The position numbers were made by a program, and so were the translations under genes. From Thermofilum sp. NZ13 (lineage in GTDB: Archaea; Thermoproteota; Thermoprotei; Thermofilales; Thermofilaceae), in the NCBI GenBank assembly GCA_002855745.1, contig NDWX01000016.1, positions 1 to 40,352 on the forward strand: 40,352 bases of DNA, read 5' to 3'. The notes under the pieces were generated by a model. That model saw only the letters and a program-made list of their open reading frames with translations. It was not told where the DNA came from and made no database searches. Position 1 is the stretch's first letter; each line of letters starts with the position of its first letter. Below are positions 1-40,352 of the stretch, in pieces.

Positions 1-2378
<2,378 letters not shown>

Positions 2379-2509
2379 GGCCACCGATAAAGTTTACGGA
2401 TTTTTCAGCCTCACCCATTTTCGTTACGTCAGCACATCGACCTTGAACCTAGGAACACTCAAGTGGAAATGTTTTTATTCCAAACCTGAATGAGATCTCC
2501 CGGGTTCCT

Positions 2510-2986
2510 ATGGCAGGAGAGACGCAAACCCCTTCCCCGTCGCAGGCTCAAGTAAACTCGGTACCTCTGCGAAGATACGGGGGGGTGCTCTCAAGACCCT
2601 ACAGAGAAGGTAGAGGCTTCAGTCTCAGTGAAATTAAAGCACTGAACTTGACCGAGCGCGAGGCGCGGCTTCTCGGAATATACGTGGACACTCGCAGAAA
2701 GACAACTCATGAGGAAAACATCAAGGCCTTGAGAGAGTATCTGATTAATTTAAAGAAGGCTCTCGAGAGCGGTGCCCCTCTACCTGAACCGAAGCTTCCC
2801 AAAATCCTTTTAGCGAAAAGAGATGTTTCCAGGGTCTTCAAAGGAAAAACCTCAGCGGGTAGAAGAGGAAGAGGGCTTCAGTCCGTCAAGTATAGATACA
2901 CACACCACTATAAGTGGAAGAAGAAGCAAAGGGAAAGGCTCCTCAAAAAGCGCCACGAAGCTAGTAGGCACAAGGGCGGAGATTAA
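2510..2986 (+). CDS. rpl13e: Ribosomal protein eL13 (L13e)
   Basis: Large-subunit ribosomal protein shared by eukaryotes and some archaea, mainly Thermoproteota. The 158-residue protein carries the family core GRGFSLSEIKALNLTE..ARLLGIYVDTRRK at about residues 36-66, matching the eukaryotic GRGFS..E...GI..DPRR pattern. It ends in a strongly basic tail (about residues 110-158) suited to rRNA binding. The ATG at 2510 lies about 35 bases after a TATA-like TTTTTATT (2471-2478). The last 4 bases overlap the end of the convergent zinc-ribbon gene. The family is absent from many Euryarchaeota, which supports the taxonomic assignment. Confidence 0.9.
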   Translation: MAGETQTPSPSQAQVNSVPLRRYGGVLSRPYREGRGFSLSEIKALNLTEREARLLGIYVDTRRKTTHEENIKALREYLINLKKALESGAPLPEPKLPKILLAKRDVSRVFKGKTSAGRRGRGLQSVKYRYTHHYKWKKKQRERLLKKRHEASRHKGGD

Positions 2987-3174
2987 CCTAAATACCTCCT
3001 TTCATAGCTCTCGACAATTTTCCGCGAGTGCTCTAAAACTATTTTCATCCCGCACTTTGCGCAGTAATACTCGCCGTCAATTTTAGCTATAACATCTTCA
3101 CTTCCGCATTTCCTACACTTGGGTCGTGTAGAGTTACGCGAATCCTGCTTTACATCATTATTCTTTAAAGACAC
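2983..3174 (-). CDS. Small zinc-ribbon protein
   Basis: 63 residues with one treble-clef or zinc-ribbon module: CRKCG (about 21-25), a short beta region, then CAKCG (about 38-42). A charged C-terminal helix follows. It resembles the zinc ribbons of transcription factors and RNA polymerase subunits but is not RpoP or TFS as I know them, so no function is assigned. The start is GTG at 3172-3174. A TATA box (minus-strand AAAATTATAT, 3200-3210) lies about 30 bases upstream, so the message should be leaderless. It converges on eL13 with a 4-base overlap. Confidence 0.75.
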   Translation of the reverse strand: MSLKNNDVKQDSRNSTRPKCRKCGSEDVIAKIDGEYYCAKCGMKIVLEHSRKIVESYERRYLG

Positions 3175-3514
3175 GTCATATGTCCCTGCGAGCCCAAGGT
3201 ATATAATTTTAGCCTACACAAGCCAGCTCGTAGAGCCTGATCCTTAAAGACGCGTTAGCGGCCAATACTAGGCTTGTCGGCTTGTCTATTCGCAAGCCCA
3301 AGCTTTCCGCTAGCCTTGATCACCGACTCGCAAGAGAGTGAGAGCACGCCTGTTAAACCCCCGGTGTCACCTGCAGAAGTCGGTAACCGTTGTTCGAGAA
3401 ACTCAATACAATCAGCGAGCGCGCTCTCTGATTCCCTTTCATCTGAAGTCTCTGACTAAACTGGTTTCGGAGCAACACAAAGAATATTTATAGTGACGCT
3501 GTATGGGCTAGAGC
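3175..3514. other. 340-base gene-free region with a long stem-loop
   Basis: No convincing protein gene. The TATA element at 3200-3210 serves the zinc-ribbon gene leftward and is nearly symmetric, so it could also fire rightward. An extended hairpin occupies 3254-3314. Its outer stem pairs 3254-3261 with 3307-3314. The inner stems pair 3270-3276 with 3299-3305 and 3279-3284 with 3293-3298, closing an 8-base loop. A second possible stem pairs ACCGACT (near 3322) with AGTCGGT (near 3377). AATATTTATA at 3483-3492 is the promoter of the Sm-like gene. Confidence 0.5.
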
Positions 3515-3853
3515 GTGACGCAGACCTCGAAAGCCCAGTATAGAGCGGTGCATCCCATCGACTACTTGAGAAGCTACAGCGGTAAAAGCGTGCTCATAAA
3601 GCTGAAAGATGGCTCCGAGTACATGGGAAAGCTGAAAGTCATCGATCCCTCAATGAACATCGTATTATCCGAGACCAAAGAAGTCACGGAGACCAACAAG
3701 GTGGTAGCAATTCTAGGAGATGTGTTTATCAGAGGCAGCAACCTGCTGTTCGTGTCAACAGAGCCCGACAAAGTCACTTTCTTTGAGCCTGACCAGCCGA
3801 AACAGCCCGAAGCACCTCCAAATCAGAGCACGACGGAAGAAGAGGAAGAGTAA
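3515..3853 (+). CDS. Sm-like archaeal protein (LSm/SmAP)
   Basis: Ring-forming RNA-binding protein of the LSm family, thought to act in RNA metabolism. Sm1 spans about residues 22-53 (SGKSVLIKLKDGSEYMGKL, then DPSMNIVL). Sm2 is at about 69-82 with VFIRGSNLLFVS. A proline-rich and very acidic tail (TTEEEEE) ends the 112-residue protein, longer than the minimal LSm of about 75 residues. The start is GTG at 3515, about 27 bases after the AATATTTATA promoter. An upstream ATG at 3502 runs into a stop after two codons and was discarded. Confidence 0.9.
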   Translation: MTQTSKAQYRAVHPIDYLRSYSGKSVLIKLKDGSEYMGKLKVIDPSMNIVLSETKEVTETNKVVAILGDVFIRGSNLLFVSTEPDKVTFFEPDQPKQPEAPPNQSTTEEEEE

Positions 3854-3874
3854 GATAAATTACTGACTGTAAGG

Positions 3875-3894
3875 TAAATTACTGCCAGTAATTA
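3875..3894. promoter_or_regulatory. Palindromic operator candidate upstream of SAM synthetase
   Basis: AATTACTG (3877-3884), one spacer base, then CAGTAATT (3886-3893) form a perfect 17-base inverted repeat. A further direct copy of TAAATTACTG lies at 3856-3865, exactly 19 bases upstream. The TATA-like element of the SAM synthetase gene follows at 3901-3910, so a bound factor would sit just upstream of TBP and TFB. Confidence 0.55.
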
Positions 3895-3935
3895 TGGGAA
3901 AATCATAAAAGCAATACGATTCCCTAGAGCACCTG

Positions 3936-5159
3936 ATGGCGCAGAAAAATATAGTAGTTGAGAAATCGACGTACATTCCACCGGATCTCTTACCAGTTGA
4001 AATCGTAGAGAGAAAAGGTACCGGACACCCTGACTTCATTGCAGACTCCATATCCGAGGCTGCAAGCCGCGAGCTATCAAAGTACTACCTGGAGAAGTTT
4101 GGCCGCATCTTGCACCACAACTTAGATAAAGTTCTAGTCGTAGGAGGACAATCTTCACCTAGATTTGGAGGGGGGGAAGTGCTACAGCCGATCTACATCC
4201 TGGTTTCTGGCAGAGCGACAACAGATGTTGTTGAGGCCGATGGTACGCGTGTTCCCGTACCCGTTGGACCCCTTGTGCTGAAGGCAACGCGCGAGTGGAT
4301 TAAAACAAACATTCGGTATCTTGACCCTGATCATCACGTGATAGTTGATTATAGGATTGGGAAAGGATCCGTAGACCTGGTCGACATATACCAACGTGCG
4401 CAGTCTTACCCGGGTGCGAACGACACGTCTATGGGGATCGGGTACGCACCACTATCAGAGACAGAGAAACTGGTTTTCGAGACAGAACGACTGCTAAACT
4501 CTCCGAAAGTGAAGAAAGAGGTACCAGCGGTTGGCGAAGACATAAAAGTTATGGGGGTGAGGAAAGGCGATACCATTCACTTAACTATAGCAGCTGCAAT
4601 AGTCTCGAGACACGTGAGATCAACAGAGGAGTATCTAGACGTGAAAAAGGAGATCCGGAAACTTGTCTTAGAGAAAGCTTCAGAGATAACTGAGCGCAAA
4701 GTCGAAGTTTACGTGAATACAGGAGATGACCCCAGTAAAGGTGACAGAGGGGGGCTGTACCTTGTCGTTACTGGCACATCGGCTGAGCATGGAGACGATG
4801 GAGCAACAGGCAGGGGAAACAGGGCGAATGGGCTTATAACACCCTTCAGACCTATGTCTCTAGAGGCGACCGCCGGTAAGAACCCCATAAGTCACATTGG
4901 GAAATTGTATAACATCGTAGCGTTTAACGCATCTCAGGAGATAGCACAGCTTGACCACATAAGAGAAGTTTACATAAAACTAATTAGCCAAATTGGAAAA
5001 CCAATAAACGAGCCCCTCCTGGCATACATTGCGATTAATGCTGATGAGGCGGCTATTTCACGTGTAAAGCACCAAGCAGAGGAAATATTGGCCGACCACC
5101 TCGACGGAATTAATAGACTCTGGGAGAAGGTTCTACGCGGAGAGGTTACTCTCTTTTAA
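3936..5159 (+). CDS. mat: S-adenosylmethionine synthetase, archaeal type
   Basis: Makes S-adenosylmethionine from methionine and ATP in the cytoplasm (EC 2.5.1.6). The 407 residues match the usual length of the archaeal family (COG1812), which differs from bacterial MetK. Recognisable segments are [17 protein letters not shown] near residue 27, the [16 protein letters not shown] region near 130, and a glycine-rich [16 protein letters not shown] near 285. The ATG at 3936 is about 30 bases after the TATA box and a leaderless start is likely. It converges on the DUF460 gene with a 27-base overlap. The product feeds methyl transfer; the by-product enzymes are encoded at 17882 and 18739. Confidence 0.97.
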
Positions 5160-7148
5160 ATCCTTGAGCAGCCTCAGCCTTTCTCGCCTATACTCCTCGA
5201 GTATGCCTTTTATTTTAGAGATATCCCCCTGAGTTCGACGCGTCAACGCGTTAGCGAGCTCTTTGCTTTCAAAGGCAACTATCGGGCCTATGTCAAAATA
5301 CTGCGCGATATCCTCGAGAGATATTACCTGAGCCTCAGGGGGTATCGCTCTCCTTAAAGTCTCCGCTTCTTTCGAGCTTCTCGTAACAACAATCACCGAG
5401 CTTTGAAAATCCTTAGCCTTTAAGGTTTTAAAAACAAGGTCTTGTACAAGTTCTAGGGGGTAGCTCTTATCGATAAATACTATATTGTCCGAGAGCTCCT
5501 GTAGAGTTCCTTCGTTTTCTCTGGTTTTTTCCACAAGCCACGAAAGCTTTATGGCAAGCCTATACTTGCTGAAAGCCATACCAAGAAGGATCCGCTCCAA
5601 CTCGGACACCCTATCTTCTAACTGTTGAAGCTTCGCCTTCAGGTGCGAGGCTTCCCTCTGTAACTGTTCTACCCTAGAGTCAAGCTTCACCTTCTCTGCA
5701 TCTGCGCCGAGGGTTTTACGGACGGAAAGCAGCTTTTTAAGGGTCAACTCTAGCTCGCTTACCCTCTTCGTAGCCTCCCTCAGTTCAAGGGTAAGAGCTT
5801 TATTCTCCTGAAGCAACCTTTCAGCTAGCTTTCGGTAAAACCTTAGCTGCTCCTCGGCTCCTCCCTGGGCTATGTCCTGGAGTGCTAGCTCCTCCTTGGT
5901 TGATAGCTGGAGGTACTCCTTCGCCGCTTCCTTAACGGCAAGAGAGACGGGGAGGCCTTTAACGACTTGAAGCTTAGCTTTATCTAGCGGAATAGAGAGG
6001 CCATATTTGCTGGCCTCCTGTTCAACGGCGTCGAACTTCTCGCGATACTCGTTGAAGGCTTTGAGCGCGGCGGCGAGAGCATCCCTCTGGTGTGAATTCT
6101 CAACTTGCGGATAGCCAGACGTGAGCCTTCTTTTCTCATCGACGCTCAAGCTACGCTGCGGTGTAAACAGAAGAGCACCGAGCTGAGACGCAAGTTTCTT
6201 AACGTAAGCGGGTGCAGGGGACACATCACTGGCTATTACTGCGGGATGCCCGAAATCTAAAAGTAGCTTTACTAGCTGACCCCTGCTAAGCAACCTCCTT
6301 GAGAACACGCTCACGATACTTCCGCTAAAATCTAGGATGGCCACACCTGTCGTCATTCCTGGATCTACCCCCACAATCGTGTAACGCTCGCTCCTAGCGC
6401 TGCGTTTCGGCGTAGCTCCTAGTGGTCTGTACTCGATACTCTCACGCCTTACCGGCGATATCTCAACAAAAATGTCGTGGCCAGACTCTGGCTTCACGAG
6501 GCCGTTGAGCCTCTCGCGGGGAGCGTAAACCACGAAAGTTGCCCCAACCACTCCCCAGCCTCCTTTTCTCACGAAGAGATCGTAGTCTATCCCTGCCTTG
6601 TCCAGCTTCTCGAGTATCTCCGCAACCTTCCTTTTGACAAGCTGCTCGATGTTACGCTTATACCGCTCCCTGCTCATCCCCCCCTGCCCAGGAACCCTTC
6701 CACGTCCAACGCGTATTCGTGTCTCCTCCTCGAAAACCAGGACCTCTGAGCCTATCCCCCTGCTTGCGAGAACCGCTAGAAGCTCTGCTGTTTCCACAGG
6801 ACTCAACTTTCCTCTACATAATCCTGTCAACACGCAAAGAGCCTCAACGCTCACAACCTCGTCTCCGAGCCTCGTGACCTCTACTAGCCTCGGAGTTTTC
6901 CCGGGAACTCTTCTCAAGACTTCAGCAATTCCTCGAAAGTCCCCAGCTAGCTCGTAAATGTTATCTACCGCAATCGCCTCAACTCCTCTCTCCCCCACCA
7001 GGGCCAACACTTCGCTTAGAGGTACCCGTTCCATCCTCAGCGTAACTCGTCCCTCCTCTACTAAGGCGAGGGCGAATAATGGCTCACCGGCCTGGGGCGA
7101 GGAGCCAGGTACTATGTCAAGACCCACTACCCTGCGAAGTATCGACAC
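5133..7148 (-). CDS. DUF460 / COG2433 family protein, RNase H-like fold
   Basis: 671 residues of a conserved archaeal family of unknown function. The middle has an RNase H/RuvC-like signature: VGVDPGMTTG (Asp about 262), then VIASDVS (Asp about 308) and HQRDALAAA (Asp about 356). These are the three acidic positions expected of a RuvC or YqgF nuclease or resolvase fold. Residues about 440-545 form a long coiled coil rich in Leu, Glu, Lys and Arg, followed by a C-terminal alpha/beta region. The N-terminal 150 residues look like a second, degenerate RNase H-like half. The start is GTG at 7148 with AGGAG 5 bases before it (7154-7158). The 3' end overlaps the convergent mat gene by 27 bases. A DNA or RNA repair role is only inferred. 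Confidence 0.88.
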   Translation of the reverse strand: MSILRRVVGLDIVPGSSPQAGEPLFALALVEEGRVTLRMERVPLSEVLALVGERGVEAIAVDNIYELAGDFRGIAEVLRRVPGKTPRLVEVTRLGDEVVSVEALCVLTGLCRGKLSPVETAELLAVLASRGIGSEVLVFEEETRIRVGRGRVPGQGGMSRERYKRNIEQLVKRKVAEILEKLDKAGIDYDLFVRKGGWGVVGATFVVYAPRERLNGLVKPESGHDIFVEISPVRRESIEYRPLGATPKRSARSERYTIVGVDPGMTTGVAILDFSGSIVSVFSRRLLSRGQLVKLLLDFGHPAVIASDVSPAPAYVKKLASQLGALLFTPQRSLSVDEKRRLTSGYPQVENSHQRDALAAALKAFNEYREKFDAVEQEASKYGLSIPLDKAKLQVVKGLPVSLAVKEAAKEYLQLSTKEELALQDIAQGGAEEQLRFYRKLAERLLQENKALTLELREATKRVSELELTLKKLLSVRKTLGADAEKVKLDSRVEQLQREASHLKAKLQQLEDRVSELERILLGMAFSKYRLAIKLSWLVEKTRENEGTLQELSDNIVFIDKSYPLELVQDLVFKTLKAKDFQSSVIVVTRSSKEAETLRRAIPPEAQVISLEDIAQYFDIGPIVAFESKELANALTRRTQGDISKIKGILEEYRRERLRLLKDLKESNLSA

Positions 7149-7243
7149 CCCCGCTCCTTACTACTAAACTTCGCGATATTAATCATTACGGCAGGACCAA
7201 CTACCAGAGCGTTTTCGCGACCTCTGTTGTTACAAAGAGTGCA

Positions 7244-8143
7244 TTACGCAACTAGCCCTAAGCGGGTGAAGATGTTACTTAGATAAAGCTCCTTGTTCAA
7301 CCGTAGTCCATACTTTCTCGTGAAGAAGTTGACTATGTTCTCGATGTCCCTTTTAAGGTAGAATGCTGCATTGGGATGCGCCGACGAGACCCACTGAGGC
7401 CAGTCGAGCAACTTAATATCTTCGCCCTTAGTCACTATCACATTGTACTCGTTTAAATCTCCGTGAACCTCACCGGCTTTGTAAGCTTTCTCAACCTCAG
7501 CAAGAATCTTTTCCAGAGTCAATATAGGCTCACTCAATGGAGGGACTTCTGAGAGCTCTACCCCTTCTACGTACTCTGTGACAACTACGTGCCGGTTCCA
7601 GTCAACTGGTTCAGGCACAGCAACACGCTCCCTCCACAGTATTTTGAGAGCCTCATACTCGTTACGTGCAGCCAGCCTTGAGAGATATAGCCACGAAAAG
7701 TGCCTCTTATCTGCGACATATCCCCTCACCCTCTTCGCGCCTCTAAAGCTAGTTCTACCAGCCCGGTGAACTTTGACTGCAACGATCCTCTCACCCGAGG
7801 TTTTACCGAGGTATACTTCCGATTCCTTACCCTCTCCAACTGGAGTCTCCGAGATAGCCACTATGGTCCCTCTCTTAACGAGAGCATTAAAGGCTAAGCA
7901 GTCGTAGCCGCGGCTAGTTAAGATATAGCCCGTGAAGCTACCCCTGTATCTCTGGACAAGGCCTAGTTTGTTCAGCTTTTTAAGAACCACCTCCACGTAA
8001 TCTTTCGCAAGGCCCGAAATAGAAGCTATAAGTTCAACATCCACGTACTCGTGGTTTATCATACCTCTCTCGATTGACGTTAGCACTCTAAGATCGTCAC
8101 CGGTCAACCCCTTTAGGCTCCAAGCGGAGAAACGAACACTCAC
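7244..8143 (-). CDS. rio2: Rio2-type serine protein kinase
   Basis: Atypical kinase/ATPase that acts in late 40S/30S ribosome maturation. An N-terminal winged helix (about residues 15-90) precedes the RIO domain. The glycine loop is GEGKESEVY, the ATP lysine is in VAVKVH, the catalytic loop is HGDLNEYN, and the metal Asp is in LLDWPQW (most Rio2 have DFPQ). I place the start at GTG 8143, giving 299 residues. The TATA box (8168-8177) is then 29 bases upstream and the N-terminus has the length of characterised archaeal Rio2. The ATG at 8185 would add 14 residues but lies upstream of the TATA box. Confidence 0.93.
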   Translation of the reverse strand: MSVRFSAWSLKGLTGDDLRVLTSIERGMINHEYVDVELIASISGLAKDYVEVVLKKLNKLGLVQRYRGSFTGYILTSRGYDCLAFNALVKRGTIVAISETPVGEGKESEVYLGKTSGERIVAVKVHRAGRTSFRGAKRVRGYVADKRHFSWLYLSRLAARNEYEALKILWRERVAVPEPVDWNRHVVVTEYVEGVELSEVPPLSEPILTLEKILAEVEKAYKAGEVHGDLNEYNVIVTKGEDIKLLDWPQWVSSAHPNAAFYLKRDIENIVNFFTRKYGLRLNKELYLSNIFTRLGLVA

Positions 8144-8167
8144 GATTCTAAACAACAGACACTCAAT

Positions 8168-8177
8168 CTTTATTTCT
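8168..8177 (-). promoter_or_regulatory. TATA box of rio2
   Basis: Minus-strand AGAAATAAAG, centred about 29 bases before GTG 8143. It decides between the two possible Rio2 starts. Confidence 0.5.
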
Positions 8178-8221
8178 GTTGTCATGGCCAGAAAACTTTT
8201 TGGAAGAGCGTCGTGGATTAG

Positions 8222-8276
8222 GCGATGATGAAACAGCTCGCGATCGAGCGGTGAATTAACCTTCGATTGCTGAACT
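8222..8276 (+). ncRNA. Probable C/D box sRNA
   Basis: A perfect C box ATGATGA lies at 8225-8231 and a D box CTGA at 8270-8273. Between them are a degenerate D' (CGAG, about 8245-8248), a 2-base gap and a C'-like GTGAATT (8251-8257). This leaves guides of about 13 and 12 bases, the standard archaeal layout. A TATA-like AAAACTTTTT at 8192-8201 would start transcription near 8222. Such RNAs guide 2'-O-methylation of rRNA or tRNA by fibrillarin, Nop5 and L7Ae. The targets would be complementary to AACCTTCGATTG (D guide) and to the bases before CGAG (D' guide). The D' box is weak, so this is not certain. Confidence 0.55.
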
Positions 8277-8300
8277 AGGTTCTCCTGCTTAAGATTGAGG

Positions 8301-8306
8301 AAAAAA
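8301..8306 (-). terminator. Oligo-T terminator after the structured RNA
   Basis: Six consecutive T on the minus strand (AGTTTTTTCC), directly after the GC-rich folded region. T-runs are the usual intrinsic archaeal termination signal. It could also end the operon that finishes at 8526. Confidence 0.45.
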
Positions 8307-8506
8307 CTAAGTGCCTAGCAACACCGGGCCCGGCCCGCGGTTGGCTGCTCCTGCCGGCGAGGTGTGGCGGCCGCTGGCTACTACTCCCCGGAAGCCCCTC
8401 GTGGGGCAGGCCTGCAATGGGTGATGCGTAGCCCCGTGGGGCGACCCCGAGGCCGATAAAGGTGACGAAGAGTTTAAGGGACCGTGGGGCAGAAAAGGAG
8501 TAGTGC
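8301..8506 (-). ncRNA. GC-rich structured RNA candidate, family unknown
   Basis: This stretch is far richer in G and C than the genes around it, as structured RNAs of hyperthermophiles usually are, and has no credible reading frame. On the minus strand a TATA-like TTTTATGT (about 8529-8536) predicts a start near 8506, and a run of six T at 8306-8301 makes a terminator. An 8-base-pair stem joins 8497-8504 with 8380-8387. Inside it are GCCCC/GGGGC (8394-8398 with 8403-8407) and GGCCT/AGGCC (8409-8413 with 8450-8454). Downstream, the arm near 8317-8346 pairs AGCCAAC with GTTGCT through a bulge. I could not match RNase P, SRP or 5S signatures. The strand is inferred from the promoter and T-run. 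Confidence 0.45.
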
Positions 8507-8525
8507 TCACGTAAAGGTAGAACCG

Positions 8526-9236
8526 TCACATAAAACCCACTAAACCTATGGGTCTCACCTCGATTATCCTCACTTGTTTTATCGCCGGGAGAGCGACGTT
8601 ATAAACTGGCGTCTGTCCAATGAAGTCAGAGTGGATTTTGCTCTCGTGAAGGTGTCCGTGCACGACGGCGTCGACAGGGTGTTTCCTCACGACTTCTGAG
8701 AGCTTCTTGCTAGACATCTCCTCCCAGAACTCTTCCTTTTCACCTACCAGAGTGCGGCACCTCGGTGGGTAGTGTGTTAACAGTACTGTCAGCTCTTTTC
8801 CAGCATGCTGTGAGATGAGCTCCGCGATCTTTTTCAGTCTACTAGCGTAAAGCTCATGGACGTTCGGCACATGCTCCAGTTGCCACCTCGTAGGTTTATC
8901 AAGCGCACCGGTTGTACCCACAACGACTAGCTCTTTCTCCAGTGGAAGCCTTACGTAGTCGTCATCCAGCCAGATAACCTCTTGGCACTCCTCCCTCATC
9001 TTTTCCCGTACGTCGGGGTAGTCCTCGTTGCCGAAAACAGCCACTATTGAGGCATTCGGCAAAGCTCTCCGCAAGGCGTCCTGCACCGGCGCGCACATCC
9101 TGTAGTTTCCCTTCTTGACTACATCGCCAGCTATCAGGACGGCCGAGACCTCGGTTGCGCTCAGGCGTTTTAGCGACGAGAGGAGGAGCGGCAGATACTC
9201 CGGTGCGTGGACATCTCCGAAGGCTAAGACTTTCAT
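8526..9236 (-). CDS. Calcineurin-like metallophosphoesterase
   Basis: 236 residues with all five metallophosphoesterase motifs: GDVH (about 8-11), GDVVKKG (about 37-43), GNED (about 70-73), LLTHYPP (about 151-157) and HGHLH (about 193-197). These bind two metal ions and hydrolyse a phosphoester; the substrate cannot be read from the sequence. The ATG at 9236 has AGGTG 5 bases before it, 8 bases after the EcfT stop codon, so it is the last gene of the GTPase-ECF transporter operon. Its place suggests a link to the transported vitamin or cofactor, for example dephosphorylating it, but that is inference. Confidence 0.88.
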   Translation of the reverse strand: MKVLAFGDVHAPEYLPLLLSSLKRLSATEVSAVLIAGDVVKKGNYRMCAPVQDALRRALPNASIVAVFGNEDYPDVREKMREECQEVIWLDDDYVRLPLEKELVVVGTTGALDKPTRWQLEHVPNVHELYASRLKKIAELISQHAGKELTVLLTHYPPRCRTLVGEKEEFWEEMSSKKLSEVVRKHPVDAVVHGHLHESKIHSDFIGQTPVYNVALPAIKQVRIIEVRPIGLVGFM

Positions 9237-9244
9237 AGCGGCAC

Positions 9245-9967
9245 CTAAGACATTACGAGAAACAGCACCGCAAATGAAGCGATTAAAAAGAGCGCGAGCA
9301 CATCATTTCTTGTGAGCTTTAGCTTCACCATCCTAGTTGGCTTAGTCCGAGCTCCGAAACCCCTAGCCTCTAAAGCCTCGGCTATCATGAGGCTACGTCT
9401 TACCTCGAATACCACCAGCGGCACCATCAAGTAAACGTAATTCCTTATACGCGTGGTAAAACCACCTTTTTCGAGCTCTAGACCCCGACTTCTAAGAGCA
9501 TCTATTACGATCTGCACGTCCTGAGCAAGAGTGGGAACGAATCGGAACGACATTGTTATTAGTAGCGAGTAGTCCCGGGGGAGGCGCATCTCCTCAAGAG
9601 CTAGCGCTAACTCATCAGGAGGAGTGGTCAGGAAGAATACAGAGAAGGCAGCTGTCAGGACGAGAAAGCGCAAGGTCATAGCTAGAGGCTGTAGAATCCC
9701 CTCGTGCATGGCTGTAAGCCAGTTTAAGAAAAATATTGCACCGGCTAGCGGTAGAATCCCCTTCACACCCTCCAGCATGAGCTTGAGCCTTTTCGCTAAG
9801 AGAGCGGCCAGCACGACTGTTCCAAATAGGATTAGTTGCCGCTGCACGCTCAGCGTTATCAGAGACAATGCCGCAACTGTAAAAGAAAATACCAGCCTCG
9901 TGCGAGGATCCAATCTATCAAGAGCAGAGTCTTTCTTGATGGATCGGAAGGCCCTTAGCGCCTCCAC
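9245..9967 (-). CDS. ecfT: ECF transporter transmembrane subunit EcfT (CbiQ family)
   Basis: Scaffold membrane subunit of an energy-coupling-factor importer for vitamins or metals. The 240 residues have about five hydrophobic segments (residues 28-60, 70-88, 94-115, about 130-150 and the C-terminal 220-238). The two cytoplasmic coupling motifs are present as ALRSRGLE (about 162) and ALEARGFGAR (about 195), which contact the two ATPases. The start is GTG at 9967, overlapping the end of the ecfA2 gene by 13 bases with a purine-rich GGAGGGAG ribosome-binding site. No substrate-binding S subunit is encoded nearby, as in group II ECF systems whose S units lie elsewhere. Confidence 0.9.
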   Translation of the reverse strand: MEALRAFRSIKKDSALDRLDPRTRLVFSFTVAALSLITLSVQRQLILFGTVVLAALLAKRLKLMLEGVKGILPLAGAIFFLNWLTAMHEGILQPLAMTLRFLVLTAAFSVFFLTTPPDELALALEEMRLPRDYSLLITMSFRFVPTLAQDVQIVIDALRSRGLELEKGGFTTRIRNYVYLMVPLVVFEVRRSLMIAEALEARGFGARTKPTRMVKLKLTRNDVLALFLIASFAVLFLVMS

Positions 9968-10791
9968 GGCTCTCCCTCCTCGACTATAGCCCTGATAAGG
10001 TTATCCAGCCTGTAAAAGTCGACCTTCAGGTAGTTCTCACCGAGTAACACTCTTGCAAGCCGCACCGATTGTGGGGGTAGAAGGTGAGACCGTCTTAGGA
10101 GCGTATAATTGGATAGGATCTCCCGGGGTGACGCGGAGGCTAAGATTTTTCCATCAGACATCACGGCTATCCTGTTTACGTGTTCCACTACGAACTCAAC
10201 GTCATGTGTAACGATAACGACAGTTTTCCCCATAGTTCTAAGTAGATTTAGCATCTCCGATATCTTCTCTTTTTGCACGTAGTCCTGACCAGCCGTTGGC
10301 TCATCTAGGACGAGTATTTCGGGGTCATAAGCCAAAACAGCGGCTATGGCCAGTCGTTTACGCTCCCCAACGCTTAAGCTATAGGGGGACCTGTCCTTGT
10401 ACCGGTATAGCTCCATCACCTTTAAAGCCCACTCTGCTCTGCGCTCTATAACATCTCTCGGAAAGTTGAAGTTTTTCAGAGCAAAAGCCACCTCGTCAAA
10501 AACAGTTTCCCCAAACAGCTGGTGATCTGGGTTCTGAAAGACAAGGCCCACGATCCTTGAGAGCTCTGCAACCGAGTGAAAACGGGTGTCCATTCCCTTT
10601 ACGAGAACCCTCCCCCCTGTGGGCTTCAGGACACCGTTAAAGTGCTTGATAAGCGTTGTCTTACCTGCGCCGTTTTCACCCATTATCGCAACGAATTCTC
10701 CGCTGGCAATAGATAGGTTGACGCCTTTCAAGGCCTCCGCGCCATCAGGGTACTTATAGTAAACATCTTCAACCTTAATTACCGGCTCCAC
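9955..10791 (-). CDS. ecfA2: ECF transporter ATPase subunit 2
   Basis: ABC ATPase that drives the ECF importer with its partner encoded upstream. It has Walker A GENGAGKTT, the Q-loop in FQNPDHQLF, the signature LSVGERKR, Walker B ILVLDEPTAG and the switch His in IVTHDVE. FQNP.HQLF is typical of ECF/CbiO ATPases. I prefer GTG 10791 (278 residues), because GGTGAG lies 5 bases before it. GTG 10800 would fall inside that ribosome-binding site, although its GTGA overlaps the ecfA1 stop. The gene is translationally coupled to ecfA1 and ecfT. Confidence 0.9.
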   Translation of the reverse strand: MEPVIKVEDVYYKYPDGAEALKGVNLSIASGEFVAIMGENGAGKTTLIKHFNGVLKPTGGRVLVKGMDTRFHSVAELSRIVGLVFQNPDHQLFGETVFDEVAFALKNFNFPRDVIERRAEWALKVMELYRYKDRSPYSLSVGERKRLAIAAVLAYDPEILVLDEPTAGQDYVQKEKISEMLNLLRTMGKTVVIVTHDVEFVVEHVNRIAVMSDGKILASASPREILSNYTLLRRSHLLPPQSVRLARVLLGENYLKVDFYRLDNLIRAIVEEGEPWRR

Positions 10792-10796
10792 GAGCC

Positions 10797-11630
10797 TCAC
10801 CCTGCAACTTTTTTACGAGCCTCAGCGGCCACGTGCTCAGGTGTTAAAAGCTTGGGGTTTATTTGCAACCCGTACTCCTCCAGCTTCTCGATAAATTTGA
10901 CGATAAAGGGCTTACCTGTAATGTACCCGTATTTCTTTACTCCTTCGAGCGGTCTACCTGTGAACACTACCTCTCCTTCATTCATTACGACAACACGGTC
11001 GGCAAAAGGCAGAGCTACTTCCAGCCTGTGCTCAATGACTAGCGCGAGTACGCGGGAAGATTGAACCTTCTTTTTCACCAAACCCAAGACCTTCAGTGCC
11101 GTTAGGGGGTCTAGATTCGCCGTCGGTTCATCGAGAACCAGAATCTCGGGCTCCAGCACCATAACCGAGGCAAGAGCGACTCGTTGCTGTTGACCCCCGC
11201 TCAGCTCAAAGGGAGACCTGTTCCTGAGCTCCCAGAGTCCATACTCCCTAAGGACATTTTCCACTCTTCTGCGTATCTCCTCTGGAGGAAGACCCGCGTT
11301 TTCCAAGCCAAAAGCTATCTCCCGCTCCACCGACGTGAAGAAAAGCTGGTTCTCAGGGTTTTGAAAAACAAATCCCACATGCTTGGCTAGCTCGTATGTC
11401 GGTGTTTTTCGCGGGTCCAAACCCTTGATGCTGACGTGACCAACAAGCTCTCCCCCATAGAAGTTGGGAATTAAGCCGTTGAGTATCCTTGCGAGAGTGC
11501 TTTTCCCACACCCGCTCGGACCGAGCAGTAGAATGAATTCTCCCGCGTTGGCCTCGAGATTTATGTTCCTTAAAATCCAGCCGTCACTGTCCGGGTACCT
11601 GTAGTAGACGTTTTTTAACTCCAGTAACAA
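10797..11630 (-). CDS. ecfA1: ECF transporter ATPase subunit 1
   Basis: First of two ABC ATPases of the ECF module (277 residues). It has Walker A GPSGCGKST (about 36-44), the Q-loop in FQNPENQLF, a canonical signature LSGGQQQR, Walker B ILVLDEPTA and the switch His in VIEHRLE. The start is TTG at 11630, seven bases after AGGTGGT (11637-11643), which itself overlaps the stop region of the GTPase gene. Its canonical LSGGQ, against LSVGE in the second ATPase, fits the asymmetric heterodimers known for ECF systems. Confidence 0.9.
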   Translation of the reverse strand: MLLELKNVYYRYPDSDGWILRNINLEANAGEFILLLGPSGCGKSTLARILNGLIPNFYGGELVGHVSIKGLDPRKTPTYELAKHVGFVFQNPENQLFFTSVEREIAFGLENAGLPPEEIRRRVENVLREYGLWELRNRSPFELSGGQQQRVALASVMVLEPEILVLDEPTANLDPLTALKVLGLVKKKVQSSRVLALVIEHRLEVALPFADRVVVMNEGEVVFTGRPLEGVKKYGYITGKPFIVKFIEKLEEYGLQINPKLLTPEHVAAEARKKVAG

Positions 11631-11641
11631 TACGTTACCAC

Positions 11642-12847
11642 CTAAGCTCTAGCGATTATCTTAATCACCATCCGGTGTGAAAGTTTTTCATCCGAGCCTA
11701 TGCGTCTCCCGCTTCTAGCATCCACAGCTGAGACAAACCTTTTGCCGAGCTCCGTGTGTATGATATATGCAAGTTCTCTTGCAGTGGTCTTTCCAGGCAC
11801 TATAAAAACGTCCGGCAACACGTTGCCCTGATGATCTGAGAACTTTTTCTCATTCTCAACGGGAAAGACGGCGATCATTCCTAGAACATCGAAGACGGCT
11901 GTGTCCAGCGCTTCCTGAACGCCTGTGCTACCCCAGCGCTTCAGCACTTTCTCCCTGATGTACTCAAGAGCTTTCTCCTGCTCAGGCCTGAGTCCACCGA
12001 CCACCTTGAAATCCCCCTCCCCCGGTATGTACTCTATAAGCCCCGCTTTCGCCGCCTTCTTTAAAGCTAGCTCTGCTTCGGCACTTGCGGGGATGATTTT
12101 GTACCTTGAGCCTAGCTCTTCGCGCATCCTCTTTATATTATCTTCAGCTGGGTCGAGATCCGCCTTGTTCGCAACCAAAACAATGGGCTTTGCCTTCTCT
12201 CGAACGAGCTCTGTAAGACGCAGGATATCCTCTCTAGTCCAAGACGAAGCCTTCTTGCCCTGAAGCCCGAGCTCATCCACCGCGCTCCGCACAACGTCAG
12301 GCTCTATGCCAAGCCCGCTAAACCTTGAGTAGAGCTCATCGTACCGCTTATGCAGGTCTATGAGCTTCGATATCCTTTCCCAATCCCTGTACACGATCTG
12401 GAACATCCACATCGTGATTTCCCTTTCGAGAAATGCAACGTCCTCCAGCGGGTCGTGAGTGCCGGGCTTGACCGGGCGCCCTTCCTCGTCCGTTGCACCG
12501 GCGGCGTCGATCACGTGGAGAAGGACTGGGGCGCGCCGTAAATGGTCTAAAAACATGTTTCCCAGACCCCTGCCCTCCCACGCACCTGGAACCAGCCCAG
12601 CGACGTCGATGAGCTCGACTGGAGCAAAACGCCATCCGTCGATGCAAATCGAGTTGCGAGGATTATCTTTGACACCGAGCTCCTTACAGACGCACTTTAC
12701 CTTAACGTACCCAATACCGATGTTGGGATTTATCGTGGTGAAGGGGTATGGCGCTCTCTTAACATCAATAAGGGTAGCTGCGGCAAAAAATGTCGATTTT
12801 CCTGTATTGGGTTTTCCAACAACACCCAGCTGAACGACCACGTTCAT
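11642..12847 (-). CDS. YchF/OLA1-type GTPase with TGS domain
   Basis: Obg-superfamily P-loop protein of the ribosome-associated YchF group (COG0012, archaeal branch). G1 is GKPNTGKST (about 9-17), G3 is DVAGLVPGA (about 81-89) and G4 is NKAD (about 229-232). A TGS domain fills the last 80 residues. Bacterial YchF has a changed G4 and prefers ATP, whereas NKAD here predicts GTP. I chose ATG 12847 (401 residues). The TATA box centred near 12870 is closer to the leaderless distance for it than for ATG 12853, which adds only two residues. It leads a five-gene operon with the ECF transporter. Confidence 0.92.
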   Translation of the reverse strand: MNVVVQLGVVGKPNTGKSTFFAAATLIDVKRAPYPFTTINPNIGIGYVKVKCVCKELGVKDNPRNSICIDGWRFAPVELIDVAGLVPGAWEGRGLGNMFLDHLRRAPVLLHVIDAAGATDEEGRPVKPGTHDPLEDVAFLEREITMWMFQIVYRDWERISKLIDLHKRYDELYSRFSGLGIEPDVVRSAVDELGLQGKKASSWTREDILRLTELVREKAKPIVLVANKADLDPAEDNIKRMREELGSRYKIIPASAEAELALKKAAKAGLIEYIPGEGDFKVVGGLRPEQEKALEYIREKVLKRWGSTGVQEALDTAVFDVLGMIAVFPVENEKKFSDHQGNVLPDVFIVPGKTTARELAYIIHTELGKRFVSAVDARSGRRIGSDEKLSHRMVIKIIARA

Positions 12848-12864
12848 GAGCATGAGCGTCGTGA

Positions 12865-12875
12865 TTATTAAATTT
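12865..12875 (-). promoter_or_regulatory. TATA box of the GTPase-ECF operon
   Basis: Minus-strand AAATTTAATAA, about 23 bases before ATG 12847. All genes down to 8526 overlap or are spaced by 11 bases or fewer, so this is the only evident promoter for the operon. Confidence 0.5.
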
Positions 12876-12968
12876 AGGTTAAACGGGTTAAGCTCGCCTG
12901 CAACCTGCTACCTCCTGAAGCCCATCGAGCAGTGAAGTCCTCTTGCTACGCTTTTGTTTCAGGTGGAT

Positions 12969-13562
12969 CTACATAAACCACTTGAACACAAAGTACCTTA
13001 TCGTCCCGTCAACGGGATCCCTATAGGCGAGTATAAACTTCTTCTTCACAGAGTGCGAGAGCCTACCCGCACGGATAATTTCCAAGGGATCCAGCTTACT
13101 ATGGTAGTCGAGGACGTGCACAAGGAAAGGTGCGTGGTCAATACCAGGTCCTAGCTTGTACACTGCAAACGTGGATCCGAATTTCATGCCTGATTTCACC
13201 ACATACCCTCTACTCCTTAAATCCCTGTACACGGCATAAGCATCTCCAAAATTCTCGTAGGCATCCATCGCGAGACGCTTCAGCTCATCTACGCGAAGCG
13301 CCTCTCCACTCGCGCTATAAATGTCCAGACAACCTTGCTCTGCCAGGTAAACCGCGTCGAAAAGAGAGAGCTCAAGCTCCTTCTTAACATCGGGTGTTTT
13401 AGGCTTTGGCACGGTGAAGAAGCGACCGTAAAAACCTCCCTTAAAGTAGAGAGAGTTCGCAGCTTCGCGATCGAATACAACTACTCTGTTCCCCAGTAAC
13501 ACGGCTTTGGTTTTCGCACATTGATCGTGCTCAGGCGTGGGCTCCACGGAAATAGTGAACAC
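12969..13562 (-). CDS. endA: tRNA-splicing endonuclease, catalytic subunit
   Basis: Cuts pre-tRNA introns at bulge-helix-bulge motifs. At 197 residues it is the size of the catalytic subunit of two-subunit enzymes found in Thermoproteota. The catalytic triad is visible: Tyr135 in KFGSTFAVY, His143 in DHAPFLVH and a Lys in HSVKKK (173-175). GTG 13562 gives the longest frame. GTG 13547 (5 codons later) fits better with the TATA box centred at 13578. The promoter (13573-13583) lies about 40 bases outside the left end of mobile element E1. Confidence 0.93.
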   Translation of the reverse strand: MFTISVEPTPEHDQCAKTKAVLLGNRVVVFDREAANSLYFKGGFYGRFFTVPKPKTPDVKKELELSLFDAVYLAEQGCLDIYSASGEALRVDELKRLAMDAYENFGDAYAVYRDLRSRGYVVKSGMKFGSTFAVYKLGPGIDHAPFLVHVLDYHSKLDPLEIIRAGRLSHSVKKKFILAYRDPVDGTIRYFVFKWFM

Positions 13563-13572
13563 AGAAGACCGT

Positions 13573-13583
13573 AATTATAATTT
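13573..13583 (-). promoter_or_regulatory. TATA box of endA
   Basis: Minus-strand AAATTATAATT, about 31 bases before GTG 13547 and only 16 before GTG 13562. It favours the shorter protein. Confidence 0.5.
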
Positions 13584-13623
13584 GGGGTGCTACACCGCAC
13601 TCCTACACAATTCATTGCCCTTC

Positions 13624-13636
13624 GTAGCAATGCTAC
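13624..13636. repeat. Left-end hairpin of E1
   Basis: GTAGC-AAT-GCTAC, a perfect 5-base-pair stem with a 3-base loop, one base inside the left boundary. Subterminal hairpins are what the HUH transposase of IS200/IS605 elements recognises. The copy in E2 keeps GTAGCAATG but has lost the second arm. Confidence 0.55.
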
Positions 13637-13734
13637 CTTTTAGCTTCTCCCTAGATTCTTCCCGTGTTCGATCCGTGTTTTCCCTTGCTTCCATCGGGCT
13701 GGAGAGGAATTGTGAGAGGGTGTTCGAGCAACAC

Positions 13735-13764
13735 CTATACGCCTCCTCCCTATACGCCTCCTCG
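13735..13764. repeat. 15-base tandem repeat, two units
   Basis: CTATACGCCTCCTCC at 13735-13749 is repeated at 13750-13764 with one change in the last base. E2 has no duplication at the equivalent place, so this arose in E1 after the copies separated. It lies just upstream of the winged-helix gene promoter. Confidence 0.8.
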
Positions 13765-13792
13765 GCTCCTATCGGCACAGCTTGTGTGAACG

Positions 13793-13800
13793 CTTATAAC
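13793..13800 (+). promoter_or_regulatory. TATA box of the E1 winged-helix gene
   Basis: CTTATAAC, about 23 bases before TTG 13820. The surrounding TGTGAACGCTTATAACCCC is preserved in E2 (to 23339) although the gene there is dead. Confidence 0.6.
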
Positions 13801-13819
13801 CCCTCTTTCGCGTTTAACC

Positions 13820-14164
13820 TTGATAGTCGAGGTAGAAAGGGAGGTCTGGGAGAGCGTGGCCAGGTGGCTCGAGCTGACCGGTCTCGCAAAAACGCTGTGG
13901 CGCCTCCGCGAGCCGAAGCCCCTCAGCAGGGCGTTCGGCACCCGAAACACCAGGCACATAGCTAGCGTCCTCGAGAGGCTGCGCTCAGCTGGCTTCGTCA
14001 GGGAGGCGGTGGTGGGCAACACCCGCTACGTCTACCTGACGGAGCGCGCCTGCGGCCTCCTCGCGTTGCTCGGCTACAGCAGCGAGGAGGTGGCGTGCGG
14101 CGATACCGCCTTGAGGCTCATCCGGCGCGGGGCCTCAGCTGCCTCCGCCACAGCATCACCGTAG
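13820..14164 (+). CDS. Winged-helix DNA-binding protein of element E1
   Basis: 114 residues with a helix-turn-helix and wing pattern. Helices cover about 10-30 and 48-60, with the RNTRHIASVLERLRSAGF segment as the likely recognition region. A beta wing VREAVVGNTRYVYLT (about 61-75) follows, as in ArsR or MarR-like archaeal regulators. The start is TTG at 13820; the E2 copy has ATG at the same codon, which supports it. A leaderless transcript is predicted. The protein precedes a palindrome, a promoter and a TnpB-like gene, so it may regulate the element. I cannot name a family with certainty. Confidence 0.72.
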   Translation: MIVEVEREVWESVARWLELTGLAKTLWRLREPKPLSRAFGTRNTRHIASVLERLRSAGFVREAVVGNTRYVYLTERACGLLALLGYSSEEVACGDTALRLIRRGASAASATASP

Positions 14165-14236
14165 CTACGTGGCTGCATATTCTGGCCTTCCTGACGTAGC
14201 CGTAGGCCCTGGAGAGGCAGCCAGCCTTCGACAAAA

Positions 14237-14253
14237 GTGTAACAATGTTATAC
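14237..14253. promoter_or_regulatory. 17-base palindrome, operator candidate
   Basis: GTGTAACA-A-TGTTATAC pairs arm to arm with a single mismatch. It sits about 25 bases upstream of the TATA box at 14276-14283, and between the winged-helix gene and the folded leader. This is the position expected for the binding site of a dimeric winged-helix protein. Confidence 0.5.
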
Positions 14254-14275
14254 TTTCGGCGTAATCATCGGAATG

Positions 14276-14283
14276 AATATTAA
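14276..14283 (+). promoter_or_regulatory. TATA box of the folded leader / TnpB-like transcript
   Basis: AATATTAA, predicting a start near 14305, exactly where the strongly paired region begins and 275 bases before the TnpB-like start codon. Confidence 0.5.
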
Positions 14284-14304
14284 CCCCCTCTGCGCAGGGA
14301 AGAA

Positions 14305-14566
14305 TGAGGCCCGCCGCCGAAGGCATTGGCCGGTGAAGGGGTGAGCCGGCTTCAGCGGCGCGGGCCAGGGTGCTTCCCCGAGAAAACTGGCGCCCCGCTG
14401 CGAGGCGCCTGCACTCTCGGGGAAAAGAAAGTGGGCGGGAGGGGCAAAGCAGCTCGAATCATGTCAGCGGGCCCCGGGCACCTAGGCTGCACCGCCTCCA
14501 GCGCGCTAGTGTTTAGGGGGGAGTGGGGGCGGATGGGGGCCGCGGCTCACACCGGTCCCCCAGTAA
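14305..14566 (+). ncRNA. Strongly folded leader RNA or ncRNA of E1
   Basis: Helix 1 pairs 14308-14319 with 14356-14366 (11 pairs, one bulged C) and encloses GCCGG/CCGGC (14329-14333 with 14346-14350). Helix 2 pairs 14374-14383 with 14415-14424 (10 pairs). After a symmetric 5x5 loop, GGCGCC 14389-14394 pairs with 14404-14409 around a 9-base loop. Later pairings join GGCGG near 14434 with CCGCC near 14492, GCAGC with GCTGC, and GGGGG near 14535 with CCCCC near 14559. The last hairpin ends just before the AAAAAGGGGTGA ribosome-binding region of the TnpB-like gene. No known RNA family was recognised. It may be a regulatory 5' leader or a separate RNA. Confidence 0.5.
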
Positions 14567-14580
14567 AAAGGGGTGATGGC

Positions 14581-16086
14581 ATGGGTGAGAAGAGTAACGG
14601 TAAGGGGAACGGCAAGGAATCCATCGATACCTACAGGGTTTGGCGGGTCAAGACCAACGGGGAGGTGAGGCAGAGTCTTCAGCGGCTCTACGTGAGGCTG
14701 TCGGGTGCAGTCAAGGAGGCGTGCAAGAGCCTTAAAGAGAAGCACGGCGACGCCTTCAGAAAGGAGCCAGAGAGATTCAGCAAAGAATTAATCGAGGAGG
14801 CCTCGAGGCTTGCTGGGTTGCCGAAGGGCTTCTTCTGGTACGCCGTGGAGATGTGGAAGACAGTTGCGGAAGCGAGGCGGAAGTCTAAGAGGCGCAACAG
14901 GTTCACCCCGCCACCAGTACCGCTACTCGTCAGGGTGGTTAACAATGGCGGTAGGCTTCACGGCGCCAGTAGCGCCGTTGCGGTGTTGGACACCTCCAGG
15001 GGCGAGCTCCGCGTTCCCAGCGCTGACATTACGATAAGGCTGAAGCCTTCATTGGTTAGAGCGGTGCTAGAGGACGTCCAGCGCTTCGAGGACGTTAAGC
15101 TTACGCTACAACTAACGGCTAAAGGCAGGCTACGCCTTGTTGCGCGCCGTGCGGTCAAGCAGGCGTGGTGGAACGGCAACGACAGACTCGCGGTGATAAC
15201 GTTGGACGTGAACTCGAATCACGGGCTCTACCTTCTTGCCTTCACGTTCGACGGCGAAGCCAGGCTCTTGGTGCAACGCGTGCTTAAGCCGCCCAACACC
15301 ACGTTGCTGAGGCTCCTCGCGGCCGTTATGCGTAGCTACTCTAAGGTTAAGATATGGGAGCAGGCCGCCAAAAGGTTTAGGGAAAGGAGGGACGTCGAAG
15401 AGTTGCAGAGAGAGGGGAGAGGCCCAGCGGTGGAGGAGGCCTTGAGGCTCGCTGAGAGGCTCAGGGCGAAGGTGAACATGACTCCGGAGCGCGCTGAGAG
15501 AATAACAAGACAGGCGTCGAGGAAAGTGAAGAAGCTCAACGACGATTGGATTAGAGGCGTGCTCAAGGAGATGAGAGAATTGATCAGGAAGCTCAGGGAC
15601 CAGGGCTATACCGTTGTAGTCATCGCGGACGTACCGCAAGCCGAGTCCCTGAATGGCTCACAGCTACAGCGAACATTGCTGAGAATCGCGAGGCGGCTGG
15701 AGAACCTAGTGCTCTACGAGGGCGCTAGGTGGTTCGAGCCGGAGAACAACGTCTCGGGCAGGCAGTGTCCCAGGTGCGGAACCTGGGGCGTAGAGGTAAG
15801 GAGGAGGTACTACCGCTGCCCCAAGTGCGGCTTGGAGTGGACTAGGGACTGGGCAGCGTGCTACAACGCCGCGAAGCTCTTCCTAAAGGCCTGCAGAGCA
15901 GAAAAGCACCTCGAAGCACTGCAGAGCTGGCTCAGTCAGCACCCTAGAGCCCCGACCCACGGCACCAGAGAAAGGCCAGCAGGCCCCGGCCCCAGTTCCC
16001 GGCACGGCCCCACGGCCGCCCGCCGGGTGCCGCGCGCGGCGCGAGGAGGGTATGTGCCCGCGGCGACGCGGGCTGAAGGCCGCTAG
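14581..16086 (+). CDS. TnpB-like RuvC protein with zinc ribbon, RuvC-II Glu replaced
   Basis: 501 residues related to TnpB/OrfB of IS200/IS605 elements, the RNA-guided nucleases ancestral to Cas12. RuvC-I is ITLDVNSNHG with Asp209. RuvC-II is VVVIADVPQAES, with Ala349 where TnpB has Glu; Asp350 and Glu355 are the nearest acids. The zinc ribbon is CPRCG (Cys396, Cys399) and CPKCG (Cys413, Cys416). RuvC-III is TRDWAACYNAAK with Asp423. A 70-residue Pro/Arg/Gly-rich tail is encoded by DNA that folds into hairpins. The ATG at 14581 follows GGGGTGA; the frame stays open upstream to 14326, but that part encodes the folded leader. It may be nuclease-dead or use a shifted acid. Confidence 0.85.
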   Translation: MGEKSNGKGNGKESIDTYRVWRVKTNGEVRQSLQRLYVRLSGAVKEACKSLKEKHGDAFRKEPERFSKELIEEASRLAGLPKGFFWYAVEMWKTVAEARRKSKRRNRFTPPPVPLLVRVVNNGGRLHGASSAVAVLDTSRGELRVPSADITIRLKPSLVRAVLEDVQRFEDVKLTLQLTAKGRLRLVARRAVKQAWWNGNDRLAVITLDVNSNHGLYLLAFTFDGEARLLVQRVLKPPNTTLLRLLAAVMRSYSKVKIWEQAAKRFRERRDVEELQREGRGPAVEEALRLAERLRAKVNMTPERAERITRQASRKVKKLNDDWIRGVLKEMRELIRKLRDQGYTVVVIADVPQAESLNGSQLQRTLLRIARRLENLVLYEGARWFEPENNVSGRQCPRCGTWGVEVRRRYYRCPKCGLEWTRDWAACYNAAKLFLKACRAEKHLEALQSWLSQHPRAPTHGTRERPAGPGPSSRHGPTAARRVPRAARGGYVPAATRAEGR

Positions 16087-16164
16087 AATGCGGCCACCCC
16101 GCAAGGGGACCCATGACCCTAGGGGGCCCTCGAATCAGTGAAGGGGGCAGATGAGGCCAGGCGC
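16056..16164 (+). ncRNA. Right-end RNA scaffold of E1 (omega/reRNA-like)
   Basis: Three hairpins follow one another. GCCCGCG/CGCGGGC (16056-16062 with 16067-16073) has a GCGA loop. GGCCGC/GCGGCC (16078-16083 with 16090-16095) has the TnpB-like stop codon in its loop. CCCC/GGGG (16097-16108) has a GCAA loop. A tail to CAGGCGC follows. The third hairpin and tail recur in E2 (24356-24427) at roughly three quarters identity. Active TnpB elements make their guide RNA from this overlap of gene end and right end, with the guide copied from the DNA just outside. Here that would begin at 16165. Expression is not shown. Confidence 0.55.
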
Positions 16165-16173
16165 GGTCGAGAC

Positions 16174-16185
16174 AAAGTTTTAAGT
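16174..16185 (+). promoter_or_regulatory. TATA box of the phosphoribosyltransferase gene
   Basis: AAAGTTTTAAGT, about 28 bases before GTG 16209. It begins only about 10 bases beyond the right end of E1, inside the stretch that an E1 guide would copy. Confidence 0.55.
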
Positions 16186-16208
16186 AACGTCGCCATGTAG
16201 AGGTTATC

Positions 16209-16883
16209 GTGCCCCGAGTTAACACGAAGCTGGTTAGCTGGGATGAGATCCTGAACTGGACTTATGAGCTCGCGCGCATGATAGAGAGGAGCGGTTGGAA
16301 GCCGGATGTTGTTGTTTCGATAGCGCGAGGGGGCTACGTGCCCGCACGCCTTCTCTGTGACTTCCTTGACGTAAACGATCTGGTCAGTGTCCAGGTTCTT
16401 CACTGGGGCAGGGCCGCAGAGATCACCGCTGTAGCCCATGTGAAGTACGGGTTTGAGGCCGATTTAAAGGGTAAGAGGGTTTTGCTAGTAGACGACATAT
16501 GCGATACCGGGGACTCTATCATCGTGGCCCGCGAGCATATAGAAAGAAAGTACTCGCCCGCGGAGCTGAGAGTGGCCGTAATGCAGTGGATCAGCAGCGT
16601 GGCTAAGATCAAGCCGGACTACTATGTCGACGAGGTTAAAGAGTGGGTATGGTACCAGTATCCCTGGACGCGTGCGGAGGACACCACTAACTTCTTCGAG
16701 AAAATAATCTCCGAAAGTACTAAATCCGGAAAAACCGAGTGGACATACAACGAGCTCGTAGAGGCTTTCAAGGATTGGTACGGGATAGATGTCGGGGAAC
16801 GGTACTACAGACTCGCACTCGAGAGACTTGCTCGAAGCGGCAGGCTGGTCGTGGAGGCAGACAGGATAAAGGTTATTCGATGA
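16209..16883 (+). CDS. Purine phosphoribosyltransferase with C-terminal winged-helix extension
   Basis: Salvages a purine base (hypoxanthine, guanine or xanthine) with PRPP to make the nucleotide. The PRPP loop is VLLVDDICDTGDS (about 95-107) and the N-terminal pyrophosphate region is SIARGGYVPARLL (about 37-49), as in archaeal XGPRT-like enzymes. The type-I core ends near residue 160. The last 60 residues (TEWTYNELVEAF.DWYG... RLARSGRLVVEADRIKVIR) look like a winged helix, unusual for a plain salvage enzyme. The GTG at 16209 gives a leaderless start. The stop overlaps the next start as ATGA, so both are co-transcribed. Exact base specificity is not readable. Confidence 0.85.
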   Translation: MPRVNTKLVSWDEILNWTYELARMIERSGWKPDVVVSIARGGYVPARLLCDFLDVNDLVSVQVLHWGRAAEITAVAHVKYGFEADLKGKRVLLVDDICDTGDSIIVAREHIERKYSPAELRVAVMQWISSVAKIKPDYYVDEVKEWVWYQYPWTRAEDTTNFFEKIISESTKSGKTEWTYNELVEAFKDWYGIDVGERYYRLALERLARSGRLVVEADRIKVIR

Positions 16884-17839
16884 GAACTCTAGAAGTAATC
16901 GTTAGTAAAGGGGTTTTTCTCGGCTATAACTCATTAAGTATCGCTTTTGACCCCCTCACGCTTCCAACGGGCAAGCCAGCCGTAACCCTCGTCTCGCACG
17001 CGCATCAGGATCATTACTCGCCGAGCGTTTTACGAAAGCTCTCCCAGAAAACCCATATACTCATGAGCCCGGCAACCAGAAGGATCATAGACCCTGCTCG
17101 CAGGCTGAAAAACATTATCGAGGTTAACCCGGGTGAAACGCTGGAAGTTGAAGGTTTAAGCATTGAGGCTTTTCACTCAGGACATATTATCGGCAGCCTC
17201 CAATTCCGAGTAGTGATCGGTGATCTGACGGTAGTGTACACGGGGGATTTTAACCTCGAGAGACGCATCGTCCTCCAGCCGGCTAAGCCCCTAAAGGGAG
17301 ACGTTGTGCTGATCGACGCGACATACGGTAGCCCTGATTACGTTTTTCCAGAAAGAAAAGAGATCTACGCTAAGATCATCTCGATTTTAAAGGAGAGAGA
17401 GGATGATGAAATCGTGTTAAAAGCAAGGAGGCTTGGTGTAGCCCAAGAGGTAACTGCTTTATTGAGCATGTCCACCCATATACCTGTCATCGTGGAGTCA
17501 GAGATCGCGAAGTACAATGAAGTATACGAGGAGTTCGGTGAGATACTCGGGCGCTACGCTATCAGCAACACACCTAAGCAGGGATTCCCCCTTGTAGCGC
17601 GACTTTCACGAAAGTTCCCGAAGAAAGTTTTCACACTATCGCTCACTGGTTGGGCGGTTAAGACGGGGGTTCCGCTGAGTAGCCACGGGGACTTCCGGCA
17701 ACTCGTAGAGTACGTGACCGCGAGTGAGCCCCAAGTGGTCATCCCTGTTTGCGGCTTCAGGAAGGAGTTTTCTGAGCACGTTAAAGAGATGCTGGGAATT
17801 ACAGCCTCTTCAGATGATAAAATTAACATACATCTGTAA
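16880..17839 (+). CDS. Metallo-beta-lactamase fold, beta-CASP-type RNA-processing exonuclease homologue
   Basis: 319 residues related to the COG1236 mRNA 3'-end processing factors (YSH1/CPSF73-like). The metal motif HAHQDH is at about residues 40-45, followed by GHIIGSLQF (about 96-104), YTGDFN (about 115-120) and a late SSHGDF (about 271-276). It is shorter than full beta-CASP nucleases and has no KH domains, so the substrate may be RNA or DNA ends. The start ATG (16880) overlaps the previous stop in ATGA. A longer frame exists upstream but lies inside the phosphoribosyltransferase gene. The pairing implies a shared role in nucleic-acid turnover and base salvage. Confidence 0.85.
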   Translation: MRTLEVIVSKGVFLGYNSLSIAFDPLTLPTGKPAVTLVSHAHQDHYSPSVLRKLSQKTHILMSPATRRIIDPARRLKNIIEVNPGETLEVEGLSIEAFHSGHIIGSLQFRVVIGDLTVVYTGDFNLERRIVLQPAKPLKGDVVLIDATYGSPDYVFPERKEIYAKIISILKEREDDEIVLKARRLGVAQEVTALLSMSTHIPVIVESEIAKYNEVYEEFGEILGRYAISNTPKQGFPLVARLSRKFPKKVFTLSLTGWAVKTGVPLSSHGDFRQLVEYVTASEPQVVIPVCGFRKEFSEHVKEMLGITASSDDKINIHL

Positions 17840-17856
17840 AAACTGCCAAAAGTTTT
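17839..17856. promoter_or_regulatory. Inverted repeat over the MTA phosphorylase promoter
   Basis: AAAACT-GCCAAA-AGTTTT, a perfect 6-base arm pair; the right arm is part of the TATA region AGTTTTATAC. The gene's GTG at 17882 lies about 27 bases after the TATA centre. Confidence 0.4.
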
Positions 17857-17881
17857 ATACGGCCTTGAGAATTGACTTCTT

Positions 17882-18682
17882 GTGTCACAAGCACCTCCTC
17901 GAGTAAAAATAGGTATAATCGGAGGATCTGGTCTTTACTCTCCAGACTTCCTCGAGAACGTCCAAGAGTACAAGATGCACACCCCCTACGGAGCCCCCTC
18001 TTCGGAAATCATGGTTGGTGAGATTAAGGGAGTAAAGGTCGCTTTTCTCCCCCGCCACGGGAAAAGGCACAGCATCCCGCCCCACATGATCAACTACCGC
18101 GCCAATATCTGGGCCCTCAAAGAGCTTGGTGTAGAGAGGCTAATCTCTGTCTCAGCGGTTGGAAGCTTACGTGAGGACTACAAACCTGGAGACTTCGTGT
18201 GTACAGACCAATTTATTGATATGACGAAGAGGCGCGAACTCACCTTCTACGACGGTCCTGTGGTCGCCCACGTATCTATGGCTGATCCATTCTGCCCGGA
18301 GCTCCGCTCGTTATGCATAGAGTCCGCTCGAAGGCTGGGTATAAGAGTACACGATAAAGGAACCTACGTGTGCATTGAGGGACCTAGATTTAGCACTCGG
18401 GCTGAGTCCAGGCTGTGGAGAAGCTTCGGTGCGGACATTATCGGGATGACGCTGGTCCCTGAAGTTAACCTAGCTCGCGAGGCCCGAATGTGCTTCCTCA
18501 ACATCGCTATGGTCACAGATTACGATGTGTGGGCTGAGAAACCTGTCACCGCTCACGAGGTGGCACGCGTCATGGCTGAGAACACTGAGAAGGTTAGGAG
18601 ACTACTGGTGGATCTCATACCTAGAATACCCGCTGAGAGACGTTGCCAGTGCGCTAGGTACCTCGACGAGGCACTCCTTTAA
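17882..18682 (+). CDS. mtnP: 5'-Methylthioadenosine phosphorylase
   Basis: Splits methylthioadenosine, left over when SAM is used for polyamines, into adenine and methylthioribose-1-phosphate. The 266 residues begin with the phosphate loop [10 protein letters not shown] (about 9-18). [19 protein letters not shown] (about 59-77) is the hallmark of MTA phosphorylases. [14 protein letters not shown] and the [10 protein letters not shown] substrate region follow. A Cys pair near the C-terminus (RRCQCARY) may form a stabilising disulfide, known in homologues from Sulfolobus and Pyrococcus. GTG 17882 is a leaderless start. Confidence 0.95.
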
Positions 18683-18738
18683 CTCACTCGCATTAAGTTT
18701 TTTTGGCAGATGCCCTTCTTGCTGGAGGGTGATATTTG

Positions 18739-20037
18739 GTGCCCGAGTGTAGGATTCGTGACCTATCTTTGGCTGACAAAGGCAGGCTCGCCGTTGAGTG
18801 GGCTGAGCGGCAGATGCCGGTCCTAAGGCTCATAAGAGAGAGGTTTTCGCGCGAAAGCCCCTTGAAGAGAGTCAGAGTCGCCGCCTGTATGCACGTTACG
18901 AAAGAGACAGCTGTCCTCATGTTGACGCTCCGAGACGCCGGGGCTGAGGTTGCTCTTTCGGCTTCAAACCCTCTATCCACGCAGGATCACGTGGCTGCCT
19001 ACCTTGTTCAAGAAGGCATTCATGTTTACGCTTGGCGTGGCATGAGTGAGAGAGAGTACTTTGAGGCTATCGCGTCCGCGGCATCCATCGAGCCCGACAT
19101 CACTATGGATGATGGAGGAGACTTAACTGTAATGCTACATAAGATCGCTCTCGGTGAGAAGGGTGGGCTGGACTACGAGATAGGGTCTAGCATCTTAAAC
19201 CCGGGTCTTGCCAGAAGAGTACGGGGAGGCACTGAGGAGACGACCACAGGTGTTATAAGGCTAAGGGCTTTGGAGAAGGAGGGGAAACTCCTCTACCCCG
19301 TCATCGCCGTGAATGATTCACTCACTAAGTTCATGTTTGACAACAGGTTTGGAACCGGGCAGTCGTCGATCGACGGAATACTCAGAGCCACAAATATCCT
19401 GCTGGCTGGTAAGAACGTAGTCGTTGTGGGGTACGGGTGGGTTGGAAGAGGCATTGCGTGGAGAGCGCGGGGCATGGGAGCGAGGGTGACAGTAGTTGAG
19501 GTGGATCCCATAAAAGCGCTTGAAGCGTACTACGAAGGCTTCAACGTTGCGGATATGGCCACAGCAGCGACTATGGGAGACCTGTTCATCACCGCAACCG
19601 GTAATACCGACGTCGTACGAGCCGACCACTTTTTGCACATGAAGGATGGAGCTCTTCTCGCTAACGCCGGACACTTCAACGTTGAGATCTCTGTGCGCGA
19701 TCTCGAGAAGATCGCGACAGGTAAGAGGAGGATAAACGAGCACGTTGAAGAGTACACTCTACCAAACGGCAGAAGGCTTTACCTTATAGCCGAGGGCAGG
19801 CTCGTGAACCTGGCTGCCGCCGAAGGTCACCCCAGCGAGGTGATGGACCTTTCGTTCGGGAACCAGGCGTTAGCAGTTAAACTACTGGTTGAGAAAGGCA
19901 CCGGGCTGGACAAGAAGGTATACAAGCTTCCAAAGAGTATTGACCGCAAGATAGCCTCATTGAAGCTTAAGTCCTTGGGCGTGAAGATCGAGAGGCTCAC
20001 CGAGGAGCAAAGGAAGTACCTACTGAGCTGGGCTTAG
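18739..20037 (+). CDS. ahcY: S-adenosylhomocysteine hydrolase
   Basis: Reversibly hydrolyses S-adenosylhomocysteine to adenosine and homocysteine, using bound NAD. Substrate-domain motifs are [12 protein letters not shown] (about 50-61), DDGGDLT (about 129-135), EETTTGVIR and [18 protein letters not shown]. The NAD site is GYGWVGRG (about 234-241). The C-terminus [13 protein letters not shown] lacks the bacterial and eukaryotic KPDHYRY end, as archaeal enzymes do. I chose GTG 18739 because GGAGGGTGA (18724-18732) is correctly spaced for it; TTG 18736 is one codon longer. It follows mtnP but has its own TATA-like element near 18693. Confidence 0.96.
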
Positions 20038-20069
20038 CCCTCTCCTTTCCGAAACCAAGTTATTGAGGT

Positions 20070-21353
20070 TTAATCTACGATATCTCCTATGAGAGCTAGC
20101 GAGGTGGCCTCCCTTATCTTCACCTTAACTGTCTCACCCAGCTTGAGATCATAGCCCCTGAGGATCACGGGCTTGTACTCGATGGTTCTACCAACAAAAT
20201 CCCCCTTTGCTGATACTGAGTTTACCAGAACGTCGGAGAGGCGTCCCACGTACTCTTTATTCACCTCGTAAGCTACTCGCAGTGATACCTCAGAGGCGAT
20301 CCTGCTTCTCTCCTTTTTCACAGGCTCTGGAACACCCTTCATAACGTATCCCTTTGTGAATGGCCTTAAGGTGTACCTGGCCACGTGGACTTTATCAAAT
20401 TTAACGTCCTCTATTAGTCTCAATGTGTTTTTAAAGGCCTCTTCGTCTTCGCCCGGAAAGCCAACTATGATATCCGTCGCCACGCTAGAAGTAAACCCGG
20501 CGGAGCGTATTCTCTGGATCAACGATTTGTACTCGCGGACGGTGTACTTGCGATTCATCAACCTTAAAACGCGATCATCTCCTGCCTGCACTGGTATGTG
20601 GAAGTACCTGTAGACCCTGCCGTCGTGCATCAAGTCTACGAGGGCGTCGAGTTGCTTGGAAAGTAACATGGGCTCCATCATTCCTATTCTGATCCTGTAC
20701 TCGCCGTCAACCTCCTCAAGTACTCTCCTCACTAGACCTGCAAGGTTCGTGCCTAGGTCGTAGCCGTACGCCGCTAGGTCCTGCCCCACCAGGTAAACTT
20801 CCTTGGCCCCCTTTCTCACTGCGTCTCTAACGGCCTCGATGATAGCTTCCACAGGGTAGCTTTTCACACCAAATCCTCTCGTCACCCATTCTATGCAGAA
20901 CGCGCAGGACCCCAGGCAACCCGACTGGACCGGTAGAACATAGGTTACTCCTCCCCGGTGCTCAGGTAGTGTGGTTCTTGCACGGGGGTAAGTTCTAAGC
21001 TCGAGAACTTGCCCGCTGTTTTGAACAACCTCTACTATCTTTTCAAGAGAATCCGGTTCTATGAGACTAGCTTCAGGCGCGATCGATAATATGGACTTTG
21101 GTCGAACATTCACAAGGCAGCCTGCAACGACCAGCTTAAAGCCCAGCTTCTTCCTCAACTCCTCCAGCTCCCTTAGCCTCCTGAACATTTTAACCTCAGT
21201 ATCACCCCTAACGGCACACGTATTTACCACAACTACGTCCGCTACCTCGGGTGACTCCACGAAGACGTGGCCGGCACGCAACAGCAACGTCCTCATTATA
21301 TCGCTCTCTCCTTTGTTGAGCCAGCATCCATAAGTCTCTATGAATACCTTCAT
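20070..21353 (-). CDS. tRNA t6A37 methylthiotransferase (CDKAL1-like radical SAM)
   Basis: Adds a methylthio group to N6-threonylcarbamoyladenosine at position 37 of tRNA, using SAM and two Fe-S clusters. The N-terminal UPF0004 domain has three cluster cysteines, in ETYGCWLNKGE, VVNTCAV and VAGCL. The radical-SAM triad is SGCLGSCAFC (about 136-145) and a C-terminal TRAM domain covers about 365-425. The 427 residues are the normal archaeal size. I start at ATG 21353, where the conserved KVFIETYGC begins. The 46-residue extension in the open frame upstream covers the promoter (TATA near 21388-21398) and is not real. Confidence 0.93.
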   Translation of the reverse strand: MKVFIETYGCWLNKGESDIMRTLLLRAGHVFVESPEVADVVVVNTCAVRGDTEVKMFRRLRELEELRKKLGFKLVVAGCLVNVRPKSILSIAPEASLIEPDSLEKIVEVVQNSGQVLELRTYPRARTTLPEHRGGVTYVLPVQSGCLGSCAFCIEWVTRGFGVKSYPVEAIIEAVRDAVRKGAKEVYLVGQDLAAYGYDLGTNLAGLVRRVLEEVDGEYRIRIGMMEPMLLSKQLDALVDLMHDGRVYRYFHIPVQAGDDRVLRLMNRKYTVREYKSLIQRIRSAGFTSSVATDIIVGFPGEDEEAFKNTLRLIEDVKFDKVHVARYTLRPFTKGYVMKGVPEPVKKERSRIASEVSLRVAYEVNKEYVGRLSDVLVNSVSAKGDFVGRTIEYKPVILRGYDLKLGETVKVKIREATSLALIGDIVD

Positions 21354-21541
21354 GTCGACGCACTTCTTGTAAGCGTTACAAAAGGCGTAATAAAAACAAC
21401 ACCTGCTCCAGAAGCTGTCCGCTTGAATATCATAAGAGGGCACTGTCGTAACCTCGCGAAGGTTTGGAGGTGAAAGAGTGCCAGGATGCATTTTTGCGAA
21501 ACTAATAAATTTCGTGTAGAAGTAAGGTGCAGGGGGTTGGC

Positions 21542-23143
21542 TTGAGTAAAGTGACCCTGAGTGCCAGATGTATCGCTCTGCTGGTTCTCACGGTACTTGC
21601 GATATCCCAGTACGCGACTTCACAGGCGATGCCTCCGGCGAAGGCCACCGTTACTGCCAGACTAGAGTACGGGTATGGTCTGGTATTCTATAGCTTAGAG
21701 CTCCAAAACCCCGTTACGTATATCTCCTTCAACCTGTCAGGCGTTACGGATAAACTGGTTTTGGGACTTGCACGGCCCCCCTCACAGCCTCCAGTAATAG
21801 GCGTTAAGGACGGGAACATAGTCTCGTTCAAGTTCCAGACTCCTGTCAGCAGAGTCAACTTCACTTTTGTGTTCAGTGCCATCAACACTACGGATCAAAA
21901 AATAGAGGTTAGCTTTCCCGTTCCGCTCAGCCCTCTAGGATACGTAACGAATGTAACAGGAGTAGCGTCGTTTGCATCAGGAGTCACCCTTAACTCCACG
22001 CTGGGAAAAGTGACGGGCTCTCAGGTTAACTACAATCTCACGGCCTCTCCGAGCTCACTGGACATCGTCAAAGGCGAGGCTCCTATTTATCAGATCCCGG
22101 TGGGGCAAATAGCGGAGCTCAACAGGACTATCCTCATAGAGCCTGGGAGATTCGTATTCCTTGACTCCATAGAGATAGTGGCACTCTCAAACTACCCAAT
22201 ATCAACGCTTTCACTGAACCTCCCGAAAGGCTACACGTTCGACGGCGCATCCGGAGTACTCGGTCCCTACCCTGCCACTTACTGGAGAACATACAATTAC
22301 TCTAACTCCACGCTTGTGATGCTGAACCTAATTTCATCTGTGCAGATGAGAGGACAACGAACGACCTTGACCTTAAGGTATCACGTGAGCCAGTCTTCAA
22401 GCATAAATGCATTCCTTGGGTGGGGGGCAACGGTCACGAATTACCGCGTTAAGGTATGCATCAGGGGAACTTTAGATCTACCGATGGAGTTTGTAGCAGA
22501 GGAAAGCGTTGAGAACGCGATGCACTGCTATTTACTTAAACCAGTCGGCCCTCTCTTCTTACCGGACACGTATCCAAGCATTCCAGTAACCGGTATTTCA
22601 CTCCAGCAACAGTCTTCAGGGTACACGGCTATTCTGTTTGTCATCTTGATTGCCGCGGTTGGAGGTGGCATCTATGCGCTTACCCGGTTGCAACACAGAC
22701 CCGTTGAGAAAGCTAAGAAAAAAGTCCTCGAGCAGACGGCTCTCCCCCGCGAATTCCTTGAGAAGCTACAAAGGAACCTCTCGCGTCGGGAAGAGCTGTT
22801 GCTTTCGACAATAGAGCACCTGCGTGGTTTAAGGGAGAGGCGGGCCGGAACAGCCAGGATTACGTCTGCGATTCGAGAATATGAGAAGAAGGACGCCTCG
22901 CTCGAAACCGAGGTTGCAAAAATTTTAGGTCAGCTTGGTGATGAGGGGCGGAGGATAGCCGCTGAACTTCAGTCAGTTAGTGCTCTCATACGAGAGAAAC
23001 TTAGTGAACTCGAGAGGACTGAAAGAGATTATAGGGTTGGAAGGCTCGAGAAGAAAGAGTATCAAGAGAGAGTCGAGAGAATTGATATCGAGCTTCGGAA
23101 GCTCTCGCAGAGGTTCAGGGAAATTTCCGATAGGTTCTCTTAG
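21542..23143 (+). CDS. Surface-exposed membrane protein with cytoplasmic coiled coil
   Basis: 533 residues, family not recognised. A signal peptide (hydrophobic about 9-26, then QYATSQA) precedes a 330-residue beta-rich outer domain with more than ten N-glycosylation sequons (NLS, NFT, NTT, NVT, NST, NLT, NRT, NYS, NST). One membrane span lies near 361-380 (YTAILFVILIAAVGGGIYAL), then a basic stop-transfer and about 150 residues of charged coiled coil. TTG 21542 follows AGGGGGT; GTG 21527 is possible but lies upstream of the start predicted from the TATA at 21503-21510. It is divergent from the methylthiotransferase. The layout suggests an envelope scaffold or sensor. Confidence 0.75.
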   Translation: MSKVTLSARCIALLVLTVLAISQYATSQAMPPAKATVTARLEYGYGLVFYSLELQNPVTYISFNLSGVTDKLVLGLARPPSQPPVIGVKDGNIVSFKFQTPVSRVNFTFVFSAINTTDQKIEVSFPVPLSPLGYVTNVTGVASFASGVTLNSTLGKVTGSQVNYNLTASPSSLDIVKGEAPIYQIPVGQIAELNRTILIEPGRFVFLDSIEIVALSNYPISTLSLNLPKGYTFDGASGVLGPYPATYWRTYNYSNSTLVMLNLISSVQMRGQRTTLTLRYHVSQSSSINAFLGWGATVTNYRVKVCIRGTLDLPMEFVAEESVENAMHCYLLKPVGPLFLPDTYPSIPVTGISLQQQSSGYTAILFVILIAAVGGGIYALTRLQHRPVEKAKKKVLEQTALPREFLEKLQRNLSRREELLLSTIEHLRGLRERRAGTARITSAIREYEKKDASLETEVAKILGQLGDEGRRIAAELQSVSALIREKLSELERTERDYRVGRLEKKEYQERVERIDIELRKLSQRFREISDRFS

Positions 23144-23352
23144 AGCTCTTTCTTCGTATATTTTAAGACCCACGTAGCAATGGCGCTTTTTCAGTTTTTC
23201 CCTTGTCTCCTCCCGTGTCCGGCCCGCGCATTCCCTGTACCATGAAGGCTTGGAGAGGAGGTTGTGGGAGGGGGTTCGAGCAAAGCCTTCGCGGCTACTC
23301 TCCTACCGGTCATAGCATCTGTGAACGCTTATAACCCCCCTAGCGCTTAGCC

Positions 23353-23557
23353 ATGATTGTCGGGTTTAGTGGGGAGGTGTGGGAGAGTGCGGCAAGGTGG
23401 CTTGAGCTCACTGGCCTCGTTAGGACGCTGTGGCGCCTAAGGGAGCTGAAGCCGCTCAGCAAGGCCTTCGCCACGAGGAACACCAGGCACACCGCATAGG
23501 GGCTGGAGAGGTAGCGTCGCACGGGCTTCGTGAAAGGGGCGTTGGTCGGCAATGGCG
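23353..23557 (+). pseudogene. Winged-helix gene remnant of E2
   Basis: ATG 23353 begins a sequence matching the E1 regulator: EVWES.ARWLELTGL, then TLWRLRE.KPLS.AF.TRNTRH. It is interrupted by TAG after 48 codons and again 5 codons later. The frame continues through VGN and then runs straight into the TnpB-like remnant, so the wing and C-terminus are gone. Confidence 0.85.
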
Positions 23558-24356
23558 AGATATTGCACGGCGCAATCAATGCCCTTGTGGTGCTCGACGC
23601 CTCGAGGGGGCGAGTTCTGCGTTCCGAGTGCCGGCATCTCGATGAGGCTGAAGTCCCCGCTGGCCAGGACTGTGCTCGAGGACTTGGAGCGATTCGACAG
23701 CATTAAGCTCACGTTGAAGCTCACTGCAAGGGGGTTGAGGCTAGTGGCGCACCGCGTGGTTAAGCCTCCGAATACGACTCTGCTGAGGCTCCTTGCGGCC
23801 ATTATGACCAGCTACTCCGAGTTGGGTAAATGGAATGGAGCCTTCCAGAGGTTCAAGGAAGAGAGGCATCGAAGAGCTGCAGAGAACAGGCTACGCTGTA
23901 GAGGAGGCGCTGAGGATCACTAAGAGGCTGAGAGCGAAGGTGATCCTGATGCCGGAGCGCGCCGAGAGGGTTGCGAGTCAGGCGTCGAGGAAGGTTCAAA
24001 GGGTGAACGACGATTGGATTAGAGGCGTGCTCCGGGAGCTACGGAACCTGGTCAGGAGGCGGAGGGGCCAGGGCTACACCGTCGTAATTGTAGCAGATGT
24101 GCTCCGGGCAGGGAGCCTAGGGGAGCAAAGCTACGGCGACCCCTGTTGATGGTCGCGGAGAGACTTGAGAAACTAGCACTCTATGATGGAGCGAGGCGGT
24201 TCCAGCCGCACGGCAATTTCTCTTGGAAGCAGTGCCCCGTTTGCGGAGCATGTGGGGTAGAGCTGGGGAAGCGGTGGTAGCGCTTCCCCAGCTGCAACAT
24301 AACTCACAGCAGAGACTGGGAGCCTGCGTTAACGCGGCGAAGCTCTTTCTAAAAAG
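23558..24356 (+). pseudogene. TnpB-like gene remnant of E2
   Basis: It starts at the equivalent of E1 residue about 124 (LHGA...VVLDASRG) and shifts frame near 23608, near 23870 and again near 24115. The RuvC-I segment with its Asp is deleted: HRVVK joins PPNTTLLRLLAA directly. RuvC-II reads VVIVADVLRAGS, again Ala-Asp where TnpB has Glu-Asp. The zinc ribbon begins CPVCG, then has a stop after GKRW, and the last motif is degraded to THSRDW. A functional product is impossible. Confidence 0.85.
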
Positions 24357-24429
24357 CCCCCAAAAGGGGATCCATGACCCCGCTAGAGGGCTCTCAGAAA
24401 AGTGAGGAGGGCGGATGAGACAGGCGCAG

Positions 24430-26634
24430 CTAGGGTCCGATAAAGTCTTCAATTCTAGGAAGCCGCTTCGGCAACCCCTTGCGTTCCCTTATGGTAAGAG
24501 CGATCTCTTCTAGTTGTGATGCGGGGACAGGGGCCCAGCGGTAGAACTCATAGGCGAAGAAAGCCCTACCTTGCGTTGCTTCGCGCAGCTCATCGGCTAT
24601 GTTGAAGCTTTCAGCCACAGGGAGCTCGGCGAGGACGCGCATGATCATCCCTTTCTCTTCCATTCCTATTATCTTACCTCTATGTCTGTTTAGGACGTTC
24701 AGAACCCCGCTTACGTGAGTTGTCGGCACTTTGACGTCCACTTTCAGTATAGGCTCTAGAAGCGTGGGTTTGGCCGATAGCAAAGTCGCCATTATGCTGT
24801 TCTTTGTGGCTGGCATTATCTGCGCGGGACCTCTATGCGCTGGATCCTCGTGAAGAACAGCGTCAACCAAGACCACCTTTACGCCTCTTACGGGCTCTTG
24901 TGCCAGCGGACCAGCCTCCATAGTCCACCTGAAGCCCTGAATTATTGTGTCCCGCACCTCCCTGAGATACTGTATGCCCGTTGTCTTGTTTACGATTATG
25001 TTGAAGTTCTCGTCGATGTCCCAGATATTTCTAGCTTCATCAGTGTCCCAGCCAGCGTACTCCCTTAGAATAGACGCTCTCTCACGCCAATCCTGGTCTG
25101 GGTAGACCTTACCCTCTTGAAGGAGCTTTATCGTCTCCTCGTTAAGGGGTTCAGCATAGAAGTACAGTTTATTGTGCTTGTTGGGGGATTTACCCTCGAA
25201 CACCTGGCCTTTTTCGCGGATGGTCTCTCTGTAGCGTACTATAGGCGGCGAGGTCACGATGTCGATGCCTGTTCTCTGCTTGAGCTCCCAAAGCGTAATC
25301 TCGAGGTGCAGTGTGCCAACTCCGCTTAGGAGGTACTCGCCCGTTTCTTGGTTGATATACACTTTTAGAGTTGGATCCTCAATAGCGAGCTTTCGAAGAA
25401 TATCAACCAGTTTAGGCAGATCGCTGCTCTTCTTCGGTTCTAGAGCAATCGTTACCACAGGCTCAGCGACATAGGCCAGGTGCTCGAAGGGCACCATAGC
25501 TTCCTTGAACCTTGTGTCTACGACGGTTTCGCCGGCCCTGGCTTTCTCCAGCCCAAGCATAGCAACTATGTTTCCGGCCGAGATCTGGTCGGTTTTCTCT
25601 CGATACGGTCCCATGTATAGACCTACCTGCAGGACTCTAGCGGTATCCTTAGCATTTACAAGGTAAAGTTCTTGCCCCTCTGTCACAGTACCGCTAAAAA
25701 CTCTGCCTGTAGCAACGTGCCCGGCATGCGGGTCTATGGTTATCTTGCTCACCGCAACGACCGTCGGACCGTCCGGGTCGCACTCCAGCATTGCCTTTCC
25801 TATTTCACTATTCAAATCGCCGCGCCAGAGCTTAGGTACCCTGTACCTCTGGGCTTCCCTCGGATTGGGTATATGCTCTACGACCATGTCGAGCAGAGCC
25901 ACGTAGAGCGGGAACTCCTGTGCAAGCTGCTCTTTGTTGTCATGCATGTATGCATCGATTATGTAGTCGAACTTTACCCCCTTCTCTGCAGCTAGGGGTA
26001 CTGTGAGCCCCCACTTGTGCAAAGCGCTACCGAATGCGACCTGGCCCTTCGCGAAATCAACTTTCCATTTATCCCTGAACTCCTTGTCCGCGTAAAGCTC
26101 TATCAGACCGTTAAACTCCTTAACGATTTCTACAAACCGCTGCTGGATTTCCCTAGGCTCTAACCTTAGCTCCTTTATAAGCCTGTCTACTTTGTTTATG
26201 TATAGCAACGGCCTAACGTACTCCTGTAAAGCCTGCCTCACAACGGTCTCGGTCTGTGTCATAACGCCTTCGACAGCATCCACAACTACTATGCCTCCAT
26301 CCATCATTCGAAGGCTCCTAGTAACGTGTCCGGTGAAGTCTACGTGCCCCGGAGTATCTACGAGGTTGATTACATAAGGCTTACCCTGCCACTCGTGGTA
26401 AAGCGACACATTAGCAGCCTTCACTGTCATCTGTCTAAGTTGCTCGATCTCGACGTAATCCAGAGCCAACGCTTGGCCAGCTACCTTGGGGCTCAGGATA
26501 CCAGCGCCCATGAGCAGTGAGTCAGAAGTCGTCGTTTTGCCGTGATCAACATGCGCTAGGGTACCTATATTCCTCACTTGCTCAACGTTCCTCATTATCT
26601 TGATGATATCTGAGACCTGTTTGTAGCGAACCAT
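24430..26634 (-). CDS. fusA: Translation elongation factor EF-2
   Basis: GTPase that moves tRNA and mRNA through the ribosome. It has G1 AHVDHGKTT (about 27-35), the switch region TVKAANVSLYHE, G3 DTPGHVDF, G4 NKVD and domains II-V. The diphthamide histidine lies in HEDPAHRGPAQ near the C-terminus. The 734 residues are the usual archaeal size. The start is ATG 26634 with AGGTG seven bases upstream and a TATA near 26675, so the leader is about 15 bases; ten more codons in the open frame upstream are not used. The stop codon lies against the right end of E2. Confidence 0.97.
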   Translation of the reverse strand: MVRYKQVSDIIKIMRNVEQVRNIGTLAHVDHGKTTTSDSLLMGAGILSPKVAGQALALDYVEIEQLRQMTVKAANVSLYHEWQGKPYVINLVDTPGHVDFTGHVTRSLRMMDGGIVVVDAVEGVMTQTETVVRQALQEYVRPLLYINKVDRLIKELRLEPREIQQRFVEIVKEFNGLIELYADKEFRDKWKVDFAKGQVAFGSALHKWGLTVPLAAEKGVKFDYIIDAYMHDNKEQLAQEFPLYVALLDMVVEHIPNPREAQRYRVPKLWRGDLNSEIGKAMLECDPDGPTVVAVSKITIDPHAGHVATGRVFSGTVTEGQELYLVNAKDTARVLQVGLYMGPYREKTDQISAGNIVAMLGLEKARAGETVVDTRFKEAMVPFEHLAYVAEPVVTIALEPKKSSDLPKLVDILRKLAIEDPTLKVYINQETGEYLLSGVGTLHLEITLWELKQRTGIDIVTSPPIVRYRETIREKGQVFEGKSPNKHNKLYFYAEPLNEETIKLLQEGKVYPDQDWRERASILREYAGWDTDEARNIWDIDENFNIIVNKTTGIQYLREVRDTIIQGFRWTMEAGPLAQEPVRGVKVVLVDAVLHEDPAHRGPAQIMPATKNSIMATLLSAKPTLLEPILKVDVKVPTTHVSGVLNVLNRHRGKIIGMEEKGMIMRVLAELPVAESFNIADELREATQGRAFFAYEFYRWAPVPASQLEEIALTIRERKGLPKRLPRIEDFIGP

Positions 26635-26748
26635 CTCTCCACACCTGTGCCGCTCTTGCAACACAAGTTACGCATATAAGATTTTTCTGACTGCAGGGGG
26701 CCGCGTAGAGCACTCTCCTAGAAGTAATATAAGCGTGAGTGAGCGTGA

Positions 26749-28077
26749 CTAGAGGGGGCCAGCTACTGGGGAGAGAACCGCCGTAAAACTTCTCTCTAAA
26801 CCGTATACCTCTAACGGTCGGGACAGATGCCTGTAAGCCCTAGTGCTCTGAACGTATAGACCAGGCTCCAGTATCCTTGGTAGCTCCTCCCGGTTTTTGG
26901 CAAGAAACTTGCCGCGGAACCCGCACTTGCGGCACCTGTATCCTTTATTCCTCCCGGCGGATTCTAGGCGCGAACCGCATACGGGGCATAACGGGTTCAA
27001 GACACTCTCAATTGGTTTGACTGAGAGCACGTGTAGAAACTCCGCGTTCAACGTTAAAACCCTTCTAGGGATAACTCCTCCTCCGACTTCCACAACATCA
27101 CCCTCTCTGAGCAACCTCGCGACCCTGTTGAGCCTCCCAGTCTCCTTATAGAACATCGAGTCGATGCAACCGCTACCATCGCATACTTCGACCTTGACGT
27201 GCCCTCCCTCGAGAACTAAAGGCCTGCCTTTCACAGTCGCTTCGAGGATTACTGAGTCATAGGGCCTAATCTCCGCCACCCGCTTCTTGAACGCAAGGTG
27301 AGCGTTTGTCGCCTGGTTACTCTTGTACAGGATAAACCCTGTGGCACCAAGGCTCTTGATGCGCCCTTTAAGGTATTTCTCTAGCACTTCAAGCAGGGTC
27401 TCGGCGCTCAGAGACCTAAACCCCATTAGAACAGGGTCAGGACCGCGGGGTGTTACGAGGGACCTGCGCTCGGAGTAATCATACGTAGCGAAAACTGTGG
27501 GTCTGAATCTCCTATCTATCTCTATAATAACCCCTTCATCTAGAACGGTCTTTGGCCCTCTGAAGCTCGGGTCCCTATACACCAGTAGTTCGTAGGTGTA
27601 GTCCCTCAGGGGGTAGGCGCCTATGGCCGCTAGGGCCCCCACAATGCCCCTAGCCTTCCCGAGCCGAAAAACCATGACATCTAACACCCCGCTAGCAACA
27701 AGTTCCTCGACGTAGCTACGTGGGACCAGGCTCGTCAACGCGGCCCGGTACAGTTCTCGTAGGGTGTCGGTAACCCCTCCTTTCAACAGGGCAAAGCCGG
27801 GCGAAGTTTTACCGTGATGCTCCGAGCGCCTCAAAACAAACTCTTCAACAGTATCTACAATTTCTGGAATTTTATCTTCAGGCACGTCGAGGTGGATAGA
27901 TATCGCAGCATTCCCTCTCGTTTTGAAAGGTATGTTAGGGTTTAAACGCACCAGATAAGGGAAATCCAGAAACCTGTAGCCTCTCCTCTGGAACTCAACC
28001 ACTAGCTCATAACCCAGATAGGTGGTGCAAAAACCCTCCGGTGAGTCTGTGTCATCCACTCCGATGTGGAGTTCCAT
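26749..28077 (-). CDS. tiaS: tRNA(Ile2) 2-agmatinylcytidine synthetase TiaS
   Basis: Modifies cytidine 34 of tRNA-Ile(CAU) with agmatine, using ATP, so that the tRNA reads AUA; it is found only in archaea. The 442 residues start with the diagnostic IGVDDTDSPEGFCTTYLG at about 5-22. A ferredoxin-like middle region holds the ATP-binding kinase part. An OB-fold at about 285-345 and a zinc ribbon CPVCG...CRKCG (about 373-394) follow. The ATG at 28077 lies just after the uL6 gene, 30 bases away. Its promoter may lie in the repeated TGAAGTCATAAAAA that spans the uL6 stop. Confidence 0.94.
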   Translation of the reverse strand: MELHIGVDDTDSPEGFCTTYLGYELVVEFQRRGYRFLDFPYLVRLNPNIPFKTRGNAAISIHLDVPEDKIPEIVDTVEEFVLRRSEHHGKTSPGFALLKGGVTDTLRELYRAALTSLVPRSYVEELVASGVLDVMVFRLGKARGIVGALAAIGAYPLRDYTYELLVYRDPSFRGPKTVLDEGVIIEIDRRFRPTVFATYDYSERRSLVTPRGPDPVLMGFRSLSAETLLEVLEKYLKGRIKSLGATGFILYKSNQATNAHLAFKKRVAEIRPYDSVILEATVKGRPLVLEGGHVKVEVCDGSGCIDSMFYKETGRLNRVARLLREGDVVEVGGGVIPRRVLTLNAEFLHVLSVKPIESVLNPLCPVCGSRLESAGRNKGYRCRKCGFRGKFLAKNREELPRILEPGLYVQSTRAYRHLSRPLEVYGLERSFTAVLSPVAGPL

Positions 28078-28090
28078 GAACTATTCCTTA

Positions 28091-28118
28091 TTTTTATGAC
28101 TTCATTTTTATGACTTCA
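28091..28118. repeat. 14-base tandem repeat at the uL6 stop codon
   Basis: Two exact adjacent copies (28091-28104 and 28105-28118), reading TGAAGTCATAAAAA on the minus strand. One copy contains the last codons and TAA of uL6; the other duplicates them in the gap before tiaS. Both contain an A/T-rich stretch that could act as the tiaS TATA box. Confidence 0.85.
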
Positions 28119-28689
28119 GATACTCAACGGCGTAGAGATATATGCCGTCGAGCACACCGGGGCCTGTGCCCTCACGCCCGTGCGGGCTGGGTCTCCTATC
28201 TCCAGTTAGCTGCGTCGCATGGTGTATATTGGCCGCAGTTTGGGCGACAGCCTCCTTGTCCACACCCTCAATGATAACGTCCTCTTTCTCCACCTTCACT
28301 TTAACTCCAGGTAGGATTTCAGCGTACCTCTTGCCCCTCTCGCCCAGGAAGTTTTCGATCATCACTTTGTCTTTGTCGACCTTAAGCGTCATTGGGAAGT
28401 GAGCATAGACGACCTTCATCTTATACCGGAAACCCTTAGTTACTCCTATTATCATGTTGTTTATGTGAGACGCTATGGTTTTTACAAGCGAGTATTCACG
28501 CTTGTTTGCCAGGTAAGCCTCAACCTTAATGAAGCCATCCTCAATGGACAGTTCTATCTTCTTCGCGAAGCTGAAGTCGCGCTCAACCTTACCGAGAGGA
28601 CCCTCAACGCTTACCTTCTTGCCCTCTAGCTGCACCTTCACGTTCTCTGGAATCTTAACTCTCTCTTCGACGTGGAATACCCTAACCAT
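28108..28689 (-). CDS. rpl6: Ribosomal protein uL6
   Basis: Large-subunit protein near the sarcin-ricin loop. The 193 residues contain two L6 repeats: KIPENVKVQLEGKKVSVEGPLG at the start, and a second half from about residue 95 with the NFLGERG and HHATQLTGDRRPSPHGREG segments. The C-terminus GVLDGIYL is typical of archaeal L6. The ATG at 28689 has GAGGG 5 bases upstream and GTTTATAG about 37 bases upstream. It stands apart from the spc-type ribosomal operon where it sits in most archaea. Confidence 0.95.
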   Translation of the reverse strand: MVRVFHVEERVKIPENVKVQLEGKKVSVEGPLGKVERDFSFAKKIELSIEDGFIKVEAYLANKREYSLVKTIASHINNMIIGVTKGFRYKMKVVYAHFPMTLKVDKDKVMIENFLGERGKRYAEILPGVKVKVEKEDVIIEGVDKEAVAQTAANIHHATQLTGDRRPSPHGREGTGPGVLDGIYLYAVEYLKS

Positions 28690-28819
28690 TTTTACCCTCT
28701 TCTCGTAGAGGGGGCTAGTCTATAAACATTTTTCTCCAATAGACAAGAGGCAGGAAAAAATATAGGCTGAAAATGCGATAACGAGGAAAACTGAGAACGA
28801 TGGTGGGATATCTGGAAAG

Positions 28820-28904
28820 TGCGGGGGCCGGGATTCGAACCCGGGCAGGCCGACGCCAGCGGAGCCTGAGTCCGCCCCCTTTGACCTAGCTCGGGCACCC
28901 CCGC
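28820..28904 (-). tRNA. tRNA-Leu (anticodon CAG)
   Basis: A cloverleaf on the minus strand: acceptor GCGGGGG (from 28904) pairs with CCCCCGC ending at 28821, and the discriminator at 28820 is A. The D arm begins TGCCCGAGC. The anticodon stem GCGGA/TCCGC closes loop CTCAGGC, giving anticodon CAG. A long class II variable arm and the T arm CCGGG-TTCGAAT-CCCGG complete it. The long variable arm and discriminator A are leucine features. No intron, and CCA is not encoded. Confidence 0.96.
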
Positions 28905-28928
28905 TCCTACTCTTTCTGCCAAAGACAG

Positions 28929-28937
28929 AATATTAAC
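28929..28937 (-). promoter_or_regulatory. TATA box of tRNA-Leu
   Basis: Minus-strand GTTAATATT, about 29 bases before the first tRNA base. Confidence 0.55.
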
Positions 28938-29017
28938 TTTTCCGCGTCCTTGGATAAAAGGGGAAACGAGCACGACTATCGTAGGAAAGGATTTTACTCA
29001 TAATCAGGGAAAAATCC

Positions 29018-29401
29018 TTATTTCTTAAAAGCTATCACTGATATCTCCACTAGGGCTCCTCGAGGTAGATCCGCAACTTGAACCGTCACTCTCGCTGGAG
29101 GCTCTCTTTGAAAGTACTGGGAGTATACCTCGTTAAATTCGTTGAAGAGTCTGATGTCCTTGAGGAAAACAGTAGCATAGACGACATCCTCCATCGTGAG
29201 TCCCGATTCTTCTAGTATAGCCTTTATGTTCTCCAGGACGCGCTTCGTTTGTTCCTTTATTCCCCCTTCGACGATGCTGCCCGTCTGCGGGTCTATGGGT
29301 ATCTGCCCCGAGACAAAAACAAACCCTGCCGCTTCGACAGCTTGACTGTAAGGCCCGATGGGTTTCGGAGCATTGGGAGTGAAGAGTATTCGTTTTGTCA
29401 T
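29018..29401 (-). CDS. ridA: RidA-family enamine/imine deaminase
   Basis: Hydrolyses reactive 2-aminoacrylate or 2-aminocrotonate to the keto acid, protecting PLP enzymes. The 127 residues show the family pattern: APKPIGPYSQAVEAAG (about 11-26), VSGQIPIDPQTG (about 30-41), FLKDI, and a late PPARVTVQVADLPRGALVEI with the substrate-binding Arg. The ATG (29399-29401) directly abuts the stop of the threonine dehydratase gene with no base between, so translation is coupled. The dehydratase makes exactly the compound RidA removes. Confidence 0.95.
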   Translation of the reverse strand: MTKRILFTPNAPKPIGPYSQAVEAAGFVFVSGQIPIDPQTGSIVEGGIKEQTKRVLENIKAILEESGLTMEDVVYATVFLKDIRLFNEFNEVYSQYFQREPPARVTVQVADLPRGALVEISVIAFKK

Positions 29402-30625
29402 TCAGGCCACCTCTTCAAAGTTCAAGCCGAGCTCTTTTAGTTTTACTAAAAGCAGGTTCACGGACTCCTTCGAGGGGACTTCCAATCCGAGCGTTACCTG
29501 CGCCATTCCCGGTATAACCAGAGGATTCACGCGTTCATGGTCGATGGACACGATGTTAAGTCCAAGCTCCGCGATGACGTCAACCACTTTCTTCAACTGG
29601 CCTGGCCTGTCAGGAAGCATGCCTCTAATCCTGACCTGCCTACCTTCTATGAAAAGAACCTGGTTAACTATCCTTGATAGCATCGACGGATCAATGTTGC
29701 CCCCTGAGACCACGGCAACCACACGCTTCCCTTTAGCCTCTACAGCCCCTGAGAGCAGCGCGGCTACGGAAAGAGCCCCAGCTGGTTCGGCAACAGTTTT
29801 CGCGCGCTCAAGAAGGATGAAAACAGCTCTAGCTATGTCCTTATCGTCCACCAGAACAACATCATCCACGGTCTCTTCCATTATCCTCAGTGTGGTTTCT
29901 CCGGGTCTTTTTACAATAACCCCGTCCGCAATGCTCCAAACATTAGGTGTCTCGACGAGTTTCCTCTGCTTAAAGGAGAGGTACATCGCCGGCGCCCCGG
30001 AAGGCTGCACACCAATAACCTTTATTCGCTCGTTGAGTTTCTTCAGGGCCACAGCTATACCCGAGATAAGGCCCCCGCCTTCCACAGGAACCAAGACAAC
30101 ATCCACGTTCGGCGCATCTTCAAAAATCTCGACGCCTATGGTTCCCTGTCCAGCTATTATATCCAGGTCGTCGAAGGGGTGTATCAGGGGCGCTTTCTGC
30201 TCTTCTGCGAATTCTACAGCCTTCTTGTAAGCGTCGTCATACGTCTCCCCGTATAGGATAACCTGGGCGCCGTAACTTCGAGTAGCATTAACTTTGTAGA
30301 AAGGTGTGTAGCGAGGCATAAATATCGTCGCGTCTACCCCCAGTAACGACGCTGAGTATGCAACGCCTTGCGCATGGTTTCCCGAGCTGGCGGCCACTAC
30401 TCGCGTGACGCCTTCAGCCCTCTTTAACTTGCTTATCTTGTAGTAAGCCCCTCTCACCTTGAAAGCACCTGTCTTTTGAAGATTCTCAAGCTTCAGGAAG
30501 ACCTCTGCCTTAGTGATGTCGCCCAGAGTCCTACTAGGAAGAAGATGTGTTCGGTGAATTACGGGACCCAGCACCTCTCGCGCTTCCTTTATCCTCGAAC
30601 TAACCTCGTTCAACAGTGGCTTCAT
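29402..30625 (-). CDS. ilvA: Threonine dehydratase with C-terminal ACT domain
   Basis: PLP enzyme that deaminates threonine to 2-oxobutanoate, the entry to isoleucine synthesis or threonine catabolism. The PLP lysine is Lys56 in KTGAFKVRGA. ASSGNHAQGVA (about 79-89) and the glycine phosphate loop PVEGGGL follow. The last 80 residues (GMLPDRPGQLKKVVDVIAELGLN...) form an ACT domain for effector binding. The length of 407 matches the single-ACT type. ATG 30625 is about 26 bases from the TATA box. A perfect inverted repeat (30645-30665) overlies that TATA. It forms an operon with ridA. Confidence 0.95.
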   Translation of the reverse strand: MKPLLNEVSSRIKEAREVLGPVIHRTHLLPSRTLGDITKAEVFLKLENLQKTGAFKVRGAYYKISKLKRAEGVTRVVAASSGNHAQGVAYSASLLGVDATIFMPRYTPFYKVNATRSYGAQVILYGETYDDAYKKAVEFAEEQKAPLIHPFDDLDIIAGQGTIGVEIFEDAPNVDVVLVPVEGGGLISGIAVALKKLNERIKVIGVQPSGAPAMYLSFKQRKLVETPNVWSIADGVIVKRPGETTLRIMEETVDDVVLVDDKDIARAVFILLERAKTVAEPAGALSVAALLSGAVEAKGKRVVAVVSGGNIDPSMLSRIVNQVLFIEGRQVRIRGMLPDRPGQLKKVVDVIAELGLNIVSIDHERVNPLVIPGMAQVTLGLEVPSKESVNLLLVKLKELGLNFEEVA

Positions 30626-30644
30626 CAAGTAATAATGTTTTGAT

Positions 30645-30665
30645 TGATAAATAAAGCTTTTATCA
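30645..30665. promoter_or_regulatory. Operator candidate over the ilvA promoter
   Basis: TGATAAA-TAAAGCT-TTTATCA, two perfect 7-base arms with a 7-base spacer, covering the TATA region of ilvA-ridA. The position fits a repressor that blocks TBP; archaeal Lrp/AsnC proteins bind similar A/T-rich dyads. Confidence 0.5.
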
Positions 30666-30672
30666 GTAAAAG

Positions 30673-31578
30673 CTAAATTTCCTTAATACTCTCGAGCACC
30701 TTCTCCGCCCTCCGCGAAAGCTCCCACCTGTTCCTGAGACCGTCTACGCCCGGCTTTTCGATTAGGTACGACACCGCGGCGGCCGCGTAGCTCGCCGCAT
30801 CCTTAATGTCCCCGGAGCGTTGATACTCGATTGCGAAAACTGTGGTGAAAACGTCTCCTGCTCCAGTCCTGTCTACAACGCGATTTGTCTCGGCTGGAGG
30901 CACGAAGAGCACCTTCTCCTTGGTCGCCACGTAACCGCCGTCAGCACCCATTGTGACCAACGCTATGGCTGCGCCTTCATCAACAATTTTCCTCGCAAGC
31001 TGCTGGGATGGGGCGTCTCCGAAGAGAGCCTTTGCTTCACTGACTTCCGCATGAACAATGTTCGAGAGCGATATTACGAGTAACGCCTCCCTCGAGAAGG
31101 ATAAGTAAACTCTCCTGTCGGGACCGACCCGCCTCAAGTAGCCCTGAAGGTCGCTTACCACAAGTGACGCTCGCTCGGAGATCTCCTGGATCACACTTGG
31201 TGCAACTTCCCCTACGAGAGCCCCTATGACTGCTATAGACCCCCTAATTTTCTCTAATGGCACATCGCTTGAGAGAATATCTTCACACCTCGAGAGCAGG
31301 TACAGTGTTCTCTCAGAGTCTTCGTAGACGAGCTTGAACTTCGTGGTAGGAAGATCCTTTGACACTGAGATGTACGTTGTGTCGACGCCGCTTCTTGCGA
31401 GGAAAAGCAGGTACTCGTCCGGAAAATCCAGGCCTATCTTAGATATAATGTAAGGCTTCGCTCTGTGCCTGAGGGCAGCTATGGCACCGTAGGTCACAGT
31501 GCCCCCAAGGCTCCGCCTAACGTTCCCTCGAACTACCAGCACGTCCACGACTAAATGCCCGAGCAAGAATACGTCCAT
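30673..31578 (-). CDS. PfkB-family carbohydrate or nucleoside kinase
   Basis: Ribokinase-fold enzyme that phosphorylates a sugar or nucleoside with ATP; the substrate cannot be told from the sequence. The 301 residues have the N-terminal glycine pair region SLGGTVTYGA (about 23-32). The C-terminal PfkB signature DRTGAGDVF (about 237-245) holds the catalytic Asp. The ATG at 31578 has GTGGAG 5 bases upstream and TTTAAA near 31611. It lies behind ilvA in the same direction with a separate promoter. Confidence 0.85.
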   Translation of the reverse strand: MDVFLLGHLVVDVLVVRGNVRRSLGGTVTYGAIAALRHRAKPYIISKIGLDFPDEYLLFLARSGVDTTYISVSKDLPTTKFKLVYEDSERTLYLLSRCEDILSSDVPLEKIRGSIAVIGALVGEVAPSVIQEISERASLVVSDLQGYLRRVGPDRRVYLSFSREALLVISLSNIVHAEVSEAKALFGDAPSQQLARKIVDEGAAIALVTMGADGGYVATKEKVLFVPPAETNRVVDRTGAGDVFTTVFAIEYQRSGDIKDAASYAAAAVSYLIEKPGVDGLRNRWELSRRAEKVLESIKEI

Positions 31579-31728
31579 AGCGACTCCACGGTTTAGCTGT
31601 CAATGATACTTTAAATGTTTGCTTAGGTTTCGTTGGGCGTGAAAGTTCAGGCTTACTTAGCCATTTCTTAAACGCAGCACTGAGGATGAGCCACAATCGA
31701 TATATCTCATCTCTGTTTGTTCTGAAGC

Positions 31729-32757
31729 GTGGAAGGAGCGGCAACGGTGAATCCCCTCGATTTGCTGGTTGAGTATGGTAAGCGAGTTGACCCGGTCATG
31801 GAGAAGTACCTTCTGAGGAATGCTCACCCTGACTTCGCGGAAGCTGTGTTGTATCCGATTAAAATGGGTGGCAAGAGAGTCCGCCCAGCCCTCACGCTTC
31901 TTTCAGCTCTAGCCGTCGGAGGTAACGCTGAGGAGGCGTACCCTGCAGCAGCCGGTGTTGAGCTCGCACATAATTACTCGCTGATCCTCGACGACATTAT
32001 CGACCACAGCGAGGTTAGAAGAGGTATGCCAACGGTGTGGAAGAAGTACGGCCTTAGCACTGCTATACTCGTTGCAGTTCACTATAGGGAAAGCATTTCA
32101 GAGGCGCTTAACGATACCAGGGATCCGGAGGCTTTCCACGAGGAAATGGCGCGAGTCATAAAACTGCTCACAGACGGGGAGCGCTTGGACATACTTTTCG
32201 AGCAAGCTGGAAGAGAAGATGAGCCGTATGTTCTCAGTAAGCGCTACCGCAAGCTGAAATTAGAGGAGTATCTTGAAATGGTTGAGAAGAAAACAGGTGC
32301 GCTCATCGAGGCGTCCTGTTTCTTCGGAGGCCTATCGGTTGAGGGCGTCGACGACGAGGCTCTAACCGCTTTGCGAAGCTACGGTAAAAACGTTGGCATA
32401 GCTTTCCAAATCAGTGACGATATCATAGACATCTTCGGGGAGGAGGGAAAGACCGGTAAAAAGGTCGGCGGCGACATCAAGGAACATAAGCTTGGAAACG
32501 TCGTCGTACTACTAGCACTCGAGGAGCTCGGGGAGGATAGCGTTCTGAGCCAAGTCCTAAGAAAAAACGAGGTATCCTGGGAAGAGGTGTCCGCGGCTAT
32601 AAACGAAATTAAAAAGACTAACGCTTATCGTAGGGCTGATAGTTTAAGGAAGAGCTACGTAGATGCAGCTTTGAAGGCGCTCGAAAAGCTTCCAGATAGT
32701 CCTTATAGGCGAATGCTCGAGAGCCTGGCAATATTCATTGAAAGACGCGAGTTCTGA
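31729..32757 (+). CDS. Geranylgeranyl/polyprenyl diphosphate synthase
   Basis: Condenses isopentenyl diphosphate with allylic diphosphates to make the C20-C25 chains of archaeal ether lipids. It has KMGGKRVRPAL (about 46-56), the first Asp-rich motif DDIIDHSEVRRG (about 88-99) and the second motif ISDDIIDIFGE (about 230-240), with GDIKEHKLGN after it. The 342 residues are in the normal range. GTG 31729 is 26 bases from the TATA box (31699-31706). GTG 31747, with AGGAG upstream, is a real alternative and starts at NPLDLLVEYGKRV. The next gene, isopentenyl phosphate kinase, is 17 bases downstream. Confidence 0.93.
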   Translation: MEGAATVNPLDLLVEYGKRVDPVMEKYLLRNAHPDFAEAVLYPIKMGGKRVRPALTLLSALAVGGNAEEAYPAAAGVELAHNYSLILDDIIDHSEVRRGMPTVWKKYGLSTAILVAVHYRESISEALNDTRDPEAFHEEMARVIKLLTDGERLDILFEQAGREDEPYVLSKRYRKLKLEEYLEMVEKKTGALIEASCFFGGLSVEGVDDEALTALRSYGKNVGIAFQISDDIIDIFGEEGKTGKKVGGDIKEHKLGNVVVLLALEELGEDSVLSQVLRKNEVSWEEVSAAINEIKKTNAYRRADSLRKSYVDAALKALEKLPDSPYRRMLESLAIFIERREF

Positions 32758-32774
32758 CTCCGCGGTGGCGCTCT

Positions 32775-33545
32775 TTGCTCGCCGTTGTTAAGCTCGGGGG
32801 TTCAGTGATTACTGAGAAGACAAGACCCTTCACTCTACGCGAGAGCAACATCGACCTATTTGCCGACAAGGTTTTACAACTTTACGAAGAAGGCGTGAAG
32901 TTGGTGGTTGTCCACGGTGGAGGTTCTTTCGGGCACCCTGTCGCGGCAAAGTATTCACTGACAAATGGAGGTTTCTCTAGGGTGAAGGCATATGGGTTCG
33001 CCGAGACGAGGTACTGGATGAGCTACCTTAACCTGAAGATCATTGAGAAGCTTTTAAGCAAGGGCGTTCCCGCAGTGTCTGTTCAGACCTCAGCAGTTTC
33101 TCAGACGAGAGACGGACACCTCTATAGGTTCGACGCAGACGTCGTTGGCCTATTCCTCGAGAGGATGCTTGTACCCGTCCTCTACGGCGACGCAGTTGTC
33201 GATGTTTCACGCGCTGTAGCTATCCTATCAGGTGACGACATAGCCTCACACCTAGCCCAGGCCCTAAAAGCTGATGTACTAGTCTACCTAATGGGGTCCA
33301 GTGGGGTTTACGACCGCCCTCCCAGCAGGCCAGGCGCAAAACTGCTCAGAGAGATACGTCCCGGCGACCCCTTATCCCAAATCTCTGAGAGCGGAATCGA
33401 CGTCACAGGAGGACTACAGCACAAGCTCAGTTGCGCTTTTGCGGCTGCCAGGAGCGGTATAAGAGTGGCTATAGGAGGCTTAACATACTTTGAGGAAATG
33501 GTGCTAGGCCGTGACGCACCTTACACTCGCGTACTGCCTGAGTAG
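32775..33545 (+). CDS. ipk: Isopentenyl phosphate kinase
   Basis: Phosphorylates isopentenyl phosphate to isopentenyl diphosphate, the last step of the archaeal mevalonate pathway. It is an amino-acid-kinase fold of 256 residues. VKLGGSVIT (about 5-13) binds ATP. VVHGGGSFGHPVAAKY (about 49-64) carries the catalytic histidine of IPKs. The late segment SGIDVTGGLQHKL (about 204-216) is also conserved. TTG 32775 is preceded by GGTGG with 6 bases between. It lies 17 bases behind the prenyl synthase in the same operon, so substrate and consumer are made together. Confidence 0.93.
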   Translation: MLAVVKLGGSVITEKTRPFTLRESNIDLFADKVLQLYEEGVKLVVVHGGGSFGHPVAAKYSLTNGGFSRVKAYGFAETRYWMSYLNLKIIEKLLSKGVPAVSVQTSAVSQTRDGHLYRFDADVVGLFLERMLVPVLYGDAVVDVSRAVAILSGDDIASHLAQALKADVLVYLMGSSGVYDRPPSRPGAKLLREIRPGDPLSQISESGIDVTGGLQHKLSCAFAAARSGIRVAIGGLTYFEEMVLGRDAPYTRVLPE

Positions 33546-33625
33546 TCACAGTCGGGGTAGACATATGTGTTTAAGGGAGGTCTCGCGATAAACCTTAAAG
33601 TGGCGAATTCGTTTTAGAGGATAGT

Positions 33626-34039
33626 ATGAAAGTTGCTGTTAAAACTCTCACATTCTCAACAAGGGAAAAGTTCGAATTAGTTAACATAACAGATGAGGTC
33701 GAGAAGGCGGTGTCCGAAAGTGGCATAATCAACGGGATTTGCTTAGTTTTCGCCCCGCATGCCACAGGCGCGATAGTAGCAAATGAAAACGAAAAAGGAC
33801 TTATTAGAGACATTCTTGATCACATTTCACAGTTATTCCCGCCTGGTAAAAACTGGCTACATAATAGGATCGACGATAACGCACACGCACACGTAGCCTC
33901 CTCTATAATAGGGGCTAGCCTCACTCTCCCTGTTATCAATGGGAGGGTTGTCAGAGGAACCTGGCAGGACGTGTTCTTCGTTGAGATGGATGGCCCTAGA
34001 ACAAACAGAAGAGTGATAATCGAAGTGCTAGGCGAGTAG
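33626..34039 (+). CDS. YjbQ-family protein (UPF0047)
   Basis: 137 residues of the YjbQ family; the E. coli and archaeal members show weak thiamine phosphate synthase activity, but the cellular role is unsettled. Diagnostic elements are APHATGAIVANENE (about 43-56), HNRIDDNAHAHVASSIIG (about 76-93) and GTWQDVFFVEMDGPR (about 112-126), whose His and Asp residues bind metal. The ATG at 33626 follows GAGGAT and a TATA-like CTTAAAG near 33593. It stands alone, convergent with the acyl-CoA synthetase gene with 1 base between. Confidence 0.93.
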   Translation: MKVAVKTLTFSTREKFELVNITDEVEKAVSESGIINGICLVFAPHATGAIVANENEKGLIRDILDHISQLFPPGKNWLHNRIDDNAHAHVASSIIGASLTLPVINGRVVRGTWQDVFFVEMDGPRTNRRVIIEVLGE

Positions 34040-34040
34040 G

Positions 34041-36155
34041 TTAGTCGATTTTTCTCAACGTGACTTTAACGTCCACAGCAAGGGCTCCTTTCCCTTTCTC
34101 ATACACGAAGAATGGGTTAATGTCTATGTCTTCTATTTCCGGGATATCTAGCGCGAGCCTAGAAAGCCTTATCAGAGCGTTCACAACGCTCTCGATGTCT
34201 GAAGGCTGTTCCCCCCTATAGCCTTTGAGCACATGGTAAATCTTCGTCTCTTCCAGCATCTCGACTGCGTCCTCGAGAGCTAGAGGCGCGACTCTGAAGC
34301 TTACATCCTTTAGCAACTCTACAAGCACGCCGCCACTCCCAACCATAACTAAGGGCCCAAATACTGGGTCCCTGTGCACGCCGATGACGACCTCCTTGCC
34401 TTTCTCAGCCATCTTTCTGACGATGATTCCGATTACTCTAGCGTTTGGCGCCTTTCTCGAAACACTGTCCATTATTCTGTTGTAGGCTTCTACTACAGCC
34501 TCATCGGAGTCAACGCCGACTACTATGCCACCCACATCGCTCTTATGAAGTATATCGGGTGATTCCACTTCTAGGACGACGGGATACCCTATCTCACGCG
34601 CTACCCTGAGCGCCTCGTCGGGGGAGCTCACGAGTGTTTTCTGGAGAACAGGCATGCCATAGTAAGACACGAGCCTCGCGGCCTCGGCGGGAGTTAAAAC
34701 ATACCTTCCTTCCTTTATCACCCTCCGAACAAGCTCGCGGGCTTTGTCGGTATCAGCGTCCACCGATAGGAAAGTCCTCCTCTCTATGCGCTCGCGTATG
34801 CGAACATACTTATAGAGCACTCCGAGCGCTGCCATAGCCTTCTCGGGTGACTCGTAGCACGGTACACCGCTCTCGGTCAGCTGGCTGCAGGCCTGACTGA
34901 CCTCTTCGCCACCTATAAATGAGGCCACGACCGTCTTACTTACTCCCGTTTCCCTGATCGCCCTAATTATGGCTTGAGCTATTTCTGAGGGGTTTGTTAT
35001 AGCTGTATGGCAGTAGAGAACTGCAATCGCGTCAACGCGGGGGTCGAGAAGGAGATCCTTCATAGCTCCCATGTACTGCTCAGCGTCGGCCATTCCCGTT
35101 AGATCCACGGGGTTGAACACGCTCCCGAAGGGGGGCATGTGTCTCCTGAGCTTCTCGGCGAGGTCACTGGGTATATCCATGAGCCTTATGCCCCATTTTT
35201 CAGCGGCATCTGTGGCCATTATCCCGGCGCCACCACCGTTCGTGAGAATTACTGTGTTTTCACCTGAGGGTAGCTGGCTTTTCGCGAGAGCTACAGCCCA
35301 GTCGAAGAGATCGATAAAGCTGTCAGCGAGAATAACACCGCTTTGCTTGAAGGCGGCTTCGTAAGCGGCGAAGCTACCCGCAAGAGACCCTGTGTGCGAT
35401 TTTATCGCCCCAGCGGTTCTCGCCCCTCTTCCAGCCTTGAGAACTATAATCGGCTTTTTCCGCGCAACACGTCTAGCTACCTCCATGAAGCGGGGTCCGT
35501 TACTTATGCCTTCAAGGTAAGCGGTTATGACGCGCGTACTGTTATCCTCCTCGAAGAACTCGAGAAGGTCGACCTCGTCAACATCTGCTTTGTTGCCGAG
35601 GCTCACCAAGTCAGAGAGCCCTATACCCTTAAGCTTGGTCCATCCGACAAGTGCTATTCCTAGCGCGCCGCTCTGAGTTATGAACGCCACTTCGCCGGGG
35701 TTAGGCAACCCCTGGCAAAAGCTGGCATTTACCTTCTTGACGGTATCGCATATCCCAACGATGTTCGGGCCCAAGAGGCGCATCCCGTACCGTTTCGCTA
35801 TCTCAACAAGCCTGCTTTCAAGCTCATAGTTACCTATCTCCTTGAAGCCGCTAGTTATCACCGCTACTGCCTTAACGCCTTTTTTCCCGGCCTCCTCTAG
35901 CACAGAGGGAACCGCATGAGCGGGTACAACCACCACTGCCAGATCCACATCGTAAGGAACGTCAAGTATGGACGGGTAACATTTCAAACCAAGTATCTCG
36001 TCCGCATGGGGGTTAATAGGGTAGATCCGCTCCTTGGGGAAACCCCCCTCCAGCAGGTTCCTTACAACCTGGTAGCCTATTTTTTCTGGATTTCGAGATG
36101 CGCCGATGACGGCAACAGAGCGGGGGCGTAGCAAGTACTCTAAGCCTTTTGACAC
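34041..36155 (-). CDS. ADP-forming acetate/acyl-CoA synthetase, fused alpha-beta
   Basis: Turns an acyl-CoA, ADP and phosphate into acid, CoA and ATP, the main energy-conserving step of peptide or sugar fermentation in archaea. The CoA-binding Rossmann domain starts [15 protein letters not shown] (about 13-27). The phosphohistidine segment is SHTGSLAGS (about 254-262). The ligase domain and a C-terminal ATP-grasp (about 480-704, VSYYGMPVL...[21 protein letters not shown]) follow. Its 704 residues join the alpha and beta chains that are separate in Pyrococcus. GTG 36155 has GGTGA seven bases upstream. Confidence 0.93.
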
Positions 36156-36179
36156 TAAGCTTCACCAGTCATGCAATCG

Positions 36180-36192
36180 TTAAGTAACTTAA
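36180..36192. promoter_or_regulatory. Operator candidate downstream of the acyl-CoA synthetase TATA box
   Basis: TTAAGT-A-ACTTAA, a perfect 13-base palindrome. The minus-strand TATA (GCTTATAAAAATC, about 36195-36206) is directly upstream, so the palindrome covers the expected transcription start, a typical repressor position. Confidence 0.45.
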
Positions 36193-36270
36193 AGATTTTT
36201 ATAAGCAAAGCTGGATAATTACTTTAACTTCTCAATTATGTTTTTTCAACAATCGCCGAAAAACAAAATG

Positions 36271-37275
36271 TTACTCCTTGCGAACGGTGAGAGGAGGTTT
36301 TTCTGGAACTAACCCTCCGGGGCGCCACATCACAACGAGTATAAGCAACGTTCCGAAGATGATGTACGAGAAGTAGTTTACGTCGAACGGTAACAGTACC
36401 TGTTGCTTAGCGAAGGTTATCGCTCTGTCGAGCGCGATGTACACTCCTGCACCTACGAGTGGACCGAGTGGGTTTCCCCTGCCCCCAATTACGACCATGA
36501 GGATGACGATGAAAGTCTTCATTATTGTGAAGTCATCCGGGTTGACGGAGCCGACGTAGAATGCATAGAGCACACCTGCAATCGCGGCCAGCATGGACCC
36601 GAGCATTAATACTGTGGCTCGGATCTTAACTATGTTCCTGCCAAGGCTCTGGGCGGCGACTTCATTATCCCTTATCGCGCGCAGGACTCTCCCAAAGGGA
36701 GATGTCGTCAGTTTATAGTAAGACAGCCAAATTACAGCTAGGAACGTCACTGCTATTAAAAGCAGTGTAATGCTTCTAAGCTGAACGGGGAGAAATGCCA
36801 GAAAGTTCGGAATCCCAGCTCCAAATGTACCACCCACGAGCGGTTCATAGTTTCTCGCAAAGACTCTGACGAGCTCGCTGAACGCTATGAGAGTTATACC
36901 AAGGTAATCCTCGCGAAGGCGTAAGGCGGGGTATGATGCTAAGAGACCCAATAAGGCGGCTACAGGTATCGCTACAAGGAGAGGTACTACGAACACTATG
37001 ATACCTAACATTGGATTCAAAGCTATCTTCTCAGACACCATGGTCGCGTAGATCCAGCTTGTGCTCTTGAAGTCTCCCTCCCACGTGGCCCCAATGAGCC
37101 ATACACCAATGCGCGTGGCTAGCGCGCCGACGGAGAAAGCGCCAACGGCATACATAGCAGACTTGGCAAAGTTAGGTATTCCTAGTTCTCCGTACTCTAT
37201 TTCGACGGAGATTGCGAGTATGGCATAGACGGAGTACAGGACACCGAGATCCATTAGGAACATGAGCAGGTCCAC
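36271..37275 (-). CDS. livM: Branched-chain amino acid-type ABC transporter permease LivM
   Basis: Membrane subunit of a high-affinity importer. The 334 residues have about nine hydrophobic segments and the family markers GIPNFAKSAMYAVGAF near the N-terminus, LREDYLGITLIAF near 120 and AIRDNEVAAQSLG (the ATPase-coupling loop) near 205. VIGGRGNPLGPLVGA comes near the end. I choose GTG 37275 because GAGGTGA lies 5 bases before it. GTG 37284, which forms a GTGA with the livH stop, would sit inside that ribosome-binding site. Confidence 0.92.
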   Translation of the reverse strand: MDLLMFLMDLGVLYSVYAILAISVEIEYGELGIPNFAKSAMYAVGAFSVGALATRIGVWLIGATWEGDFKSTSWIYATMVSEKIALNPMLGIIVFVVPLLVAIPVAALLGLLASYPALRLREDYLGITLIAFSELVRVFARNYEPLVGGTFGAGIPNFLAFLPVQLRSITLLLIAVTFLAVIWLSYYKLTTSPFGRVLRAIRDNEVAAQSLGRNIVKIRATVLMLGSMLAAIAGVLYAFYVGSVNPDDFTIMKTFIVILMVVIGGRGNPLGPLVGAGVYIALDRAITFAKQQVLLPFDVNYFSYIIFGTLLILVVMWRPGGLVPEKPPLTVRKE

Positions 37276-37280
37276 GGATG

Positions 37281-38186
37281 TCACCTCTTTCTACTCCACA
37301 ACGAGGCAACCCCGCTAGGAGCAAGCAGTAAAGTCACTATTATGGCTATGAAGGAGACGGCAGGGCGGTAGGCTGTGCTCAACCCCAGGCTTGAGAGGGC
37401 ATACGTGAACAAAGTCTCGGAAAAGCCTATAATATATGCGCCGACAACACTCCCAGTAAGGCTTGTCAAGCCACCCACTGTAGCAGATGCGAATATCGAG
37501 AGAAGTAGCGTAAAACCAGTGTCGGGGTTAACGGGTATTCGGAACGGTAAAAACACTCCTGCCACAGCTCCCAGTCCGCCTGAGAGCGCCCAACCCAGCG
37601 CGAACACCTTCCTAACATTTATTCCAAGGGTTTCTGCGAGCTGAGGGTTTTCGATCGCCGCTCTCATCGCTATCCCCACCCTTGTTTTAAAGAGAAGAGT
37701 ATACAGGGTCAGCAAGAGGAGCATCGTGGTTAGAGTTGACAAGATCAGTACTCCGGCGAGAGAAAAGCCCGCAAAGTCAAGTGTTATGTCTTTGAATATA
37801 AACCCCCTAGAGTACACCCGCAACGTGAGCTGGAGGAAATCCGCGTAAAGCTGCATTGATGCTCTTAGAATCATGTCGATAGCCATCGAAACTATCATCA
37901 GAGTGACGAGAGTTGATCGAACCCTCAGCTTGTCGAACACGAGAAAGTAGATGGCGGCGGCCACAGAGGCGCCTGCTGTGAAGGCGAGTGGGATGTGAGC
38001 GTAGGGGGAGAGTTGGGTCAAAACGCTGGCGGTGTAAGCCGAGTAAATACCTATAACCGCAAAGTCCCCCTGAGCGAAGTTCGAGACCTTCGAGGTTAGA
38101 AGAGCTAGAGTGAGCCCGATGGAAAGGAGGGCAAGTAGGTTGCTGTATACCAACCCGTTAATAAAAACATCTAGGAGCACCTGCAC
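37281..38186 (-). CDS. livH: Branched-chain amino acid-type ABC transporter permease LivH
   Basis: Second membrane subunit of the importer (301 residues, about eight hydrophobic segments). It has the LivH start VFINGLVYSNLLALLSIGLTL, then NFAQGDFAVIGIYSAY, the coupling loop MRAAIENPQLAETLGIN near 205 and VGGLTSLTGSVVGAYIIG near 255. GTG 38186 with GGTGG 5 bases before gives an N-terminus like other LivH proteins. The open frame runs 26 codons further upstream into the livF gene and is not used. Confidence 0.92.
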   Translation of the reverse strand: MQVLLDVFINGLVYSNLLALLSIGLTLALLTSKVSNFAQGDFAVIGIYSAYTASVLTQLSPYAHIPLAFTAGASVAAAIYFLVFDKLRVRSTLVTLMIVSMAIDMILRASMQLYADFLQLTLRVYSRGFIFKDITLDFAGFSLAGVLILSTLTTMLLLLTLYTLLFKTRVGIAMRAAIENPQLAETLGINVRKVFALGWALSGGLGAVAGVFLPFRIPVNPDTGFTLLLSIFASATVGGLTSLTGSVVGAYIIGFSETLFTYALSSLGLSTAYRPAVSFIAIIVTLLLAPSGVASLWSRKR

Positions 38187-38205
38187 ATCAACCACCAGGA
38201 GACGC

Positions 38206-38922
38206 CTACAGCCCCAAGTAGAGTTTTCCCAACTCTCTGTTTTCCAACAACTCCGACGTTGCACCGTAGAACCTAGGCCTGCCTGAGACCAGAAGGAGAG
38301 CTCGGTCGCCGATCTCCAGCGCCTTCAAGGCATTCTGCTCTACAAGCACGATCGTGAGGCCGTGCTCGTTTTGAAGAGTTTGTATCTGATCGAAGACTTG
38401 AGCCGCCAGCTTTGGTGAGAGAGCGGCCGTTGGCTCGTCCATCATCAAGACGTGCGGATTTCTGAGGAGGTTCATAGCTAACGCCAGCATCTGGCGCTCA
38501 CCCCCGCTGAGCGTTTTTGCTTTTCGTTTAAGGAGGTCTCGCAGAGCCGGAAGCATCTCTAGAACGTTCTCGAGGCGCTGCTCGAACTCCTCGCGAGGAA
38601 GGTTGTGAGCCGCCAGGACAAGGTTCTCGTAAACGGATAAGCTCTCGAACGTGTTTCCGAGCTGCGGAAGGTACGCGAGGCCCATGGTGGAGCGCTTGTG
38701 AGGTGGCAAACTGGTGATTTCAGCACCGCTCAACAACACTCGCCCTTTAAACACCCTCGCTAGGCCGAAAAGACCTTTGAGAAGCGTGCTTTTACCGCTC
38801 CCATTAGGACCCACAATGACGAAAATCTCCTTTTTGTGAACACTGAAGGAAACCTCGCTCACAATCTCCATTTTCCCATATCCAACCGCTAGATCCTCGA
38901 CGTCCAGCAGGCCCAATCTCAC
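38206..38922 (-). CDS. livF: ABC transporter ATPase LivF
   Basis: ATPase of the branched-chain importer. It has Walker A GPNGSGKST (about 38-46), Q-loop LPQ, signature LSGGERQML (about 138-146), Walker B VLMMDEPTAAL and the typical LivF switch LVEQN. The 238 residues are the usual size. GTG 38922 overlaps the livG stop as GTGA. TTG 38916 would be better spaced from AGGTGG, two codons later. The two transporter ATPases form a heterodimer under LivH and LivM. Confidence 0.93.
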   Translation of the reverse strand: MRLGLLDVEDLAVGYGKMEIVSEVSFSVHKKEIFVIVGPNGSGKSTLLKGLFGLARVFKGRVLLSGAEITSLPPHKRSTMGLAYLPQLGNTFESLSVYENLVLAAHNLPREEFEQRLENVLEMLPALRDLLKRKAKTLSGGERQMLALAMNLLRNPHVLMMDEPTAALSPKLAAQVFDQIQTLQNEHGLTIVLVEQNALKALEIGDRALLLVSGRPRFYGATSELLENRELGKLYLGL

Positions 38923-39683
38923 CCACCTAGGTAGGCTTCGATAACCGCCGGGTTCTTGATGACTGTGTCGGGAGAGCCCTCGGCTATCACTTGGCCCTGG
39001 TGCATCGCATAGACATAGTCTACGAATTTAAGGGCTATGTCTAGCCTGTGCTCCACGACAAGGAATGTAACCCCGAGCTCGTCACGCAACGTTCTGAGGT
39101 AACTCATAATCTCGTTAGCCAACGAGGGGTTCACTCCCGCAAGGGGTTCGTCTAAGATTACGAGCTGGGGGTCGCTCATGAGCACCCGCGCGAGCTCAAG
39201 GAGCTTCATCTGACCACCGCTTAGGTCGGATGCGGGAGCATCCCACAGGTGATCCAGGTTTAGAAGCTTCAGCACCTGAAACGCTCTGTCCACGTATCTC
39301 TTCTCCCTAAGCCTCCAGCTGTCGCTTAACAGTATCTCCAGCACTCGCTCCTCGTAGTACTCTCTCATCGGTACGAGAACGTTTTCCAAGACGCTTAGGC
39401 TTGTGAATAACTGCGGTGTTTGGAATGTCCTCGCGAGGCCCAGACGGAACCTCTCGTGGGGTGACAGCCTCGTGATATCTTTCCCGTTGAAGTACACGCG
39501 GCCATCATCCGGCTGCAGCAATCCACCTATCACGTTTATCAGGGTGGACTTCCCGCTGCCATTCGGACCAATAATCAGGGACAGCGTTTTCGACCCGACA
39601 CGAATGCTCACGTTGCTGAGAGCTGTAACACCGCCAAACCTCTTAGAGATATTACGCGTGAAAAGAATAGGAGAAATAAGCAT
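38919..39683 (-). CDS. livG: ABC transporter ATPase LivG
   Basis: First ATPase of the importer, 254 residues. It has Walker A GPNGSGKST (about 39-47), the LivG-specific LARTFQTPQLF (about 84-94), signature LSGGQMKLL (about 152-160), Walker B LVILDEPLAGVNP and switch VVEHRLD. The last residues PAVIEAYLGG are the LivG C-terminus. The ATG at 39683 follows GGTGA by about 10 bases. Nine bases separate it from the binding-protein gene, so the order is binding protein, livG, livF, livH, livM. Confidence 0.94.
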   Translation of the reverse strand: MLISPILFTRNISKRFGGVTALSNVSIRVGSKTLSLIIGPNGSGKSTLINVIGGLLQPDDGRVYFNGKDITRLSPHERFRLGLARTFQTPQLFTSLSVLENVLVPMREYYEERVLEILLSDSWRLREKRYVDRAFQVLKLLNLDHLWDAPASDLSGGQMKLLELARVLMSDPQLVILDEPLAGVNPSLANEIMSYLRTLRDELGVTFLVVEHRLDIALKFVDYVYAMHQGQVIAEGSPDTVIKNPAVIEAYLGG

Positions 39684-39692
39684 CTTTAAAAG

Positions 39693-40352
39693 TCACCCGC
39701 CGCTCGCAATAGGGGTCCAGCTGTCTGTAGCACTGCTGTAAGTTGCTGCTAGCACCCACGTGTATCCGGTGTCCGTCTTAACGACCTTCCAGGCAGCGTA
39801 GTCTCCCGCTGACCTGTCCCCTGTTTGGTCTAGTGCTGTGTTTCCTGTTACTCCGTAGTAGTGCTGCGCCACGGTGGGGAGGGCTTTGGCGATGGCTTCC
39901 CCGCTGTACTGGCCTGCAGCCATCACCGAGAGGGCCACAAGCCAAGCAGCATCGTAAGCGTTCATGGAGTAAGCGTCTGGATCCTCCCCGAAGCGTGACC
40001 TGAACTTGGCTATGAAGCTGCTCTGAAGAGGGTTCACGCCGGGCTGGAAAACGGTGCTGGTCAATCCGCCGATGGAGGCCAGCTGGGCCCCTATCTGCTG
40101 CGCCATCTTCGAAGACCTCGCTGTGCCGTCTGCTCCGAACCACTTGAGCTTTGAGAGTGTGGGGTTTTGGGCGGCTGCCTGGATTACTCTTATGCCGTCG
40201 TCCTCGAAGCTGATGAGCACCACCGCGGTGGAGGGGCCGAGCTTGGAGGCGGCTTCGGCGAGCCTAGCGACCTCGCCCGAGACGTCCTGGGCGTTGGGGT
40301 CGAAGGCGACGGCCTCGACGCTGCCGCCGAGCTCCCGGAACCTGGCGGCGAA
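39693..40352 (-). CDS. livK: ABC transporter substrate-binding protein (LivJ/K type), N-terminus outside window
   Basis: Type-1 periplasmic-binding-protein fold, catching amino acids or similar ligands outside the membrane for the LivGFHM proteins. The last 219 residues are visible, starting FAARFRELGG at the window edge. VVLISFEDDG, LKWFGADG and SMNAYDAAWLVALSVMAAG (hinge and second lobe) follow, as in Peripla_BP_6 proteins. The C-terminus WVLAATYSSATDSW is also typical. Signal peptide and lipid or glycan anchor would be beyond 40352. The true ligand cannot be assigned. Confidence 0.9.
   Translation of the reverse strand, partial: FAARFRELGGSVEAVAFDPNAQDVSGEVARLAEAASKLGPSTAVVLISFEDDGIRVIQAAAQNPTLSKLKWFGADGTARSSKMAQQIGAQLASIGGLTSTVFQPGVNPLQSSFIAKFRSRFGEDPDAYSMNAYDAAWLVALSVMAAGQYSGEAIAKALPTVAQHYYGVTGNTALDQTGDRSAGDYAAWKVVKTDTGYTWVLAATYSSATDSWTPIASGG

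Follow-up and report, generated by a model that had tools for sequence, protein, structure and literature searches.

The described systems that come closest to the locus considered here are the TnpB-encoding elements of the IS200/IS605 and IS607 types and the tnpB-only (IS1341-type) elements, the latter of which carry no transposase gene, together with the so-called TldR proteins, which represent nuclease-dead repressors derived from TnpB. For Fanzor, and for those TnpB proteins that possess a relocated glutamate, one study (PMC10711439) gives the arrangement as E-six residues-C of the zinc ribbon. Searches of the open-licence literature returned no report of a TnpB accompanied by a SWIM-domain protein, nor was any TnpB element with an rRNA leader noticed there.

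The DNA analyzed here (the window) is a stretch of 40,352 nucleotides, i.e., positions 1 to 40,352 of contig NDWX01000016.1 from Thermofilum sp. NZ13, whose genome, designated G000, is compared below with that of a conspecific strain, G061. An initial annotation had described within this window a cassette consisting of a winged-helix (wHTH) regulator, structured RNAs and an altered TnpB. The element in question, designated E1 (13623-16166), is a genuine mobile-element copy and one of a family present in its own genome (Table 1).

Composition and ends of E1

The ends of E1, which had initially been defined by homology, are upheld on the left by the matches given in Table 1 and on the right by 16 of 20 right-end matches, which stop at 16166-16169, while the right junction itself (16166/16167) was set by comparison with strain G061. 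The right end folds with a z-score of -2.14 (5 of 200 shuffled sequences being as stable) and is conserved in 21 aligned rows, which represent 21 of the 29 right ends, L114 and seven of a second subtype having been left out; a double change is seen in one of 37 predicted pairs, which amounts to weak covariation. An Rfam search of the right end returned no match at E up to 1. The putative guide would be the E1 flank starting at 16167.

Fuller copies comprise, in order, the left end, an antisense RHH-like ORF, the wHTH gene, an antisense SWIM gene, the TnpB gene and a structured right end, and one subtype possesses a SWIM remnant and an rRNA-leader-like RNA in place of the full SWIM gene. E1 is reduced in comparison, with SWIM present as a remnant only, approximately 690-720 bp of leader missing relative to six leader-type copies, and no RHH-like ORF found within it. 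The SWIM model PF04434 matched L188 with 15.3 bits, under the cut-off of 19.6, and gave no match in L244. The wHTH ORF of E1 starts with TTG (Table 1); the ATG of L140, L090 and L128 is ATA in E1. A site resembling the GCACA..TGTG palindrome of E1 is also present in L140, L128, L099 and L090.

Table 1. Coordinates of E1 features and of the second copy, E2, within the window.
Feature	Position	Strand	Basis or remark
Left end	13623..13730	+	30 left-end matches, 17 with start at 13623/13624
Tip palindrome GTAGC-AAT-GCTAC	13624-13636		within left end
Palindromic GCACA..TGTG site ahead of TATA-like stretch, wHTH promoter region	13775..13788	.	sequence
wHTH ORF, 114 aa, TTG start	13820..14164	+	ORF; comparison with other copies
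Antisense SWIM zinc-finger gene remnant, fuller in other copies	14127..14252	-	copy comparison
Operator-like palindrome GTGTAAC-AAT-GTTATAC, matches left-tip palindrome	14237..14253	.	motif search
Leader stem I, same place relative to core as stem I of 16S rRNA leaders	14308..14366	+	predicted folds
Leader core hairpin, common to pre-16S rRNA leaders	14374..14424	+	comparison of element and rRNA leaders
TnpB-like gene, ATG start at 14581	14581..16086	+	past residue ~455 runs into right-end RNA region
Right end / putative guide-RNA (reRNA) scaffold	16025..16166	+	end matches, alignment, fold
E2, degenerate second copy: left end, wHTH, TnpB pieces, part of right end	23173..24427	+	same place in G061

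Copy number and mobility

E1 is strain-specific, and the element family has multiplied in one Thermofilales species. The NZ13 genome holds 20 copies of the TnpB-like gene of this family (TnpB1) and 51 wHTH matches, while strain G061 is without E1, having 114 other bases at its site, but does possess E2. E2 contains wHTH and TnpB remnants; the initial annotation had taken both copies in the window to have begun as regulator plus TnpB.

Comparison of L248 in G061 with the empty site L194 in G000 revealed an 11-bp duplication, CCTTATATGCA, with one mismatch, and an exact 11-bp duplication is present at L242; among 15 complete copies, two thus exhibit an 11-bp target duplication and 13 none, the random control for this test being pairs drawn from the window alone. 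In the copy inserted at L248 the wHTH has an internal deletion and TnpB is frameshifted, and neither would therefore be needed in cis, unless decay came after insertion. IS200/IS605 and IS607 elements are moved by a TnpA of the Y1 or serine recombinase type and insert without target duplication. Searches of the NZ13 genome, which is 98.94% complete, for the Y1 (PF01797) and serine recombinase (PF00239) domains yielded nothing at E 0.001; as a control, matches to the two domains were obtained in 5 and 10, respectively, of 14 genomes.

The TnpB-like protein

A TNB zinc ribbon is indicated by a match to the Pfam model Cas12f1-like_TNB (PF07282) of 31.9 bits against a cut-off of 26.3, while the NCBIfam TnpB model scores 9.9 bits, far under its cut-off of 100. 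The predicted structural model (pTM 0.67, mean pLDDT 72), compared with TnpB 8h1j (Z 12.9, rmsd 5.8, 296 aligned residues, 12% identity), points to a TnpB/Cas12f-like fold over most of the length of the protein.

Residues D209, D350 and D423 are invariant in nine diverse relatives. RuvC motif II contains the invariant D350 and the non-invariant E355, i.e., a D-E-D centre was not recovered, and the earlier description of an altered TnpB thus holds for the sequence, whose motif II lacks the canonical glutamate. The canonical residue is placed by hhalign opposite E355 across a gap; its equivalent being uncertain, the protein is called TnpB-like rather than an active TnpB. A relocated (Fanzor-like) glutamate was considered and rejected for TnpB1, which has N389 at that place; two TnpBs of G004 do fit the relocated-glutamate pattern.

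Association of the wHTH gene with TnpB

The wHTH is paired with TnpB1 in 20 of 27 assessable TnpB copies (12/17 in G000 and 8/10 in G061), where three of the 20 TnpB1 copies of G000 were excluded as lying at contig ends, and where L092 and L103 were scored as lacking the wHTH although wHTH-region DNA remnants sit upstream. Chance pairing was rejected because, with 51 wHTH matches in 1.88 Mb, roughly 3.5% would be expected. Viewed from the wHTH side, 50 assessable copies are followed by TnpB1 (20), by TnpB2, a TnpB different from TnpB1 (4), by a right end alone (5) or by none of these (21), eight further G000 copies that run off contigs having been set aside. This inventory covers the fetched loci, with pieces of at least 90 bp for TnpB1 and at least 75 bp for the wHTH, and omits smaller pieces among the 51 (G000) and 25 (alignment search) wHTH matches.

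Among 81 genomes of the class, an alignment search located the wHTH in two, both belonging to this species, while a single-sequence search gave one weak match outside the species, in G013. TnpB relatives are present in G002, G004, G011 and G013, in none of which the alignment search found the wHTH. The association is beyond chance, non-obligatory and, among the genomes searched, confined to one species. The initial annotation had suggested that it is stable, to be considered accidental if related genomes carried the TnpB-like gene alone and the wHTH gene elsewhere; TnpB relatives without the wHTH do exist in these four genomes, but the wHTH is not elsewhere there, it was simply not found. What stands is that wHTH, palindrome, leader and TnpB lie inside one mobile unit and that their association recurs, whereas a stable three-part cassette is not supported, given the varied fates downstream of the wHTH and the reduced state of E1. 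Scans of viral contigs starting from short patterns gave no confirmed relatives of TnpB or wHTH. A contig scan with the own-species TnpB alignment likewise confirmed none, own species possibly being excluded, and one whose alignment was headed by G002 and other relatives returned five loci, all from Thermofilales archaeon RSNS8.

Both genes appear to be under constraint in their unbroken, stop-free copies, with a median dN/dS of 0.30 for the wHTH (19 of 28 copies; 171/171 pairs below 1) and 0.26 for TnpB1 (21 of 22 copies; 210/210 pairs below 1), the pairs being non-independent in both cases. The operator-like palindrome of the initial annotation is indeed present and repeats that of the left tip: a search of the window for the motif RTARCAATGYTAY, tolerating one mismatch, gave 14237-14253 and 13624-13636 alone, i.e., four matches counting both strands against 0.28 expected, a number reached in 0 of 100 shuffles. 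The palindrome precedes 10 of 10 leaders with the wHTH and 0 of 13 without it, although the ten look descended from one composite and are therefore not independent. From these sequences we infer that the wHTH may be an autoregulator of the element, and the GCACA..TGTG site in its promoter region may likewise be functional.

A leader core common to element and pre-16S rRNA

The leader had been described as strongly folded; its stability alone (14290-14439) is within chance, with a z-score of -1.64 and 12 of 200 shuffles as stable. Its distinguishing feature is instead the core, which is conserved among other copies as well as among rRNA leaders. With the leader of L140 as query, the core was found by DNA similarity in G004 and G005, and in G000, G061, G004 and G005 it lies 58-60 nt ahead of the 16S 5' motif, the identity of the 16S having been confirmed for G000 and G004. 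The exact core pattern is present in four of 81 genomes, and the backwards control in none. Of 19 exact core copies outside rRNA loci, the downstream DNA could be assessed for 13, and for 12 of these a TnpB-like ORF comes next, the core being found ahead of three TnpB lineages in two species. It lies upstream in only 8 of 30 TnpB1 copies, and most TnpB1 copies would consequently be expressed without it. This sharing of a core between element and pre-16S leader is a new observation, which retains the leader as part of the unit, as originally annotated, and adds its relationship to the host; it suggests that the element may borrow host ribosomal signals for its own expression.

The sequence of stem I varies, with pairing still predicted in most copies, and the lower stem of the core is invariant because copies were picked by exact pattern. 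In the upper stem, double-change cells number ten, where the shuffles average 2.9 (0/500 shuffles) and the covariation score is 0.087 against 0.024 (0/500), while two of the five measures fall within the shuffles, namely pairs changed on both sides (2 against 1.6; 294/500) and further pair types (4 against 3.8; 326/500), and a slide of -3 still gives seven double-change cells. A GUGC/GCAC pseudoknot in the core was considered; by eye, the G005 sequence keeps it incompletely. Rfam at gathering scores gave no match for the window, L140, L099 or L135.

Proposed mechanism and alternatives

We tentatively propose, allowing it somewhat less than an even chance, that E1 is a reduced TnpB-type element operating as follows. 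The wHTH (or the RHH-like protein) would bind both palindromes, that of the left tip and that ahead of the leader; transcription of leader and TnpB would thereby be repressed and the left end marked. On nascent RNA, the leader core would have the same role as in rRNA synthesis, namely that of a signal for anti-termination or processing, and would enable the polymerase to produce a long, GC-rich untranslated RNA of which the right-end RNA is a part. TnpB, whose RuvC centre is read as D-D-D instead of D-E-D, would bind this right-end RNA with flanking DNA as guide and favour persistence of the element, whose movement would be driven in trans by an enzyme. Against the proposal weigh the defects of the L248 copy, the 13 complete copies without a duplication, the 114 other bases at the E1 site in G061, the many TnpB1 copies that have no core upstream, the common descent of the ten palindrome-bearing leaders, the two covariation measures within the shuffles and the weak covariation of the right end. 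A genus-wide form of the proposal, rather unlikely as a whole, would hold that, in two species, TnpB-type elements of a hyperthermophile genus recruited the host pre-16S leader, placing it ahead of at least three TnpB lineages, where rRNA-specific elongation or processing by the host would serve to make TnpB and guide RNA, and that in one species the wHTH of the element binds a palindrome common to left tip and leader, which would tie expression to mobility.

The composite might instead be a nested-insertion accident, an account that we find doubtful, in which the SWIM gene of a wHTH-SWIM element was hit by a leader-TnpB element that had a left-end-like tip of its own, GTAACAATGTTAT; the palindromes would then be left-end relics and the wHTH would regulate nothing here. 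In favour of this account, SWIM is cut in the same zone across leader-type copies, the inserted segment begins close to the palindrome and leader cores without the wHTH exist (four in G000 and five in G004), but the nine element leaders without the wHTH have no palindrome, the two palindrome sites are barely alike past the palindrome (by eye) and the wHTH is under constraint. It is improbable that the core represents an H/ACA-type guide RNA of the rRNA leader that was copied into elements and acts on RNA modification rather than transcription. Its shape does fit, with a lower stem, an internal loop, an upper stem and an AAA some 15 nt past the latter, which is the spacing rule of H/ACA RNAs, and weak matches were obtained to Pab160 (22.9 bits, E1) and HgcG (17.9 bits, G004 rRNA leader); these scores are, however, far under the curated cut-offs of 47.4 and 77, other families matched the core equally weakly, and no loop-complementary site with at most one mismatch is present in the 16S-containing loci L138 and L186, the three overlapping matches in L182 lying 4-6 kb before the 16S.

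There is similarly little chance that TnpB1 is a nuclease-dead, TldR-like RNA-guided repressor, for which the guide of E1 would be the promoter region of the gene downstream. In favour of this, all TnpB1 copies in which motif II is read in frame have A or V immediately ahead of its aspartate, and the flank from 16167 holds a TATA-like stretch before a gene at 16209. Yet the three invariant acids are as expected if metal binding was kept, and the guide would be each copy's own flank rather than a fixed promoter. A plain TldR-like reading is not favoured here; judged by its sequence, TnpB1 does not seem plainly dead.

If the leader works as outlined, the existence of archaeal rRNA anti-termination, or of another dedicated rRNA-leader signal, would become directly testable, because rRNA leaders have the same short core as many natural element copies, whose surroundings differ. 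If true, the taking over of a host rRNA signal would also be a further means by which TnpB elements may express their RNA. The D-D-D clade lends itself readily to testing how much change a RuvC centre tolerates.

Comparison with known systems

The leader resembles the boxA/boxB/boxC anti-termination system of bacterial rRNA leaders in being an RNA signal with a possible effect on elongation that is situated in an rRNA leader, while it differs in being archaeal, of other sequence and of presumed function. With TldR the protein shares its homology to TnpB and an altered RuvC motif II, while here three acids are invariant and the gene belongs to a multi-copy mobile element with no fixed guide. 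As in Fanzor and the relocated-glutamate TnpB proteins (PMC10711439), the canonical RuvC-II glutamate is departed from, but N389 occupies the place of the relocated residue and the invariant acid, D350, is at the end of a predicted strand. Finally, E1 shares with the IS200/IS605, IS607 and tnpB-only (IS1341-type) elements a TNB zinc ribbon, a predicted TnpB-like fold and a gene that runs into a structured right end, and with the tnpB-only elements the lack of a transposase gene, while its family differs from this whole group in its score far under the NCBIfam TnpB cut-off, in D in place of E in motif II, in 11-bp duplications at 2 of 15 complete copies, in a host genome where no Y1 or serine recombinase domain was found and in additional wHTH, SWIM and RHH-like ORFs.

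Leader core and pre-16S rRNA leaders

The core hairpin in the leader preceding the TnpB gene of E1, the reduced mobile-element copy of the window, is shared with the leaders of pre-16S rRNA. When the L140 leader was used as a DNA query, six matches were returned in the relative G004 and one in the relative G005, two of which lie just before 16S rRNA. An exact two-strand core pattern was found at 23 places in four of 81 genomes, i.e., the window's own genome, G000 (13), the same-species complete genome G061 (3), G004 (6) and G005 (1), and its backwards control at none. In each genome one of these places is the rRNA leader, where the core precedes the 16S 5' motif by 58-60 nt; Rfam confirms the 16S identity for G000 and G004. 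Six of the nineteen non-rRNA places, all in G000, are too close to a contig end; among the thirteen assessable copies, twelve are followed by a TnpB-like ORF (G000 6/6, G061 2/2, G004 4/5), one G004 case being counted by N-terminal likeness only. L183 is the single core of the thirteen with no TnpB-like ORF downstream.

Three TnpB lineages stand behind these cores: the E1-type TnpB1 clade, the more distant TnpB2, and one of the canonical OrfB_IS605 type (L185 scores 58 bits with PF01385). The upper stem is of the GGCGCC type in G000 and G061 and of the GGGGC type in G004 and G005, in elements and rRNA alike, and a 54-nt core is identical between a non-rRNA copy on G000 C15 and the G000 rRNA leader. 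In the predicted folds of the rRNA and most other copies, a short linker joins stem I to the core hairpin (L278 and L279 are predicted to fold otherwise), with stem I sequences that differ wholly between copies. Among rows that are related to each other, with the lower stem fixed by the exact search pattern, double-change cells and the covariation score of the upper stem exceeded all 500 shuffles, while double-change pairs and further pair types did not. The initial annotation had stressed a strongly folded leader; folding energy alone is not striking.

Three G000 cores near contig ends and without the winged-helix protein (wHTH), L275, L278 and L279 (C15, C29 and C30), have a different promoter-like stretch in common, and may represent a third element type that the assembly fragmented.

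Coordinates of features in the window and of individual loci in related genomes
Feature	Location	Coordinates	Remark
E1	window	13623-16166	reduced element copy
wHTH ORF	window	13820-14164
SWIM remnant	window	14127-14252	within E1
Leader	window	14290-14439
Stem I	window	14308-14366
Core hairpin	window	14374-14424
TnpB1 ORF	window	14581-16086
Right end	window	16025-16166	putative guide-RNA scaffold
Would-be E1 guide flank	window	16167-16190	includes TATA-like stretch from the promoter of the gene at 16209
E2	window	23173-24427	degenerate second copy
Stretch replaced in G061	window	13612-16166	114 unrelated bases in G061
L140-leader match before 16S rRNA	G004 C1	1507095
L140-leader match before 16S rRNA	G005 C1	980041
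TnpB-like ORF, N-terminal likeness only	G004	1574233-1575708
L183 core	G004 C1	73461-73506	minus strand
L247	G061 C1	31000-47000

Element composition and the wHTH-TnpB association

In seven loci (L096, L101, L132, L133, L140, L146 and L249) the left end and the wHTH gene are separated by an antisense ORF that, judged by eye, resembles a ribbon-helix-helix gene. In one subtype the wHTH gene is followed by an antisense gene that encodes a SWIM-like CxC..CxH finger (PF04434 scores 15.3 bits in L188, under the cut-off of 19.6, and does not match L244). SWIM homologues, such as a 127-aa ORF in G005, occur in 39 of 61 genomes, the window's own included; because they are usually single, and present also where wHTH is absent, the gene may have been captured from a host. 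In the subtype of E1 a SWIM remnant is followed by the palindrome and the leader. The leader is ~690-720 bp longer than that of E1 in six leader-type copies with both flanks (L099, L134, L135, L140, L142 and L143); E1 has lost parts that fuller copies keep.

The palindromic sequence RTARCAATGYTAY occurs twice in the window, once at the left tip and once ahead of the leader. The palindrome AACnnnGTTATAC lies 132-134 nt upstream of the core in all ten core copies with wHTH and in none of the thirteen without (four rRNA, four other G000 and five G004 cores); since the ten leaders are probably of shared ancestry, this co-occurrence is suggestive only.

The initial annotation had proposed a three-part cassette of regulator, structured RNAs and altered TnpB, with a stable association of the two proteins. 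The observation stands, while its interpretation was only partly right. A same-strand wHTH lies at most 2.6 kb upstream of TnpB1 in 12 of 17 assessable copies in G000 and 8 of 10 in G061. Downstream of 50 assessable wHTH copies are found TnpB1 (20), TnpB2 (4), a right end only (5) or none of these (21). The pairing is therefore real but not obligatory, and to date seen in one species only: of the 81 genomes of the class, an alignment query for wHTH matched two, G000 and G061, and a single-sequence query of the relatives set returned G000 only, plus one weak place in G013 (E 2.7e-4), where the alignment search found no wHTH. Three G013 loci (L121, L122 and L124) share a similar open stretch ahead of the likely TnpB start, which may reflect read-through of an RNA leader.

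Ends, distribution and mobilisation

When the window was compared with G000 loci, 17 of 30 left-end matches started at 13623/13624 and 16 of 20 right-end matches ended at 16166-16169; E1 is one copy of a mobile element. In G000 (1.88 Mb, 33 contigs), the TnpB protein search gave 42 matches, comprising 20 TnpB1 copies and the more distant TnpB2, and the wHTH search 51, including multiple pieces of single copies. Some TnpB match was obtained in 28 of 61 genomes (own plus 60 relatives), the closest relatives being in G002, G004, G011 and G013 (28-46% identity). The right end is conserved in 21 aligned rows with little covariation, and by analogy likely yields a guide RNA, which we regard as putative. 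The gene at 16209 is, by a motif, presumably a phosphoribosyltransferase, on which the E1 insertion possibly has a cis effect.

G061 is collinear with the window around the elements (95-97% identity), with E2 in place and E1 missing. The right junction of E1 is exact at 16166/16167, and as the left target differs in G061, E1 itself is without visible duplication. A clean filled and empty pair is provided by L248 (G061) and L194 (G000), in which CCTTATATGCA stands on either side of the element, with one mismatch. L242 is flanked by an exact 11-bp repeat. The repeat score of at least 8 reached by these two copies occurred in 0 of 2000 random pairs drawn from the window; no duplication was seen at the remaining 13 of the 15 complete copies. 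In 19 of 20 matches the right end is directly followed by CC (15) or TC (4), a possible target preference; in L242 and L248 these two bases fall inside the duplication.

The L248 wHTH gene has an internal deletion and its TnpB gene is frameshifted, which argues for mobilisation in trans, unless L248 decayed later. Neither Y1 transposase nor serine recombinase domains were found in G000. One element is present as L102 (start of G000 C30) and as L246 (G061); its TnpB gene is interrupted by stops and frame breaks in L102 but unbroken in L246, so that its decay is recent. A ~6.8 kb stretch holds a TnpB1 copy in G061 (L247), and its G000 counterpart (L105, C31) a right-end remnant only.

Protein constraint, possible function and known systems

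Both proteins evolve under constraint, with median dN/dS of 0.30 for wHTH (171/171 pairs below 1) and 0.26 for TnpB1 (210/210), the pairs not being independent. The wHTH reached no cut-off among protein-family models. TnpB1 carries a TNB zinc ribbon and scores 9.9 bits against the NCBI TnpB model (cut-off 100).

We propose that, in rRNA and elements alike, the core functions within the nascent transcript, where it would sustain elongation by the polymerase across long untranslated RNA or recruit processing, and that wHTH would repress from the palindrome common to the left tip and the leader. The core is upstream of only 8 of 30 TnpB1 copies, and the rest would need another route. The core might instead be an H/ACA-like guide, as its weak matches to H/ACA families would suggest, but no rRNA target was found; or the arrangement might be a nested insertion with no function.

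The element could also encode a TldR-like repressor. This would call for a dead enzyme, which the sequence of TnpB1 does not indicate: across nine sequences, drawn from G000 and from relatives as distant as class level, D209, D350 and D423 never vary, whereas E355 does. Wherever motif II is in frame, it reads (A/V)D(V/I)PxAESL apart from rare changes; profile comparison places the glutamate of four canonical TnpBs opposite E355, across a gap, while the end of the predicted strand 344-350 favours D350 as the motif II acid. The predicted fold of TnpB1 resembles TnpB/Cas12f. The ribosomal leader core before several TnpB lineages is what would surprise a specialist.
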